Shown here in pieces: positions 1-64,000 of a stretch of 64,000 nucleotides of DNA. Within the stretch, counting starts at the first letter, position 1; each line of letters starts with the position of its first letter. The stretch lies in NCBI RefSeq assembly GCF_000982955.1, contig NZ_KQ058881.1:1-64000 (forward strand). The letters are read 5' to 3'. Source of the stretch: Micromonospora sp. HK10. GTDB taxonomy: Bacteria > Actinomycetota > Actinomycetes > Mycobacteriales > Micromonosporaceae. The position numbers were made by a program, and so were the translations under genes. The notes beneath the pieces are model-generated. The model was not told the origin of the DNA, did not search any database, and saw nothing but the letters and a program-made list of their open reading frames with translations.

Positions 1-47
1 CCGCAGCCAGCACGAAGCCGCAACCAGCACGAAGCCGCAACCAGACC
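1..47. repeat. 17-bp tandem repeat, about 2.8 copies
   Basis: Copies lie at 1-17, 18-34 and 35-47 (partial). The first two differ at one base. It sits just beyond the stop codon of the efflux gene and may continue outside the window. No function is visible. Confidence 0.7.
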
Positions 48-50
48 CGC

Positions 51-1559
51 TCAGGACCCCGCCGCCGACGGCCCCGCAGCAGCCCGTCCCGCCCGCCGCC
101 CCCCGGCGATGTCGAGGATCGCGGCCACCAGCGCCAGCGCGATGATCCCGGCGGCCAGCAGCAATGCGTGCCGGAACGCGGTCGCCCAGTCGCCCCGGGT
201 GTCGGCGAGGGTGGAGAAGAAGAGCGCCCCCACCCCCGCGATCCCGGCGGCGGAGCCGATCCGCTGTCCGGTCTGGAGCATGCCGGCGCCGCTGCCTGCC
301 TGCGGGACCGGCACCTCGGACAGGGCGAGGGTCTGGTTCGGCGCGATGACCAGGCCGCTGCCGAGGCCGGCCAGCAGCAGCGGCAGGGCGGTACGCAGGC
401 CGACCGACTGGTGCGGTTCGCCGCGCAGCACCCAGAACGTGGCGAGCAGGCCGGCCACGACGACGAGCAGGCCGGTGGCGACCAGCGGCCGGCCCAGCCG
501 GGTGACCACCCGGCCGCCGACGGCGGAGGCGGCCGCCGAGCCGAGCGCGAACGGGGTGATGGCCAGGCCGGCGGCGAGCGCGCTGTAGCCGAGGCCGACC
601 TGCAGGTAGAGGGTGTAGATGAAGAAGATCGCGGTGAAGCCGGCGAAGTAGACCAGGCCGATCAGCGATCCGAGGGTGTACGACTGCAGCGCGAACAGCC
701 GCAGGTCGAACAGGGGTGGGCGGTGCCGGGCGTACCAGCGCTCCCAGGCGGCGAAGGCAGCCAGGAAGGCCAGCCCGATCGGGATGAGGATCCACTTCCA
801 CGGGGTCTGCCACTGTTCCCGCTGCACCAGCGGCAGCAGCACCAGGGTCACGCCGATGCCGAGCAGCAGCACGCCGACGGGGTCGAGGCGGTGCCGGTCG
901 GGTTGCCCGGTGGGCCGGCCGGGCAGCAGCCGCCAGCCGAGCAGGACGGCGACGATGCCGACCGGGATGTTGACGAAGAAGACCCAGCGCCAGCCGTGCT
1001 CCTCGCCGCCGAGCTGGATGAGCAGCCCGCCGAGCAGCGGGCCGACGGCGGTGGAGATGCCGATGGTGGCGCCGAGCAGGCCGAACGCGCGCCCCCGTTC
1101 GGCGCCCCGGAACAGCTGCTGGATGACGCCGCTGACCTGGGGGTTGACGATGCCGGCGGCGGCGCCCTGGACGAGCCGGGCGATCACCAGCCATTCCGGG
1201 GAGCGGGCCAGGCCGGCCAGCGCGCTGGTCACCGTGAACAGCGTCACCCCCACCACGAAGCCGATCCGTCGGCCCCGGGCGTCGCCGAAGCGGCCGGCGG
1301 GCACCAGCACCAGGCCGAAGGTGAGGGCGTACCCGGACAGCACCCATTGCAGGTCGCTGGGGGTGGCGTGGAGCGCCCGGTCGATCGAGGGCACGGCGAC
1401 GTTGACGATGCTGACGTCAAGCAGCGTCATGAACGCGGCGACGAGGCCGACGCCGAGTGCCTGCCAGCGCCGCCGGCCGTCGTACCCGGCGGGTAGGTCC
1501 GCCGGCGTCGACGACCGGTCCGCGCTCACCGTGCTCTCCGGGGACCGTCGATCACGCAT
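51..1559 (-). CDS. DHA2-type (EmrB/QacA) MFS drug efflux transporter
   Basis: This 502-residue membrane protein belongs to the 14-helix DHA2 branch of the major facilitator superfamily, which exports drugs by proton antiport. After a hydrophilic N-terminus of about 30 residues it has the TM1 motif LDVSIVNVAVPSI and the motif A loop GRFGDARGRR, followed by a regular series of hydrophobic helices to the end. Length is normal for the family. Substrate cannot be told from sequence. The ATG start has no clear Shine-Dalgarno; a start a few codons further in is possible. The next gene upstream on the same strand is a small winged-helix-like protein about 40 bp away, which could be a regulator. Confidence 0.9.
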   Translation of the reverse strand: MRDRRSPESTVSADRSSTPADLPAGYDGRRRWQALGVGLVAAFMTLLDVSIVNVAVPSIDRALHATPSDLQWVLSGYALTFGLVLVPAGRFGDARGRRIGFVVGVTLFTVTSALAGLARSPEWLVIARLVQGAAAGIVNPQVSGVIQQLFRGAERGRAFGLLGATIGISTAVGPLLGGLLIQLGGEEHGWRWVFFVNIPVGIVAVLLGWRLLPGRPTGQPDRHRLDPVGVLLLGIGVTLVLLPLVQREQWQTPWKWILIPIGLAFLAAFAAWERWYARHRPPLFDLRLFALQSYTLGSLIGLVYFAGFTAIFFIYTLYLQVGLGYSALAAGLAITPFALGSAAASAVGGRVVTRLGRPLVATGLLVVVAGLLATFWVLRGEPHQSVGLRTALPLLLAGLGSGLVIAPNQTLALSEVPVPQAGSGAGMLQTGQRIGSAAGIAGVGALFFSTLADTRGDWATAFRHALLLAAGIIALALVAAILDIAGGRRAGRAAAGPSAAGS

Positions 1560-1601
1560 CCCCGATCGCTACCCGGCGGCCCGTGGGGCAAACCGGGCGG
1601 A

Positions 1602-1838
1602 TCACGCCGGCTGGCGGGCGCACCAGCGGGGACCGAAGTCCAGGCCGGCCATCGGGGAGTCCTCCCGGTGCAGCAGGCCCCGCTCGGTGAGCTGGTGCAG
1701 CGGTTCGCGCAGCTCCTCCTCGGACATTCCGGTCTCTTCGGCGATCGTGTCGGGGTAGGGGACGTGGCCCCGCACCTCCAGGGCGGCCACCGCCTGGTAG
1801 ACCCGTTCCTCGACCGCGGACAGCCGTACCTGTGGCAT
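1602..1838 (-). CDS. small winged-helix-like DNA-binding protein
   Basis: This 78-residue protein has the helix pattern of a minimal winged helix: a first helix around VEERVYQAVAALE, a second around DTIAEETGMSEEELREPLHQL and a beta wing at GLLHRED. The ATG is preceded by a strong site, GAGGAGGG, 4 nt upstream. It lies immediately upstream of the DHA2 efflux gene on the same strand, so control of that pump is plausible but inferred. No effector domain is present. Confidence 0.6.
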   Translation of the reverse strand: MPQVRLSAVEERVYQAVAALEVRGHVPYPDTIAEETGMSEEELREPLHQLTERGLLHREDSPMAGLDFGPRWCARQPA

Positions 1839-1976
1839 CTTTCCCTCCTCGGGGTGATCCGCCCGACCGGCGGGCGGTCTGCGCCCGGCGGTTACCCCTC
1901 CGGCGTCCGATGATGCCCACCCGTTCGCGGGATCCGCCCGGCGCGGCGCGCCGGGCGTTCCGGCCGGCCGTTGCCC

Positions 1977-1982
1977 TAGGCT
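1977..1982 (+). promoter_or_regulatory. -10 hexamer for a leaderless transcript
   Basis: TAGGCT ends 6 nt before the GTG at 1989, which has no Shine-Dalgarno. Transcription would start at or next to the start codon. Confidence 0.55.
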
Positions 1983-1988
1983 GCATCA

Positions 1989-3143
1989 GTGATCATCTGG
2001 GATCTCGTCGTCGTCGGCGGTGGGCCCGCCGGCCTCTCCGCCGCCCATGCCGCGGCCCGCGCCGGTGTCCGCACCCTGGTGGTCGAGCGGGCCACCCATC
2101 CGCGCTACAAGACCTGCGGCGGTGGCCTGATCGGGACGTCGCTGGCCGAGGTGGCCGGTCGGATGGAGGTGCCCGCCGACGACCACGTCGACCGGGTCAC
2201 GGTCACCCGGGACGGGGGACGCGCCTTCACCCGCCGGCACTCCGGTCCGTTGCTGGCCATGGTGCGCCGGGAGGAGTTCGACGACCGGTTGCGGGTGGCC
2301 GCGATCGCCGCCGGGGCCGAGGTCCGCGAGGGCGTGGCGGTCCGCGCGGTCGAGCAGGACCCCGACGGGGTACGCGTGCGACTGGCCGACGGGAACGTGC
2401 TGCGGGCCCGGGCGGTGATCGGCGCGGACGGCTCCTCCGGGGTGACCGCCCGGCACGTCGGGGTCACCTTCCGCCAGGTCGACCTGGGGCTGGAGCTGGA
2501 GTTGCCGGTGCCCCGCGCCGAGCAGGACCGCTGGCGTGGCCGGGTGCTGCTGGACTGGGGGCCGGTCCCCGGGTCGTACGCGTGGGTCTTCCCCAAGAAC
2601 GACCGGCTCACCGTCGGCGTCATCGCGGCCCGGGGCGAGGGCGAGCGGACCCGGGCCTACCTGCGGGACTTCGTCGCCCGGCTGGGCCTGTCCGGGGTCA
2701 CCCCGGAGCACGACTCGGGCCACCTGACCCGGTGCCGCGCCGACGACGCGCCGCTGCGCCGGGACCGGGTGCTGGTGGCCGGTGACGCGGCGGGTCTGCT
2801 GGAGCCGTGGAGCCGGGAGGGGATCAGCTACGCGTTGCGTTCCGGGCGGCTGGCCGGCGAGGCGGTCGCGGGCGGCGACCTGGCGGCCTACGAGCGGGAG
2901 GTGCACCGCCAGTTGGTGCCGGCGATGCGGGCGGGACACCGGCTGCTGGCGGTCTTCGAGCGGCGGCCCGACGTGTTCCATGCCCTGCTGGCCAGCCCGC
3001 CGGGCTGGCGGATGTTCGTCCGGTTCTGCCACGGCCGGACCAGCTTCGAGCGGACCCTCGCCCGCTGGCCGGTCCGGGCCGGCCTGGCCCTGGTGGACCG
3101 GCTTCCGCCGTGGCGGCCCGGCCCCGGTCTCAGGGCACGATGA
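1989..3143 (+). CDS. geranylgeranyl-reductase-family FAD-dependent oxidoreductase
   Basis: This 384-residue flavoprotein opens with the Rossmann dinucleotide motif VVGGGPAGLSAA at about residues 9-20. It has the GGR-family signature PRYKTCGGGL soon after, and the second FAD motif VLVAGDAAGLLEPWSREGI in the C-terminal half. This family reduces isoprenoid double bonds of lipids or quinone side chains, or carries out related hydroxylations; the substrate is not determinable here. The GTG start is supported by a -10 hexamer 6 nt upstream (leaderless). Its 3' end overlaps the convergent alcohol dehydrogenase gene by 14 bp. Confidence 0.85.
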   Translation: MIIWDLVVVGGGPAGLSAAHAAARAGVRTLVVERATHPRYKTCGGGLIGTSLAEVAGRMEVPADDHVDRVTVTRDGGRAFTRRHSGPLLAMVRREEFDDRLRVAAIAAGAEVREGVAVRAVEQDPDGVRVRLADGNVLRARAVIGADGSSGVTARHVGVTFRQVDLGLELELPVPRAEQDRWRGRVLLDWGPVPGSYAWVFPKNDRLTVGVIAARGEGERTRAYLRDFVARLGLSGVTPEHDSGHLTRCRADDAPLRRDRVLVAGDAAGLLEPWSREGISYALRSGRLAGEAVAGGDLAAYEREVHRQLVPAMRAGHRLLAVFERRPDVFHALLASPPGWRMFVRFCHGRTSFERTLARWPVRAGLALVDRLPPWRPGPGLRAR

Positions 3144-4164
3144 CCGCCCGGCCGTGGATCTCGCCGCGGCGCAGCAGGTCGTACGCCTCCGGCGCCTCGG
3201 CCAGCGGGAAGGTCTGCACGTCGGCGCGGAGCACGCCGTCGCGGGCCAGTGCGATCACCTCGCGCAGTTCGGCGCGGGTGCCCCAGAACGGCACCTCGAC
3301 GCTGGTCTCCAGCGGCAGGGTGGGTGGCTCGTCGGCGACCGGGCGGACCGGCAGCGTGCCGCCCGCGAGACCGACCAGCAGCACCTGGCCGCCGGTGGCG
3401 ACGACCTGCCGGGCGGTGGTCAGGGTGGGGTCGGCCCCCACGAAGTCGAGCACCACGTCCGCCCCGTCGGGCGGCGAGCCGACCAGCGCCCGGATCCGGT
3501 CGACGCTGTCCGGCCCGGCCTGCACCACGTCGTGCGCGCCGAGCCGGGCGGCCAGGTCCAGCGCGGCGACGCTGGTGTCGACCGCGACGATCCGCACCGC
3601 GGTGGTCGCCACGAGCAGCTGCACCGCCATGTGCCCCAGCCCGCCGATCCCGATCACCACACAGGTCGTTCCCGGTCGCAGGTTCTCCCGGGCCAGCTCG
3701 ATCGCGTGGTACGGGGTGAGCCCCGCGTCGGTCAGCGGGGCCGCCTGGGTGAGGTCCAGGTCGCCCACGCGCAGCAGCCGGGAGGCGGGCACCGCCACGT
3801 ACTCGGCGAGCCCGCCGTCACGGCTGAGCCCGATACCGCCGACCGGGACCACGCGGCACTGGTTCTCGTTGCCGCGCAGGCAGGCCCGGCAGTGGCCGCA
3901 ACCGATGATCCCGTACACCGCGGCCCGGTCGCCGGGGGACCAGCCGGACACGCCGTCGCCGAGCGTGTCCACGGTGCCGGCGATCTCGTGGCCGAGCGTC
4001 ATCGGGGTGGGGAAGAGCCCGGCCGGCGCGTCGAGGATGTGCAGGTCGGAGTGGCAGGCGCCGACCGCGCCGACGCGTACCAGCACCTCGCCGGGGCCGG
4101 GGGTCGGGGTGGGCACCTCCACCTGTTCCAGCACCCCGGGAGCGGTCAACCGTACCGCGCGCAT
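3130..4164 (-). CDS. zinc-dependent alcohol dehydrogenase (MDR superfamily)
   Basis: This 344-residue medium-chain dehydrogenase carries the catalytic zinc ligands in the CHSDLH and GHEIAG motifs. The structural-zinc loop GCGHCRACLRGNENQC comes next, and the NAD(P) motif IGIGGLGHMA starts the cofactor domain. It would oxidise or reduce alcohols and aldehydes in the cytosol; substrate unknown. The ATG at 4164 is chosen over an upstream in-frame start because GGTGGAGG lies 5 nt before it and homologues begin at MRAVRLTAPG. Convergent with, and overlapping, the preceding oxidoreductase. Confidence 0.88.
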   Translation of the reverse strand: MRAVRLTAPGVLEQVEVPTPTPGPGEVLVRVGAVGACHSDLHILDAPAGLFPTPMTLGHEIAGTVDTLGDGVSGWSPGDRAAVYGIIGCGHCRACLRGNENQCRVVPVGGIGLSRDGGLAEYVAVPASRLLRVGDLDLTQAAPLTDAGLTPYHAIELARENLRPGTTCVVIGIGGLGHMAVQLLVATTAVRIVAVDTSVAALDLAARLGAHDVVQAGPDSVDRIRALVGSPPDGADVVLDFVGADPTLTTARQVVATGGQVLLVGLAGGTLPVRPVADEPPTLPLETSVEVPFWGTRAELREVIALARDGVLRADVQTFPLAEAPEAYDLLRRGEIHGRAVIVP

Positions 4165-4241
4165 CGTTCGCCTCCACCTCGTCGACGGTCCGGCGCGCTT
4201 ACCCCTCCCGCCGGCGTTGATGCGGGCGCACAATGTCGGTC

Positions 4242-4430
4242 ATGAGCGAGCCGACGGAATCGTTCACGGACGAGGAGTACGCGTTCCTGCGGCATGTGCG
4301 TTTCGGTGAGCTGCCGCCCGCGGTCCGTCCCGAGGAGCGGGTGGCGTTGACCGAGACGGATCCGCGCCGGGACCGCCCGGAACCGGCCGGCGACCCCGAG
4401 GAGTGGACGCTGCGGCACGGGGCCGGCTGA
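4242..4430 (+). CDS. small acidic hypothetical protein
   Basis: A 62-residue hydrophilic protein (MSEPTESFTDEEYAFLRHV) with no recognised domain. Codon usage is typical of real genes here. The ATG at 4242 is preferred over one 9 nt upstream because CACAAT lies 7 nt before it, in the spacing seen at other leaderless genes of this window. It is divergent from the alcohol dehydrogenase. Function unknown. Confidence 0.5.
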   Translation: MSEPTESFTDEEYAFLRHVRFGELPPAVRPEERVALTETDPRRDRPEPAGDPEEWTLRHGAG

Positions 4431-4450
4431 AGCCCGTGCCGGAGACGGCC

Positions 4451-4483
4451 GACGGGCCCCGGGTGCGGCACCCGGAGCCCGTC
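4451..4483. terminator. bidirectional hairpin terminator
   Basis: A 15-bp GC stem with one mismatch and a 3-nt loop lies between two convergent genes (ends 4430 and 4498). There is no U-tract, as is usual for actinomycete convergent terminators. Confidence 0.65.
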
Positions 4484-4497
4484 GACGGTGGTGGGGA

Positions 4498-6297
<1,800 letters not shown>

Positions 6298-6448
6298 GAC
6301 GTGCCTTTCCATGGGGGTGGATGCGCCTCGTGGGCGCCGTTGCGCACCATAACGACCGCGGGGTCACCGGCGCCACCTCGCCCCGAGGTGTTTCACTGCA
6401 CCAGCGCCGGCGGGCCACCGGGCGTAACACGTCGGTCGCAGGCCGGTC

Positions 6449-6473
6449 GTTTCCCGGCCCGGCCCGGGGGTAG
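6449..6473 (+). promoter_or_regulatory. candidate SigB/SigH-type stress promoter
   Basis: GTTT at 6449-6452 and GGGTAG at 6468-6473 are separated by 15 nt, fitting the actinobacterial general-stress sigma pattern (GNNT, 14-16 nt, GGGTAY). The downstream start codon is at 6515 with an AAGGAG site, leaving a leader of about 35 nt. Confidence 0.4.
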
Positions 6474-6514
6474 GGCCAGTCCCGACGCACCGCAGCGAGG
6501 CGAAGGAGACCCCG

Positions 6515-7417
6515 GTGAGCGAGGACCAGTACACCCGGCAGGACCCCACCGAGCAGTACGGCCAGCAGCAGGGCCAGCCGCCGCAGCAGCAGTCCGCGCC
6601 CGGCTCCGAGCAGGAGATGGGCCCGAAACCGGACCACGGCGAGGAGTCGTACCGGGGCAGCGACCGGCTCTCCGGCAAGCGCGCGGTCATCACCGGCGGT
6701 GACTCGGGGATCGGCCGGGCGGTCGCCATCGCCTACGCTCGGGAGGGCGCCGACGTGCTCATCTCCTACCTGGGCGACGAGGAGGAGGCCGACGCGCGGG
6801 AGACGGTGAGCATCGTCGAGCAGGCCGGCCGCAAGGGCGTCGCGGTCCGCTGCGACGTGCGGGAGGAGGCGAACTGCCGGAACCTGATCGACCGGGCCCT
6901 GGCCGACCTGGGCGGCATTGACATCCTGGTCAACAACGCCGCGTTCCAGATGTCGCAGGACGAGGGCCTCGCGGGGATCAGCACCGAGCAGTTCGACCGG
7001 GTCTTCAAGACCAACGTGTACGCCATGTTCTGGCTCTGCAGGCTGGCGCTGCCGCACCTCAAGGACGGGTCGACCATCATCAACACCACCTCGGTCCAGG
7101 CGTTCAACCCGTCGCCGCAGCTGCTGGACTACGCCACCACCAAGGCGGCCATCGCCAACTTCACCAAGGCCCTCGCGCTGGATCTGGCCGACCGGGGCAT
7201 CCGGGTCAACGCGGTGGCGCCTGGCCCGATCTGGACCCCGCTGATCCCCGCCACCATGCCGACGGAGAAGGTGAAGCAGTTCGGCACCGACACCCCGCTA
7301 GGCCGCCCCGGCCAGCCCGCCGAGCTGGCCCCCGCGTACGTCTTCTTCGCCTCCCAGGAGTCCAGCTACGTCACCGGGGAGATCCTCGGCGTCACCGGCG
7401 GCAAGCTCACCCGGTGA
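6515..7417 (+). CDS. SDR-family oxidoreductase, general-stress type
   Basis: This 300-residue short-chain dehydrogenase has a glutamine-rich hydrophilic N-terminal extension of about 50 residues (QQQGQPPQQQ). The NAD(P) motif GGDSGIGRA, the NNAA motif and the catalytic YATTK follow. This layout is that of the YghA/YhdF and general-stress-protein-39 group, soluble enzymes of unclear substrate often induced by general stress. GTG start with AAGGAG 7 nt upstream. A stress-sigma-like promoter lies in front of it, consistent with that role. Confidence 0.87.
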   Translation: MSEDQYTRQDPTEQYGQQQGQPPQQQSAPGSEQEMGPKPDHGEESYRGSDRLSGKRAVITGGDSGIGRAVAIAYAREGADVLISYLGDEEEADARETVSIVEQAGRKGVAVRCDVREEANCRNLIDRALADLGGIDILVNNAAFQMSQDEGLAGISTEQFDRVFKTNVYAMFWLCRLALPHLKDGSTIINTTSVQAFNPSPQLLDYATTKAAIANFTKALALDLADRGIRVNAVAPGPIWTPLIPATMPTEKVKQFGTDTPLGRPGQPAELAPAYVFFASQESSYVTGEILGVTGGKLTR

Positions 7418-7835
7418 GCCCGCCGGGCCGGCGGGCGCGGGGAGACGGGCGGGAGGGGTCGCACCGGGTTTTCGCTCGGCCCGCCCGTCAGGGGCGACAC
7501 GGAGCATCGCGAGATCGCACCACTTTTCGGCGATATGCCTCTGCGGCATGAATATGTCGCAGGGGCATATCGCTGTCGAGTGCACGTCCTGCCGGATCCG
7601 CCGGAGACCGGGCGGCGGAACGTCGTGGCGGCCGCTCCCAGGCCGGCGGCCGAGCTTCTCCCGGCGGGCCGCGTGGCCGCCGGATGTGGACCGGCCGCCT
7701 GGCCGCCGGTCGTGGGCCGGCCGCCCGGAGGTTGGGCGAGCGCCGGCGGCCTGGCGGCTGGTCGTGCGCCGGCCTCGGGCGGCTGGGGCGTGGGTAACGC
7801 CGCTGGACGGTAGCTCCGGCCGGCCGGGCCGCACG
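7418..7835. other. intergenic region with no gene
   Basis: No coding frame in this 418-bp stretch looks real. It contains the long inverted repeat at 7531-7572. From about 7670 to 7790 there is a degenerate GC-rich run in which GGCCGCC and GGCCGG words recur. Confidence 0.6.
7531..7572. repeat. 42-bp AT-containing inverted repeat
   Basis: Two 19-base arms, beginning CGATATGCC and ending GGCATATCG, pair except at two positions that would be G-U wobbles in RNA, around a 4-nt centre. It is strikingly richer in A and T than its surroundings. It could be an operator, a stable RNA hairpin, or a copy of a dispersed repeat. Confidence 0.75.
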
Positions 7836-8489
7836 TCAGCGGGGCCAGCTCGCCATCCGGCGGCGCACCTCGGCGATCCGGGCGGCGTCCAGGCCGTACC
7901 GGGTGAACCGGCGGTCCGGGACCGTGTCCAGGTAGCGGCCCGCCGCCCGGACGTCCTCGAGGTCCAGCGCCGGGTCCACCTGGCGGGCCAGCTCCAGCAG
8001 CTCCGCCACCGCGTACCGGTCCAGGGCCGCGGAGACGTCGATGTAGTCGCGTACCTCCCGCCGGTTGACCAGGGCGGCGGTCTTGTTGGCGATCAGGTCG
8101 CGGACGTCCATCACCGGGCCGAGGTCCATCACCACCGGGCTGCGGTACCGGTCGAGCCGGGCCAGGCTGAGCCGGATCTGCCGGCCGTCCCGGCTGACCA
8201 CGAAGTCCCGCATGTCCCGGTCGAAGCCGTCGAAGAGCTCGCCCAGTTCGCTGTCCGGGTCGGCGTCCACCACCTGGTAGCCGGCCCGCTCCAGGGCCGC
8301 CCGCACGCCGGCCGCCGCCGCGGCGGCGGCCCCCTCCACGTCGGCGAACAGGTCCACGTCCTCGGTGGGGCGGGTGACCAGGCCGTGCGCCGCCCAGGCC
8401 ACCCCGCCGCCGAGCACGAAGCGGTGCGGACCGGCGGCGGCCAGCGCCACCCGGGCCACCTCGCGGTAGAAGTCGTGCAGGTGGGTCAC
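7836..8489 (-). CDS. nucleotidyltransferase-fold protein (AbiEii-like)
   Basis: This 217-residue protein has the pol-beta-type nucleotidyltransferase core: a glycine-rich stretch VLGGGVAWAAHG followed by TEDVDLFAD, where the two aspartates would bind metal. A later region with DLIANKTAALVNR and RDYIDV resembles the AbiEii/AbiGii toxin family. The GTG start at 8489 overlaps the TGA of the upstream gene (GTGA), so translation is coupled and the two act as a unit. Toxin activity is an inference from the fold and gene pairing. Confidence 0.7.
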   Translation of the reverse strand: MTHLHDFYREVARVALAAAGPHRFVLGGGVAWAAHGLVTRPTEDVDLFADVEGAAAAAAAGVRAALERAGYQVVDADPDSELGELFDGFDRDMRDFVVSRDGRQIRLSLARLDRYRSPVVMDLGPVMDVRDLIANKTAALVNRREVRDYIDVSAALDRYAVAELLELARQVDPALDLEDVRAAGRYLDTVPDRRFTRYGLDAARIAEVRRRMASWPR

Positions 8490-8812
8490 GCGGTACGCAG
8501 ACCCCGGTGCCGGCTCTCCCAGGCCAGCCGGACGCCCCGGGGCAGGTTCAGCCGCCGCCACACCCGGCGCAGCGTCCGGGCGTTGACCAGGGTCCGCAGG
8601 TCGTCGACCCGGGTGGTCTCGCGCAGCACGTTCTCATACATCCAGAGCAGGTCGTCCGGGTCGGCCAGGTCGAAGACCCGCTCGCTGCTCCACATCAGCC
8701 GTACCGGCAGCTCCACGACGCCGCGGGTCGGGCCGGTCAGCTCGGCCAGGGTGCGGGGCACCACGGCGGGACGCCCGGGACGGGCGAGGTGCGCGCTGGT
8801 GACGGCCGGCAT
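8486..8812 (-). CDS. conserved hypothetical partner of the nucleotidyltransferase
   Basis: This 108-residue protein has a central segment rich in hydrophobics and acids (ELPVRLMWSS, FDLADPDDLLWMYENVLRE) and a basic C-terminus (RRVWRRLNLPRGVRLAWESRH). Similar proteins recur in actinomycetes beside nucleotidyltransferase genes, as I recall, without known function. It could be an antitoxin-like partner or regulator. It is translated first in the operon and appears leaderless: TACCCT lies 6 nt before the ATG. Confidence 0.65.
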   Translation of the reverse strand: MPAVTSAHLARPGRPAVVPRTLAELTGPTRGVVELPVRLMWSSERVFDLADPDDLLWMYENVLRETTRVDDLRTLVNARTLRRVWRRLNLPRGVRLAWESRHRGLRTA

Positions 8813-8818
8813 GGTGTC

Positions 8819-8824
8819 AGGGTA
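8819..8824 (-). promoter_or_regulatory. -10 hexamer for the nucleotidyltransferase module
   Basis: TACCCT on the minus strand is followed by 6 nt and then the ATG at 8812. No Shine-Dalgarno is present, so the transcript is probably leaderless. Confidence 0.55.
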
Positions 8825-8919
8825 ACCCCTGTCCGTCGTTTTCCCGCCGCACGTCGGGCGCCGTGACCGCCGTCACCGGACGCCAGCGGAAGAGGAACGG
8901 ACCCCGTACCGTTGTGCAG

Positions 8920-9070
8920 AGCGTCGGTGTGACCAGTGTCCCCGGGCCTCACCTAATTTGCCTTCGCGGAATACCGTCCGGCTGGAGCCGCGTCGCGCCA
9001 CTCGCCGAGAGGCGACCTGCACACCGACGCCCAGCGGCGCCCCGGCCATCCGGCCGGGGCGCCGCTGTTT
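8920..9070 (+). ncRNA. candidate structured RNA with its own promoter and terminator
   Basis: A -10-like TACCGT at 8907-8912 is followed 7-8 nt later by GCGTCGGTGTG (8921-8931). This pairs perfectly over 11 bp with CACACCGACGC at 9020-9030. Inside are a hairpin CGGC-TGGA-GCCG (8979-8990) and a hairpin TCGCC/GGCGA capped by a GAGA (GNRA) loop (9002-9015). One base after the closing stem begins a perfect 16-bp terminator. No reading frame here looks coding. I do not recognise the family. It could be a free small RNA or a leader that attenuates the formate dehydrogenase operon, whose start is 144 nt further on. Confidence 0.45.
9032..9070 (+). terminator. intrinsic terminator upstream of the formate dehydrogenase operon
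   Basis: A perfect 16-bp GC stem (arms 9032-9047 and 9052-9067) with loop ATCC is followed by TTT. There is no plus-strand protein gene upstream to terminate, so it belongs to the candidate RNA or to an attenuator. Confidence 0.7.
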
Positions 9071-9213
9071 CGGCAGTGGAACACCCCGGCGGGCCGCGTG
9101 CCCCGGCCGGCCGCGCTGGGTCGAGGGAGGTATCGCCGCTCGGGTCGCGGGCGGGCCGGCGCTGGCCTAGGGTGCGAATGTCAGCTTCCGCAGCCGGGAG
9201 GGGGTGTTCCGGG

Positions 9214-12200
9214 ATGGGTGTGAAGACCTTCATCCAGGGGTGGCCGGTCTACCGGCAGCTCACCGGCACCGACCCGCTCGGCCGGGGCGCGGCGGCGCAG
9301 TCGGCCCGCTCGGCGGCCCTGACCGCGCGCACCGAGACCGCCGACCACATGGCCCGCTCGGTCTGTCCGTACTGCGCGGTGGGCTGCGGGCAGCGGGTCT
9401 TCGTCAAGGACGGCCAGGTCACCCAGATCGAGGGCGACCCGGACAGCCCGATCTCCCGCGGCCGGCTCTGCCCGAAGGGCTCGGCCAGCAAGAACCTGGT
9501 CACCAGCCCGCTGCGGCAGACCACGGTCCGCTACCGCCGGCCGTACGCGACCGAGTGGGAGGATCTCGACCTCGACACGGCGCTGGACATGATCGCCGAC
9601 CGGGTGATCGCGGCCCGCGAGGCCACCTGGGAGGACGCCGACGAGGACGGGCGGCCGCTCAACCGCACCCTGGGCATCGCCAGCCTGGGCGGCGCCACGC
9701 TGGACAACGAAGAGAACTACCTGATCAAGAAGCTCTTCACGGCGCTCGGCGCACTACAGATCGAGAACCAGGCGCGGATTTGACACTCCGCCACCGTCCC
9801 CGGTCTGGGGACCAGCTTCGGTCGCGGTGGCGCGACGGTCTTCCAGCAGGATGTCGCCAACGCTGACGTCGTCATCATCCAGGGCTCGAACATGGCCGAG
9901 GCCCACCCGGTGGGCTTCCAGTGGGTGATGGAGGCCAAGCTGCGGGGGGCGAAGGTCTTCCACGTCGACCCCCGGTTCACCCGCACCAGCGCGCTGGCCG
10001 ACACGTACCTGCCGATCCGGGCCGGCACCGACATCGCGCTGCTGGGCGGCATCGTGCACTACATCCTGGACAACCAGCTGGACTTCCGGGAGTACGTGCT
10101 GGCGTACACCAACGCCGCGACGATCGTGAGCGAGGAGTTCGCCGACACCGAGGACCTGGACGGCTTCTTCTCCGGCTACGACCCGGGCACGGAGGCGTAC
10201 AACCAGCGCAGCTGGCAGTACGCCGGCCAGGAGGACACCACCGGCTACCGGGCCGCCCACGAGGAGCGGGACGTGGCGGCGGGCCTGCGCCACGAGTCGC
10301 ACGGCATCCCGGTCGGCGGTCAGGTGCAGCGGGACGAGACGTTGCAGCACCCGCGCTGCGTCTACCAGCTCCTCAGGCGGCACTTCGCCCGCTACACCCC
10401 GGAGATGGTGGAGCGGACCTGCGGCATCCCGCGGGAGAAGTTCCTGGAGCTGGCCCGCGCCTGGACGGAGAACTCCGGCCGGGAGCGCACCGGGGTGCTG
10501 ATCTACTCGGTGGGCTGGACCCAGCACAGCGTGGGCGTGCAGTACATCCGCACCGGCGCGATCATCCAGTTGCTGCTGGGCAACATGGGCCGACCGGGTG
10601 GCGGGGTGCTGGCCCTGCGCGGGCACGCCAGCATCCAGGGTTCCACCGACATTCCGACGCTGTTCAACCTGCTGCCCGGCTACCTGCCGATGCCGCACTG
10701 CACGCACCACACGACGTTCACCGACTGGGTGGACGCCATCCGGCACCCCGGGCAGAAGGGCTTCTGGTCCGGTGCGCGGGCGTTCGGGGCGAGCCTGCTC
10801 AAGGCGTACTGGGGGGACGCGGCCACGCCGGAGAACGACTTCTGCTACGGCTACTTGCCCCGGATGACCGGCGACCACGGGACGTACCAGACGGTGCTGA
10901 ACATGATCGACGGCAAGGTGAAGGGCTACTTCCTGCTCGGCCAGAACCCGGCGGTCGGTTCGGCGCACGGCAAGGCGCAGCGGCTGGGCATGGCCAACCT
11001 GGACTGGCTGGTCGTCCGCGACCTGTTCATGATCGAGAGCGCGACGTTCTGGCAGAACAGCCCCGAGGTGGAGACCGGCGAGATCGTGCCGGAGGAGTGC
11101 CGGACCGAGGTCTTCTTCATTCCTGCGGCCTCGCATGTGGAGAAGGAGGGCACCTTCACCCAGACCCAGCGGCTGCTGCAGTGGCGGGAGAAAGCGCTCG
11201 ACCCGCCGGCGGACGCCCGCTCCGAGCTGTGGTTCTTCTTCCACCTCGGGCGGATCATCCGGGAGAAGCTGGCCGCCTCGGACCGGCACCGGGACCGCCC
11301 GGTGCTCGACCTCGCCTGGGACTATCCCACGCACGGCGAGCACGCCGAGCCGAGCGCGGAGGCCGTGCTGAAGGAGATCAACGGGTACGAGGTGGCCACC
11401 GGCCGCCCGCTGTCGGCGTTCACCGAGGCCAAGGACGACGGCTCCACCGTGGTCGGCTGCTGGATCTACACCGGCGTGTACGCCGACGGCGTCAACCAGG
11501 CCGCCCGGCGCAAGTCCCGGCACGACCAGGACTGGGTGGCCGCCGAGTGGGGCTGGGCCTGGCCGGCCAACCGCCGAATCCTCTACAACCGCGCCTCCGC
11601 CGACCCGGACGGCCGGCCGTGGAGCGAGCGGAAGAAGTACGTGTGGTGGGACGCCGACCGGGCCGAGTGGACCGGCTACGACGTGCCGGACTTCGAGAAG
11701 ACGAAGCCGCCCACGTACCGGCCGCCGGAGGGGGCCAGCGGCGTGCAGGGGCTGGCCGGCGACGACGCCTTCATCATGCAGGGCGACGGTAAGGGCTGGC
11801 TGTACGTGCCCAGCGGGCTGCAGGACGGGCCGATGCCGACGCACTACGAGCCGGCCGAGTCGCCGATCCGCAATCCGCTGTACGGGCAGCAGGCCAACCC
11901 GACCCGCAAGGTTTACGGGCATCCCGTGAACTCCGTCAACCCGAGCCCGCCGCAGTCGCACACCGACGTCTTCCCGTACGTGTTCACGGTCAGCCGGCTC
12001 ACCGAGCACCACACGGCCGGCGGGATGAGCCGGATGGTGTCGCGGCTGGCGGAGCTGCAGCCGGAGATGTTCGTCGAGGTTTCCCCGGAGCTGGCGGGCG
12101 AGCTCGGCCTGGACCACCTCGGTTGGGCGCACCTGATCAGCGGCCGGGCGGCGATCGAGGCCCGGGTGCTGGTCACCGACCGGCTCACCCCGCTGCGTCT

Positions 12201-12474
12201 GGACGGGCGGGTGGTGCACCAGGTGTGGCTGCCGTACCACTTCGGCCGGGAGGGCATCGTCACCGGCGACTCGGTCAACGACCTGTTCGGCATCACCCTG
12301 GACCCGAACGTGCTGATCCAGGAGAGCAAGGTCGGCACCTGCGACATCCGGCCGGGCCGCCGCCCGACCGGGGCGGCCCTGCTGGCGCTGGTGGACGACT
12401 ACCGGCGCCGGGCCGGGCTGACCGGGGGCCGCCCGCCGATCGTCACCACCGACGCACCCGAACGGGAGGGCTGA
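9214..12474 (+). CDS. fdhA: selenocysteine-containing formate dehydrogenase, catalytic alpha subunit
   Basis: The reading frame passes through an in-frame TGA at 9781-9783, read as selenocysteine 190 in the context NQARI-U-HSATVPGLG. The full product is 1086 residues. It oxidises formate to CO2 at a molybdenum (or tungsten) bis-pterin centre. The N-terminal [4Fe-4S] cluster ligands are C51, C54, C58 and C86. The rest matches the molybdopterin oxidoreductase fold and its C-terminal dinucleotide-binding domain. No twin-arginine signal is seen, unlike E. coli FdnG, so the catalytic side may face the cytoplasm. The ATG at 9214 follows GGGAGGGGG. It is the first gene of an operon with the iron-sulfur and membrane subunits, and tRNA-Sec, SelA and SelB follow. 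Confidence 0.93.
9781..9832 (+). promoter_or_regulatory. bacterial SECIS element for UGA recoding
   Basis: Immediately after the UGA the mRNA folds into an outer stem CGCCACC (9789-9795) with GGTGGCG (9826-9832). The inner hairpin is GTCCCC (9796-9801) with GGGGAC (9807-9812), capped by the loop GGUCU. Eighteen nt separate the UGA from the loop. From memory this is the same distance and the same GGUCU loop as in E. coli fdhF. It would be bound by SelB. Confidence 0.82.
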
Positions 12475-13517
12475 TGATCGAGGCCAACAGCCTGTCCGGC
12501 CCGCTCGACCCGGCGCCGGAGGCCGGCTGGGTGGACGCCCCGCCGCGGCTGGGCTTCTTCACCGACACCAGCGTCTGCATCGGCTGCAAGGCCTGCGAGG
12601 TCGCCTGCAAGGAGTGGAACGGCGTCCCGGACTCGGGCTTCGACCTGCTCGGCATGTCCTACGACAACACCGGCGCGCTGACCGCCAACTCGTGGCGGCA
12701 CGTCGCCTTCGTCGAGCAGCCCCGCCCGGCCGGGCACCGGACCGCGCCGTTCGCGGGCAACCCGACCGGCGAGGCGGTCAGCCCGGCGAGCGCCGCCGTG
12801 GCCGCCGGGACCGCGGCGGACACCGGTACCACCCCCGGCATGCCCGCCGGTCAGCCGGCGGCCGCCGCGCGGATGGCCGGCGGCCCCGAGTTCCTCGGCA
12901 TGCCCGGAGCGCAGCCGCCCGGCCGGGGCACCGGCCCCGAGTCGCGCACCGACTTCCGCTGGCTGATGATGTCGGACGTCTGCAAGCACTGCACCCATGC
13001 CGCGTGCCTGGACGTCTGCCCGACCGGCTCGCTGTTCCGCACCGAGTTCGGCACCGTGGTGGTGCAGGAGGACATCTGCAACGGCTGCGGCTACTGCATC
13101 TCCGCCTGCCCGTACGGGGTGATCGACCAGCGCAAGGGCGACGGCCGGGCGTGGAAGTGCACGCTCTGCTACGACCGGCTCGGCGCCGGGCAGACCCCCG
13201 CCTGCGCGCAGGCCTGCCCGACCGAGTCCATCCAGTTCGGCCCGGTGGACGAGCTGCGGGAACGCGCCGCGCAGCGGGTCGCCGCGCTGCACGAGCGGGG
13301 GGTGCCGGAGGCCCGGCTGTACGGCCACGACCCCACCGACGGCGTGGGCGGCGACGGCGCGTTCTTCCTGCTGCTCGACGAGCCCGAGGTGTACGGCCTG
13401 CCGCCGGACCCGGTGGTGACCACCCGCGACCTGCCGAAGATGTGGAAGCGGGCCGGGCTGGCCGCGCTGGCCATGGCGGCGGCGGCCGTCGCCGCGTTCG
13501 TGGGAGGGTCGTCGTGA
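12474..13517 (+). CDS. fdhB: formate dehydrogenase iron-sulfur (beta) subunit
   Basis: This 347-residue ferredoxin-type subunit carries electrons from the catalytic subunit to the membrane. Four cysteine groups are visible: CIGCKACEVAC (C35, C38, C41, C45), CKHCTHAACLDVC, CNGCGYCISAC and CTLCYDRL with a later CAQAC. They would hold four [4Fe-4S] clusters as in FdnH. A C-terminal hydrophobic helix (AALAMAAAAVAAFV) anchors it in the membrane. An alanine, glycine and proline-rich insertion of about 75 residues (roughly 83-158) separates the first cluster from the others. The ATG overlaps the alpha-subunit stop codon, so translation is coupled. Confidence 0.92.
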   Translation: MIEANSLSGPLDPAPEAGWVDAPPRLGFFTDTSVCIGCKACEVACKEWNGVPDSGFDLLGMSYDNTGALTANSWRHVAFVEQPRPAGHRTAPFAGNPTGEAVSPASAAVAAGTAADTGTTPGMPAGQPAAAARMAGGPEFLGMPGAQPPGRGTGPESRTDFRWLMMSDVCKHCTHAACLDVCPTGSLFRTEFGTVVVQEDICNGCGYCISACPYGVIDQRKGDGRAWKCTLCYDRLGAGQTPACAQACPTESIQFGPVDELRERAAQRVAALHERGVPEARLYGHDPTDGVGGDGAFFLLLDEPEVYGLPPDPVVTTRDLPKMWKRAGLAALAMAAAAVAAFVGGSS

Positions 13518-14707
13518 GCCCGGACCGTCCGGTGGGTGAGCTGTTCCGCCGCTTCCGGGAGCGGCTGGCCGTCGCCGGCCCGGACCGGCTCGGCGGCCCG
13601 GGCCGGCACACCGGCCAAGGTGCGAAGGTGACGCCGGCTCCCGGCCCGGTCCTGGCCCAGCAGCGCCACACCGGGCAACCGGCCGACCCGTCCCGCCGGC
13701 GCCGAGGTGGCCGAGGTGGCGGGGAGCAGGTGAACGTGCCGCCGGCCGAGTTCACCTCCTACTACGGCCGCCCGGTCCTCAAGGCGCCGGTGTGGAAGTG
13801 GGACATCGCCGCGTACCTGTTCACCGGCGGCCTGGCGGCCGGGTCGTCGCTGCTGGCGGCGGGCGGCCAGCTCACCGGGCGGCCGGCGTTGCGCCGCGCC
13901 GGCCGGGTCACCGCCCTGGCGGCGGTCAGCGCCAGCACCTACTTCCTCATCCACGACCTCGGCCGGCCGAGCCGCTTCCACCATATGCTGCGGGTGGCGA
14001 AGCTGACCTCGCCGATGTCGGTGGGCACCTGGATCCTCGCCGCCTTCGGGCCGGCCGCCGGCGTCGCGGCGGTCGCCGAGGCCGCCCCGCTGCTGCCCGA
14101 GCGGGGGCTGCTCGGGCTGGGCCGCCGGCTGCTGCCGCCGGCCGGGCAGGCCGCCGGGTTGGCCGCGGCGGTGACCGCGCCGGCCCTGGCCACGTACACC
14201 GGGGTGCTGCTGGCCGACACGGCGGTGCCGTCGTGGCACGAGGCGTACCCGGAACTGCCGGCCATCTTCGCCGGCAGCGCCCTGGCCAGCGGCGCCGGGG
14301 TGGGGCTGATCGCCGCGCCGACCACCCAGGCCGGCCCGGCGCGGCGGATGGCGGTGGCGGGCGCGGCCCTGGAGCTGTGGGGCTCGCACCGGGTGGAGAA
14401 CCGGCTCGGTCTGCTCAGCGAGCCCTACGCCGTCGGCACCGCCGGCCGGCTGCTGCGCGCCGGCCGGTCGCTGACCGCGGCCGGGCTGGCCGGCGCGCTG
14501 ATGGGCCGGCGCAGCCGGGTGCTGTCCGCCCTCTCCGGCGGCGCGCTGCTGGCCGCGTCGGTCTGCACCCGGTTCGGCATCTTCCACGGCGGGGTCGCCT
14601 CGGCGCGGGACCCGAAGTACACGGTGGTGCCGCAGCGGGAACGGGTGCGGGAACGGGACAGCCAGGATCCACACAGCGGGTCGGGCGCCGGCCCCGGCGG
14701 GGGATAG
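13514..14707 (+). CDS. NrfD/PsrC-family membrane subunit of the formate dehydrogenase
   Basis: This 397-residue protein begins with about 85 hydrophilic, proline- and arginine-rich residues. Then come eight or nine hydrophobic segments typical of NrfD (polysulfide reductase, PsrC), starting WKWDIAAYLFTGGLAAGSS and including LIHDLGRPSRF. This family passes electrons to the quinone pool without haem, in place of a cytochrome b gamma subunit. The GTG start overlaps the beta-subunit stop by 4 nt (GTGA). The hydrophilic N-terminus is unusual for NrfD; a start further in cannot be excluded. Confidence 0.88.
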   Translation: MSPDRPVGELFRRFRERLAVAGPDRLGGPGRHTGQGAKVTPAPGPVLAQQRHTGQPADPSRRRRGGRGGGEQVNVPPAEFTSYYGRPVLKAPVWKWDIAAYLFTGGLAAGSSLLAAGGQLTGRPALRRAGRVTALAAVSASTYFLIHDLGRPSRFHHMLRVAKLTSPMSVGTWILAAFGPAAGVAAVAEAAPLLPERGLLGLGRRLLPPAGQAAGLAAAVTAPALATYTGVLLADTAVPSWHEAYPELPAIFAGSALASGAGVGLIAAPTTQAGPARRMAVAGAALELWGSHRVENRLGLLSEPYAVGTAGRLLRAGRSLTAAGLAGALMGRRSRVLSALSGGALLAASVCTRFGIFHGGVASARDPKYTVVPQRERVRERDSQDPHSGSGAGPGGG

Positions 14708-14749
14708 CCGGGAGGGCGCCGGGCCCATGAGCCGACGGGGGTACCGCTC

Positions 14750-16039
14750 ATGGCCACAACAGCCGCGAACCCGCGGGGGAATCGACCACCGACCCGGGGC
14801 CGTTGGGGGCTCGTGGTCGCGGCCGTGCTGGTCCAGCTCGCGTTGGGCGCCGTCTACGCCTGGAGCGTGTTCAACAAGCCGCTGCAGGCCGAGTTCGGGT
14901 GGAGCAAGGCCGAGGTGGTGCTGCCGTTCGAGGTGGCCATCGGGACCATCTTCATCGGCAGCCTGATCGGCGGGCGCATCCAGGACCGGCGGGGGCCGCG
15001 GCCGGTGGCGCTGGGCGGCGGGATCCTCTACGCGGTGGGGACCATGCTCGCCTCGCTGGTGTCCTCGGGCGACCAGCTGTGGCTGCTGCTGCTCACCTAC
15101 GGCGTGCTCGGCGGCATCGGGCTCGGCGCCGCGTACATCACCCCGATCGCCATGCTCAGCAAGTGGTTCCCCGACCGGCGTGGCCTGATCACCGGCATCG
15201 CGGTGGCCGGCTTCGGGTTCGGCGCGGTGATCACCGCGCCGGTGGCGAAGGCGTTGCTGGCCGGCACCGACCACAAGACCAGCGTCTTCCTGCCGCTCGG
15301 CATCGCCTACCTGGTGGCGGTGCTGCTGGGCGCGTCGTTCTTCCGGGACCCGCCGGCCGGCTACCAGGTGCCGGGCTACACCCCGGCGGTCGGCGGCCGG
15401 GCGGTGGCCGGCACCCGGGTCTACCGGTTCGGCGAGGCGCTGCGGACCCGGCAGTGGTACCTGCTCACGCTGATCCTCACCCTCAACGTGACCTGCGGCA
15501 TCGCGCTGATCTCGCAGGCCGCCGACGCGGCCCAGGCGGTCGCCGGGGTGAGTGCCGCGACCGCCGCCGGCCTGGTCGGCGTTCTCGGCCTGTTCAACGG
15601 CGGCGGGCGGGTGGCCTGGGCGTGGCTGTCCGACCGGATCGGCCGGATGCCCGCGTTCATCGGCATGCTCGCGCTGCAGGGCGTCTGCTTCCTGATCCTG
15701 CCGCACGCATCCGCGTTCTGGCTCTTCGCCGTCCTCGCGGCGCTGGTCTACCTGGCCTACGGCGGCGGCTTCGGCACCATGCCGGCGACGGCCGCCGACT
15801 ACTTCGGCACCCCGAACGCCGGCGCCATCTACGGGGCGATGATCGTGGCGTGGAGCATCGGCGGCGTGGTGGGTCCACTGTTGACCGCGCTGCTCTACGA
15901 CGCCAGCGGCAAGAGCTACACCCTGCCCTTCACGGTGATCGGCATCCTCGCCTTCGTCGCGCTGGTGCTCCCGCCGGTCACCCGCCTGCCCACCGCCGCC
16001 GGCGACCCGCGACCGCACTTCCAGACTCCCGGGCCCTGA
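14750..16039 (+). CDS. OFA-family MFS transporter (oxalate/formate antiporter type)
   Basis: This 429-residue, 12-helix major facilitator protein has the family opening LALGAVYAWSVFNKPLQ and the loop GGRIQDRRGPRP. A central loop lies around residues 200-225 between the two six-helix halves. OFA members carry oxalate, formate, lactate and similar monocarboxylates. Lying between the formate dehydrogenase subunits and the selenocysteine genes, it is probably the formate uptake or exchange system, though this is contextual. An alternative in-frame-unrelated ATG lies at 14727. The start at 14750 fits homologues. Confidence 0.85.
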   Translation: MATTAANPRGNRPPTRGRWGLVVAAVLVQLALGAVYAWSVFNKPLQAEFGWSKAEVVLPFEVAIGTIFIGSLIGGRIQDRRGPRPVALGGGILYAVGTMLASLVSSGDQLWLLLLTYGVLGGIGLGAAYITPIAMLSKWFPDRRGLITGIAVAGFGFGAVITAPVAKALLAGTDHKTSVFLPLGIAYLVAVLLGASFFRDPPAGYQVPGYTPAVGGRAVAGTRVYRFGEALRTRQWYLLTLILTLNVTCGIALISQAADAAQAVAGVSAATAAGLVGVLGLFNGGGRVAWAWLSDRIGRMPAFIGMLALQGVCFLILPHASAFWLFAVLAALVYLAYGGGFGTMPATAADYFGTPNAGAIYGAMIVAWSIGGVVGPLLTALLYDASGKSYTLPFTVIGILAFVALVLPPVTRLPTAAGDPRPHFQTPGP

Positions 16040-16098
16040 TCGGGGCGGGTCCGGTCCTCTCCGGGCGGCCGGAGTTCGCATGTGGTTAAGTGCGGGGT

Positions 16099-16194
16099 GG
16101 AGGCGTTCAGGCGGCTGGTGCCCCTCCCGGTCTTCAAAACCGGTGTGGTCCGGGACCCGGGCCAGGCGGGTTCGATTCCCGTCCGTCTCCGCCA
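16099..16194 (+). tRNA. selC: tRNA-Sec (anticodon UCA)
   Basis: This 96-nt tRNA has anticodon TCA at 16134-16136 in the loop CTTCAAA, closed by CCGGT/ACCGG. The acceptor is long and the variable arm has an 8-bp stem, as in selenocysteine tRNAs. The T arm is GCGGG-TTCGATT-CCCGT, and the 3' CCA (16192-16194) is encoded. The eighth acceptor pair looks mismatched (T-C). A -10-like TTAAGT lies at 16086-16091. It decodes the UGA of the formate dehydrogenase after SelA converts Ser-tRNA-Sec to Sec-tRNA-Sec. Confidence 0.93.
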
Positions 16195-16214
16195 AACCGT
16201 TCCTGGGAGACCCG

Positions 16215-17507
16215 ATGCGTGACGTCGACCCGCGGCGGCGCGTGCCGCGCACCGACGCGCTGCTCGCCGACCCCGGGCTGGCCGCCGCCGTCGACACGCT
16301 CGGCCGCGACCGGGTCAAGGCCGCGGTCGTCGCCGCCCAGCAGCGGGCCCGCCGCGGTGAGATCAGCCCCGACGAGGTACGCGACGCCGCGCTGGCCGGG
16401 CTGCCGGCGCCGGCTCCCCGGGCCGTGCTCAACGCCACCGGCGTCGTGCTGCACACCAACCTGGGCCGGGCCGCGCTGTCGGCCGCCGCCGTCGAGGCGC
16501 TCGTCGCCGCGGCCGGGCACACCGATGTGGAGCTGGACCTGCGCACCGGGCGGCGGGCCCGGCGCGGCCGGGACGCCCTCGACGCGCTCGCCGCCGCGGT
16601 GCCCGCCGCCGCGGCCGTGCACGTGGTGAACAACGGCGCGGCCGCGCTGGTCCTGGCGGCCACCGCCCTGGCCGCCGGCCGGGAGATCGTGGTCAGCCGC
16701 GGCGAGCTGGTGGAGATCGGCGACGGCTTCCGCCTGCCCGACCTGCTGGCCAGCACCGGAGCGCGGCTGCGCGAGGTGGGCACCACCAACCGCACCGCGC
16801 GCGCCGACTACGCCGCCGCCGTCGGCCCGCGGACCGGCTTCGTGCTCAAGGTGCACCCGTCGAACTTCGTGGTCAGCGGTTTCACCTCCGCCGTGGGCGT
16901 TCGCGAGCTGGCCACCCTCGGCGTGCCGGTGGTGGTGGACATCGGCTCGGGGCTGCTCGCCCCCGACCCGCTGCTGCCCGACGAGCCGGACGCCGCCAGC
17001 ACCCTGCGCGCCGGCGCCCACCTGGTCACCGCCAGCGGCGACAAGCTGCTCGGCGGCCCGCAGGCCGGCCTGCTGCTCGGCGACGCCGACCTGGTGGAGC
17101 GGCTGCGCCGGCACCCCCTGGCGCGGGCGGTGCGGGTCGACAAGCTCACCCTGGCCGCGCTCGCGGCCACCCTGCACGGACCGGGTACGCCCACCGGCGA
17201 GGCGCTGCACGCCGACCCGGCGATGCTGCGCGAGCGCACCGAGCGGCTGCGCGACCGGCTCGGCGAGGACGGCTGCAAGGCCGAGGTGGTGCCTAGCGCC
17301 GCGGTCGTCGGTGGCGGCGGGGCGCCCGGGGTAGCGCTGGACTCGTGGGCGTTGAGCCTGCCCGAGCGGTACGCCGAGGCGCTGCGCACCGGCGTCCCGC
17401 CGATCCTGGGCCGGGTGCTGCACGGCCGGCTCCTGCTCGACCTGCGCTGCGTGCCGGCCGACGCGGACGAGCGGGTCCGGACCGCGATCCTGCGGGTCGG
17501 TGGTTGA
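16215..17507 (+). CDS. selA: L-seryl-tRNA(Sec) selenium transferase
   Basis: This 430-residue cytosolic enzyme converts Ser-tRNA-Sec to Sec-tRNA-Sec using selenophosphate. It shows the SelA N-terminal region, the NATGVVLHTNLGRA motif, and the pyridoxal-phosphate lysine near residue 277 in ASGDKLLGGPQAG. Length is close to the family norm. The ATG at 16215 is 20 nt after the tRNA-Sec 3' end, with TGGGAGA as a ribosome site, so tRNA and enzyme may be processed from one transcript. selD, the selenophosphate synthetase gene also needed, is not in this window. Confidence 0.95.
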   Translation: MRDVDPRRRVPRTDALLADPGLAAAVDTLGRDRVKAAVVAAQQRARRGEISPDEVRDAALAGLPAPAPRAVLNATGVVLHTNLGRAALSAAAVEALVAAAGHTDVELDLRTGRRARRGRDALDALAAAVPAAAAVHVVNNGAAALVLAATALAAGREIVVSRGELVEIGDGFRLPDLLASTGARLREVGTTNRTARADYAAAVGPRTGFVLKVHPSNFVVSGFTSAVGVRELATLGVPVVVDIGSGLLAPDPLLPDEPDAASTLRAGAHLVTASGDKLLGGPQAGLLLGDADLVERLRRHPLARAVRVDKLTLAALAATLHGPGTPTGEALHADPAMLRERTERLRDRLGEDGCKAEVVPSAAVVGGGGAPGVALDSWALSLPERYAEALRTGVPPILGRVLHGRLLLDLRCVPADADERVRTAILRVGG

Positions 17508-19272
17508 CGTGTGGGTGGTGGCCACCGCCGGGCACGTCGACCACGGCAAGTCCACCCTGGTGCGGGCGCTGACCGGGATGGAGCCGGACCGGTGGGCGGA
17601 GGAACGCCGCCGGGGCATGACGATCGACCTCGGGTTCGCCTGGACCACCCTGCCCTCGGGCGGCACGGTCGCCTTCGTCGACGTGCCGGGCCACGAACGG
17701 TTCGTGCCGAACATGCTCGCCGGCGTCGGCCCGGTCCCGGCCGCGCTGGTGGTGGTCGCCGCCGACGAGGGGTGGATGCCGCAGTCCGCCGAGCACCTGG
17801 CCGCGCTGGACGCGCTCGGGGTGTCGTACGGGCTGCTCGCGGTGACCCGCGCGGACCTGGCCGATCCGGGCCCGGCGCTGGCCCGGGCCCGCGCGGAGAT
17901 CGCGGCCAGCTCGCTCGGCGAGGTGGAGGCCGTGGCGGTCAGCGGGGCCACCGGAGCCGGCCTGCCGGAGCTGCGCGCCGCCCTGGACCGGCTGGGCGCC
18001 CGGCTGCCCGACCCGGTGCCGGACGCGCCGGTGCGGCTCTGGGTGGACCGCTCGTTCACCATCCGGGGCAGCGGCACGGTGGTCACCGGCACCCTCGGCG
18101 GCGGCCGGGTGCGCGTCGGTGACCAGTTGGAGCTGGCCGCCGCCGGCGAGCCGGTGCGGGTCCGGGGCCTGCACGCGCTCAACAGCGCCCGGGACGAGGT
18201 GGGCGCGGTGTCCCGGGTGGCGGTGAACCTGCGCGGGGTGCCCCGGGACCGGGTGGCCCGCGGCGACGCCCTGCTCACCCCGGGCCGGTTCCACCGCACC
18301 GACCTGGTCGACGTGCGCCTGGCGGGTGATCCGGCCGCCGACCTGCCGGCGAGCCTGACCCTGCACGTCGGGTCGGCCGCCGTGCCGGCGCGGGTCCGGC
18401 CGCTCGGGCCGGACACCGTACGGCTGCGGCTGGCCCGCCCGTTGCCGCTGCTCATCGGCGACCGGGCGGCGCTGCGCGACCCAGGCCGGCGGCACGTCGC
18501 CGGCGGGGTGACGGTGCTGGACGTGGATCCGCCGCCGCTGCGCCGGCGCGGCGCCGCCGCCGCCCGGGCCGAGGTGCTCGCCGGCCTGGACGGCCGCCCC
18601 GACCTGGCCGGCGAGCTGCGCCGCCGACGCCTGGTGCGGGCCGGCGCGCTGACCCGGATGGGGGTGCCGGTCACGGTGACCCCGGTGGTGGGGGACTGGC
18701 TGGCCGACCCCGGGCACTGGCGGGACCTCGGGGTGCGGCTCGCCGCGGAGGTGGCCCGGTACGCCCGCGCGCACCCGCTGGAGGCGGGCGTGCCGGTGGA
18801 CGTGCTGCGCCGGCGCCTCGACCTGCCGGAGCGGGCCCTGGTGGAGGCGCTGGTCCGGCCGCCGCTGCGGGTGCGGGCCGGCCGGGTCAGCGCCGCCCCG
18901 GTCGACGCGCTGCCCGAACCGGTCGCCCGCGCGGTCGAGCGGGTCCGCGCCGAGTACGGCGACCGCCCGTTCCTCGCCCCGGAGGCGCACCACCTGGCCG
19001 ACCTGGGCCTCGGCCCCCGGGAGATCGGCGCCGCCGTGCGGGCCGGCGCCCTGCTCCGGCTCGCCGACAACGTGGTGTTGCTGCCCGGTGCCCTCGACGA
19101 CGCGGTCCGGGTGCTGGCCCGGCTGCCGCAGCCGTTCACCCTGAGCGCCGCCCGGCAGGCGCTGGCGACCACCCGGCGGGTGGCCGTGCCGCTGCTGGAG
19201 CTGCTGGACCGTCGCGGCGCCACCCGCCGGCTGCCGGACGACGCCCGCGAGGTGGTCGCCCCGCCCGGCTGA
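17500..19272 (+). CDS. selB: selenocysteine-specific elongation factor
   Basis: This 590-residue GTPase brings Sec-tRNA-Sec to the ribosome and binds the SECIS hairpin. The G domain is at the N-terminus with GHVDHGKST (G1), DVPGHERF (G3) and TRAD (G4). EF-Tu-like beta-barrel domains follow. The C-terminal third would be the winged-helix repeats that bind SECIS RNA. The GTG at 17500 overlaps selA by 8 nt; a second GTG at 17509 gives VWVVATAGHVDHG and is equally likely. Coupled translation with selA is expected. Confidence 0.94.
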   Translation: MVDVWVVATAGHVDHGKSTLVRALTGMEPDRWAEERRRGMTIDLGFAWTTLPSGGTVAFVDVPGHERFVPNMLAGVGPVPAALVVVAADEGWMPQSAEHLAALDALGVSYGLLAVTRADLADPGPALARARAEIAASSLGEVEAVAVSGATGAGLPELRAALDRLGARLPDPVPDAPVRLWVDRSFTIRGSGTVVTGTLGGGRVRVGDQLELAAAGEPVRVRGLHALNSARDEVGAVSRVAVNLRGVPRDRVARGDALLTPGRFHRTDLVDVRLAGDPAADLPASLTLHVGSAAVPARVRPLGPDTVRLRLARPLPLLIGDRAALRDPGRRHVAGGVTVLDVDPPPLRRRGAAAARAEVLAGLDGRPDLAGELRRRRLVRAGALTRMGVPVTVTPVVGDWLADPGHWRDLGVRLAAEVARYARAHPLEAGVPVDVLRRRLDLPERALVEALVRPPLRVRAGRVSAAPVDALPEPVARAVERVRAEYGDRPFLAPEAHHLADLGLGPREIGAAVRAGALLRLADNVVLLPGALDDAVRVLARLPQPFTLSAARQALATTRRVAVPLLELLDRRGATRRLPDDAREVVAPPG

Positions 19273-19360
19273 CCGGCCGGGGCGGCTGGGCCAAGCGGCA
19301 AGGCTGACCGGCCGGGCGCGGCGGCTGCGCCAAGCGGCACCGGCGTGGCGTGCGGTCACC

Positions 19361-19366
19361 TACCGT
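19361..19366 (+). promoter_or_regulatory. -10 hexamer, leaderless
   Basis: TACCGT lies 6 nt before the ATG at 19373, with no Shine-Dalgarno between. Confidence 0.5.
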
Positions 19367-19372
19367 GACGGC

Positions 19373-19570
19373 ATGGACCCTTCCGCGGTCTGGCGGGACA
19401 GACAGCACCGGTGGCGGATCGAGGCCTACCGGGCACCGGACCTGCGGTTCGCCATCTTCGCCACGAACGGCACGACCGAGTCGGCGCCGCTGTGGCTGTT
19501 CGGGATGTCCGCGCTGGCCCGGTGGCTGATGACCCACGCGATCTCACTCGACGACCTGGAGACCGACTGA
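19373..19570 (+). CDS. small hypothetical protein
   Basis: A 65-residue protein (MDPSAVWRDRQHRW) without recognised domain, mixed hydrophobic and charged. It appears leaderless from the -10 at 19361. Its TGA overlaps the ATG of the CNNM/CorC gene, so it is the first cistron of that operon and translationally coupled to it. Function unknown. Confidence 0.6.
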   Translation: MDPSAVWRDRQHRWRIEAYRAPDLRFAIFATNGTTESAPLWLFGMSALARWLMTHAISLDDLETD

Positions 19571-20847
19571 TGGCCGGGCAGCTGGCCCTGGTGGCGGTGC
19601 TGGTGCTGGTCAACGCGGCGCTCTCCGGTGCCGAGATGGCGCTGGTGACGTTGCGCGAGGGGCAGCTGCGCCGGCTGGGCCGTACCGGCCGGGCCGGCGC
19701 GGTGCTGGCCCGGCTGTCCCGGGAACCGAACCGCTACCTGGCCACCATCCAGCTCGGCATCACGCTGGCGGGTTTCCTCGCCTCGGCGGCCGCCGCGGTG
19801 TCGCTGGCGCAGCCGCTGGTCGGGCCGCTGGGCTTTCTCGGCGGGGCGGCCCACCCGGTCGCCGTGGTGCTGGTGACCGTGGTGCTGACCTTCGTCACCC
19901 TGGTCGTCGGCGAGCTGGCCCCGAAACGGCTGGCCATGCAGTCGGCGGAACGGTGGGCGCTGCTCAGCGCCGGGCCGCTGGATCTGCTGGCCCGGCTGTC
20001 CCGCCCCGCGGTGTGGCTGCTCAGCAGGGCCACCGACCTGCTGGTCCGGCTGGCCGGCGGGGACCCGCGGGCCAGCCGGCAGGAGGTCACCGAGGAGGAG
20101 TTGCGGGAGATGCTGGTCGGTCAGCGCGGGCTGTCGGCGCAGCAGCGGGAGATCCTGTCCGGGGCGTTCGACATCGCCGGGCGCACGCTGCGGGAGATCC
20201 TGGTGACCCGCCGCGACGTGACGGTGCTGGACGCGTCCCTGCCGGCGACGGAGGCGATGCGCCGGCTGGTGGCGGTGGGCCGGTCCCGGGCGCCGGTGAC
20301 CGGCCCTGGCGGCCTGGACGACGTGCGCGGGGTGGTGCACATCCGGGACCTGGTGGACGCCGACGGGTCCACCGTGGGTGAGCGGGCCCGCCCCCCGGTG
20401 CTGCTGCCGGGCACCCTGCCGGTCGCCGACGCCATGCGTCACCTGCGGCAGCGCCACGAGCAGCTGGCCCTGGTCGTCGACGAGTACGGCGGCATCGACG
20501 GCCTGGTCACCCTGGAGGACCTGCTCGAGGAGGTGGTCGGCGAGCTGTACGACGAGGCCGACCGAGACGTCCGGCAGGCGGTCCGCGAGCCGGACGGGGC
20601 GCTGCTGCTCCCCGGCGACTTCCCGCTGCACGACCTGCCCGAGGCGGGGGTGCGGCTGACCTTCCCGCTGTCCCGTGAGTACACCACCGTCGCCGGCCTG
20701 GTCCTGGCCGGCCTGGGCCGGATCCCCACCGGCCCGGGGGAGACGGTGCGGTTACCCGGGCTCAGCGCGGAGGTGGTGGAGGTGGCCGACCGGGCGATCC
20801 GCCGGGTCCGCCTGCGCGGTCCCGCCGTCGGCTGCCCGATGGGATGA
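19570..20847 (+). CDS. CNNM/CorC-family (hemolysin-like) membrane protein with CBS domains
   Basis: This 425-residue protein has an N-terminal CNNM transmembrane domain of three to four helices with the family motif GELAPKRLAMQ. A CBS pair follows (around VTRRDVTVLDAS and DEYGGIDGLVTLEDLLEEVVGE), then a C-terminal CorC/HlyC domain. Members export or regulate magnesium and other divalent cations; the hemolysin name is historical. The ATG overlaps the stop of the preceding small gene. Confidence 0.9.
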   Translation: MAGQLALVAVLVLVNAALSGAEMALVTLREGQLRRLGRTGRAGAVLARLSREPNRYLATIQLGITLAGFLASAAAAVSLAQPLVGPLGFLGGAAHPVAVVLVTVVLTFVTLVVGELAPKRLAMQSAERWALLSAGPLDLLARLSRPAVWLLSRATDLLVRLAGGDPRASRQEVTEEELREMLVGQRGLSAQQREILSGAFDIAGRTLREILVTRRDVTVLDASLPATEAMRRLVAVGRSRAPVTGPGGLDDVRGVVHIRDLVDADGSTVGERARPPVLLPGTLPVADAMRHLRQRHEQLALVVDEYGGIDGLVTLEDLLEEVVGELYDEADRDVRQAVREPDGALLLPGDFPLHDLPEAGVRLTFPLSREYTTVAGLVLAGLGRIPTGPGETVRLPGLSAEVVEVADRAIRRVRLRGPAVGCPMG

Positions 20848-20916
20848 CCCACCCGGCCGGGGGAATCCGCCGCGAAACGGCCCGAACCGGCGGGTAACGG
20901 TCGTACCGTCCGGGAC

Positions 20917-21102
20917 GTGAGGGACCGAGGAATGCGGACGTTCATCGCGGTGCTCGCCGGGCTGGCGGTCATCTACTTCGGGGCCACCGGCCACCGCTCC
21001 AGCGGGGGAGAGGGCGGCGGCGTCTCCGGAGGCGTGGTGCTGCTGGCCCTGCTCGCCGCCGCGCTGGCCTGGAACCTGACCAAGCCCGGCCCGGCCAAGT
21101 AG
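20917..21102 (+). CDS. small membrane protein
   Basis: A 61-residue protein with two hydrophobic segments (TFIAVLAGLAVIYFGATG and GGVVLLALLAAALAW) joined by a glycine-rich turn, ending in a short basic tail. TACCGT lies 7 nt before the GTG at 20917, so this start fits leaderless expression; an ATG at 20932 is the alternative. No known family. Confidence 0.5.
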   Translation: MRDRGMRTFIAVLAGLAVIYFGATGHRSSGGEGGGVSGGVVLLALLAAALAWNLTKPGPAK

Positions 21103-21246
21103 CGCACCGGAGCGGCCTCGAGCGGCCGACGTGGCACCGGTCCGGGCAGGAAGCGGTCGATCGCGCGCGGTGCCGGCATTACAGCATGACCCGCTTCGGC
21201 CGGTCCCCGGACGGCGCCGACGTGGCGGGCCGCGGGTGCCGGCGGG

Positions 21247-21903
21247 CTACCGGGCCGCGGCGGCGCTGCGGCTGACCTCCCCGGCCGACTCCTCGCCCAG
21301 CGCCACCCGTACCAGCGCCGACGCCAGGCGACCGAAGTCCGCCTCGCGGACCAGCCCGGCCAGGCTTCCCGGGTTGGCCGGCAGGCCCAGCCGCCGCGCC
21401 CCGGCCAGGGCCCGCCGGTCCGCGTACGGACGCACGTCGGGCCAGACGGACTGGACCTCGCGCAGGAAGATGTCCGCGCCGGTGGGGCCGATGCCGGGGA
21501 ACTCGGTGAGCAGCCGGCGCAGCACCGCCCGGTCGCCGTCGGACTCCTTGTGCATCCGGCGCAGGTCGCCGTGCCAGCGGTCCAGGCAGAGCCGGGCGCC
21601 GGTGCCGAGCATGGTGGCGGTCCGCTCGTCGTAGCGCCGGTAGTGGCCGCGACCCAGCGCGTCCACCCGGTCCTGCCAGGCCGCCGCCTCCATGGCCTGC
21701 GGGGTGCGGTAGCCGGCGGCGAAGAGCTCGCGCGCCGCGGCCAGCGCCACCGAGGCCCGGATCCGGGTGCTCAGCAGGGTGGTCAGCACCAGCAGCTGGT
21801 ACAGCGGGGCGGGCCGGTCGGCCAGCGAGATCCCGGCCTCCTCGGCGTACGTGCGGCCCTGCCGGTCCAGCAGCACCCGCGCCACGTTCCGATCGTCTGG
21901 CAT
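21247..21903 (-). CDS. HhH-GPD-superfamily DNA glycosylase-like protein
   Basis: This 218-residue protein resembles endonuclease III in its helix-hairpin-helix region FPGIGPTGADIF and the downstream aspartate in YADRRAL. It lacks the C-terminal four-cysteine iron-sulfur cluster of Nth. The position of the catalytic lysine in the hairpin is threonine, so it would be at most a monofunctional glycosylase. The ATG at 21903 is the first convincing start. Divergent from the small hydrophilic gene at 22031. Confidence 0.75.
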   Translation of the reverse strand: MPDDRNVARVLLDRQGRTYAEEAGISLADRPAPLYQLLVLTTLLSTRIRASVALAAARELFAAGYRTPQAMEAAAWQDRVDALGRGHYRRYDERTATMLGTGARLCLDRWHGDLRRMHKESDGDRAVLRRLLTEFPGIGPTGADIFLREVQSVWPDVRPYADRRALAGARRLGLPANPGSLAGLVREADFGRLASALVRVALGEESAGEVSRSAAAAR

Positions 21904-22030
21904 CCGCTGGGGGTACCCGCCCCGGTCCGGACCAGACGCCCCCGGGCCGGGCCCGAATGCGCCGGGCGGCGGCGGGTACGCAGACCGGGTGCGCGGCCCA
22001 CGCCGTGCGCGCCACCGGAAGGAGAGACCT

Positions 22031-22249
22031 GTGGTCAAGCCGCAGCAGGAGGAACTGCGCCGCAACGACAAGGGCGCGACCAGCCAGGACAGCCGGGAAC
22101 TCATTCCGCAGTCCGGAAGCAGGGGGCCGCACGGCAAGGGCGGCACCTCGAACGCCGACACCGGCCGGCCGGTGCCCAAGGGCCAGGTCTCGCCGTACGG
22201 GCCCGCCGGTGAGCCGGTGGCCGACGACGAGAGCACGCGGCGGGGCTAA
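22031..22249 (+). CDS. small hydrophilic, probably disordered protein
   Basis: A 72-residue protein rich in Gly, Lys, Pro and charged residues (KPQQEELRRNDKG, GPHGKGGTSNADTG) with no hydrophobic core. GTG start with GGAGAGA 3-4 nt upstream. Its stop overlaps by 4 nt the end of the convergent membrane-protein gene. The composition recalls stress-related hydrophilic proteins, but no function can be assigned. Confidence 0.55.
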   Translation: MVKPQQEELRRNDKGATSQDSRELIPQSGSRGPHGKGGTSNADTGRPVPKGQVSPYGPAGEPVADDESTRRG

Positions 22250-22722
22250 CCGCCCCGCCGCGACGGCGACCGCAGCCTCCGCAGGGTGGCCGCGGTCGCC
22301 ATGCCGTACGCCAGGTGCGGCACGAGGTCCGACAGCCAGTCGCTGCGCCGCCAGGTCCGCGGGTCGCTGATGCCCAGCGCGGCGATCGAGCCGTCGGTGG
22401 TGGCCATCACCCCGCCGCCGAGCAGCCCCGCCGCCACCGGCAGCGGGATGCGCCGCCGGGCGGCCAGCAGGCCGAAGGCGGCACCGGCGGCGATTCCGGT
22501 GGCGTAGCCGAGCAGGGCACCGAGCCCGGAGCGGCGGTTGGCCGCCTGCGGCTCGGCACCGAGGTTGACGTGGGCCGTCTCGGCCAGCCGGCCGGCGGTC
22601 TCGTCCGGCACCTGGCTCGCCGGTCGGGCCCGCAGCACCATGTCGAGGTAGCTGACGATGTCCAGGGCGGCGCTGCCGACGGCGCCGGCGATGGCGCCGT
22701 CGACCACCGGGGCCGACCTCAC
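22246..22722 (-). CDS. hypothetical integral membrane protein
   Basis: A 158-residue protein with glycine- and alanine-rich helices (GAIAGAVGSAALDIVSYL, GYATGIAAGAAFGLLAA, PVAAGLLGGGVMATT and a C-terminal AYGMATAATL). No family recognised with confidence. Its ATG overlaps by 4 nt the stop of the upstream 69-residue gene, so the two are cotranscribed and coupled. Confidence 0.6.
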   Translation of the reverse strand: MRSAPVVDGAIAGAVGSAALDIVSYLDMVLRARPASQVPDETAGRLAETAHVNLGAEPQAANRRSGLGALLGYATGIAAGAAFGLLAARRRIPLPVAAGLLGGGVMATTDGSIAALGISDPRTWRRSDWLSDLVPHLAYGMATAATLRRLRSPSRRGG

Positions 22723-22928
22723 TTCGGATCGCCCGGTTCGCGCTCGCCCTTGGGGCCGTACGTGCGTTCGCCCCGCACGATGCCCCGCTGGCCGCGGTCG
22801 TCCTGCAGGATCCGGTTCGCGACCTGGTTGGCCTCCTGGTCGGCCGCGCGGCCGGACTGCTCGATCAGATCGCGTAGCCGCGCCCGTTCCTTGTCGTAGG
22901 CGTTACTGCCCGGCCGTGGTCCTGGCAT
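22719..22928 (-). CDS. small charged hypothetical protein
   Basis: A 69-residue, highly charged protein with a helical middle (DKERARLRDLIEQSGRAADQEANQVANRIL) and a Gly/Pro-rich ends. ATG with GGAGGAGG upstream at good spacing. First gene of a two-gene coupled unit with the membrane protein downstream. Function unknown. Confidence 0.6.
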   Translation of the reverse strand: MPGPRPGSNAYDKERARLRDLIEQSGRAADQEANQVANRILQDDRGQRGIVRGERTYGPKGEREPGDPK

Positions 22929-22990
22929 CCCTGCCTCCTCCGGTCGCTGTGCGTCCCGACCGTCTACCCGTCCGGCGCGGCGCCAACCGT

Positions 22991-23872
22991 TCAGTCGGGG
23001 GAGCGGACCACCACCACGGGGCAGTCGGCGTGGTGCAGCACGCCCTGGCTGACCGACCCGAGGAGCAGGCCGATCAGCTCACCCCGGCCCTGCGCGCCGA
23101 CCACGACCAGCTGGGCCGTGCGGGAGGCCTCGGTGAGCACGGCGACCGGCCGCCCGTGGACCACCTCGCGGGTCACCGGCACCCCCGGGTGACGTTCTGC
23201 GATGCCGGCCAGCGGGGCGGTGAGGATCCGGTCCTCCTCGCCGCGCAACTGCCCCTCCTCGTACACCAGCGGCTGCATGTCCCCGGGACCGCTGGAGCGG
23301 GGGTGGGTGTAGGCGTGCACGGCGTGCAGCCGGGCGCCCCGCACCGCGGCCTCCTCGGCGGCGAACTCCACCGCGGCCCGGGACAGCGTCGAACCGTCCA
23401 CCCCGACCACCACCGGACCGCTCGGGCGGGGTGTGCCCCGCGCCACCACCACCGGGCAGCCGGCGTACGCGGCGACCTGGACGGCGACGGAGCCGAGCAC
23501 CAGGGCGGCGAACCCGCCGAGGCCGCGATCGCCGAGCACGATCATGGCGGCGGTGGAGGACTCGCCGACCAGCACCGCCGCCGCCTGCCCGTCGATGATC
23601 TCCCCGGAGACGCGCAGCCCGGGCGCCACCCGCTCGGCCTCCGCCACCGCCGCGGCGACCAGCTCCTGCGCCTGGTGCCGCAGGCCGCCGCCGGGTGGTC
23701 CGCCCGCGGCCGGCGCCACGGGTACGCGCAGCAGCGGCCAGATGAACCCATGGACCACCCGCAGCGGCCGGTGCCGCCGCCGCGCCTCCACGGCCGCGAG
23801 GCGCACGGCCCGCAGGGCCGGCTCGGAGCCGTCCACGCCGACCACGACGGCCGCGCCGTTCGCCGCGTTCAC
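22991..23872 (-). CDS. tandem universal stress protein (UspA family)
   Basis: This 293-residue cytosolic protein contains two UspA domains. Each begins with VVVGVDGS and ends with the ATP-binding pattern G-2x-G-9x-GS (GDRGLGGFAALVLGS in the first, GAQGRGELIGLLLGS in the second). ATP-binding tandem USPs are typical of actinomycete hypoxia or dormancy responses. The GTG start is the first in frame. No DevR-type box was noticed upstream. Confidence 0.9.
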   Translation of the reverse strand: MNAANGAAVVVGVDGSEPALRAVRLAAVEARRRHRPLRVVHGFIWPLLRVPVAPAAGGPPGGGLRHQAQELVAAAVAEAERVAPGLRVSGEIIDGQAAAVLVGESSTAAMIVLGDRGLGGFAALVLGSVAVQVAAYAGCPVVVARGTPRPSGPVVVGVDGSTLSRAAVEFAAEEAAVRGARLHAVHAYTHPRSSGPGDMQPLVYEEGQLRGEEDRILTAPLAGIAERHPGVPVTREVVHGRPVAVLTEASRTAQLVVVGAQGRGELIGLLLGSVSQGVLHHADCPVVVVRSPD

Positions 23873-23993
23873 CCCCGTACCCCCTCACCCGCTCGCGGCC
23901 AGTATCGCGGGCCGCCGGTGGCGTCGGGCCGATACCGCCGCAGCCGCTGCCTCGGTACGCTGGCGCCATCGCCGGAGGAAGGGAGCCTCGTCG

Positions 23994-24740
23994 ATGGCCG
24001 AGCCCGACCAGCCGAGCACCGCTCGCATGATCGATTACTGGCTCGGCGGCGAGCACCACTTCCCGGTCGACGTCGCGGCGGCCCGCGCGTTCGAGGGCGC
24101 GTACGGGCCGTGCGCCGCGATCTTCCGCTCGCTACGGGCCTTCCTGGGCCGGGCGGTCGGGTCGATCGCCGCGGCCGGGGTGGACGGTTTCCTGGTCTTC
24201 GGGGCGGGCCTGCCGACGCGGGGCAACGTGCACGAGGTGGCCCCGGACGCCACGGTGCTCTACACCGACGTCGACCCGGTCACCATCCGGCTCGGCCAGC
24301 GCCTGCTCGCCGGGAACGACCGGGCCGGCTACGGCTTCGGCGACGCCACCGACGTCGGCACCATCGACCCGGCTCAGCTGCACCGCTTCGTGCCGGGGTG
24401 GGGCAGGCGACCGGTCGGGGTGGTCTTTCTCGGCCTGGCCGCGTTCCTCGACGACGCCACCCTGGCCCGCACCCTGGACGAGCTGTACGAGGCGGTCGCG
24501 CCGGGCAGCTTCCTGGCCGTCGACTTCGACAGCGAGGAGTTGGCCGGGCATCCGGAGGCGCTGGCCATGATGGGGCCGGCGTTCCGGATGCGGCCGCCGG
24601 CGGCGTTCGCGCCGCTGCTCGGGCGGTGGCGACCCACGGCCGACGGCATCGTGCCGGTGGCCCGGTGGCGGCCGGACGGCGTGCCCGAGGCGGTGCCCGA
24701 CGCGTTCTACGGCGCGGTGGCCGCCAAGCCGGCCGGCTGA
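23994..24740 (+). CDS. SAM-dependent methyltransferase (Methyltransf_19 / DUF574)
   Basis: This 248-residue protein starts with the family signature PSTARMIDYWLGGEHHFPVD. It has a degenerate SAM-binding motif FLVFGAGLPTRGNVHEVA and the acidic strand YTDVDPV. The family is expanded in actinomycetes and its substrates are largely unknown. ATG with GGAGGAAGGGAG about 10 nt upstream; a TACGCT at 23957-23962 may be the -10. Confidence 0.85.
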   Translation: MAEPDQPSTARMIDYWLGGEHHFPVDVAAARAFEGAYGPCAAIFRSLRAFLGRAVGSIAAAGVDGFLVFGAGLPTRGNVHEVAPDATVLYTDVDPVTIRLGQRLLAGNDRAGYGFGDATDVGTIDPAQLHRFVPGWGRRPVGVVFLGLAAFLDDATLARTLDELYEAVAPGSFLAVDFDSEELAGHPEALAMMGPAFRMRPPAAFAPLLGRWRPTADGIVPVARWRPDGVPEAVPDAFYGAVAAKPAG

Positions 24741-25069
24741 CCGCCCGCCCTTCGCCGTCCCCGCTGCGGCCGCCGCCGTCCAGGTGGCTCGCCGGCTCTG
24801 TGCCGCCGCGCGTTGCTCCGGTCCGCGCCCGTCGGGCCGGGCGGCGGCGCTCCCGGGCCGGACGGCGCCCGTCCGGACGGGGCTGCGGCGCTGGTCCGGG
24901 GCGGGGCTGCGGCGCTGGTCCCGGGCCGGGCGGCGCCTGGCCGGCCGGGGCTGCGGCGCTGGTCCGGGCCTTGGGCGTTGACCGCTGGACGCTGCGGCGT
25001 CGCTCCGATCGGGACCGGAGGAGTCACGGGTCGGCGGAGCCGGTGCGTCGTCGGCCCGGTGGGCCTCCG
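24741..25069. other. intergenic region with GC-rich direct repeats
   Basis: No gene is visible. A 19-bp word beginning GGGGCTGCGGCG occurs three times, at 24879-24897, 24903-24921 and 24947-24965, within a run of related GGGCCGG sequence. The promoter of the phosphatase gene lies at its right edge. Confidence 0.6.
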
Positions 25070-25091
25070 TATGATGCTTGCTCCATAGCAA
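25070..25091 (+). promoter_or_regulatory. -10 element with overlapping TTGC-N6-GCAA dyad
   Basis: TATGAT at 25070-25075 is followed by TTGCT (25078-25082) and AGCAA (25087-25091), a perfect short dyad over the expected transcription start. A MarR-family gene lies in the same operon, making this a candidate autoregulatory operator. Confidence 0.5.
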
Positions 25092-25113
25092 TAATCGTCC
25101 CTGGAGGATCAGT

Positions 25114-26286
25114 ATGCCGGACATGGCCGGACAGGTGTCGCGCGTGCTGCGCGAGGCGCCGCCCGACCAGTTGGCGGAGGCGGCCGACCGGGCGCTGCGC
25201 CAGGTGTTCGGCGCCGCGCGGACCGAGGTCTTCCTTGCCGACTACCGGTTCGCCGGGTTGTGCCCGCTGCTCGTCCCCGGTCGTTCGCCCGGCCCCGGGG
25301 CGGTCCGCCGTTGCTTCAGCAGTCAGGAGCCGGTGCTGGAGACCGGTGAGGACGGTCGCTGCCGGGTCCACCTGCCGCTGTCCGTCTGGGGTGAGCGGCT
25401 CGGCGTGCTCCTGGTGGAGCTGCCGTCGGTGCCGGCCGCCGCGACCGTGCAGGCGGTCCGGGACGTCGCGGGCGAGCTGGCGGTGGCGCTGCGTGCCGCG
25501 GACCGGGAGACCGACCGGTACCGGCGGGCGCGCCGGCGGGAGCGGCTCAGCATGGCCGCGGAGATGCAGTGGGACCTGCTGCCGGGGCGCAGCGTCCGGC
25601 ACGGCGACGTCCTGCTGGCCGGGCAGCTGGAGCCGGCGTACACCGTGGGCGGCGACCACTTCGACTGGTCGGTGGACGGTGACCGGCTCACCGTCACCGT
25701 CCTCAACGGCGCCGGCAGCGGGCTGGCCGCCGCGCTGCTGACCGCGGTGGCGGTGAACGCCATGCGCAACGCGCGGCGCTCGGGCGGTGGCCTGGTCGAG
25801 CAGGCCGAGCTGGCCTCGGACACCATCTTCTACCAGCACCGGGGCGGCCGGCACGTGGCCACGCTGCTGCTTGAGCTGGACCGCGAGCGGGGTGTGGTGC
25901 GGGCCGTGGACGCGGGCTCGCCGCACGTGCTGCGGCTGCGCGGCGGCACGGTCACCCCGATCGCCCTGGAGCAGCAGTTGCCGCTGGGCATGTTCGCCGA
26001 GACCCGCTACGACGTGCAGGAATTCCCGGTGGAGCCGGGGGACCGGCTCTTCGTGGTCAGCGACGGCGTCTACGCCGCCCAGCCGGACGGCCGGGAGGCG
26101 TACGGGAAGCGGGCCATGGCGCGGGCGATGCGGTCCACTCGGTTGCAGCCGGCGACCGAAGCAGTTGGTACGGTGATGCGCGAGCTGCACGCCTACCACG
26201 CCGACGCGGACCTCCGCGACGACGCGGTCGTCGTCTGCCTGGACTGGCGCGGGTCCAGCCCACCGGGAGACGTGGGCGGGCGGTGA
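25114..26286 (+). CDS. SpoIIE/RsbU-type PP2C phosphatase-like protein with a degenerate metal site
   Basis: This 390-residue protein has a GAF-like N-terminal half (to about residue 135), a helical linker (RRARRRERLSMAAEMQWDLLPG) and a SpoIIE-type PP2C domain. The domain shows VGGDHFDW, SDGVY and RDDAVVV, but the usual metal-binding aspartate of GD-x2-GHG is asparagine here (VLNGAGSGLAAAL). Such proteins normally dephosphorylate anti-anti-sigma factors; activity of this one is uncertain. ATG with CTGGAGG 6 nt upstream. A MarR gene follows after 48 bp. Confidence 0.83.
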   Translation: MPDMAGQVSRVLREAPPDQLAEAADRALRQVFGAARTEVFLADYRFAGLCPLLVPGRSPGPGAVRRCFSSQEPVLETGEDGRCRVHLPLSVWGERLGVLLVELPSVPAAATVQAVRDVAGELAVALRAADRETDRYRRARRRERLSMAAEMQWDLLPGRSVRHGDVLLAGQLEPAYTVGGDHFDWSVDGDRLTVTVLNGAGSGLAAALLTAVAVNAMRNARRSGGGLVEQAELASDTIFYQHRGGRHVATLLLELDRERGVVRAVDAGSPHVLRLRGGTVTPIALEQQLPLGMFAETRYDVQEFPVEPGDRLFVVSDGVYAAQPDGREAYGKRAMARAMRSTRLQPATEAVGTVMRELHAYHADADLRDDAVVVCLDWRGSSPPGDVGGR

Positions 26287-26334
26287 CCGCACCGACGGGA
26301 CGAACACGAGCGGGACGATCGCAGGGGACGACGG

Positions 26335-26802
26335 GTGGAGCGAGCGCCGAATCTTGCCGCGGCCATCGACGCGGCCGCCGAGGCGCTGATCGGTGTCCTC
26401 GATTCCGCGACCTCCCGGCACAACGTCGTCTCCCCGACCCAGCTGCGGGTGCTCTCCCTGGTGATGGCGCACCCGCACAGCAACGTGAACCGGCTGGCGG
26501 AGCTGCTGGATGTCGTACCCTCCTCGGCCAGCCGACTCTGCGACCGGCTGGAGGCCGTCGGGCTGCTGCGCCGGGTGGCCGACCCACGGGACCGGCGGGA
26601 GGTCCGGCTGGTGCCCACCGCCGCGGCCGAGACGCTGCTGCGGGAGCTGCAGGAGCGGCGGCACCAGGCGGTGCAGGCGGTGCTGGACCGGATGCCGCAC
26701 CGGGTGCAGCACGAGCTGCTGCTCGCCCTGTCGGCGTTCAGCCAGGCGGCCTCGGCCACCGCGGCGGCCGAGGCCACGACCGCCACCGTCCGCTCGGCCT
26801 GA
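26335..26802 (+). CDS. MarR-family transcriptional regulator
   Basis: This 155-residue protein has the MarR winged helix: LRVLSLVMAHPHSNVNRLAELLDV, the recognition helix SSASRLCDRLEAVGLLRR and the wing DPRDRREVRLVPT. GTG start with GGGGACGACG upstream. It follows the PP2C-like gene in the same direction; the TTGC-N6-GCAA dyad in front of that gene is a plausible target. Ligand unknown. Confidence 0.85.
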   Translation: MERAPNLAAAIDAAAEALIGVLDSATSRHNVVSPTQLRVLSLVMAHPHSNVNRLAELLDVVPSSASRLCDRLEAVGLLRRVADPRDRREVRLVPTAAAETLLRELQERRHQAVQAVLDRMPHRVQHELLLALSAFSQAASATAAAEATTATVRSA

Positions 26803-27110
26803 TCCGAAGCGCGACCCGCCCACGGGGTGCGCACCGCCCACCGTGCCCAACTAGCATCCTAGGAAGCCTTACGCAAGGTGCGGCCCATCACACCCGGCAC
26901 CGCCACGACCGCCTCGGCGGGGGACCGGGGCACACCGAAGCGCCCGATATAGTGGCAGCGCAACTGGCCGGCCCACGGTGGTGGGCCGCATCGGGGAGGT
27001 CCCAGCCCGGGATCGCAGAGGGCGCCGGCGCTGACCGGCCGGCAACGCGCACGAGCCTGGAGCGGCCGATCACGGTCGGCCGCCGGACCGTGCTGCGAAG
27101 GGAGGGTTCG
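26803..27110 (+). promoter_or_regulatory. leader region of the phosphatidyltransferase operon
   Basis: No gene is seen in this 308-bp stretch. A TATAGT at 26948-26953 in the context CCGATATAGT is the best -10 candidate. Downstream in the leader a perfect 7-bp hairpin, GGCCCAC with GTGGGCC around GGTG, lies at 26970-26987. GGGAGGG precedes the GTG at 27111. Confidence 0.4.
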
Positions 27111-27737
27111 GTGTCGCGTCAGCCGGCTCCGTCCGAGCACCCGGGCGGTACGACGGCGGTCGTGGGGGACCGCGTCCTCACCGTGCCCAACCTGATCAGT
27201 TTCGTCCGGCTCGCCGGCGTGCCGCTCTTCCTCTACCTGTTCCTGGTCGCCCGCGCCGACGTGGTCGCGGTCCTGGTGCTGGCCATCGGTGGCACCAGCG
27301 ACTGGGTGGACGGCTGGATCGCCCGCCGCCTGCAGCAGGTGAGCCGCCTCGGTGAGCTGCTCGACCCGCTCGCCGACCGGCTCTACATCCTGGCCACCCT
27401 GCTGGCGTTCACCGCGCGGGAGGTGGTGCCGTGGCAGTTCACGGCGGCGCTGCTGGCCCGCGAGCTGTTGTTGCTCGTCTCGTTGGGGGTGCTGCGCCGC
27501 TACGGGTACGGGCCGCCGCCGGTGCACTACATGGGCAAGACGGCCACGTTCCTGCTGCTGGCCGCGTTCCCGGTCCTGCTGCTGGCCGACGCCGCGCCGG
27601 GTACGGCCCCGGTGGCCGGCGCGATCGGCTGGGGTCTGGCCTGGTGGGGCCTGGTGCTCTACTGGGTGGCCGGGGCGATGTACGTGGTGCAGGCCGGCCG
27701 GCTGGTGCGGGCGCGGCGGGCCGGAGCGGTGGCGTGA
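27111..27737 (+). CDS. CDP-alcohol phosphatidyltransferase (PgsA-like)
   Basis: This 208-residue membrane enzyme carries the CDP-alcohol motif as SDWVDGWIARRLQQ followed by GELLDPLADRL, matching D-x2-DG-x2-AR-x8-G-x3-D-x3-D, with several transmembrane helices after it. It joins a CDP-diacylglycerol to an alcohol such as glycerol-3-phosphate or inositol phosphate. Its position at the head of the DUF881, small-basic-protein and gcvH cluster matches M. tuberculosis pgsA2 (Rv1822). GTG start with GAAGGGAGGG upstream. Confidence 0.88.
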   Translation: MSRQPAPSEHPGGTTAVVGDRVLTVPNLISFVRLAGVPLFLYLFLVARADVVAVLVLAIGGTSDWVDGWIARRLQQVSRLGELLDPLADRLYILATLLAFTAREVVPWQFTAALLARELLLLVSLGVLRRYGYGPPPVHYMGKTATFLLLAAFPVLLLADAAPGTAPVAGAIGWGLAWWGLVLYWVAGAMYVVQAGRLVRARRAGAVA

Positions 27738-28678
27738 GCGCACCGGGCCGGGACGGCGGGGACCCGTCGGGGCGGGTGTACGCGCCGGACTTCCTGACCG
27801 AGCTGTTCCGCAATCCGCTCGACCCCGGGTACGCCGACGCGGCGGCCCGACGACGGGACGTCCCGCCGGGGCGGCTGCGCCGGGTGTGGGGCCGCCCGGT
27901 GAGCCTGGTGGTGGTGCTGGTGATCGGTTTCCTGTTCGCGGTGGCGTACCGGGAGACGGTGGCCGAGGAGCCGGGCCGGGCGAAGGCGCGGGCCGGGTTG
28001 GTCGCGGAGATCAAGCAGCGGGAGGTCGAGACCGACCGGCTGACCGCGCGCGCGGACCAGTTGCGTGAGGAGGTCGGCCGGCAGCGGGACGCGGCGCTGG
28101 GCGGTTCGCAGGCGTCCCGGTTGCGGAACCTGGAGGCGGGCACCGGGCTGGGGCGGGTGCGCGGTGACGGAGTGGTCGTGCGGTTGGCCGACGCGGCGGG
28201 CGACGACGACGGGGTGACGGGTACGAACGTGGGCCCGCCCCGGGTGTTGTATTCCGACCTGCAGAAGGTGGCGAACGCGTTGTGGGCGGCGGGTGCCGAG
28301 GCGATCGCGATCAACGGGCAGCGGTTGACGGCGACGACGACGATCCGGTCGGCGGGTGAGGCGATCCTGGTGGACTACCGGCCGGTGACGAGTCCGTACG
28401 AGGTGGTGGCGATCGGTCCGGGGTCGATGCGGGACCGGTTCGACGACAGCCGGGCGGCGGACCTGATGCGGGACGTGGCGCGCAAGACGGGGTTGTCGTT
28501 CGGGGTGAAGGACGCGGAGGACCTCACGTTGCCGGCCGCCCCGCAGCCGCGGCTACGCTACGCCGTGCCCTCGGTGAGTCCGAGCCCGTCGCCGTCGGGT
28601 TCGGGTGCCGCCGGTTCGACCAGTCCCGGGCCGTCCGGCTCGGGGACCTCTTCCAGCCCTTCCGGAGGTGGCCGATGA
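27734..28678 (+). CDS. DUF881-family membrane-anchored protein
   Basis: This 314-residue protein has a cytosolic N-terminus, one transmembrane helix (VSLVVVLVIGFLFAVAY), a coiled coil (EIKQREVETDRLTARADQLREE), the DUF881 domain (YSDLQKVANALWAAGAEAIAINGQRL) and a Ser/Pro/Gly-rich tail. The function of DUF881 is not known. It always sits around the small basic protein in actinobacteria, as Rv1823 to Rv1825 do. GTG overlaps the previous stop by 4 nt. Confidence 0.88.
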   Translation: MSAPGRDGGDPSGRVYAPDFLTELFRNPLDPGYADAAARRRDVPPGRLRRVWGRPVSLVVVLVIGFLFAVAYRETVAEEPGRAKARAGLVAEIKQREVETDRLTARADQLREEVGRQRDAALGGSQASRLRNLEAGTGLGRVRGDGVVVRLADAAGDDDGVTGTNVGPPRVLYSDLQKVANALWAAGAEAIAINGQRLTATTTIRSAGEAILVDYRPVTSPYEVVAIGPGSMRDRFDDSRAADLMRDVARKTGLSFGVKDAEDLTLPAAPQPRLRYAVPSVSPSPSPSGSGAAGSTSPGPSGSGTSSSPSGGGR

Positions 28679-29007
28679 TCGCGGTGCTGGCGTTGCTCGC
28701 CGGTGTGGTGCTCGGGGTGTATCTGGACCCCACGGTGCCGGCGGCGTTGCAGCCGTATCTGCCGATCGCCGTGGTGGCGGCGTTGGACGCGGTGTTCGGC
28801 GGGGTGCGGGCGAAGCTGGACCGGATCTTCGACGACAAGCAGTTCGTGGTGTCGTTCATCTCGAACGTGCTGGTGGCGGGTCTGATCGTGTATCTGGGTG
28901 ACCAGTTGGGCGTGGGTGGGCAGTTGTCCACCGGTGTGGTGGTCGTGCTCGGGGTGCGCATCTTCGGAAACGTCGCGGCGATCCGTCGGCACCTGTTCCG
29001 GGCGTAG
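28675..29007 (+). CDS. sbp: small basic protein (Sbp family, DUF1290)
   Basis: This 110-residue, three-helix membrane protein opens MIAVLALLAGVVLGVYLDP and contains YLPIAVVAALDAVFGGVRA, the Sbp signature. It lies between two DUF881 genes as in other actinobacteria and firmicutes, often near cell-division genes. Its molecular role is unknown. The ATG overlaps the upstream stop (ATGA), so translation is coupled. Confidence 0.9.
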   Translation: MIAVLALLAGVVLGVYLDPTVPAALQPYLPIAVVAALDAVFGGVRAKLDRIFDDKQFVVSFISNVLVAGLIVYLGDQLGVGGQLSTGVVVVLGVRIFGNVAAIRRHLFRA

Positions 29008-29017
29008 GTTGGTGGCG

Positions 29018-29941
29018 ATGAGCGAGGAGCACAGGGAGACGGGGACGGGGTGGCCGGAGCCGGCGGAGCCGGCGCGGCCGTCGGGTCCGGCGGGTGAGCC
29101 GGATCCGCGCCCGGACGCGCCCGATCCGGACGAGTTGAGCCCGTTGGCGCCGGTGGAGCCGGCGGAGCGGGAGGACGTGCCGGCGCCGGCGGAGGAGCCG
29201 GGTGCGGTCGCGGAGGAGCCGGTGGAGCCGGCGCGGGCGTCGGTGTCGCGGCGGCTGACGTCGGCCGGGGCGATGATCGCGGTGCTGTTGGCGTTGCTGG
29301 GGTTCACGCTGGTGGTGCAGTTGAAGACGACGTCGACGGATCCGACGCTCGCGGCTACCCGGGAGGAGGACCTGGTGCGGATCTCGTCGGATCTGGATTC
29401 GCGGGAGCGGCGGCTGCGGCAGGACATCGAGGCGTTGGAGGAGAGCCAGCGTCAGTTGCGTTCGGGTGAGCAGGGTCGGCAGGCGGCGTTGGAGGAGGCC
29501 ACCCGGCGGGCGGACGAGCTGGGCATTCTGGCCGGTACGTTGCCGGCGGTGGGGCCGGGTCTGCTGGTGCGGTTCGAGGGTCCGGAGAAGGCGGTGTCGT
29601 CGGCGCGGATCCTGGACGCGGTGCAGGAGTTGCGGGGCGCGGGCGCGGAGGCGATGCAGATCGCGGGCGTGGACGGCACCGCGGTGCGGGTGATCGCGTC
29701 GACGTATTTCGTGGATGCCGATGGGGTGCTGGTGGTGGATGGGCGGCGGTTGCGGGGTCCGGTCACGATCTCGGTGATCGGTGATCCGGCGACGATGCGT
29801 ACGGCGTTGAACATTCCCGGCGGGGTGGTCGCGACGGTGCAGGACGCCGGCGGTAACGTGACTGCTGTGGATCGTGAGGTTGTGGAGGTTTCGCAGCTGC
29901 ACGCGCCGCTGAAGCTGGAACACGCCCGGCCGGTTTCCTGA
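29018..29941 (+). CDS. second DUF881-family protein
   Basis: This 307-residue protein has a long acidic, proline-rich cytosolic N-terminus of about 80 residues and one transmembrane helix (MIAVLLALLGFTLVVQL). A coiled coil (ERRLRQDIEALEESQRQL) and the DUF881 domain (RILDAVQELRGAGAEAMQIAG) follow. It is the paralogue of the first DUF881 protein, on the other side of Sbp. The ATG at 29018 is used; a GTG two codons earlier is possible. Confidence 0.87.
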   Translation: MSEEHRETGTGWPEPAEPARPSGPAGEPDPRPDAPDPDELSPLAPVEPAEREDVPAPAEEPGAVAEEPVEPARASVSRRLTSAGAMIAVLLALLGFTLVVQLKTTSTDPTLAATREEDLVRISSDLDSRERRLRQDIEALEESQRQLRSGEQGRQAALEEATRRADELGILAGTLPAVGPGLLVRFEGPEKAVSSARILDAVQELRGAGAEAMQIAGVDGTAVRVIASTYFVDADGVLVVDGRRLRGPVTISVIGDPATMRTALNIPGGVVATVQDAGGNVTAVDREVVEVSQLHAPLKLEHARPVS

Positions 29942-30000
29942 CCGGTCGCGGCTCGCGCCGGTTGTTTGCCCGGTGCGCCGATGGATGAAGGACGCAGCTG

Positions 30001-30381
30001 GTGATTCCTGAGGATCTGCGGTACACCGCCGAGCATGAGTGGGTGGCGGGTGGTGACGGCGGCGCCGTCCGGGTCGGTATCACGCACTTCGCGCAGGACG
30101 CCCTGGGTGACATCGTGTTCGTGCAGTTGCCGGACGAGGGTGCGGTGGTGGCGGCGGGTGAGCCGCTGGGTGAGATCGAGTCGACCAAGAGCGTGTCGGA
30201 GCTGTATGCGCCGGTGAGTGGGACGGTGGCGGCGCGCAACGAGGCGTTGGCTGACACGCCTGAGGTGATCAACACGGATCCGTACGGTGCGGGTTGGCTG
30301 GTGGAGATCACCCCGGATGATCCGACGGCGGTCGAGGGTCTGTTGTCCGCCGGCGCGTACCGCGAGCTCACTGAGAGCTGA
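30001..30381 (+). CDS. gcvH: glycine cleavage system H protein
   Basis: This 126-residue lipoyl carrier shuttles the aminomethyl group between the P and T proteins of glycine cleavage. The lipoylated lysine is K63 in GEIESTKSVSELYAPVSG. Full length and intact. GTG start with AAGGA upstream. It sits in the conserved cluster next to the FHA gene, separate from gcvP some 8 kb away, which is under a glycine riboswitch. No gcvT is in this window. Confidence 0.96.
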   Translation: MIPEDLRYTAEHEWVAGGDGGAVRVGITHFAQDALGDIVFVQLPDEGAVVAAGEPLGEIESTKSVSELYAPVSGTVAARNEALADTPEVINTDPYGAGWLVEITPDDPTAVEGLLSAGAYRELTES

Positions 30382-30598
30382 GTTGTCGTTCCGGGCGGTG
30401 GGGCTTGTCTCCGCGCGTCCGGTTGCCCTGCATTTCGGCGCTGGCTAGGCTCGCCCAGTCGACCGAGAAGCCAATAGTTGAGCGTTGTGGAATGCGCCTT
30501 CCCGGGCACGGGGAGCCAGCCGCCGGGTGTGTGACTGCCCGGCGGCCAGACCCGCCATTACCCGACGCCGACCGAAACAGATCCGTGAGGTGGTCCCC

Positions 30599-31048
30599 AT
30601 GACGCGCCCAGACGACGAGTTCCCCCCGCTCGACGTCACTTCGACGCTCAATCTCGGTTCGCTTGACGAAGTGCTGGAGGGTCCGGACACCGATGTGGTG
30701 CCGAGCCGGATGTCCGGTTCGTTGCCGCCGGGGATGGCGCTGCTGGTGGTTCGCCGGGGTCCGAATGCGGGTGCCCGGTTCCTGTTGGACCACGATGTGA
30801 CGACGAGTGGGCGGCATCCGGACAGTGACATTTTCCTGGACGATGTGACGGTGTCTCGGCGGCACGCCGAGTTCCACCGGGACGGTGGCACGTTCACGGT
30901 GCGGGACGTGGGCAGCCTGAACGGCACGTACGTGAACCGGGAGCGGGTCGAGGCGGCCACGTTGAGCAATGGTGACGAGGTGCAGATCGGCAAGTTCCGG
31001 GTGGTGTTCATCGCCGGTCCGCGTCCGGAGGAGGCCGGCCGGGGGTGA
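30599..31048 (+). CDS. garA: FHA-domain regulator of the GarA/OdhI type
   Basis: This 149-residue cytosolic protein has a short N-terminal tail with a threonine motif (DVTSTLNLGSL) and a C-terminal FHA domain with GRHPDSDIFLDD, VSRRHAEF and GSLNGTYVN. In mycobacteria and corynebacteria the unphosphorylated protein inhibits 2-oxoglutarate dehydrogenase, and kinase phosphorylation of the tail relieves it. The tail here differs in detail from the mycobacterial ETTS sequence. Upstream of the FtsR-like MerR gene, as in those genera. Confidence 0.9.
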   Translation: MTRPDDEFPPLDVTSTLNLGSLDEVLEGPDTDVVPSRMSGSLPPGMALLVVRRGPNAGARFLLDHDVTTSGRHPDSDIFLDDVTVSRRHAEFHRDGGTFTVRDVGSLNGTYVNRERVEAATLSNGDEVQIGKFRVVFIAGPRPEEAGRG

Positions 31049-31800
31049 ACGAGCCGGCGGCTTCGACGCCTGGCGAGGCGGCGCGTGCCGCTGCGCTGAT
31101 GAGCATCGGTGAGGTGTTGGCGCAGCTGCGGGTGGAGTTTCCGGACGTCACGATCTCGAAGTTGCGGTTTCTGGAGGCCGAGGGCCTGGTGGAGCCGCAG
31201 CGGACGCCGGCGGGGTATCGGAAGTACGGCTGGGACGATGTGGCGCGGTTGCGGTTCGTGTTGACCGCGCAGCGGGACCAGTATCTGCCGTTGCGGGTGA
31301 TCCGTGAGCAGTTGGCGGAGTGGGACGAGTCCGGTGCGGCGCCGGGTCGGCAGCGGCCGGCGTTGGTGGCGGTGGGTCCCGGTGGTGAGGTGCCGGGTCG
31401 GGAGGTGGACGAGTCCGCCGAGTCGGGGCAGGTGCGGCTGGGGCGGGCGGATCTGGTGGCCCGTAGCGGCATCGACGAGTCGACGTTGGCGGAGTTGGAG
31501 CGGCTCGGTGTGTTGGTGCCGGATCCGCCGGGGTGGTATGACGCGGACGCGTTGATCATCGCGCGGGCGGTGGCGGGGTTGGCGGCGTACGGGTTCCAGC
31601 CGCGGCATCTGCGCGGGTACCGGACGGCGGCGGATCGGGAGGTGGGTCTGTTCGCGCAGTTGGTGGCGCCGTTGGCGCGGCAGAGTGATCCGGCGGCGCG
31701 GGCCCGGGCGGCGGAGACGGCGCGGGAGTTGGTGGCGTTGTCGCAGCAGTTGCACGCGGCGTTGGTGCGGGTGGGGCTGCGGTCGACGTTGGGTCGTTGA
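31045..31800 (+). CDS. ftsR: MerR-family regulator, FtsR-like
   Basis: This 251-residue protein has a MerR helix-turn-helix (MSIGEVLAQLRVEFPDVTISKLRFLEAEGLVEPQRTP) and a long C-terminal region with further helices. Its place directly after the FHA gene, with GTGA overlap, matches Rv1828 of M. tuberculosis and FtsR of C. glutamicum, a direct activator of ftsZ. The role here is inferred from synteny. Confidence 0.85.
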   Translation: MNEPAASTPGEAARAAALMSIGEVLAQLRVEFPDVTISKLRFLEAEGLVEPQRTPAGYRKYGWDDVARLRFVLTAQRDQYLPLRVIREQLAEWDESGAAPGRQRPALVAVGPGGEVPGREVDESAESGQVRLGRADLVARSGIDESTLAELERLGVLVPDPPGWYDADALIIARAVAGLAAYGFQPRHLRGYRTAADREVGLFAQLVAPLARQSDPAARARAAETARELVALSQQLHAALVRVGLRSTLGR

Positions 31801-32016
31801 GTGGTGTGGTGGGGCCGGGTGTCGTGGGGGCGCCCGGCCTCTGCCGTGGGCGGGGGTTGGGAAAGATCTGGCTCGGGAAGCGTGTCGTAGGCTTGCGGGG
31901 GTAACCCCTTCCGGCGAGGCGTGGTGCACGTAGCGCATGGGACTCTCGTGTCGCGGTCCGTGTACCGTGCAGGGAAGGGCGCGGTGCGTTAGGCGACGAC
32001 GACACGGAGGCGGGCG

Positions 32017-32481
32017 GTGCGCGAGCTGAGCGTGGTCGGAGTTCGGGTGGAGTTGCCCAGCAACCAGCCGATCGTCCTGCTGCGGGAGGTCGAGGGGGAC
32101 CGCTATCTGCCGATCTGGATCGGTGCGGTCGAGGCGACGGCCATCGCGTACGAGCAGCAGGGGGTCAAGCCGGCGCGGCCGTTGACGCATGATCTGTTGC
32201 GGGACGTGTTGGCGGCGTTGCAGGCGCCGTTGCGGGCGGTGGAGATCACCGAGTTGAAGGAGAACGTCTTCTACGCCGATCTGTTGATCGGTGACGGGGT
32301 GCGGGTGTCGGCGCGGCCGAGCGATTCGATCGCGTTGGCGTTGCGGGTCGGGGCGCCGATTCGTTGTGCCGAGCAGGTCCTCACTGAGGCGGGGATCGTC
32401 ATCCCGGACGAGCAGGAGGACGAGGTGGAGAAGTTCCGGGAGTTCCTGGATCAGGTGCGTCCGGAGGACTTCGCGGGCTGA
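32017..32481 (+). CDS. bifunctional nuclease-family protein (BFN, DUF151)
   Basis: This 154-residue protein is the actinobacterial BFN family: LPSNQPIVLLREVEGDRYLPIWIG, then AIAYEQQG and RPSDSIALALRV. Homologues are small acidic proteins; plant members showed RNase and DNase activity, but the bacterial role is unclear. GTG start with GGAGGCGGG 3-4 nt upstream. Matches Rv1829 in position. A TACCGT at 31963-31968 may be a -10. Confidence 0.88.
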   Translation: MRELSVVGVRVELPSNQPIVLLREVEGDRYLPIWIGAVEATAIAYEQQGVKPARPLTHDLLRDVLAALQAPLRAVEITELKENVFYADLLIGDGVRVSARPSDSIALALRVGAPIRCAEQVLTEAGIVIPDEQEDEVEKFREFLDQVRPEDFAG

Positions 32482-32668
32482 GCGCCGCGGCGACCGTCGG
32501 TCACGGTGGGTGACGGCGGTCTGCGGTGGGTGATCTTCCTGGGGTGGCGCGGCGTGTCGCGGTCGTTCCTGCGTGGTTACTCCCGCGGGCCGCTATAGGG
32601 TTGCGGTTGTCGAGGGGTGCGCGTACGGGGAGACGGCGCGGCACCGCACGGGCGGGGAGGTTGTCCGG

Positions 32669-33253
32669 ATGCATGAGCCGCGAGATCCTGATTCGGGTAC
32701 GGAGCAGCAGCCGGGTGTGACGCCGCCGCCGGCCGGTGACGGCGAGGTGGGTTACCGGGGTGTGACGGCGTGTTCCGCGGTCGGTATCAGCTACCGGCAG
32801 TTGGACTACTGGGCCCGGACGGGGCTGGTGGTGCCGAGCGTGCGCGACGCGTCGGGCTCGGGGACGTCCCGGTTGTATTCGTTCCGCGACCTGGTGGTGT
32901 TGAAGGTCGTGAAGCGGTTGTTGGACGCCGGCGTGTCGTTGCAGAACATCCGCAAGGCGATCGAGGCGTTGCGCTCGCGCGGGGTGGACGATCTGGCGGG
33001 CATCACGTTGATCTCGGACGGGACGACGGTGTACGAGTGCCGGTCGCCGGAGGAGGTGGTCGACCTGTTGCAGGGCGGCCAGGGTGTGTTCGGCATCGCG
33101 ATCGGTGGCGCGTTCAAGGAGATCCAGGGGTCGTTGTCGCATCTGCCGGCGGAGCCGGTCGGTGGGCAGGAGCCGGTGGCGCCGGCGGAGGAGCCGGCGG
33201 AGCGGGTCGGTGACGAGTTGGCGGCGCGTCGGGCGCGCCGTCGGGCCGGTTGA
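32669..33253 (+). CDS. MerR-family regulator, ResR-like
   Basis: This 194-residue regulator has a MerR DNA-binding domain (GYRGVTACSAVGISYRQLDYWARTGLVVPS) and the effector-side segment DLLQGGQGVFGIAIGGAFKEIQG. It corresponds in position to Rv1830 (ResR) of M. tuberculosis, linked to regrowth and antibiotic resilience. The ATG at 32669 is chosen for its GGGGAGG 8 nt upstream and because the DNA-binding domain follows; an in-frame GTG at 32573 is less likely. Confidence 0.85.
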   Translation: MHEPRDPDSGTEQQPGVTPPPAGDGEVGYRGVTACSAVGISYRQLDYWARTGLVVPSVRDASGSGTSRLYSFRDLVVLKVVKRLLDAGVSLQNIRKAIEALRSRGVDDLAGITLISDGTTVYECRSPEEVVDLLQGGQGVFGIAIGGAFKEIQGSLSHLPAEPVGGQEPVAPAEEPAERVGDELAARRARRRAG

Positions 33254-33719
33254 CGGGTTCGTCATCCGTTTCGTGGATCGCGACGCGCCGAAAGGGGTAG
33301 GTCGCGGTCCACTTTTTTGGTCACGGGACGTGTCGGGCGGGGTGGCCGGCGGGCGGTAATCGTGGTGCCGGTGGTGCGGCGCGGGTGCGCAGGTGGCGGT
33401 GCCGGTGCGGGTGCTGGTCCGGGGTGCGCCGTCGGGTGTCCGAAAGGGACCGGGCGGTCCCGGCGGCGGGCCGGTCGTTGACGCGGTGTGGTGGCATGAA
33501 CGCGGGTCGCGACCGGCGCAGCGGGCGAGGTTGACTGTCCGTAGTTGACAGTTGTCGGGAATCGGATAGGGCAGGGCTGACCCGTTCGGGCGAGCACGCT
33601 ATGGTCCGTCACGGTCGCTCGCACGGGCACGTCCGGTGGACCGCGGTGTGTCGCGTGTCGGTGGCCGACACCCCTTACGCGGCCGGCGGCCGCGTGCCCC
33701 TGTCCGAGAGGAAACGACC
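33254..33719 (+). promoter_or_regulatory. intergenic region with promoter and operator-like dyad for the globin operon
   Basis: No gene is evident in this 466-bp stretch. TTGACA at 33545-33550 lies about 16 nt before TAGGGC, a plausible sigma-70 promoter. A perfect 6-bp dyad, ACTGTC (33534-33539) and GACAGT (33547-33552) with a 7-nt spacer, overlaps the -35. The leader to the ATG at 33720 is about 140 nt. Confidence 0.45.
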
Positions 33720-34112
33720 ATGACGACGGTGACGGAAGAGACCACCCCGATCTCCCACTACGAGCGCATCGGTGGCGCCGCGGCGGTGAAGGCGGCGGTG
33801 GAGCTCTTCTACGACAAGGTGCTGGCCGACCCGGAGCTGGCCGGCTACTTCACCAACGTGAACATGCCCGAGCAGCGCCGGCACCTGGCGTTGATGCTGG
33901 CCGTGGTGCTGGGTGGGCCGAACGAGTACACCGGTCGTGGCCTGGCCGAGGCGCACCAGCCGTTGGGGATCACCCCGGCGCACTACGCCCGGGTCGGCGA
34001 GCACCTGATCGTCACGTTGACGGAGCTGGGGGTGCCCGGGGACATCCTCGCCGACGTGCAGGCGGTGCTGGGTCAGGTGCGCGAGCAGGTCGTGTCGGCG
34101 AGGACCGCCTGA
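33720..34112 (+). CDS. truncated haemoglobin, group I
   Basis: This 130-residue globin shows the short helical fold with ISHYERIGGAAAVKAAVELFYDKVL (Tyr in the B10 region) and the proximal histidine in EAHQPLGI. Group I truncated globins bind O2 and NO and can dioxygenate NO. ATG with GAGAGGAAACG upstream. It is the first gene of an operon with a flavohaemoprotein and a DivIVA-like protein. Confidence 0.92.
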   Translation: MTTVTEETTPISHYERIGGAAAVKAAVELFYDKVLADPELAGYFTNVNMPEQRRHLALMLAVVLGGPNEYTGRGLAEAHQPLGITPAHYARVGEHLIVTLTELGVPGDILADVQAVLGQVREQVVSARTA

Positions 34113-34114
34113 GC

Positions 34115-35281
34115 GTGGACGCGGCAGGACTCAAGCGGAGCTGGTCGCTGGTCGCCGCGCACGGCGACCAGGTGCCGCTCTACTTCTATTCGACTCTGTT
34201 CCTGGCGTATCCGGAGACCCGGCAGATGTTCCCCACGAACATGGCCGGGCAGCGGGACCGCCTGGTCAGCGCGTTGGGGCACATCGTGTCCCATGTGGAT
34301 CAGGTGGATCGGCTCGTGGGGTTCCTGCGGGACCTCGGCGCGGACCACCGCAAGTTCGCGGTGCGTCCGGAGCACTATCCGGCGGTCGGTGAGGCGCTGC
34401 TGGCCACGTTGCGGCACTTCCTGGGTGAGGTGTGGACCGACGAGCTGGCGGCGGACTGGGCGGCGGCGTACGGGCTGGTGTCGCAGGTGATGATCGAGTC
34501 GGCGCAGGCGGCGGAGGCGGAGTCGCCGCCGTGGTGGGTGGCGGAGATCCTCGCCCACGAGCGGCGCACGTTCGACGTGGCGGTGCTGACGGTGCGCCCG
34601 CAGTACCTGCTGCCGTTCACCCCGGGCCAGTCGATCGGGGTGTCGCACCCGGCGGTGCGGACCTGGCGGTACTACTCGCCGGCGAACGCGCCCCGCCAGG
34701 ACGGCACGTTGGAACTGCACGTGCGGGCCGCGCCCGGTGGTGTGGTGTCGTCGCGGCTGGTGTACGGGTGCGCGGTGGGTGACCAGATCCACCTGGCGGC
34801 GCCGGTGGGGGACCGGTTGACGTTGTGGTCGGCCGGGACGGCGGATCTGCTGTTGTTGGCCGGTGGCACCGGCTGGGCGCCGGTGAAGTCCCTCGTGGAG
34901 CAGGTCGCCGCCGAGGCGCCGGGGCGCCGGGTGGACCTGTACGTGGGGGCCCGGTCCCGGATGGAGTTCTACGACAACGACGCGATCGACAAGTTGGCCG
35001 CGTCGTACCCGTGGTTGACGGTGACGCACGTGGTGGGGTCGGATCCGCGGCGCCCGGGTGAGCTGGTGCAGGTGGCGGACCGGGCGCTCGGCGACGGGGA
35101 CTGGCGTTCCCGGCACGTGTACGTGTGTGGCTCCGACGAGATGGTGAGCCACTCGGTGACGGCGTTGACGCAGGCCGGCTACCACGCCGACCAGGTGCAT
35201 CACGAGGGCTTCGGCCAGCACTGGTACGGGCCGGCGTGGCGGACCGCGACCGCCCTTGACGATTCCGGAGGTGTCCGGTGA
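34115..35281 (+). CDS. flavohaemoglobin-like protein (globin plus ferredoxin-NADP reductase domains)
   Basis: This 388-residue protein has an N-terminal globin (HRKFAVRPEHYPAVGEALL carries the proximal histidine), an FAD-binding barrel (TWRYYSPANAP) and an NAD(P) domain (LLAGGTGWAPVKSL, YVCGSDEMV). Length fits Hmp-type nitric oxide dioxygenases, which convert NO to nitrate with NAD(P)H. Its GTG is 3 nt after the stop of the truncated globin. The pair probably handle NO or respiratory stress together. Confidence 0.9.
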   Translation: MDAAGLKRSWSLVAAHGDQVPLYFYSTLFLAYPETRQMFPTNMAGQRDRLVSALGHIVSHVDQVDRLVGFLRDLGADHRKFAVRPEHYPAVGEALLATLRHFLGEVWTDELAADWAAAYGLVSQVMIESAQAAEAESPPWWVAEILAHERRTFDVAVLTVRPQYLLPFTPGQSIGVSHPAVRTWRYYSPANAPRQDGTLELHVRAAPGGVVSSRLVYGCAVGDQIHLAAPVGDRLTLWSAGTADLLLLAGGTGWAPVKSLVEQVAAEAPGRRVDLYVGARSRMEFYDNDAIDKLAASYPWLTVTHVVGSDPRRPGELVQVADRALGDGDWRSRHVYVCGSDEMVSHSVTALTQAGYHADQVHHEGFGQHWYGPAWRTATALDDSGGVR

Positions 35282-35961
35282 GCGCGACCCCGATCAGCAG
35301 GTACGAGAGCGGCCAGTTCTCCGGTGGCGTGCAGGTGCGCCTGACGGCGGACCGGGTGCGGCGGTGGGTGTTCGACAGCGCGTCGTTCACCCGCCGCGGC
35401 TACGAGCACGCCGACGTGGACCGGTTCCGGATGCAGGTGGCCGACGAGTTGGATCTGCTGGCCACGCAGATCGCGCATCTGCGGGCGGAGAATGAGCGGC
35501 TCAACGACCATCTGGAGCTGCACCGGCACGGGGTGCTGCCGAGCACGGACCCGAAGGCGACGGTGCCGGCGGCCAAGGAGGTCAACCTGCTGTCGGCGGC
35601 GCAGCGGGAGGCCGAGCAGATCATCGCGCAGGCGCACGACTACGCCCGGCGGGTCGCCGAGTACGCCCAGATGCAGTACGAGAGCTACATGCGGGCGGCG
35701 GCGGAGGAGGCGAAGCAGGAGGCCGAGCGGGCCGTCGCGCAGTACCGCAGCAGCGCGGGCGCGGACTTCGACGACTCGGTGGCCACCCGGGAGGCGCTGC
35801 GGATCTTCGGCGACATGATGATCTCGCACATGCGGGCGGCGGCGCGGCACCTCGATGACGGCAGCGAGCAGTTGGCCGCCACGATGGCGCGGCTCGCCCG
35901 GGAGGTTACGCCGGTCGCCGGCGGGCAGCCGCAGCCGGCGTTGCCCCGGCACCAGCGTTGA
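35278..35961 (+). CDS. DivIVA-domain coiled-coil protein
   Basis: This 227-residue protein contains the DivIVA membrane-curvature motif in SASFTRRGYEHADVDRFRMQVADELDLL and a long alanine- and glutamate-rich coiled coil (AAQREAEQIIAQAHDYARRVAEY). DivIVA proteins mark cell poles and septa and recruit partners. The GTG overlaps the flavohaemoglobin stop (GTGA), so its synthesis is coupled to the globins. It is shorter than the main actinobacterial Wag31/DivIVA and is probably a paralogue. Confidence 0.82.
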   Translation: MSATPISRYESGQFSGGVQVRLTADRVRRWVFDSASFTRRGYEHADVDRFRMQVADELDLLATQIAHLRAENERLNDHLELHRHGVLPSTDPKATVPAAKEVNLLSAAQREAEQIIAQAHDYARRVAEYAQMQYESYMRAAAEEAKQEAERAVAQYRSSAGADFDDSVATREALRIFGDMMISHMRAAARHLDDGSEQLAATMARLAREVTPVAGGQPQPALPRHQR

Positions 35962-36008
35962 CGTCCCGGCCGGCCCGGCGGGCAGTGCCGCGCGGGCCGG
36001 CCGGGACG
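35962..36008. terminator. terminator of the globin operon
   Basis: A perfect 16-bp stem (35962-35977 with 35993-36008) with a further GCGG/CCGC pairing inside the loop begins one base after the DivIVA-like stop codon. The neighbouring gene is convergent. Confidence 0.75.
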
Positions 36009-36102
36009 GATCCGCGTTCCTGGTCGGCGTCGACCTCGCGCGGGTGGTCGCTGCGGGCGCTGTGGTGGGGGTGCGGACGAGGCGAGCCGGGCCGGGTGGC
36101 GG

Positions 36103-36759
36103 TCAGCGGCCGGCCGCCGCGACGGCGTCGGCGATCGGGGTCTGCCCACCGACGAGTTCCAGGGTGAGTCCGGCGCTGTGTGGGGTGTGCAGCAGCGCCA
36201 GCAGCACCCGCGCCACGTCGGCGCGGGTGACCGGGCCGGGCGGCACGCGCGGGGCCAGGGTGACCCGGCCGGCCGGCTCGTCGTCGGTGAGCCGGCCCGG
36301 GCGCAGCACGGTCACGTCGAGGTCCCGGCTGGTGACGTCCACCTCGGCGGCCTTCTTGGCCCGTAGGTACGCCGCCCACACCTCGTCGCGGCCCTGCGCC
36401 GGTGGGGCGTCCACGCCCATCGAGGAGACCAGCAGGTAACGGCGGACCCCGGCGCGTTGCGCGGCGTCGGCCAGCAGCACCGCGGCGCCCCGGTCGACGG
36501 TGTCCTTGCGGGCGGCGCCGCTGCCCGGCCCGGCGCCGGCGGCGAACACCACCGCGTCGGCGCCGGCCAGGTGCCCGGCGACGGTGTCGACGTCGGTGTG
36601 CTCCAGGTCGCAGACGACCGGTTCGGCGCCGGCGGCGCGCAGCGCGGCCGCGTGCCCGGGGTTGCGGATCAGCCCGACGGCGGTGTCGCCGCGCCCGGCG
36701 AGTTCCCGCTCCAGCAGCTGGGCGATCTTGCCGTGGCCTCCGGCGATGACGACACGCAT
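36103..36759 (-). CDS. NAD(P)-binding atypical SDR (NmrA/YwnB type)
   Basis: This 218-residue protein begins MRVVIAGGHGKIAQLLEREL, a GGHGKIA dinucleotide motif of the atypical SDR group. It has VVFAAGAGPG, YLLVSSMGVD and a YLRAKKAAE stretch in the active-site position. These enzymes sense NAD(P)H or reduce small molecules; substrate unknown. TAGGTT lies 6 nt before the ATG, so it is probably leaderless. Confidence 0.83.
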   Translation of the reverse strand: MRVVIAGGHGKIAQLLERELAGRGDTAVGLIRNPGHAAALRAAGAEPVVCDLEHTDVDTVAGHLAGADAVVFAAGAGPGSGAARKDTVDRGAAVLLADAAQRAGVRRYLLVSSMGVDAPPAQGRDEVWAAYLRAKKAAEVDVTSRDLDVTVLRPGRLTDDEPAGRVTLAPRVPPGPVTRADVARVLLALLHTPHSAGLTLELVGGQTPIADAVAAAGR

Positions 36760-36800
36760 GCCCCCAACCTAGCCGCGCCGCCGGCCGCCCGCCGCTCGAG

Positions 36801-36923
36801 CGCCACGCCGGCACGCCGTCGCCGGTCGGGCGGCCGACCAGCGGCCGGACCGGGGGTTGCGGGCCGATCGCCACGCCGGCACGCCGTCGCCGGTCGGGCG
36901 GACTGAGGGTTGCGGGCCGATCG
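36801..36923. repeat. interspersed direct repeats
   Basis: A 33-bp sequence beginning CGCCACGCCGG occurs identically at 36801-36833 and 36869-36901. A 17-bp word GGGTTGCGGGCCGATCG occurs at 36854-36870 and 36907-36923. They form one and a half repeat units in a gene-free stretch. Confidence 0.7.
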
Positions 36924-37050
36924 GCGCGGCGGGGCCACACGGGGGCGACCCCGGCCTGGGCGGGCGCGGCGGCGTGATCGCGGTCACCGGCGGCGGTCGG
37001 CCGGGCCGACCCGCTCGTCGCCGAGGCGACCGGCGAGGCAGCATGGACCG

Positions 37051-37986
37051 GTGACCGAGACGTTCGACGCGCTGACCCGGCTGGTGGCCGCCGGGGACGT
37101 CGTGGTGCTCAGCGGCGCCGGCCTGTCCACCGAGTCCGGCATTCCCGACTACCGGGGGCCCAGCGGCGCGGCCCGCCGGCACACCCCGATGACCTACCAG
37201 GCGTTCACCCGCGATGCCCAGGCCCGGCGGCGGTACTGGGCGCGCAGCCACCTGGGCTGGCGGCTGATCGCCCGGGCGGCCCCGAACGCCGGGCACCACG
37301 CGGTGGCCCGGTTGCAGGCCGCCGGCCTGCTCGCCGGGATCATCACCCAGAACGTCGACGGCCTGCACACCGCCGCCGGCGCCACCGGGGTGGTCGAACT
37401 GCACGGCCGCCTCGACGAGGTGACCTGCCTGGACTGCGGCAACCTGACCTCCCGCGACGAGCTGGACCGGCGGCTGCGCGAGGCCAACCCGGGCTTCGAC
37501 GCACACATCGCCCAGGTCAACCCCGACGGCGACGTCGACCTGCCCGACGAGGCGGTGGCCGGGTTCCGCACCGTGGACTGCGGCATCTGCGGCACCGGCA
37601 TGCTCAAACCCGACGTGGTGTTCTTCGGCGAGACGGTGCCCGCGCCCCGGGTCGCCGAGTGTTTCACCCGCGTCGAGCGGGCCCGCGCGCTGCTGGTGCT
37701 CGGCTCGTCCCTGACGGTCATGTCGGGCCGCCGGTTCGTCATCCGCGCGGCCAAGCACGGCATCCCGGTGGCCATCGTCAACCAGGGACCCACCCGCGGT
37801 GACGGGTACGCCACGGTCGCCCTCGACGCGCCGCTGGGCGCCACCCTGACCGCCCTGGCCGACCGGGTCGCCGGCCCGACGCGGCAGGGAAGCGTCCACC
37901 CGGCAGGACCGGGTGGACGCACCGGGCGGCCCGGACCGCCCCGCGCCGGCCTCGCGCCCACCGGCGGGCAGCCGGCCACGGTGTAG
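37051..37986 (+). CDS. Sir2-family NAD-dependent protein deacylase
   Basis: This 311-residue sirtuin has GAGLSTESGIPDYRG for NAD binding, TQNVDGLH, the catalytic histidine in ELHG, and the zinc cysteines of CLDCG and CGICG. MLKPDVVFFGE follows. It removes acyl groups from lysines of target proteins using NAD. The last 35 or so residues are a proline- and glycine-rich tail. The GTG at 37051 has CAGCAT 6 nt upstream and no Shine-Dalgarno, so it may be leaderless. Confidence 0.92.
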   Translation: MTETFDALTRLVAAGDVVVLSGAGLSTESGIPDYRGPSGAARRHTPMTYQAFTRDAQARRRYWARSHLGWRLIARAAPNAGHHAVARLQAAGLLAGIITQNVDGLHTAAGATGVVELHGRLDEVTCLDCGNLTSRDELDRRLREANPGFDAHIAQVNPDGDVDLPDEAVAGFRTVDCGICGTGMLKPDVVFFGETVPAPRVAECFTRVERARALLVLGSSLTVMSGRRFVIRAAKHGIPVAIVNQGPTRGDGYATVALDAPLGATLTALADRVAGPTRQGSVHPAGPGGRTGRPGPPRAGLAPTGGQPATV

Positions 37987-38020
37987 GGGCCGCCCGGCCC
38001 CGAGCAGCGCACGGAACGAC

Positions 38021-38141
38021 CGGTTCGGCCGCGCGGCGGAACGCACGCGGCGACCGGTTCGGCCGCGCGACGGAACGCACGGGAGCGAGCGGTTCGGCCG
38101 CGCGGGGGAGCGCTCGCGGCGGCCCGCCGGTTCGACCGCGG
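38021..38141. repeat. imperfect 34-35-bp tandem repeats
   Basis: CGGTTCGGCCGCGCG recurs at 38021-38035, 38055-38069 and 38090-38104, with a degenerate fourth copy near 38128. Similar sequence (CGGAACGCACG) follows the first two. They lie between the sirtuin stop and the riboswitch. Confidence 0.7.
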
Positions 38142-38220
38142 CCCGGTGTGGGCGCGCGCCGATGGGGTAGGACATGAGCCGGAAACATGGTCGCTGGTAG
38201 CGTTGACCATGCCGGTACCA

Positions 38221-38311
38221 CCCACGCGGGAGAGACCGCCCGGAAACCACCCGGACGGCGCCGAAGGGGCAGATTCTCCCCGGAACCTCTCAGGCAAAAG
38301 GACCGCGTGGG
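38221..38311 (+). promoter_or_regulatory. glycine riboswitch aptamer
   Basis: The conserved glycine-aptamer words GGGAGAGACC, GGCGCCGAAGGGGCA and CCTCTCAGGCAAAAGGACC appear in order. A perfect 9-bp P1 closes the aptamer: CCCACGCGG (38221-38229) with CCGCGTGGG (38303-38311). It lies directly upstream of gcvP. Only one full aptamer is seen. The following CACTGTGGAGCG may be the remnant helix found with single-aptamer forms. Confidence 0.93.
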
Positions 38312-38322
38312 CAGGCACTGTG

Positions 38323-38380
38323 GAGCGCGTCAGCGCGACTCAGGGGGAGGCCGACCCGTCGACCTCGCCCCCACAAGGAG
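38323..38380 (+). promoter_or_regulatory. candidate expression platform of the glycine riboswitch
   Basis: After the aptamer come a hairpin GAG-CGCG/CGCG-CTC (38323-38341) and a second hairpin of GGGGGAGG (38343-38350) with CCT-CG-CCCCC (38363-38372). It ends just before the ribosome site AAGGAG (38375-38380). There is no U-run, so control may be on translation or by Rho. Confidence 0.4.
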
Positions 38381-38388
38381 CGCAGCGC

Positions 38389-41211
38389 ATGACCGCAGAG
38401 CAGTTCGCCGACCGGCACATCGGTCCCGGCCCGGGCGACGAGCGCCGGATGCTGGAGACCGTCGGCTACAGCTCCATCGACGAGCTGATGGACGCCGCCA
38501 TTCCCGAGGTGATCCGCTGGCACGGCACCCTGGACCTGCCGGCCCCGGCCGGCGAGCGGGAGGCCCTCGCGGAGTTGCGCGCCCTCGCCGCCCGCAACAC
38601 CGTGGCCGTTTCCATGATCGGGCTGGGCTACCACGGCACCCACACGCCGGCGGTGATCCGCCGCAACGTGCTGGAGAACCCCGCCTGGTACACCGCGTAC
38701 ACGCCGTACCAGCCGGAGATCAGCCAGGGGCGGCTGGAGGCGCTGCTGAACTTCCAGACCATGGTCACCGACCTGACCGGGCTGGCCACCGCGAACGCCT
38801 CCATGCTCGACGAGGCCACCGCCGCGGCCGAGGCGATGACCCTCGCGCGCCGCGCGTCGAAGAGCAAGAGCCCGGTGTACGTGGTCGACGCGGACACCCT
38901 CCCGCAGACCCTCGCGGTGATCACCGGCCGGGCCGAGCCGCTCGGCATCGAGGTGCGGGTGGTCGACGTCGACCACGACGAGCTGCCGGGCGAGTTCTTC
39001 GGCCTGCACCTGCAGTATCCGGGGGCCTCCGGGGCGGTCCGGGACCACGCCGCCCTGGTCGGCGCCGCGCACGGCGCCGGCGCGCTGGTCACCGTCGCGG
39101 CGGACCTGCTGGCGTTGACGCTGCTGCGCCCGCCGGGGGAGATCGGCGTCGACATCGCCGCCGGCACCACCCAGCGCTTCGGGGTGCCGATGGGCTTCGG
39201 CGGGCCGCACGCCGGCTACCTGGCGGTGCGCTCGGGCCTGGAGCGGATGCTGCCCGGACGGCTCGTGGGCGTGTCCAAGGACGCCGCCGGCAACCCGGCG
39301 TACCGGCTGGCGTTGCAGACCCGTGAGCAGCACATCCGGCGGGAGAAGGCGACCAGCAACATCTGCACCGCGCAGGTGCTGCTGGCGGTGATGGCCGGCA
39401 TGTACGCCGTCTACCACGGCCCGGACGGGCTGCGGGAGATCGCCCGGCGTACCCATGGGGCGGCGGCGCGGCTCGCGGCCGGGCTGCGCGCCGGCGGCGT
39501 CGAGGTCGCGGACGTCGCGTTCTTCGACACCGTCACGGCGCGCGTGCCGGGGCGGGCGGCTGAGGTGGTCGCCGCGGCCGCCGCGCGCAACGTGAACCTG
39601 CGGCTGGTCGACGCCGACCGGGTGGGCGTGTCCTGCGACGAGACCACCACGGCGGCGCACCTGGCGGCGGTGTGGGCGGCCTTCGGCGTCGACGGGTTCG
39701 ACGGCGAGGTCGACGAGGCGCTGCCGGCCGGGCTGGCCCGCACCTCGGACTTCCTCACCCACCCGGTGTTCCGCACCCACCACTCGGAGACGGCGATGCT
39801 GCGCTACCTGCGCCGGCTGGCCGACTTCGACTACGCCCTGGACCGCGGCATGATCCCGCTCGGGTCGTGCACGATGAAGCTGAACGCCACCACCGAGATG
39901 GAGGCGATTACCTGGCCCGAGTTCGCCCACCTGCACCCGTTCGCCCCGGCGGAGCAGACCGCCGGGTACCGGGACCTGATCGCCCAGCTGGAGGACTGGC
40001 TGGCGGAGGTGACCGGCTACGACGCGGTCAGCGTGCAGCCCAACGCGGGCTCGCAGGGCGAGCTGGCCGGGCTGCTGGCCATCCGCGCCTACCACCGCTC
40101 CCGGGGGCAGGGGCACCGGGACGTGTGCCTGATCCCGTCGTCGGCGCACGGCACCAACGCCGCCTCCGCGGTGATGGCCGGCATGCGGGTGGTGGTGGTC
40201 GGCTGCGACGCCGACGGCAACGTCGACCTGGTCGACCTCGACGCGAAGATCGACAAGCACCGGGACGCGCTCGCCGCGATCATGGTGACGTACCCGTCGA
40301 CGCACGGCGTGTACGAGACGGGCATCGCGCAGCTGTGCGCGAAGGTGCACGACGCCGGCGGTCAGGTCTACGTCGACGGGGCGAACCTCAACGCGCTGGT
40401 CGGGTTCGCCAAGCCGGGCCGGTTCGGGGCGGACGTGTCGCACCTGAACCTGCACAAGACGTTCTGCATTCCGCACGGCGGCGGCGGCCCGGGCGTGGGG
40501 CCGGTGGCGGTGCGCGCGCACCTGGCGCCGTTCCTGCCCGGTGACCCGGTCGGGGAGCGCGCCGAGGGCCGGCCGGCCATCTCGGCGGCCCGCTACGGGT
40601 CGGCGGGCATCCTGCCGATTCCGTGGGCGTACCTGCGGATGATGGGCGCCGAAGGGCTGACCCGGGCGACCGGGGTGGCGGTGCTGGCGGCGAACTACGT
40701 GGCGGCGCGGCTGCGTAACCACTTCCCGGTGCTGTACGCCGGCAACAAGGGCCTGGTGGCGCACGAGTGCATCCTGGACCTGCGCCCGTTGACGAAGGCG
40801 ACCGGGGTGAGCGTCGACGACGTGGCCAAGCGGCTGATCGACTACGGCTTCCACGCGCCGACGATGTCGTTCCCGGTGGCGGGGACGCTGATGGTGGAGC
40901 CGACGGAAAGCGAGGACCTGGCCGAGCTGGACCGGTTCTGCGACGCGATGATCGCCATCCGGGCCGAGATCGACAACGTCGGGTCGGGGCGGTGGCCGGC
41001 CGGGGACAACCCCCTGGCCAACGCCCCGCACACCGCGGCGATGGTGTCCGGTGACGAGTGGCCGCACCCGTACCCGCGGTCGGTGGGGGCGTACCCGGGC
41101 GGCGTCGACCGGGCCGGGAAGTACTGGCCGCCGGTGCGGCGCGTCGACGGGGCCTACGGCGACCGGAACCTGGTCTGTTCGTGTCCGGCGCCGGAGGCGT
41201 TCGAGGACTGA
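38389..41211 (+). CDS. gcvP: glycine dehydrogenase (decarboxylating), P protein
   Basis: This 940-residue fused P protein decarboxylates glycine and passes the aminomethyl group to lipoylated GcvH. It is homodimer-type with an N-terminal half ([14 protein letters not shown]) and a C-terminal half holding the pyridoxal-phosphate lysine near residue 690 in [29 protein letters not shown] is also present. Full length. ATG with AAGGAG 8 nt upstream. Expression is expected to rise with glycine through the riboswitch in its leader. Confidence 0.97.
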
Positions 41212-41223
41212 TCATCGGGGTCG

Positions 41224-41253
41224 GCCGGGGCGGTCGGGTGCGGCCGCCCCGGC
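41224..41253 (+). terminator. gcvP terminator hairpin
   Basis: A perfect 10-bp stem, GCCGGGGCGG with CCGCCCCGGC, with a 10-nt loop begins 13 nt after the gcvP stop. No U-tract. Confidence 0.55.
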
Positions 41254-41306
41254 GTCGACCTGGGGAGGGCGGCCCGGCGGCGGCGGGCTAGCCTGGGTCG
41301 ACGGGG

Positions 41307-41328
41307 CACGCTGCGGTTACGCAGCGTG
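41307..41328. terminator. second convergent hairpin
   Basis: A perfect 9-bp stem CACGCTGCG/CGCAGCGTG with loop GTTA lies 7 bp beyond the end of the DUF5999 gene on the opposite strand. It probably ends that transcript. Confidence 0.6.
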
Positions 41329-41334
41329 ATGAGG

Positions 41335-41535
41335 TCAGGCGACGAGGGCGTGTCGGGCGGGGCCGCGGTGGGGGGCGATGCTGCTGCCGTCGGGGAGCAG
41401 CTCACCGGTGTCCTCGAAGACGATCACCCCGTTACAGAGCAGGCTCCAGCCCTGCTCACGGAAGCAGGCGATGACCCGGGCGGCTTCCCGGTCGGTCGCC
41501 TCGGCGGAGGGGCAGGTGGGTTGGTGCTGGCACAT
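41335..41535 (-). CDS. DUF5999-family protein
   Basis: This 66-residue protein begins MCQHQPTCPSAEATDREAAR and contains GWSLLCNGVIVFEDTGELLPDG, a close match to the actinomycete-specific DUF5999 family. Its role is unknown; the clustered cysteines and histidine could bind metal. The ATG at 41535 has CCGGAG 8 nt upstream and matches homologues; an in-frame ATG 11 codons earlier lacks a ribosome site. Divergent from the PabB-like gene. Confidence 0.85.
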   Translation of the reverse strand: MCQHQPTCPSAEATDREAARVIACFREQGWSLLCNGVIVFEDTGELLPDGSSIAPHRGPARHALVA

Positions 41536-41658
41536 CGGGTTCTCCGGACTGTGGGGGCACTGTGTCATGGTTCACATGACCAGTGACGCACAGTACCAAG
41601 CAAAAGCGCGCGCCATCGAGCAAGGTTGCGTCTTGTTCATCCAGAATGGGCTGAACGG

Positions 41659-42852
41659 ATGACCCGTAACGGCCCGGACGGTGTGGAAGCGCTCCCACGC
41701 ATGGCCGTCGATCTGCCCGCCGCGCCCGCCGGGTGCCGGGACCGGCTGGTCGAACGGGCCCGCCTGGAATGGCGGGTCGGCGACGGTGGTGACCCCACCA
41801 CGCTGGTCGAGGACTTCCTCGCCGCCCACGGCGTCGACCTGCGCGACCTGGCCCGCCCGGCCCGCCACGACCCGGACGGGGTGTGCGGGGCGGCGCTGCA
41901 CCTGTCCGCCGCCGCCGGGGCGTACGCCGCCGGCGGCCCGACCGGCGCGCCCACCCCCGCGCCGGCCCTGCCGGACCTGGTGGTCGTCGTGCACGGCCAC
42001 GCCGACCGCCCCGCACCTCCGGCCGCCGCCAGGCCCGCCGGGTGGTGGCTGGGGGACTGGCGGGACAGCTGGACCCCGGGCGACCACGCCGCCGCCGTCA
42101 CGGCGGTGCGCGCCGCCATCGGCCGCGGCGATGTCTACCAGGTCAACCTCGTCGGCCACGCCGCCGCCGCGTACACCGGCGATCCGCTGCCCGCGCTGGC
42201 CCGGCTGGCCGCCCTGCCCGGGGCCCGCTACGGCGGCGCGCTGTCCGGCCTGGGCTGGGCGCTGGGCTGCGCCTCCCCGGAGACGCTGATCGCCGTCGAG
42301 GACGGCCGCCTGGTCACCCGCCCGATCAAGGGCACCCGGCCGGCCACCGAGGCGGGCCGCCGGGAACTGCTCGCCTCCGCCAAGGAACGCGCCGAACACG
42401 TGATGATCGTCGACCTGGAGCGCAACGACCTGGCCCGGGTGGCGCGCACCGGCTCGGTGCGGGTGGACGAGCTGTTCGCCGTACGCCGCTGGTGTGACCT
42501 GTGGCAGGCCGAGTCGACGGTCTCCGCGGCGCCCGCCGACGGGCTGGGCCTGGCGGCGCTGCTGCGCGCGGTCTGCCCCGGCGGGTCGGTCACCGGCGCG
42601 CCGAAGCTCGCCGCGCTGGCCCAGATCGCCGACCTCGAGCCGGTCGGCCGCGGGGCCGGGATGGGCGCGCTCGGCTGGGTCGGTCCCGGCCGGGTCGACT
42701 TGGGGTTGACCATCCGTACCGCGGCCGCCGACGCCGAGCGGCTGCACCTGTGGGCCGGCGGCGGCATCACCTGGGGCAGCGACCCGGCCGCCGAGGTCGC
42801 CGAGGCCGCCGCGAAGGCCGCCCCGATCCGCGCCCTGCTCGCGACCGCCTGA
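41659..42852 (+). CDS. pabB: aminodeoxychorismate synthase component I (PabB-like chorismate-binding enzyme)
   Basis: This 397-residue protein has the chorismate-binding domain: GDVYQVNLVGH, the PIKGT motif (lysine typical of PabB rather than TrpE), MIVDLERNDLARVA, GGSVTGAPK and WAGGGITWGSDP. It would convert chorismate and ammonia to 4-amino-4-deoxychorismate for folate p-aminobenzoate. The N-terminal region is shorter than in TrpE. The ATG at 41659 is preferred; a TTG 11 codons upstream is possible. No pabA or pabC is adjacent. Confidence 0.85.
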   Translation: MTRNGPDGVEALPRMAVDLPAAPAGCRDRLVERARLEWRVGDGGDPTTLVEDFLAAHGVDLRDLARPARHDPDGVCGAALHLSAAAGAYAAGGPTGAPTPAPALPDLVVVVHGHADRPAPPAAARPAGWWLGDWRDSWTPGDHAAAVTAVRAAIGRGDVYQVNLVGHAAAAYTGDPLPALARLAALPGARYGGALSGLGWALGCASPETLIAVEDGRLVTRPIKGTRPATEAGRRELLASAKERAEHVMIVDLERNDLARVARTGSVRVDELFAVRRWCDLWQAESTVSAAPADGLGLAALLRAVCPGGSVTGAPKLAALAQIADLEPVGRGAGMGALGWVGPGRVDLGLTIRTAAADAERLHLWAGGGITWGSDPAAEVAEAAAKAAPIRALLATA

Positions 42853-42908
42853 CCCGGCACGCGGCCAGGGTCGGTCAGGCGCGGCGGCCGGGACACGGCC
42901 GGGGCCGG

Positions 42909-43856
42909 TCAGGGGCGGGCGAAGGCGTCCAGCGCGGCGACGACCCGCTCGCCCACGCCGTGCCGGCTGCCGTGCCCGCCGGACTCGACGATCTCCAGGC
43001 GGGCGTCCGGCCAGTCCTGGGTGAGCTGCCAGGCGATGTCCGGCGGGCCGCTGACGTCCAGGCGGCCCTGCACCAGCACGCCCGGGATGCCGGCGAGCCG
43101 GCCGGCGTCGCGCAGCAGCTGCCCGTCCGGCATGAACCCGAGGTTGCTCCAGTAGTGGGTGACGATCCGGACGAACGCCGCGCGGAACACCGGGTCGGCG
43201 TAGCGGGGGTCGGGCTCGAACCCGCCGGCCAGGGAGACGTGCACGTCCTCCCAGTCACACCAGGTGATCTCGGCTCGTTCCCGCACGGCCGGGTCCGGGT
43301 CGTTGACCAGCCGGGCGTACGCGGTGGGCAGGTCGCCGTCGCGGTCGGCGGCGGGTACGCCGTCGCGGAAGCGGGCCCACTCCTGGGGAAAGATCCGACC
43401 CATGTCCCGGGTCACCCAGTCGATCTCGCGGCGGGTGTTGGCGACCACGCTGAACAGCACCAGCGCGCTGACCCGCTCGGGGTGGCGCTGGGCGTAGGCC
43501 AGGGACAGCGAGGAGCCCCACGAGGCGCCGCAGAGCAGCCACCGGTCCACGCCGAGGTGCGCGCGCAGCCGCTCCATGTCGGCCAGCAGGTGGGCGGTGG
43601 TGTTGACGGACAGGTCCACCGCCGGGTCGCTGGCGTGCGGGGTGCTGCGCCCGCAGCCGCGCTGGTCGAACAGGATGATCCGGTAGGCGGCCGGGTCGAA
43701 CAGCCGCCGCCAGGAGGCGGTGGCGCCGGAGCCGGGGCCGCCGTGCACCACGAGGGCGGGGCGACCGTCGGGGTTGCCGCAGGTCTCCCAGTGGATCCGC
43801 TGCCCGTCGCCGACGTCGAGCAGCCCGTGGTCGTACGGCTCGATCGGTGGATACAC
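42909..43856 (-). CDS. pip: prolyl aminopeptidase (alpha/beta hydrolase, S33)
   Basis: This 315-residue enzyme releases N-terminal proline from peptides. It shows the oxyanion region VVHGGPGSG, FDQRGCGRS, the nucleophile serine in GASWGSSLSLAYAQ, an aspartate in VQGRLDVSGP and the histidine in SGGHGS. Length is normal. The GTG at 43856 has GGGAGGGG 7 nt upstream. It diverges from a MarR gene; a palindrome lies between the two starts. Confidence 0.92.
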   Translation of the reverse strand: MYPPIEPYDHGLLDVGDGQRIHWETCGNPDGRPALVVHGGPGSGATASWRRLFDPAAYRIILFDQRGCGRSTPHASDPAVDLSVNTTAHLLADMERLRAHLGVDRWLLCGASWGSSLSLAYAQRHPERVSALVLFSVVANTRREIDWVTRDMGRIFPQEWARFRDGVPAADRDGDLPTAYARLVNDPDPAVRERAEITWCDWEDVHVSLAGGFEPDPRYADPVFRAAFVRIVTHYWSNLGFMPDGQLLRDAGRLAGIPGVLVQGRLDVSGPPDIAWQLTQDWPDARLEIVESGGHGSRHGVGERVVAALDAFARP

Positions 43857-43881
43857 GCGGTTCCCCTCCCACGCCGGATAC

Positions 43882-43898
43882 AACAGCGCTGTTACATT
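43882..43898. promoter_or_regulatory. palindromic operator and -10 between pip and the MarR gene
   Basis: AACAGCGCTGTT (43882-43893) is a perfect 12-bp palindrome and runs into TACATT (43893-43898), which ends 6 nt before the MarR GTG at 43905. The MarR protein probably represses its own gene and pip from here. Confidence 0.6.
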
Positions 43899-43904
43899 AG
43901 CAGG

Positions 43905-44435
43905 GTGAGCACCGCACCCGACCGCGAGGCGCTCGGCACCCTGCTGCGCCACGTCCTGGAACTGCTCGACGCCGACGTCGCCGCCGTCTACACCGACCTG
44001 GACCTCGCCGACTACCGGCCCCGCTACTCGCCGCTGGTGCGGGTGCTGCTCACCGACGGGCCGCTGCCCATCCGCGACCTGGCCGCCCGGGTCGGCGTCA
44101 CCCACTCCGCGGCCAGCCAGACCGCCGCCCAGATGAACCGCGCCGGCCTGGTCACCCTCGCCCCCGGCGCGGACGCCCGCCAACGCATCGTCACCCTCAC
44201 CCCACGCGCGCACGCGCTGCGACCCGTCATCGAGGCCGAATGGGCGGCCACCAGCACCGCCATGCGGCAGCTCGACGCCGAACTGCCCGTACCCCTGGCC
44301 GACGAGCTGTACGCGGTGCTCGCCGCGCTGCGCCGCCGTCCGCTGCGCGACCGGATCGCCGACACCGGCCTGGCGCCGGCCGCGCCGCCAGCGGAAGACC
44401 GCCGCCCGCCGGCCAGGGGCGACGTCAGCGGCTGA
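43905..44435 (+). CDS. MarR-family transcriptional regulator
   Basis: This 176-residue protein has a MarR winged helix (LPIRDLAARVGVTHSAASQTAAQMNRAGLVTL, wing GADARQRIVTLT) and flanking dimer helices, ending in a proline-rich tail. It appears leaderless from TACATT. The palindrome in the divergent promoter is its likely operator and pip its likely target. The ligand is not known. Confidence 0.85.
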   Translation: MSTAPDREALGTLLRHVLELLDADVAAVYTDLDLADYRPRYSPLVRVLLTDGPLPIRDLAARVGVTHSAASQTAAQMNRAGLVTLAPGADARQRIVTLTPRAHALRPVIEAEWAATSTAMRQLDAELPVPLADELYAVLAALRRRPLRDRIADTGLAPAAPPAEDRRPPARGDVSG

Positions 44436-44475
44436 GCCGCTGCCAGCGCCGCACCGCCAGGGACAACCGGGTCGG

Positions 44476-44481
44476 TACAGT
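44476..44481 (+). promoter_or_regulatory. -10 hexamer, leaderless TetR gene
   Basis: TACAGT ends 6 nt before the GTG at 44488, with no Shine-Dalgarno. Confidence 0.55.
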
Positions 44482-44487
44482 CGGCGC

Positions 44488-45252
44488 GTGACCACGGAGT
44501 ACAGCGGCACCGGCGACCCCGCCCGCAGCCTCGCCCTGCTCTGGCGCACCCGCGACAAGCCCAGCCGCAAGGGCGGCGACCTGTCCGTGGGCCGGATCGT
44601 GCACACCGCCATCGAACTCGCCGACGCCGAGGGCCTGACCGCGCTGTCCATGCGCCGCGTCGCCGAACGCCTCGGCGCCGGCACCATGAGCCTCTACACC
44701 CACGTACCCGGCAAGGGCGAACTGCTCGACCTCATGCTCGACACCGTCTACGGCGAGACCGCCCGCCCCGACGACGTGCCCGGCGGCTGGCGCGGCCGCC
44801 TCGAACTGGTCGCCCGGGAAAACCACGCGCTGTACCTGCGCCACCCGTGGCTGCTGCAGGTCGCCACCACCCGCCCCCCGCTGGGCCCGAACCTCATCGC
44901 CAAGTACGAGTACGAACTACGCGCCGTCGACGGCATCGGCCTGACCGACCTGGAAATGGACGCCGTGGTCACCCTCGTCGACAACTACGTGCACGGCGCC
45001 GTACGCGCCGCCGTCGAAATGGCCCAGGCCGCCCAACAGACCGGCCTGACCGACCAGCAGTGGTGGCACGCCCACGCCCCCTACCTCGAGCGGGCCCTCG
45101 ACGCCCGGCGATTCCCCCTGGCCGCCCGCGTCGGCACCGCCGCCGGCGAGGAGTACCAGGCCGCCGCCGACCCGCAGCGGGCCTTCGAGTTCGGGCTGGC
45201 CCGCCTCCTCGACGGCGTACAGACGCTGATCGGACAGCGCCACGCCGGCTGA
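44488..45252 (+). CDS. TetR/AcrR-family regulator with TetR-type C-terminal domain
   Basis: This 254-residue repressor has an N-terminal helix-turn-helix (IVHTAIELADAEGLTALSMRR, then GAGTMSLYTHVPGKGELLDLML). Its large ligand-binding domain resembles the tetracycline-repressor C-terminal family. Such proteins often control efflux pumps; no pump lies next to it, so the target is unknown. Leaderless start at 44488. Confidence 0.87.
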   Translation: MTTEYSGTGDPARSLALLWRTRDKPSRKGGDLSVGRIVHTAIELADAEGLTALSMRRVAERLGAGTMSLYTHVPGKGELLDLMLDTVYGETARPDDVPGGWRGRLELVARENHALYLRHPWLLQVATTRPPLGPNLIAKYEYELRAVDGIGLTDLEMDAVVTLVDNYVHGAVRAAVEMAQAAQQTGLTDQQWWHAHAPYLERALDARRFPLAARVGTAAGEEYQAAADPQRAFEFGLARLLDGVQTLIGQRHAG

Positions 45253-45289
45253 CCCACCGGTGCACACCCCACCCCGGGTAACGGACGGA

Positions 45290-45295
45290 TAGCCT
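45290..45295 (+). promoter_or_regulatory. -10 hexamer, leaderless def
   Basis: TAGCCT ends 7 nt before the ATG at 45303. No Shine-Dalgarno is present. Confidence 0.5.
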
Positions 45296-45302
45296 TCCGG
45301 GC

Positions 45303-45812
45303 ATGACTATGCGCCCGATCCGGATCATCGGCGACCCCGTGCTGCGTACCCCCAGCGAACCGGTGACCAGCTTCGACGCCGACCTGCGCGCCCTGGTCCA
45401 GGACCTGATGGACACCCTGCTCGGCGCGCCCGGCCGCGCCGGAGTGGCCGCCCCACAGATCGGGGTCAACGCCCAGGTGTTCGTCTACGACGCCGACGGC
45501 CACCGCGGCCACATGATCAACCCGACCCTGGAGCTGTCCGACGAACTCCAGGACGACGACGAGGGCTGCCTGTCCATCCCCGGCCTGTACTTCCCGACCC
45601 CCCGCGCCCTGCAGGCCACCGCGCACGGCTTCGACCAGCACGGCGAACCGCTGACCATCTCCGGCCGCGGCTTCCTGGCCCGCGCCCTGCAACACGAGAC
45701 CGACCACCTGCACGGCCGCCTCTACGTCGACACCCTGCGCGGCGACACCCGCCGCCGGGCGCTGCGGGAGATCCGCGCCGGCCGGTTCCACTCGCCCAAC
45801 CGCACCCCGTGA
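45303..45812 (+). CDS. def: peptide deformylase
   Basis: This 169-residue metalloenzyme removes the formyl group from nascent N-terminal methionine. All three motifs are intact: GVAAPQIG, EGCLSIP and QHETDHLHG (the HExxH-type metal site). It is not next to fmt, so it may be a second, dispersed deformylase. Leaderless from a TAGCCT 7 nt upstream. Confidence 0.95.
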   Translation: MTMRPIRIIGDPVLRTPSEPVTSFDADLRALVQDLMDTLLGAPGRAGVAAPQIGVNAQVFVYDADGHRGHMINPTLELSDELQDDDEGCLSIPGLYFPTPRALQATAHGFDQHGEPLTISGRGFLARALQHETDHLHGRLYVDTLRGDTRRRALREIRAGRFHSPNRTP

Positions 45813-45814
45813 CC

Positions 45815-45860
45815 CCTCGGGCCGGGGGACACCGGCGCCCCGGCCACCCCCAGCCCGAGG
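45815..45860. terminator. convergent terminator hairpin
   Basis: CCTCGGGC (45815-45822) pairs with GCCCGAGG (45853-45860), extended inward by GGGGG/CCCCC after one mismatch. It lies between the deformylase and GNAT genes, which converge. Confidence 0.6.
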
Positions 45861-45902
45861 ATCACCTCACCTGTCTCCCGGCCGCACCCGCGAGCCAGGC
45901 CG

Positions 45903-46676
45903 TCACGGCCGGCGACGCAGCCCGCACTCGATGAACTCGGCGACCCGGGTGAAACCCAGCCGCTCGTACAGACGCACCGCGGCGAGGTTGTCGGCCCGCA
46001 CGTTGAGGGTGACATGGTCGACCGTGTCGGCCAGCCGGGCGCACAGCGCGGCCACCGCACCGGCGGCCAGGCCCCGGCCGCGCGACCGCGGATGGGTGGT
46101 GACATTGCCCAGCGCAGCCACCCGCCACGTCGGCGACCACACGTGCACCCCGGCGACGGCCACCAGCTCACCGCCGTCGTCGACACCCACGTACTGGCCG
46201 GTGTCCACCATCCGCGGATCGAACCAGTTGTCCGGGTAGGCGACGGCGTACAGGTCACGCAGCGCCGGCAGGTCGTCGCGGTCCAGCGGCCGCCCGACCG
46301 GGCAGGTCCGGCCCAGCCGGGCCGGGTCGGTCAACGCCATCCGGTGGTGCGCGGCCACGTCGGACAGCTCGTACCAGCGGGCCACCGTGGCGTCCAAACC
46401 GGGGGACAGGTGCGCCCACAGCCGGGCCGGCAGCACCGGCGCCAGCTCGGTCACCAGCGCCGCCAGCTCACCGGTGCGCTCCGGCGGGGCGAACGCCAGC
46501 AGCGTCGGCAGGTCGACACCGTGGTAGAGCAGCGCCACCTCGTCCCCACGGCGGAACCACGACGTGTACGGCCAGAAGAAGTCGTCCAGATCGCCCAACT
46601 GGTAGGCGTGCAGGACCGGATCGCGGCTCAGCAGCTCAGCCAGGACCGCCCGGTCGTGTTCGGCGCGTACGGGCAC
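45903..46676 (-). CDS. GNAT-family N-acetyltransferase
   Basis: This 257-residue protein has an N-terminal acetyltransferase-like domain and a canonical GNAT core at the C-terminus. The core contains LGNVTTHPRSRGRGLAAGAVAAL (acetyl-CoA pyrophosphate loop) and NVRADNLAAVRLYERLGF. Substrate unknown. The GTG at 46676 is chosen; GATCAT lies 6 nt upstream within a dyad, suggesting leaderless and regulated expression. Confidence 0.85.
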   Translation of the reverse strand: MPVRAEHDRAVLAELLSRDPVLHAYQLGDLDDFFWPYTSWFRRGDEVALLYHGVDLPTLLAFAPPERTGELAALVTELAPVLPARLWAHLSPGLDATVARWYELSDVAAHHRMALTDPARLGRTCPVGRPLDRDDLPALRDLYAVAYPDNWFDPRMVDTGQYVGVDDGGELVAVAGVHVWSPTWRVAALGNVTTHPRSRGRGLAAGAVAALCARLADTVDHVTLNVRADNLAAVRLYERLGFTRVAEFIECGLRRRP

Positions 46677-46684
46677 CCGACGAT

Positions 46685-46700
46685 GATCACACAGGTGATC
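46685..46700. promoter_or_regulatory. 6-4-6 dyad at the GNAT promoter
   Basis: GATCAC (46685-46690) and GTGATC (46695-46700) form a perfect dyad around ACAG. It overlaps the putative -10 of the GNAT gene and lies 14 bp past the stop of the upstream exporter gene. Confidence 0.45.
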
Positions 46701-46713
46701 GACCCGCCCCGTC

Positions 46714-47487
46714 TCAGCCCGCCAACCACTGGTCGTAGCCCAACTTGGCCACCAGCGCCGCCACCACCACCAGCAGCACCACCCGCACGAAACCCGAACC
46801 CCGCCGCAACGCCATCCGCGCGCCCACCGCCGCCCCCGCCACGTTGCACACCGCCATCGCCGCCCCCAGCAGCCACCACACGTGCCCCGTCGCCGCGAAC
46901 ACCACCAGCGCACCCAGATTCGTACCCGCGTTGACCACCTTCGCCATCGCCGAGGCGTGCACGAAATCCGCCCCCACCAACGCGGTGAACGCCAACACCA
47001 GGAACGTGCCGGTGCCCGGACCGATCAACCCGTCATACAGGGCGATACCCAACCCGGCCACCGCCACCGCCACGCCCACCCGCGCCGCCGTACGCCGGTG
47101 CGGCCGCGCCACCACCCCCAACCGCGGCCGGGTCAACACGAACACCGCCACCGACAGCAACACCACCAACACCACCGGCCGGTACGCACCCGCCGGAACC
47201 GCCCCCGCCAACGCCGCACCCAACCCCGCCGTCAGCACCGCCAACCCCGCCGACGGCCCGGCCACCGACCAATCCAACTTCGTCCGCCGCGCATACGTCA
47301 CCGCCGCCGTCGACGTACCGAAGATCGCCGCCAGCTTGTTCGTGCCCAACGCCGTGGCCACCGGCACCCCCGGCGCGGCCACCAGCAACGCCGGCAGCAA
47401 CAACAACCCGCCACCACCGACCACGGCATCCACCCAGCCCGCCAGGGCAGCCGCGGTCAACAGGGTGGTCAACGACAGAGGATCCAC
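46714..47487 (-). CDS. TSUP-family (TauE/SafE-like) membrane transporter
   Basis: This 257-residue protein has about eight hydrophobic helices with the family's N-terminal GWVDAVVGGGGLLLLPALL, TALGTNKLAAIFGT and the repeat-half motif YDGLIGPGTGTFLVLAF. TSUP members move sulfite, sulfonates or related organosulfur anions, or are uncharacterised. The GTG at 47487 is the best start. It is 37 bp upstream of the GNAT gene on the same strand. Confidence 0.87.
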   Translation of the reverse strand: MDPLSLTTLLTAAALAGWVDAVVGGGGLLLLPALLVAAPGVPVATALGTNKLAAIFGTSTAAVTYARRTKLDWSVAGPSAGLAVLTAGLGAALAGAVPAGAYRPVVLVVLLSVAVFVLTRPRLGVVARPHRRTAARVGVAVAVAGLGIALYDGLIGPGTGTFLVLAFTALVGADFVHASAMAKVVNAGTNLGALVVFAATGHVWWLLGAAMAVCNVAGAAVGARMALRRGSGFVRVVLLVVVAALVAKLGYDQWLAG

Positions 47488-47572
47488 GGGCCGCCATTCT
47501 GCCCACCGAACCGGCCCCACCGAGCCGCCCTGTGGCCAGCCTCACCGCCCCCCACCAGGACGGCGACCCCAC

Positions 47573-47659
47573 TCACCAGCGACGCCGGCGCCGCAACCAC
47601 AGGCCCAACCACGCCACCACCACGAACACCAGCATCGAACAGACCAGCGCCTTCAACAC
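47573..47659 (-). CDS. 28-residue single-span membrane peptide
   Basis: A GTG-initiated frame encodes a hydrophobic span (LKALVCSMLVFVVVAWLGLW) followed by RRRRRW and a TGA. The compact hydrophobic-then-basic layout and a CAGGCT 6 nt before the GTG (leaderless spacing) support it. It diverges from the EEP-family gene starting at 47695. Function unknown; too short for most annotation pipelines. Confidence 0.5.
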   Translation of the reverse strand: MLKALVCSMLVFVVVAWLGLWLRRRRRW

Positions 47660-47682
47660 CCGGCAAGCCTGCCACAGCGACG

Positions 47683-47688
47683 TAGGGT
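47683..47688 (+). promoter_or_regulatory. -10 hexamer, leaderless EEP gene
   Basis: TAGGGT ends 6 nt before the GTG at 47695. No Shine-Dalgarno. Confidence 0.55.
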
Positions 47689-47694
47689 GTCCAG

Positions 47695-48474
47695 GTGCGC
47701 CTGGCCACCTTCAACCTGCTGCACGGCCGCTCCCTCACCGACGGGCTCGTCGACCCCGACCGGCTCACCGCCGCCGTCACCGCCCTCGACGCCGACGTCC
47801 TCGCCCTGCAGGAAGTCGACCGCGACCAGTCCCGCAGCGGCAACCTCGACCTCACCGCCATCGCCGCCCGCGCCCTCGACGCCCCCGAACACCGCTTCGC
47901 CGCCGCCGTCGTCGGCACCCCCGGCGAACGGTTCCGCCCCCTCACCCACGACGACGACGGACACGGCGAACCCCTCTACGGCGTCGGCCTGATCAGCCGC
48001 CACCCCGTACGCACCTGGCAGGTCACCCGACTGCGCCCCGCCCCGGTCCGCTCACCGATCTACGCCCCCGGCCCCGGCGGCGGACTCGTCCTGCTACGCG
48101 ACGAACCCCGCGTCGTCCTCGCCGCCGTGCTCGACACCCCACACGGCCCACTCACCGTCGCCGCCACCCACCTGTCCTTCGTCCCCGGCTGGAACATGCT
48201 GCAACTACGCCGCGTCGTCCGCGCCCTGCGCGCCCTACCCGCCCCCCGCATCCTCCTCGGCGACCTCAACCTCCCCGCCGGCGCCGCCCGCCTGCTCACC
48301 GGCTGGCGGCCGCTCGGTCGCCGCCCCACCTACCCCGCCGGACAGCCCCGCGTCCAACTCGACCACGTCCTCGCCGACCGGCGCGGCCTCGACCGGCTAC
48401 CACCCGTCACCGCCGTACACACCCCGCTGTCGACCATCTCCGACCACCGGCCCCTCATCGTCGACCTCGGCTGA
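47695..48474 (+). CDS. endonuclease/exonuclease/phosphatase-family hydrolase
   Basis: This 259-residue enzyme shows the EEP fold motifs in order: ATFNLLHG, LALQEVDRDQ (catalytic glutamate), GLISRHPV, ATHLSFVPG, LLGDLNLPA (Asp and Asn) and STISDHRPL (Asp-His at the end). Substrate may be phospholipid head groups, nucleotides or DNA. No signal peptide. Leaderless start. Confidence 0.9.
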   Translation: MRLATFNLLHGRSLTDGLVDPDRLTAAVTALDADVLALQEVDRDQSRSGNLDLTAIAARALDAPEHRFAAAVVGTPGERFRPLTHDDDGHGEPLYGVGLISRHPVRTWQVTRLRPAPVRSPIYAPGPGGGLVLLRDEPRVVLAAVLDTPHGPLTVAATHLSFVPGWNMLQLRRVVRALRALPAPRILLGDLNLPAGAARLLTGWRPLGRRPTYPAGQPRVQLDHVLADRRGLDRLPPVTAVHTPLSTISDHRPLIVDLG

Positions 48475-48524
48475 CCGCCGGCACCACGGAACCCACCCGC
48501 CGCGGGCCCTGCGGCCGGGCCACC

Positions 48525-49403
48525 TCACCCCAACCCGGACGCCCGCTGCGCCGCCCGCACCGCGTTACGGAACAGCATCGCCACCGTCGTCGGACCCACC
48601 CCACCGACCCGCGGCGTGATCGCCCCCGCCACCTCGGCGCACGACTCGTCCACGTCCGGCAACAACCGCCGCCCCTCGTACCGCACCCCACCACCGACCA
48701 CCACCGCACCCGGACGCACATGCTCCGGCTGGATGATCCCCGGCACCCCCGCCGCCGCGATCAGGATCTCCGCCCGCCGCGTGTACCGCGACCAGTCCGC
48801 CACCCCGGTGTGCACCACCGTCACCGCGGCGTTCGCCGTCGGCCGCTTCTGCGCCAACAACATCGCCAACGGCCGACCCAACGTGGCACCCCGACCCAGG
48901 ATCACCACCTCACGCCCCGACACCGGCACCCCGTGAAACGCCAACAACGCCTCGATCCCCGCCGGCGTACACGGCAACGGACCCGGCAGCCCCAACGCCA
49001 GACGCCCCATGTTCACCGGATGCATCCCGTCGACGTCCTTGTCCGGATCCAGCACCGCCAACGCCCGGTCATAATCCAGGTGCCCCGGAATCGGATACTG
49101 CACCAACACCCCGTGCACACCCTTGTCCGCGTTGAAATCCTCCAGCACCGCGTGCAGATCCGCCTGCGACGCCGACCCCGACAGGTGCACATGCGGCGAC
49201 GCGAACCCCAACTCGGCCGCCTGCCGCTGCTTGATCCGGATGTACCCGGCGCTCGCGTCGTCGTCACCGACCAGCACCGTCGCCAGCGCCGGCGTCACCC
49301 CCGACGCCCGCAACCCGGCCACCGCCTCCGCGACCTCCGCCAACACCCGCTCCGCCACCGGCCCACCCGGCAACAACCGAGCCGTCGTACCCGAAGAAGA
49401 CAT
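48525..49403 (-). CDS. folD: methylenetetrahydrofolate dehydrogenase / cyclohydrolase
   Basis: This 292-residue bifunctional enzyme interconverts 5,10-methylene- and 10-formyl-tetrahydrofolate with NADP. It has the catalytic Tyr and Lys of GYIRIKQRQA, VQYPIPGH, DKDVDGMHPVN, PCTPAGIEALL and the cofactor motif ILGRGATLGRPLAMLL. FolD supplies formyl-THF and uses methylene-THF, the product of glycine cleavage. The ATG at 49403 is preceded by GGGGGGTG. Confidence 0.93.
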   Translation of the reverse strand: MSSSGTTARLLPGGPVAERVLAEVAEAVAGLRASGVTPALATVLVGDDDASAGYIRIKQRQAAELGFASPHVHLSGSASQADLHAVLEDFNADKGVHGVLVQYPIPGHLDYDRALAVLDPDKDVDGMHPVNMGRLALGLPGPLPCTPAGIEALLAFHGVPVSGREVVILGRGATLGRPLAMLLAQKRPTANAAVTVVHTGVADWSRYTRRAEILIAAAGVPGIIQPEHVRPGAVVVGGGVRYEGRRLLPDVDESCAEVAGAITPRVGGVGPTTVAMLFRNAVRAAQRASGLG

Positions 49404-49494
49404 GCCACACCCCCCGCGGAGGCCCAGGCGGTCGACCCCCACGACGAGCTCCCCGATGGTTGCTGCCATCCCCGTGCCGCCAGTCGCGTCGCCC

Positions 49495-50523
49495 TCAGCC
49501 TGCCACAGCCCGCCGCGCCACCGCATCCGCCACCGCCTGCCACCGCGGCAACGCCCCCAGCAGCGCATCCGCCCGCCGCCGCCGCGCCACCGCCGATCCC
49601 ACCCCCAGATCCGCCACCGCCGCCGCGAACCGCGCCCGCAACACCCGCTCCCGCCCCGGCGCCACCGCCGCCAACACCGCATGACACCGCGCGTACGTCA
49701 CCACGATCCAGAACATCGCCTCCCGGTGCGCGCCCGCACCGATCAACTCCGCGCTGCCGTCCACCACCACCGGCCGCCCCGCCGCACTCAGATCCGCCCG
49801 GAACGCGAACCCGGTACCCGCCGCCACCCGCGCCGCCTCGTCGAACGTGCCCGCCAACCCCGCCAGATGCTCCCGCACCCGACCCGCACCCATCCCGCCG
49901 CCGTCCAGCGACGCCAGCAACTCCTCGTACCGGTCGGCGAACCCGTACCCGGACAGCACCTCCCGCGCCACCACGTACCGCCGCCGCACCGTCGGATCCC
50001 GCAACCCCGCCACCACCGGCAGCAACGCCACCACCGACGTCGGGAACACCCACCCCAACACCTGCTCGTGCAACGGCCCGTCGCCGTCCAGCCGGGCCAA
50101 CCCCTCCTCGACGCGCCGCCGCACCCCGGCCACCCGCCGCCGCACCCACACCGGATCCGCGAAACCCGCCGCCACCCGCTCCCGCAGCGCCGCCAGCCGG
50201 CCCGTCGGATCCACGATCACCGCATCGGTACGGAAGAACGGCGCGAACACCCACGACCCCAGCACGTCCTGCGGCGAGCCCAGCTCCGCCCAGCCGATCG
50301 TACTGACCTCCAGCAGCACCCCCCGATGCCGGAACTTGCCCAGCTTCCCGCCGGGGGCCGCCCGCACCAGCAACACGTCCACATCCGACGACTCCGGCAA
50401 CACCGCGTCAGCCGGCAGACCCACCGTCGAACCGCTGAAGAACGCCCCCTCGATCCCGCCGTCCCGGCGAGCCTGCTCCCGCACCCAGTCGACCGCCACC
50501 GCCCGCGCCTCACCGACCCGCAT
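49495..50523 (-). CDS. nucleotidyltransferase-domain protein
   Basis: This 342-residue protein has the nucleotidyltransferase active-site pattern GAFFSGSTVG followed by SSDVDVLLV, with the two aspartates two residues apart. A long helical C-terminal half (EQVLGWVFPTSVVALLPVV, RRRYVVAREVL) could hold the substrate. This resembles aminoglycoside or small-molecule nucleotidyltransferases, but no specific family is assignable. CAGGAT lies 6 nt before the ATG (leaderless spacing). Confidence 0.75.
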   Translation of the reverse strand: MRVGEARAVAVDWVREQARRDGGIEGAFFSGSTVGLPADAVLPESSDVDVLLVRAAPGGKLGKFRHRGVLLEVSTIGWAELGSPQDVLGSWVFAPFFRTDAVIVDPTGRLAALRERVAAGFADPVWVRRRVAGVRRRVEEGLARLDGDGPLHEQVLGWVFPTSVVALLPVVAGLRDPTVRRRYVVAREVLSGYGFADRYEELLASLDGGGMGAGRVREHLAGLAGTFDEAARVAAGTGFAFRADLSAAGRPVVVDGSAELIGAGAHREAMFWIVVTYARCHAVLAAVAPGRERVLRARFAAAVADLGVGSAVARRRRADALLGALPRWQAVADAVARRAVAG

Positions 50524-50583
50524 CCACCCATCCTGCCCGCCCCGGCGGCACCCGCGACGCCACCGTCCGCGTGCCGCCTCCGC

Positions 50584-51588
50584 TCACCCGCCGCTCAGCA
50601 CGTTCGCCAGCGCCTGGTTGGTCCGGTTCGACCGCACCGCCGCGCGCTGCTGACCCGCCGTCACCTCGATGTACGTCTGCGACGACGCCAACGACGCGTG
50701 CCCCAGCAACCGCATGATCTCCGCCGCGCTCGCCCCGTCCTCGGCCAACCGGGTCGCGAAGGTGTGCCGCAACGCGTGCAGCCGCGCCCCCTTCGGCACC
50801 CGGTCACCGATGCCCGCCCGCCGGAAGCACGACTCCACCAGGTACTGCAGGCCACCGCGGCGCAGCGGCGCACCCCGCCGGTCCACCAGCAACGCCGAGT
50901 CCGGGCGTACGCTGCGCGCCCCGAAGCGCCGCCGCCGACTGTCCAGGTAGTCCACCAGCACCCGGTCGACCGCGGCCTCGATCGGCACCGTACGCGGACG
51001 CCCGCCCTTGCCCGCCACGTCCACCCGCCGCTCACCGTCCCGGCCGGCCACCGACGCCACCCGCAGCGCCAACAGCTCCGACAGGCGCAGCCCGGCGCAG
51101 AGCGCCAGGGCCAGCACCGCGAGGTCCCGCTCCGGCCACGGGTCACGCTGCCGGCCCCGCTCGCGCGCCACGGCGGCGAGCAGCTCCTCCGGCGTGTCCT
51201 CACCGCGCAGCGGCTTCGGGCGGGGGAGCGGAGCGCGTGGCCGGCCGACCGCCGGCATCGGATTCCCCGGTACGACGCCCTCGGCGACCAGGAACGTGAA
51301 GAAGCTGTTCCACGTGGACCAGGCGCGGTGCACGGAGGCGGTGGCGCGGGGCGCGGCGAACCGCGCGAACGCCCGCCGCATGACCTGGGGGGAGAGGGTG
51401 GAGATCGGCACCCGGCCGATGGGGAGGGGAGTGGTGCCGTCCGGGCCGGTCAGCGCCGCGACGATCGTCAGGTCCCGCCGGTAGGCCGCGAGGGTGTGGG
51501 GGGAGGGCTTGCGGGTGGCCCGGTCGGTCAGGAACTCCTCGATCAACCTGGCTACCGACCCGTCCGCAATATCGTGCATAAGGGACAT
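50584..51588 (-). CDS. tyrosine recombinase / integrase
   Basis: This 334-residue XerC/D-type recombinase has an N-terminal SAM-like core-binding domain (VARLIEEFLTDRATRKPSPHTLAAYRRDL split by its loop). The catalytic domain carries arginine in GLRLSELLAL, HALRH, LGHASLASSQ and the tyrosine nucleophile in TYIEV. All five catalytic positions look intact. The ATG sits inside a 10-6-10 palindrome. The protein could act on that site or be autoregulated by it. It is next to a broken gene, which suggests a small mobile unit. Confidence 0.88.
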   Translation of the reverse strand: MSLMHDIADGSVARLIEEFLTDRATRKPSPHTLAAYRRDLTIVAALTGPDGTTPLPIGRVPISTLSPQVMRRAFARFAAPRATASVHRAWSTWNSFFTFLVAEGVVPGNPMPAVGRPRAPLPRPKPLRGEDTPEELLAAVARERGRQRDPWPERDLAVLALALCAGLRLSELLALRVASVAGRDGERRVDVAGKGGRPRTVPIEAAVDRVLVDYLDSRRRRFGARSVRPDSALLVDRRGAPLRRGGLQYLVESCFRRAGIGDRVPKGARLHALRHTFATRLAEDGASAAEIMRLLGHASLASSQTYIEVTAGQQRAAVRSNRTNQALANVLSGG

Positions 51589-51597
51589 TATGCACGA
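51572..51597. repeat. 10-6-10 palindrome at the recombinase start (candidate core or operator site)
   Basis: Arms TCGTGCATAA (51572-51581) and TTATGCACGA (51588-51597) are perfect inverted copies around GGGACA. This arm-spacer-arm geometry is like the core sites of tyrosine recombinases. It is notably AT-rich for this genome and contains the recombinase start codon. Confidence 0.7.
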
Positions 51598-51621
51598 ATA
51601 TTCACATTCACGTGAGCCTGG

Positions 51622-52053
51622 GTGGCAGGGGAGCGGGCGAAACCGGTAGAACCGGCGCCGATCGCCGGCGGGCTACGCGTGCAGGACACGGCCACCGGGG
51701 GTGTCGGTGACGCCCGGCTGCTGCGCCGGGCTGGAGGACTGGCGGGAGTGGACGTCCGTCCTGGACGGCGGCCAGCCCTGGCTGGGACACGATCCCGGTC
51801 CGGAGGTCGAGGTGCGCGGCGCGCTGATCCGCGTCTGACAGCACGGTGGCCGCCGCCGGAGCGGAGCGGACCGGTTGTCGAGTTCGCGCGGGCCGACCTG
51901 CCGGGGCTGCTGGCCCGCGTCCACGCCGACCTGGTGGGATTTCTCGCCCGGCTCGACGCGTGGACGCGTACCGCCGGCCTGGCGGCGAGAGGGAGGCTCT
52001 GGTGGCGGGCCCCGCTGACCCTGCCGGAGGAGGGCCGGCTCGGGTCTACTTGA
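51622..52053 (+). pseudogene. frameshifted remnant of a conserved hypothetical gene
   Basis: The frame from the GTG at 51622 gives a protein-like start (PAPIAGGLRVQDTATGG). At the G5 run 51697-51701 the meaningful reading moves to another frame (VTPGCCAGLEDWREWTSVL, then GQPWLGHDPGPEVEVRGAL), which ends at a TGA at 51837-51839. Protein-like coding then resumes in the first frame (VVEFARADLPGLLARVHADL). At least two lesions are needed, so the gene is decayed, or the assembly has errors here. Function of the parent family is unknown. Confidence 0.55.
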
Positions 52054-52054
52054 C

Positions 52055-52068
52055 ATAATGTACATTAT
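52055..52068. repeat. 14-bp perfect palindrome related to the recombinase site
   Basis: ATAATGTACATTAT matches the centre of the recombinase palindrome (ATAAGGGACATTAT, 51578-51591) at 12 of 14 positions in the same orientation, 477 bp away. TTGACA at 52050-52055 abuts it. Confidence 0.7.
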
Positions 52069-52084
52069 CGAACCGCAAGCCGGC

Positions 52085-52462
52085 TCAGATCAGCTGCACG
52101 TAGGCGGCCCGCCACTGGGGTGAGGGATCCGCGCCGAGGCTCGTCCAGTATTCCCGGCCGGTGACGATCGTGCCGTCGCGCACCGTCCAGAACGACGCCA
52201 CGCGGTGCACCCCCATCGTGTCGTGCGGGACCTCCACCTCGGAGACCACCGCGTCGCCGTCGGCGACGATCCGCAGCACCTTGATCGCCCACCCCTCCGG
52301 GTACTCGGCGTTGATCCGCACGTAGTTGTCGCGGCCCACGATCCGCTCGGCGCTGACCGGCCACTCCACCACCAGGTCCTCGGCGAGCAGCGCGGTGAGC
52401 CCGGGCCAGTCGCGGGCCTGCATGCGATCCCACAGCTGCTGAACAATCTCGGTCGGCTCCAT
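52085..52462 (-). CDS. NTF2-like (SnoaL-type) small protein
   Basis: This 125-residue protein has the cone-shaped NTF2 fold pattern: QLWDRMQARDWPGLTALLAEDLVVEWP, then VGRDNYVRINAEYPEGW and SFWTVRDGTIVTGREYW. These proteins bind or isomerise small ligands; no function assigned. CAGGAT lies 6 nt before the ATG with no ribosome site, suggesting leaderless expression. Confidence 0.78.
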   Translation of the reverse strand: MEPTEIVQQLWDRMQARDWPGLTALLAEDLVVEWPVSAERIVGRDNYVRINAEYPEGWAIKVLRIVADGDAVVSEVEVPHDTMGVHRVASFWTVRDGTIVTGREYWTSLGADPSPQWRAAYVQLI

Positions 52463-52568
52463 GCGCGCATCCTGGCAGCACCCACCGACAACGCGGGCGC
52501 CGCTCAGCGGCGGCCCACTCCCCCTGCCCGGGTCGCGGTCGTGGTCGGGCCCGGGCGGGGCCGGCGGG

Positions 52569-53528
52569 TCACCGCTGGCTGCGGGTCCGGGAGCGGAAGG
52601 TGCGGCGATAGCTGTCCGGAGGTACGCCGACCGTGCGGTGGAAGTGTCGTCGCAGGGTGGTGGCGGTGCCCATGCCGGTGGCCGCCGCGATGGCGTCGAT
52701 GCTGTCGTCGGTGGTTTCCAGCAGTTCCTGGGCGTGGCGGATCCGTTGGGTGAGCAGCCATTGCAGCGGCGTGGTGCCGGTCACCGACCGGAAGTGGCGG
52801 GCCAGGTTGCGGGAGCTCATCCGGGCCTGGCGGGCCAGGTCCTCGACGGTCAGCGGGTGGTCCAGGCGGCGCAGCACCCAGGGGAAGAGGTCGGCGAGGG
52901 GGTGGTTGCCGGGGGCGGGCACCGGGGTGGTGACGAACTGGGCCTGGCCGCCGTCGCGGTGCGGGGGCACGACGAGGCGGCGGGCCACCGCGTTGGCGGT
53001 CGAGGAGCCGTGGTCGAGGCGGACCAGGTGCAGGCACAGGTCCATGGCGGCGGCCTTGCCGGCGGAGGTGAGCACGCGGCCGTTGTCGACGTAGAGGACG
53101 TCCGGGTCCACCCGTACCCGGGGGTGGCGGGTGGCGAGGTCCCGGGTGTGGGCCCAGTGGGTGGTGGCGCGTTGGTCGTCGAGCAGGCCGGCGGCGGCGA
53201 GCACGAACGCGCCGGTGCAGAGGGAGGCGACGCGGGCGCCGGCGTGGTGGGCGGCGCGGACGGCGTCGACCAGGTCGGCCGGGGGTGGGACGTCGATGTC
53301 GGCCCAGCCGGGGACGATCACGGTGTCGGCGTGTGGGAGGTGGTCGAGGCCGTGGTCGGGTTCGATCCGGAATCGGCCGGCGGGCACCGGTGCGGGTCCG
53401 CAGAGGTCGAGGCGGTACCAGTGGTCCACGATGCCGGTCGCGCTGAGGTCGGTGCCGAAGACCTCGCAGGCCAGGGAGAGTTCGAAGGGCAGCATGCCGT
53501 CGGTGACGGCGAGCGCGACGGTGTGCAC
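52569..53528 (-). CDS. GlxA-type AraC regulator with amidase-like sensor domain
   Basis: This 319-residue regulator combines an N-terminal DJ-1/PfpI (GATase1-like) domain, with the cysteine of VASLCTGAFVLAAAG, and a C-terminal AraC domain (MSSRNLARHFRSVTGTTPLQWL, then AAATGMGTATTLRRHFHRTVGVPP). GlxA-type regulators often sense nitrogenous or aldehyde metabolites. TACAAT 7 nt before the GTG gives a leaderless start. It diverges from the saccharopine-dehydrogenase-like gene, a likely target. Confidence 0.9.
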   Translation of the reverse strand: MHTVALAVTDGMLPFELSLACEVFGTDLSATGIVDHWYRLDLCGPAPVPAGRFRIEPDHGLDHLPHADTVIVPGWADIDVPPPADLVDAVRAAHHAGARVASLCTGAFVLAAAGLLDDQRATTHWAHTRDLATRHPRVRVDPDVLYVDNGRVLTSAGKAAAMDLCLHLVRLDHGSSTANAVARRLVVPPHRDGGQAQFVTTPVPAPGNHPLADLFPWVLRRLDHPLTVEDLARQARMSSRNLARHFRSVTGTTPLQWLLTQRIRHAQELLETTDDSIDAIAAATGMGTATTLRRHFHRTVGVPPDSYRRTFRSRTRSQR

Positions 53529-53535
53529 GTCCGAA

Positions 53536-53541
53536 ATTGTA
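53536..53541 (-). promoter_or_regulatory. -10 hexamer, leaderless GlxA-type gene
   Basis: TACAAT on the minus strand ends 7 nt before the GTG at 53528. Confidence 0.55.
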
Positions 53542-53627
53542 CGGGTGTTGGCGTTCCAGACACTCGTGGGGAGCGTTCCGGGCCGTGAGGATGGTGGGGA
53601 CGGTTGGTCTGAGCACAGGAGAAGACG

Positions 53628-54656
53628 ATGACTTCGGGGCTTGCGGTGGCGGTGTTCGGCGCGTACGGGCACACCGGGCGGTTTGTGGTGGCGCGGTTGC
53701 GCGAGTGCGGGTTCGTGCCGGTGCTCAGCGGACGGGACGTGGACAAGCTGAAGGCGTTGGCGTACGAGTCGGGGCTGGAGGCCCGGCCGGCGTCGGTGGA
53801 TGATCCGGCGGCGCTGGACCGGGCGGTGGCCGGCACGTCGGCCGTGGTCAACTGTGCCGGGCCGTTCGCCACGACGGCCGCGCCGGTGATCGAGGCGGCG
53901 CTGCGGGCCGGTATCCCGTATGTGGATGTGGCGGCCGAGATCGAGGCGAACCTGGACACGTTCGCGCACTTCGGCGAGCGGGCGCGGGCCGCGGGGGCGG
54001 TGGTGGTGCCGGCGATGGCGTTCTACGGCGGTCTGGGTGATCTGCTCGCCACCGCCGCGCTGGGCGACTGGGCTGCGGCCGACGAGGCGCACGTGGCGTA
54101 CGGGCTGAGCGGTTGGCACCCGACGGCGGGGACGCGGGCCGCGGGGGTGGTCTCCCGGCAGCGGCGGGGTGGGCGGCGCGTCCGGTACGCCGGCGGGCGG
54201 TTGGAGTACCGCGACGACGCGGCGCCGACGCTGGAGTGGTCCTTCCCGGATCCGGTGGGCGCGCGGGCCGTCATCGGGGAGTTTTCGATGGCCGACGTGG
54301 TCACCATTCCGAGTCACCTGGCCATCCCGGAGGTGCGGACGTACATGACGGTGGAGGCGGCCCGGGACCTCGCGGCCGCGGAGACGCCGGGGCCGGCGCC
54401 GGCTGACGGGAGTGGGCGGTCCGCGCAGACGTTCCTGGTCGACGTGGTGGTGCGGGCCGGCGGCCGGGAGCGGCGGGCGGTGGCGTCGGGGCAGGACATC
54501 TACGCGGTCACGGCGCCGCTGGTGGTGGAGGCGGTCGACCGCATCCTCACGGGGCGGACCAGGACGGTCGGGGTGGCCTCCGCCGGGGAGATCTTCGACG
54601 CGGCCGATTTCCTGCGGGCGCTGTCGCCGATCATCTCGGTGGACCTGCGTCCGTAG
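53628..54656 (+). CDS. saccharopine dehydrogenase-like NAD(P)-binding protein
   Basis: This 342-residue protein opens with the Rossmann motif AVFGAYGHTGRFVVARL and continues VVNCAGPFATTAAPVIEAAL and GIPYVDVAAEI, typical of the saccharopine-dehydrogenase N-terminal superfamily of unknown substrate. AGGAGA precedes the ATG. It is divergent from the GlxA-type regulator, which may control it. Confidence 0.85.
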   Translation: MTSGLAVAVFGAYGHTGRFVVARLRECGFVPVLSGRDVDKLKALAYESGLEARPASVDDPAALDRAVAGTSAVVNCAGPFATTAAPVIEAALRAGIPYVDVAAEIEANLDTFAHFGERARAAGAVVVPAMAFYGGLGDLLATAALGDWAAADEAHVAYGLSGWHPTAGTRAAGVVSRQRRGGRRVRYAGGRLEYRDDAAPTLEWSFPDPVGARAVIGEFSMADVVTIPSHLAIPEVRTYMTVEAARDLAAAETPGPAPADGSGRSAQTFLVDVVVRAGGRERRAVASGQDIYAVTAPLVVEAVDRILTGRTRTVGVASAGEIFDAADFLRALSPIISVDLRP

Positions 54657-54749
54657 GGCGGTGTGCCGGGGCGCGGGTGGCCCGCTCCCCCGGGCGTGCC
54701 GGTGCGGGGGTTCCCGGGCCGGGTGTGCGGGGGTCGCCCGCGGGTGGTC

Positions 54750-54785
54750 GGGTGTGCGGCGCCCCCGGAAGGGCGCCGCACACCC
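54750..54785. terminator. perfect convergent terminator
   Basis: A perfect 15-bp stem (54750-54764 with 54771-54785) around CCGGAA lies between the ends of two convergent genes. No U-tract. Confidence 0.75.
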
Positions 54786-54792
54786 GGTCGGC

Positions 54793-57186
<2,394 letters not shown>

Positions 57187-57248
57187 GCTGTCTCCCCTGC
57201 TGTGCGACGGGCCCGCCGCGTGGCCGGCCGGCCCGGATCGGTCCCGGG

Positions 57249-57698
57249 TCAGGCTAGTCGTGGCCCCGCGCCGCCCGCTTCTCGATTCCTGACCGGCCGG
57301 GTGACCTGTTTGGCCAGGCAGGCGGGCAGGCCGGCGGTGGCCTGGGCGGCCTCGTCCCGGTAGACGCTGGGCGGCACGCCGACCAGTTCGCTGAACCGGG
57401 TGCTGAACGTGCCCAGCGAGGAGCAGCCGACGGTGAAGCAGACCTCGGTGACGCTCAGGTCGCCGCGGCGCAGCAGCGCCATGGCCCGCTCGATGCGCCG
57501 GGTCATCAGGTACGAGTACGGGGACTCGCCGTAGGCGGCCCGGAACTGGCGGCTGAGGTGCCCGGCGGACATGTGCACGCCCCGGGCGAGCGCCTCGACG
57601 TCCAGCGGCTGCGCGTACTCCCGGTCGATCCGGTCGCGGACCCGGCGCAGCCGCGCGAGGTCGTGCAGCCGCTGCTCGGCGTCGGATCTGCTGGTCAT
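57249..57698 (-). CDS. AraC-family transcriptional regulator, DNA-binding domain only
   Basis: This 149-residue protein is essentially an AraC domain: ARGVHMSAGHLSRQFRAAYG, MTRRIERAMALL and the second helix-turn-helix TEVCFTVGCSSLGTFSTRF with ELVGVPPSVYR. It has no separate sensor domain. It lies 62 bp upstream of the UvrA2-like gene and probably regulates or is cotranscribed with it. Confidence 0.87.
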   Translation of the reverse strand: MTSRSDAEQRLHDLARLRRVRDRIDREYAQPLDVEALARGVHMSAGHLSRQFRAAYGESPYSYLMTRRIERAMALLRRGDLSVTEVCFTVGCSSLGTFSTRFSELVGVPPSVYRDEAAQATAGLPACLAKQVTRPVRNREAGGAGPRLA

Positions 57699-57798
57699 CC
57701 CCGTGATCGTGCCATGGCCGGCCCGGGTTGCCCACCACCGGCCGGCCGCGTGCGACGTGGCGTCCGGCGTGCGGCGGCCTGTCCGGTTCGCCGGGGTG

Positions 57799-58650
57799 CT
57801 AGCGCAGCCGGCGGGCGGTGAACCGGGTGGGTGGGTCGGCGATGGCGTCCTGGGCGGCGACGAGTTGCAGCTCGCGGGTGCCCGCGGCGAGCGTCGCGTC
57901 GAGCACCGCGAAGATCGAGTTGGTGGTCTTCTCCAGGGCGGCGGCCGGTGACCCGGTGCTGCACAGGTGGGCCAGGTACAGCGCGGCGGTGACGTCGCCG
58001 CCGCCGTTGGGGGTGATCGGCAGCAGCGGGGTGGTGACCGCCCAGGCGCCCTCGTCGGAGACCGCCACGACCTCCAGGTGACCGGCGGGCAGGTCGCCGT
58101 GCAGGACGCTGGTGACCAGGACGTGCCGGGGACCGGTGGCCCGCACGGAGTCGACGGCGGCGAGCAGGTCGTCGATGGTGTCGGTGCTGCGCCCGGCGAG
58201 GAACTCCAGCTCGAACTGGTTGGGGGTGACGATGTCGGCGCGCGGCACGACGGTGTCGCGCAGGTACTCGGGGATGCCGGGGCGGACGAACATGCCGCGG
58301 CCGACGTCGCCCATCACGGGGTCGCAGCAGTAGACCGCGTCCGGGTTGGCGGCCTTGACCCGGTCGACGGCGTCGAGGATGACCGCGCCCATCGCCGGGT
58401 CACCCTGGTAGCCGGAGAGCACCGCGTCGGCGGTGCCGAGGACTCCCCGGTCCTCGATGCCGGCGATGACGTCGGCGACGTCGGCCGGGGCCAGCAGCGG
58501 GCCGCGCCACGCGCCGTAGCCGGTGTGGTTGGAGAAGTGCACGGTGAGCACCGGCCAGACCTCGTGCCCGAGTCGTTGCAGGGGGAACACGGCGGCGGAG
58601 TTGCCGACGTAGCCGTAGGCGACCGAGGACTGCACGGACAAGATCTTCAC
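57799..58650 (-). CDS. pdxY: pyridoxal kinase
   Basis: This 283-residue ribokinase-family enzyme phosphorylates pyridoxal to PLP. It begins with [24 protein letters not shown], contains YCCDPVMGD and [10 protein letters not shown], and ends with the anion-hole region [17 protein letters not shown], where GGGD replaces the more usual GTGD. The GTG start has no ribosome site; GACGAT lies 6 nt upstream. PLP is the cofactor of SelA and GcvP in this window, though no linkage is implied. Confidence 0.92.
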
Positions 58651-58730
58651 GCGCTCATCGTCGCATCCCGCGCGGTGTGCCGGTCGCACGACCGGCAGGG
58701 TTGCCGGTGGCGGGCGAGGTCCGGTGCCGG

Positions 58731-59459
58731 TCAGAGGCCGCCGGCGATGCGCAGGACCGCGCCGGTGGTGTAGGAGGAGTCGGGGCCGAGGAGGAAGGCG
58801 ATGGCGCCGGCGATCTCGTCGGGCTCCCCGGCCCGGCCCAGCGGGATGCGACCGGCGGCGCTGTCGGGCCGGTCGGGCGCGCCGGAGAGGGCGTGGATCT
58901 CGGTGCGGATGATGCCGGGGGCCACGGCGTTGACCCGGATGCCGCGGGGGGCGAGTTCCTTGGCCAGGCCGACGGTGAGGGTGTCGGTGGCGGCCTTCAC
59001 GGCGGCGTAGTGGATGTATTCGCCGGGGCTGCCGAGGGTGGCCGCGGCGGAGGAGACGTTGACGATGGCGCCGCCGTCGGCCATCCGGCGCGCCGCCTGC
59101 TGGGCGCAGAGCACGTACCCGACGAGGTTGACGTCGACGACGCGGCGCAGGTCGTCGGCGCGCAGCTCGGTGAAGGGGCCGATCGGGCTGGTGATGCCGG
59201 CGTTGTTGACCAGGCCGGTGAGGGGGCCGAGGTCGGCGGCGGCGTCGAAGAGGCGCCGCACCTGGTCGGGGTCGCTGGTGTCGGCCGCGACGGCCACCCC
59301 GCGGCCGCCGGCGGCCTCGATGTCGGCCAGCACCGCCCGGGCGGCGGCGTGGTCGCTGCGGTAGCCGATGGCGACGTGGTGGCCCGCGGCGGCCAGCCGC
59401 CGGGCGGTGGCGGCGCCGATGCCACGGCCGCCGCCGGTGACGATGGTGACGGACGTCAA
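58731..59459 (-). CDS. SDR-family oxidoreductase (FabG-like)
   Basis: This 242-residue classical short-chain dehydrogenase has TGGGRGIGAATA, NNAG, the serine of VNVSSAAA and the catalytic YAAVK. It ends with the usual GRAGEPDEIAGAIAFLL. Substrate unknown. It starts with TTG, supported by GGGAGAGG 3-4 nt upstream and by the absence of ATG or GTG before the Rossmann motif. Divergent from the patatin gene. Confidence 0.9.
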   Translation of the reverse strand: MTSVTIVTGGGRGIGAATARRLAAAGHHVAIGYRSDHAAARAVLADIEAAGGRGVAVAADTSDPDQVRRLFDAAADLGPLTGLVNNAGITSPIGPFTELRADDLRRVVDVNLVGYVLCAQQAARRMADGGAIVNVSSAAATLGSPGEYIHYAAVKAATDTLTVGLAKELAPRGIRVNAVAPGIIRTEIHALSGAPDRPDSAAGRIPLGRAGEPDEIAGAIAFLLGPDSSYTTGAVLRIAGGL

Positions 59460-59538
59460 TGCCCTCTCCCCTGCCCCGTTGGTGTGGGTGACGTTACCGT
59501 GGCCGGGACGGGATGCGGGTGGAGAGGACGGTCACACC

Positions 59539-60372
59539 ATGGCGCGGGCGTTGGTGCTGGGTGGCGGCGGGGTGACCGGCGTGGCGTGGGAGTTGGGGCT
59601 GCTGGCCGGGCTGGCCGACCGGGGCGTGGACCTGGCCGGCGCGGACCTGGTGGTGGGCACGTCGGCGGGATCGGTGGTCGGGGCGCAGGTGTGCTCCGGC
59701 ACGCCGCTGGCGGAGCTGTACGCGGCGCAGCTGCGCCCGCCGCGTGGTGAGCTGACCGCCCGGCTGGGGGTGGCGGTGCTGCTGCGCTGGGCGTGGGCGG
59801 GCGCCCGGGGCGGCGACGCGCAGCGGTCACGGGCGCGGGTCGGGGCGATGGCGCTGGCCGCGCGTACCCCGTCGGAGGCGTCGCGGCGGGCGGTGCTGGA
59901 GTCCCGGTTGCCGGTGCGGGAGTGGCCGGCGCGGCGGCTGCTGGTGACGGCGGTCGACGCGGCCTCCGGCGAGTTCGTGGTCTTCGACGCCGACGCCGGG
60001 GTGTCGCTGGTGGACGCGGTCGGGGCCAGTTGCGCGGTGCCCGGGGTGTGGCCGCCGGTGACCATCGGGACGCGCCGCTACGTCGACGGTGGGGTGCGCT
60101 CGTCGGTGAACGCGGACCTGGCGGCCGGCGCGGCGGCGGTGGTGGTGTTGGCGCCGGTGACGGCCGGGTTCGGTCCGGGGCCGCGGCTGGCGGCGCAGGT
60201 GGCCCAGTTGCGGTCGGCCGGGTCGCGGGTGGTGGTGGTGACCCCGGACAGCGGATCGCGGCGGGCGATCGGCCGGAACCTGCTGGATCCGGCGCGGCGG
60301 GCCGGGTCGGCGCGGGCCGGGCACGCGCAGGCGGCGGTGGTGGCCGCCGAGGTGGCCGCGGTGTGGGATTGA
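59539..60372 (+). CDS. patatin-like phospholipase
   Basis: This 277-residue protein has the oxyanion loop GGGGVTG, the nucleophile elbow VGTSAGS and the catalytic aspartate in YVDGGVRSS, the Ser-Asp dyad of patatins. No signal peptide, so probably cytosolic or membrane-associated. ATG with GGAGAGGACGG upstream. Lipid acyl hydrolase activity is expected; the substrate is unknown. Confidence 0.9.
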   Translation: MARALVLGGGGVTGVAWELGLLAGLADRGVDLAGADLVVGTSAGSVVGAQVCSGTPLAELYAAQLRPPRGELTARLGVAVLLRWAWAGARGGDAQRSRARVGAMALAARTPSEASRRAVLESRLPVREWPARRLLVTAVDAASGEFVVFDADAGVSLVDAVGASCAVPGVWPPVTIGTRRYVDGGVRSSVNADLAAGAAAVVVLAPVTAGFGPGPRLAAQVAQLRSAGSRVVVVTPDSGSRRAIGRNLLDPARRAGSARAGHAQAAVVAAEVAAVWD

Positions 60373-60415
60373 CCGCCTAGGCTCACCGGGTCGGCGCGAC
60401 GGGCGGAGGTGCCAG

Positions 60416-60874
60416 GTGGCTGTGGGTGTCGGGGATCAGGTCGCGGATTTCGCGCTGCCGGACGAGACGGGCACGCTACGGCGGTTGTCGGAGTTCCTGG
60501 CGGCCGGGCCGGTGGTGCTGTTCTTCTACCCGGCGGCGATGACCCGCGGGTGCACGGCGGAGAGCTGCCACTTCCGCGATCTGGCGGCGGAGTTCGCCGC
60601 GGTCGGCGCGCAGCGGGTGGGCATCAGCCGGGATCCGGTGGACCGGCAGGCGGAGTTCTCCCGGCGGCACGGCTTCGACTATCCGCTGCTGTCCGACGTC
60701 GACGGGACGGTGGCGGACGCGTTCGGGGTGCGCCGGCGGCTGCCGCTGGGGGCGTTGAGCACGCGGCGGATGACGTTCGTGATCGACCCGGACCGGCGGG
60801 TGCTCGCCGTGGTGCACAGCGAGCTGAGCATGACCGAGCACGCCGACGCGGCGCTGCGCGCGCTGGGGGGTTGA
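60416..60874 (+). CDS. peroxiredoxin, BCP/PrxQ type
   Basis: This 152-residue thiol peroxidase has the peroxidatic cysteine in YPAAMTRGCTAESCHFRDL, with the resolving cysteine five residues later, the intrahelical pair of PrxQ. It reduces hydroperoxides using thioredoxin. GTG start with GGAGGTGCC upstream. TAGGCT at 60378-60383 may be its -10. Confidence 0.92.
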   Translation: MAVGVGDQVADFALPDETGTLRRLSEFLAAGPVVLFFYPAAMTRGCTAESCHFRDLAAEFAAVGAQRVGISRDPVDRQAEFSRRHGFDYPLLSDVDGTVADAFGVRRRLPLGALSTRRMTFVIDPDRRVLAVVHSELSMTEHADAALRALGG

Positions 60875-60940
60875 TCTTCCGGTTGTCGCAGTCGGCTGGT
60901 ATCAAGGCTGCAATCAGACAGGTGTACGGAAGAGGGCGTG

Positions 60941-61624
60941 ATGGCGGGTCAGGGTTTGTCCACTGACGAGGTGCAGGGCATCCGGGAAGCGTTGGCGGCG
61001 GGCCGCAAGCCGCGGGTGGTGTTCACGGCGGCGGCGGGTCAGATGGCCGGGCAGCTCGGGCAGGTGGTGGAGCTGACCGACCCGGAGCTGTCGGAGGAGT
61101 TCGTGGTGGTCCGCTTCGGCCGCGACGAGCTGCCCTTCTCCCCCGCCGACGTGGCGATCGCGCCCAAGGGCGCCGGGCGTAAGCCGGCCGAGGCGAAGCC
61201 GCCCGTCGAGGAGCCGCCGGCGCCGGCGGAGCCGGCGTTCGTGTTGGACGCGCCGCCGGTGCCGGCGCCGCGCCGGGAGGAGCCGAGGGTGGCGCAGCAG
61301 CAGGCGGAGCCGAAGCCGGCACGGCGGGCGGTGAAGGCGGTGAAGCCGAAGGGCCCGGCCGGGCTGACCGTGACGCTGGCGTACGCCGACGGCGAGTGGA
61401 CGGTGGCCGCGCAGCAGGGCACGAAGGCCCTCGCCAAGCCGTACGTGGTGAAGCCGGCGGAGGCGCTGCGGATGGTGGCGCTGGTGGACGTGCCGGGGGT
61501 GCAGGAGGCGGTGGAGCAGATCCTCGCCGCCGAGCGCGCCGAGGCGGAGCAGCAGGCCGAGAAGCTGCGCGCCGAGTTGGCGGAGATCGAGGCCCGGTTG
61601 GCGGAGCTGCGCGAGGCCCACTGA
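60941..61624 (+). CDS. conserved hypothetical protein with proline linker and C-terminal coiled coil
   Basis: This 227-residue cytosolic protein has three parts. An N-terminal domain of about 80 residues (STDEVQGIREALAAGRKPRVVF, EEFVVVRFGRDELPFSPADV) is followed by a Pro/Ala/Glu-rich linker. A C-terminal domain (GLTVTLAYADGEWTVAAQQG) ends in a coiled coil (EAEQQAEKLRAELAEIEARL). Homologues occur in actinomycetes without assigned function, as far as I recall. ATG at 60941 or GTG at 60938, after GGAAGAGGG. Confidence 0.65.
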   Translation: MAGQGLSTDEVQGIREALAAGRKPRVVFTAAAGQMAGQLGQVVELTDPELSEEFVVVRFGRDELPFSPADVAIAPKGAGRKPAEAKPPVEEPPAPAEPAFVLDAPPVPAPRREEPRVAQQQAEPKPARRAVKAVKPKGPAGLTVTLAYADGEWTVAAQQGTKALAKPYVVKPAEALRMVALVDVPGVQEAVEQILAAERAEAEQQAEKLRAELAEIEARLAELREAH

Positions 61625-61736
61625 GCCCCGCCGCGCGTCCCGGTCGGAAATCGCCTCGGCCGGGCGCGCGGCATCTGCTGGGTTTCCGCCGCGTCCTCGA
61701 CGAGGCCGGAGGGAACCGCTTCCTGGAAGGACCGCC

Positions 61737-61742
61737 TAGGCT
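61737..61742 (+). promoter_or_regulatory. -10 hexamer, leaderless
   Basis: TAGGCT ends 6 nt before the GTG at 61749. No Shine-Dalgarno. Confidence 0.55.
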
Positions 61743-61748
61743 GCCCCG

Positions 61749-62624
61749 GTGGGTTACTGGGGCACGGTGGTGGTGGCGCGGCCTGACGGTCTGCTGGTCG
61801 ACCAGGACGATGTCGGCGGATTCGGATACCGACACCGGTGGCTGCGGGAGCTGAGTGACGGCTGGCAGCTGCTGGAGACCAGCGGGTGGAACGATCCTCC
61901 GGACCTGCTCGCTCCGGCCGGCGCGCTCGCCACCTCGACGGGGCGGCCGGTCTTCGCCGCCTACGTCAGCGACGGCGACTGCGCGGTGATGGCGACGGCG
62001 ACGCCGGACGAGGTGGGACCGTTGACGCACCTGTGGGACACCGACCGACCGTGCGGGGTCTACCGGCACCAGCCGCGCGGGCTGCCGGAACCGGTCGGAC
62101 GCACCGCTGACGAGGTGATCGCGGAGTTGATGGCGTGGTCGGCGGCGGCCGGGCTTCGGGCGGACGCGACCCGGCTGCGAGCGGTGCTGGGACACGAGCA
62201 TCCGGTCGAGGCGGACGATCTGCTGTTCGCGCTGGTGAAGGCGCTGGGAGTGGCGAGGATCGGCCGGACCCGACCGTGGACGGTGCCGCTGGAGCAGCAC
62301 CCCTTCGCGTCGGTCACGGACATCCTGGCGTCGCGGGCCCGGGCGGAGGCGGCGTACCGGCAGGCGGCGGTCGAGGACGGTGCGGAGCCCGACGAGCCGG
62401 AGGCGCCGTGGGAGGCAGCGGCGATCCGGCTGGAAGAGGAGCTGTGGGCGTCGTTGTACCGCCCGGAGGTGGACGTCGCGGGTCTGGCGCGGCGAGCGCA
62501 GCGGCTGCGGGCGGAATATGACGTCGCCAGGGGTCGGCGACCACGGCCGCCTCACGGCCCTCTCAGTCGGGAGCACCCGTGGAATTCCGGCCGCGTGTGG
62601 GCGGACAGGCGGGCCACCGATTGA
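61749..62624 (+). CDS. hypothetical protein
   Basis: This 291-residue soluble protein begins MGYWGTVVVARPDGLL and contains LRELSDGWQLLETSGW, VFAAYVSDGDCAVM and a helical C-terminal half. No known domain is recognised. It looks like a genuine gene from codon use, a leaderless -10 at 61737 and the strong intrinsic terminator just after it. Confidence 0.6.
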   Translation: MGYWGTVVVARPDGLLVDQDDVGGFGYRHRWLRELSDGWQLLETSGWNDPPDLLAPAGALATSTGRPVFAAYVSDGDCAVMATATPDEVGPLTHLWDTDRPCGVYRHQPRGLPEPVGRTADEVIAELMAWSAAAGLRADATRLRAVLGHEHPVEADDLLFALVKALGVARIGRTRPWTVPLEQHPFASVTDILASRARAEAAYRQAAVEDGAEPDEPEAPWEAAAIRLEEELWASLYRPEVDVAGLARRAQRLRAEYDVARGRRPRPPHGPLSREHPWNSGRVWADRRATD

Positions 62625-62646
62625 CCGCCCCTCCCCTGAACGCCCC

Positions 62647-62687
62647 GCGGGGCCGGTGCGACCCCCTCGCACCGGCCCCGCGTTTTT
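62647..62687 (+). terminator. strong intrinsic terminator
   Basis: A perfect 15-bp stem, GCGGGGCCGGTGCGA with its complement, around CCCCC is followed by GTTTTT. It ends the plus-strand transcript; cydB converges from the other side. Confidence 0.9.
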
Positions 62688-62705
62688 CCGCGCTCACGCC
62701 GTCGA

Positions 62706-63704
62706 TCAGTGTTGCGGGATGTTGCGCACCCCGATCCGCTTGCGGAACACCCAGTAGGTCCAGCCCTGGTAGGCCAGCACGATCGGGGTGAAGATCACCG
62801 CCACCCAGGTCATGATCTTCAGGGTGTAGGGGGTGGAGGCGGCGTTGCTGGCGGTCAGCGTGCCGGCGGCGTCGAGGGTGGACGGCAGCACGTTCGGAAA
62901 CAGCGCGGCGAACAGGGTCGCCACGGCCAGCGCGATGGCCAGGGCGGTGCCGGTGAACGCCCAGCCCTCCCGGCGTGCCGCGGCGGCGGCCAGACCGCCG
63001 AGCAGGGCGAGGGCGGCGGCGACGGCGAGCACCACGGCGGCCGCGCTGGACCGGATGGTCAGCGTCCAGCTCAGGAAGGCCACCGCGACGACAGCGGTGC
63101 CGACGCCGAGCTTCACGGCGAGGGTGCCCGCGCGCCGGCGGATGTCGTCGGTGGTCTTGAGGGCGAGGAACACCGCGCCGTGGGTGAGGAACAGGCCCAG
63201 GGTGGTCAGGCCGCCGAGCAGGGCGTACGGGTTGAGCAGGTCGACCAGGCCGCCGACGTACTCGTGCTGGGCGTCGAGCGGCACGCCGCGCAGAATGTTG
63301 GCGAAGGCCACGCCCCACAGGATCGCCGGGATCAGCGAGCCGAAGAAGATGGCCTGGTCCCAGCGGCGTTTCCAGGACGCCTCGGCGCGCTTGTGCCGGT
63401 ATTCGAAGGCCACCCCGCGGGCGATGAGCGCGAGCAGGATGAGCAGCAGCGGCAGGTAGAACCCGGAGAACAGGGTGGCGTACCACTCGGGGAAGGCGGC
63501 GAACATCGCGCCGCCGGCGGTGATCAGCCAGACCTCGTTGCCGTCCCAGACCGGGCCGATGGTGTTGATCAGGACGCGGCGTTCCCGGTCGTCGCGGCCG
63601 AGCACGGGCAGCAGCATGCCGACGCCGAAGTCGAAGCCTTCGAGGATGAAGTAGCCGGTGAAGAGCACGGCGACGAGGAGAAACCAGATGGTGGTCAGTT
63701 CCAC
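62706..63704 (-). CDS. cydB: cytochrome bd oxidase subunit II
   Basis: This 332-residue membrane subunit opens ELTTIWFLLVAVLFTGYFILEGFDFG and has GPVWDGNEVWLITAGGAMFAAFP, hallmarks of CydB. With CydA it forms a high-affinity quinol oxidase used at low oxygen or under NO stress. The GTG start has CCGGAG 8 nt upstream and lies 15 nt after the cydA stop. Confidence 0.95.
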   Translation of the reverse strand: MELTTIWFLLVAVLFTGYFILEGFDFGVGMLLPVLGRDDRERRVLINTIGPVWDGNEVWLITAGGAMFAAFPEWYATLFSGFYLPLLLILLALIARGVAFEYRHKRAEASWKRRWDQAIFFGSLIPAILWGVAFANILRGVPLDAQHEYVGGLVDLLNPYALLGGLTTLGLFLTHGAVFLALKTTDDIRRRAGTLAVKLGVGTAVVAVAFLSWTLTIRSSAAAVVLAVAAALALLGGLAAAAARREGWAFTGTALAIALAVATLFAALFPNVLPSTLDAAGTLTASNAASTPYTLKIMTWVAVIFTPIVLAYQGWTYWVFRKRIGVRNIPQH

Positions 63705-63719
63705 GATGGGCTCCGGGGG

Positions 63720-64000
63720 TCAGTAGGCGAAGGCGAGCGGGCGCTCGGCGTCGTCGGTGTCGTCGTCGTCGGCCGGTTGCGGGGCGACGTCGGGTACGCC
63801 GGCCTTGGCGTAGCGGACCAGCAGTTTGAACTCGATCACCGCGAGGGTGGCGTAGATCAGGGTGAACGCGGTGAAGGAGGTGAGTACCTCCGTCAGCGAG
63901 ACGCTGCGGGACACGCCGTTGCGGGTGAGCATCTCGCCGAAGACGATCCACGGCTGGCGGCCCATCTCGGTGAAGATCCAGCCGAAGGAGTTGGCGAGCA
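63720..64000 (-). CDS. cydA: cytochrome bd oxidase subunit I, C-terminal part (runs off the window)
   Basis: The minus-strand frame is open to the window edge and encodes the end of CydA: FGWIFTEMGRQPWIVFGEMLT, with the conserved GRQPW, a last transmembrane helix (FTAFTLIYATLAVIEFKLL) and an acidic tail rich in Asp. The rest of the gene is outside the window. Same operon as cydB. Confidence 0.92.
   Translation of the reverse strand, partial: LANSFGWIFTEMGRQPWIVFGEMLTRNGVSRSVSLTEVLTSFTAFTLIYATLAVIEFKLLVRYAKAGVPDVAPQPADDDDTDDAERPLAFAY

Follow-up and report, generated by a model that had tools for sequence, protein, structure and literature searches.

A third Xer-type recombinase and a symmetric dif-like site beside the chromosomal dif of Micromonospora sp. 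HK10: a probable second recombination module of actinobacteria

Genes and sites at the locus

The window, i.e. the whole 64-kb stretch of DNA analysed here, has 67-81% GC per kilobase and belongs to the 6.9-Mb genome of Micromonospora sp. HK10, which is assembled in 256 contigs. On its minus strand a third Xer-type tyrosine recombinase, in the following called rec, is encoded at 50584..51579, giving a protein of 331 aa from the conserved start. The start codon of this gene is overlapped by a symmetric dif-like core site, called pal (51572..51597, without assigned strand). It is followed by the remnant of a plus-strand gene of unknown family (51622..52053), whose open reading frame has no Pfam match and whose 3' end runs into the 28-bp chromosomal dif site at 52048..52075, which reads CGGTTCGATAATGTACATTATGTCAAGT on the minus strand. 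Elsewhere in the window, ARAGORN located a tRNA-Sec gene at 16099-16194.

The pal site is a perfect 10-6-10 inverted repeat, TCGTGCATAA-GGGACA-TTATGCACGA, in which the spacer GGGACA of the plus strand corresponds to TGTCCC on the rec strand. A first-pass annotation of this DNA had rightly placed the start codon of rec inside such a palindrome. An upstream in-frame ATG at 51588 was rejected as the start, since it is common to only 3 of 30 orthologues viewed. The start conserved in the genus is instead the ATG at 51579-51577 (MHD...); in the 30 genus orthologues viewed pal overlaps the rec start, with the shared ATG in its right arm. The same annotation had reported the second, 14-bp perfect palindrome ATAATGTACATTAT at 52055-52068, and the sequence agrees: the centres of the two palindromes are 477 bp apart and 12 of 14 positions match. 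The expected rarity of such AT-rich words was also found, as TAA-N6-TTA occurs exactly twice in the window, namely at these two sites. Perfect 10-base arms alone are not rare, further GC-rich ones being present; it is the AT-rich form that is rare. With up to one mismatch, TGCATAA-N6-TTATGCA occurs once in the whole genome of the strain and its reversed control not at all, the reversed control being matched in 4 of 61 genomes. The dif pattern (19 bases, up to three mismatches) likewise gave one match in this genome and none for its control, which was matched in 2 of 61 genomes.

The 14-bp palindrome is the core of the chromosomal dif site. The 28-bp sequence shares 23 of 28 bases with the dif site suggested for Frankia alni (PMC3025954) and 24 of 28 with the putative dif of Actinoplanes SE50/110 (PMC3364876); both are given as predictions in the available text of these papers, and in that of PMC3025954 no experimentally confirmed actinobacterial dif was at the disposal of its authors. 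The dif pattern is present in all 37 genomes of the genus, as a single match in each except G034 (two matches), in 22 of 24 other genomes of the order and in 149 of 200 genomes of the family. Its position is 0.463-0.498 of the circle away from dnaA in all of the 19 single-contig genomes for which the distance was worked out (dnaA was located in 28 genomes). One of these 19, G082, has dif opposite dnaA and no rec. Hence, the site lies at the replication terminus and exists also without the recombinase. At 52048-52075 the 28-bp consensus, the single copy and the location opposite the origin come together.

Between dif and pal the first-pass annotation had seen a frameshifted gene. This is supported by genome G661, in which a homologue of the remnant (39% identity, E 1.4e-8) forms an open frame of 198 aa in the same dif-to-rec interval, dif and pal being about 0.7 kb apart there. 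Among the 35 other genus intervals compared, no blastn relative was found; the intervals of 36 genus genomes fall into 16 groups without blastn relation, the largest with 17 members. The gene on the other side of dif (52085-52462) was seen in no genus locus but that of the window (1 of 37), in a search of stretches of up to 17 kb, some of which end at contig ends. The DNA around the sites turns over and the sites stay.

The recombinase and the symmetric site in other genomes

The rec protein matches the Phage_integrase domain PF00589 (4.8e-26) and the SAM-like domain PF02899, and its best PDB profile match is XerD (1a0p, 1.4e-38). Against the NCBIfam models of XerC and XerD it scores 161 and 140 bits, well below the cut-offs of 335 and 330, which the XerD-like protein of the same genome also misses for XerD with 307 bits; with 73.9 bits against a cut-off of 267 it is not a XerS proper either. 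The residues R165, K191, H268, R271, H294 and Y303, which we take to be the catalytic residues of the tyrosine recombinase family, are invariant in 39 of 39 homologues, as in an active enzyme. A tree of 52 proteins places rec together with the plasmid homologues in one clade (100/98); XerC, XerD and a fourth Xer-like protein fall outside it. Rec is not the only Xer recombinase of the chromosome: in a scan with the XerD model, 16 of 18 genomes showed, besides rec, both a XerD-like protein (287 bits or more) and a second canonical, XerC-like match (190 bits or more), with the labels XerC and XerD assigned by score and tree, as only 2 of the 18 pass the curated cut-off. The second match is split in two pieces in three of these genomes. 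In G397 and G460 only one canonical Xer match exceeds 190 bits. The fourth Xer-like protein is encoded beyond the window (G000:C233:74913-75767), about 23 kb from dif; its scores with the XerD model are 146-164 bits. Of 10 family genomes checked, 9 (all but G104) encode it at a distance of about 20-33 kb from dif, and in the tree, where it has three members, it forms a separate clade. Phage records gave weak Xer-like matches only, with at most 31.5% identity among the matches listed (20 of 50).

Within the genus an orthologue of rec is present in 34 of 37 genomes, one being a contig-end fragment and one being in two pieces. No clear absence was found in the genus; the contigs of G005 and G009 break off within the expected gene. 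The pal pattern with up to one mismatch occurs once in 36 of the 37 genomes, the exception being G028, where the contig with dif ends 0.87 kb from dif. In the family, pal was found in 111 of 200 genomes and rec (E up to 1e-40) in 117. Of these 111, seven carry pal without a rec match: in G005, G009 and G249 the site is at a contig end, and G070, G080, G153 and G178 carry the pattern, with one mismatch where listed, without a gene match or such an explanation. The G070 site is an 8/12 palindrome; the genome gave no gene match, and the stretch contains no dif. Extra pal matches with one mismatch are present in G181, G197 and G203, which have the gene. In a class-wide sample rec was found (E up to 1e-35) in 33 of 394 genomes, 3 of them from the genus itself, 1 from f15, 3 from f8 and 26 from f31, a group that comprises Actinorugispora and, as we infer, Nocardiopsis and relatives.

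The three elements are found together in relatives from several actinobacterial families. Around the gene or dif, 98 loci from 97 genomes were fetched, and in 96 of them the gene or dif is linked to a dif-like site whose arms are inverted (7 or more of 12 positions symmetric) and whose central region is short. Wherever all three were present (dif with up to three mismatches), pal was situated between dif and the gene (81/81 loci), at a median distance from dif of 459 bp (range 237-1809), with G068 as an exception at 5384 bp. The other 17 loci were left out of this count: the gene is absent from the fetched stretch in L095, L099, L100, L118 and L155, nine loci are without dif, the best dif of L149 and L218 has four mismatches, and pal is absent in L164, where a decayed form can be recognized by eye. 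A homology search provided a second set of 80 named loci, the best 80 of at least 393 relatives, spanning Actinokineospora, Amycolatopsis, Lentzea, Saccharothrix, Kutzneria, Kibdelosporangium, Kribbella, Nocardiopsis and others. Here dif was found in 74 and pal, at 8/12, in 70, and pal was located between dif and the gene in 67/67 loci at this threshold and in 74/74 if seven 7/12 sites are counted. The 13 loci left out at 8/12 comprise these seven, three having pal without dif in the stretch, and L325, L339 and L343, which have neither; with the 7/12 sites included, pal is linked to the gene in 77 of the 80. The sets of 81 and 67 loci are not fully independent, because at least two genomes are shared (Actinokineospora spheciospongiae and Actinorugispora endophytica). 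In Saccharothrix luteola the locus was met on two contigs of one assembly (L312 and L313) with the same dif/pal spacing, which is either a duplication or an assembly artefact.

Near dif of genomes lacking the gene, pal was not found in 46 of 46 loci, namely 30 loci of class members, 15 further gene-free loci and G080. The symmetry threshold was 8/12 for the set of 15 and 7/12 for the others. Forty of these controls were viewed over about 1.5 kb on each side of dif (less on one side in L038, L247 and L252), five over about 4-6 kb and G080 over 12 kb, so that a pal farther off would be missed; among the positive loci two have pal more than 1.5 kb from dif (G071 at 1.8 kb, G068 at 5.4 kb) and four have it at 1.4-1.5 kb. 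The first-pass annotation would have given up its proposal if both palindromes were conserved in relatives lacking the recombinase. This applies to dif and does not apply to pal.

In pal the spacer length is fixed at 6 and the inner arms ATAA/TTAT, as in dif, are nearly constant across families, while the spacer sequence is free (70 spacers in 131 distinct sites). Farther out, 65 of 94 distinct sites have complementary bases at arm position 8, and likewise 65 at position 9, against means of 49.8 and 49.1 and maxima of 64 and 66 in 2000 shuffles; positions 10, 11 and 13 stay within the shuffles and position 12 shows no covariation. The 94 sites had been picked by their inner 7 bases only, and relatedness inflates the counts. 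Covariation among the 131 sites was left aside, because those had been picked for symmetry, which inflates complementarity in addition to relatedness. The arm covariation may thus be taken as supporting evidence for pal and no more. In two cases the spacer of pal is exactly inverted between relatives: L292/L301 versus L304 (TGGCAA/TTGCCA) with collinear near flanks, where two substitutions could also suffice, and L321 versus L322 (TGACCG/CGGTCA) with collinear flanks, which would need four. Such inverted spacers could have arisen through rec acting on the symmetric arms, or else through template switching at the inverted repeat.

Readings of the site and its recombinase

In our best reading the locus, at the replication terminus of a high-GC actinomycete, carries beside dif a second, symmetric dif-like site, pal, with a dedicated third recombinase; we consider this reading, together with the reactions proposed for it below, moderately probable. 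The site is unique in 36 of 37 genus genomes and lies beside dif at the terminus, but the link between pal and dif is not universal, because of G068 and of five genomes of the Nocardiopsis group (G397, G302, G567, G551 and G460). In these five, dif was found neither near the gene nor genome-wide at up to two mismatches, a scan that also misses dif sites with three mismatches (e.g. those of G426, G535 and G574); the gene and pal are kept (L219-L223, L259-L262), with a weak, 7/12 site in G551.

Alternatively, pal might be an operator only, at which rec itself or another regulator represses the rec gene at its start, the closeness to dif being inherited linkage. The location of the start codon in the right arm in the 30 genus orthologues viewed agrees with this idea, as does the position of pal near the gene start in most other Micromonosporaceae loci and in many of the Pseudonocardiaceae. 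Moreover, TAATAT or TAATGT stands where the -10 element of a leaderless transcript would be expected, and in G068 pal stays with the gene at 5.4 kb from dif. However, in 31 of the 98 loci over 250 bp separate pal from the start of the gene. In the Nocardiopsis group, with 24 loci and dif resolved in 19 (G527 and G590 included), pal keeps to dif rather than to the gene: it lies 300-951 bp from dif, the gene start follows at about 0.3-6.9 kb from pal, and in L204, L205 and L209 pal and gene are on the other side of dif, with pal downstream of the gene in L204 and L209. The same was seen in genus g26, where pal is 237-285 bp from dif and the gene 1.3-9.4 kb from pal; in an alignment of five of these loci dif and pal are the conserved blocks. 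As up to 9.4 kb can separate the gene from a pal that stays near dif, pal is more than an operator. The constant spacer of 6 bp, the dif-like inner arms and the intact catalytic residues are also at odds with a function restricted to repression. Given this decoupling of pal from the gene, the operator-only reading was rejected as unlikely. Its kernel can be retained within the genus, since pal overlaps the start of rec there, and binding of the recombinase to its own promoter region, as suggested in the first-pass annotation, is plausible.

Another possibility is an integrative element at dif, domesticated or still active, with rec as its integrase and pal as a leftover attachment site. Homologues of rec are indeed found on large mycobacterial and Rhodococcus plasmids, with 37-42% identity among the 30 matches listed, and these have palindromes of their own. 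A similar palindrome was found upstream of the gene in four of the five plasmid loci read: it is clear, with 10 or 11 of 11 positions, in M. crocinum, pMK12478 and Rhodococcus DN22 p1, and weaker (9/11) on the M. paragordonae plasmid, while pMYCCH.02, the fifth, has an imperfect palindrome by eye. The differences in dif-pal DNA between species, with the unrelated interval groups mentioned above, would also suit an element. Nevertheless, the hybrid sites expected from integration at dif were not seen: dif keeps its own arms and pal its symmetric ones, and the 6-bp spacers of dif and pal are identical in neither orientation in any of 85 loci. Presence and absence among close relatives is not observed either, as the gene is conserved in the genus and the three genomes without it have contig ends at the locus (G005, G009 and G028). 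Finally, the gene is located outside the dif-pal interval. A decaying mobile element was therefore rejected on the basis of this conservation, and the integrative reading as a whole appears rather improbable.

It might also be supposed that rec on pal serves as an architectural helper of XerCD at dif without itself recombining DNA. The distances between pal and dif would be compatible with looping, as they amount to 0.24-1.8 kb throughout the sets of 81 and 67 loci, with the single exception of G068 (5.4 kb). Against a fixed complex speak the variability of this distance and the occurrence of pal on either side of dif. An accessory role would also hardly account for invariant catalytic residues, for a palindrome at plasmid homologues or for the retention of pal in some lineages without detected dif, and we regard it as quite improbable.

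According to the first-pass annotation, the segment between the palindromes would be inverted or excised by their recombination with each other, for which the likeness of the inner arms (12 of 14 bases in the window) had spoken. This was rejected as hardly tenable, because the spacers are never identical, dif is also present in many genomes without rec, and the comparison of orientation across relatives that the annotation had called for gave the same dif-gene orientation in 33 of 33 genus loci holding both, so that nothing flips in the genus. Nothing in the data pointed to a unit that inverts or is excised. From that two-site view the notion of pal as a core-like site going with rec survives, while the palindromes are not partners bounding a recombination unit. 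As their spacers are never identical, crossover between dif and pal is not expected, and the two look like sites of separate reactions.

We thus return to pal as a second, symmetric site with its own recombinase, and lean towards a single-recombinase Xer/site module, comparable to XerS/difSL, that is kept beside the canonical XerCD/dif system. Two Xer-type sites would then stand side by side at the terminus, an asymmetric dif for XerC plus XerD and, about 0.5 kb off, a symmetric 26-bp site for the third recombinase. A homotetramer of rec is predicted to bind two copies of pal, one on each sister chromosome or both on a chromosome dimer, and to exchange strands across the 6-bp spacer. Sister chromosomes would in this way be resolved or unlinked at the terminus by a second reaction, comparable to the one for which XerS/difSL alone suffices in streptococci. 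In Micromonosporaceae binding at pal should in addition repress the rec gene, because the site overlaps its start in the genus. The basis for this proposed mechanism is large-plasmid resolution, where, according to the available part of PMC5357621, the recombinase is usually encoded next to its own site. As a counterpoint, XerC-like and XerD-like proteins are both present in 16 of 18 genomes, hence a second system is not obviously needed.

More tentatively, and with somewhat less than even confidence, many actinobacteria may have two resolution systems at one terminus, XerCD/dif and a plasmid-type single recombinase with a neighbouring symmetric site, the latter perhaps having taken over in lineages such as those of G397 and G460, in which neither dif nor a further canonical Xer was detected. 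In these two and in G302, G567 and G551 the second system may have replaced XerCD/dif; alternatively, these genomes may have a diverged dif or linear chromosomes.

Comparison with known Xer systems

Chromosome dimer resolution is usually described with one recombinase pair or one single recombinase acting on one dif site. A dedicated third recombinase with a site near dif suggests a second reaction at the terminus of large, antibiotic-producing actinobacteria, and its retention near dif in Micromonosporaceae, Pseudonocardiaceae and the relatives of Nocardiopsis would permit a clean genetic test. Rec and pal might perhaps also become a new symmetric tool for site-specific recombination. For the reading of genomes the locus is a caution that a "tyrosine integrase" beside dif is not necessarily part of a mobile element. 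Among the papers listed in a literature search, none was seen to describe, for actinobacteria, either a second site next to dif or a third recombinase. In its available text the genome paper of Actinoplanes SE50/110 (PMC3364876) mentions dif and contains neither "XerC" nor "tyrosine recombinase", and the available text of the Kutzneria albida genome paper mentions dif and does not contain the whole word "recombinase".

The canonical XerC/XerD system belongs to the same enzyme family and its dif site has the same inner core, ATAA-N6-TTAT. However, rec falls into a separate clade, and the arms of pal are symmetric whereas dif combines one XerC arm and one XerD arm. Large-plasmid resolution modules resemble the present locus in that the recombinase gene adjoins its site, and the plasmid homologues of rec are also accompanied by a palindrome; unlike these modules, rec and pal are found beside dif in Micromonosporaceae, Pseudonocardiaceae and the Nocardiopsis group. 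Single recombinases acting on one dif site are represented by XerH/difH and by XerL/dif of the Legionellales, as described in the available parts of PMC5357621 and PMC9765430. According to the same sources, XerL of Coxiella is plasmid-encoded beside a site and its chromosomal site is palindromic, an arrangement comparable with that of the plasmid homologues of rec. XerH and XerL are, however, described there as the Xer system of their hosts, whereas rec accompanies XerCD/dif. Another close parallel is XerS/difSL of streptococci and lactococci, in which one tyrosine recombinase gene is likewise linked to its own dif-like site. As far as the available part of PMC5357621 reports, XerS has no partner recombinase and its 31-bp site has a central region of 11 bp, whereas the Micromonospora locus has a 6-bp spacer between symmetric arms and the canonical XerC, XerD and dif are also present.
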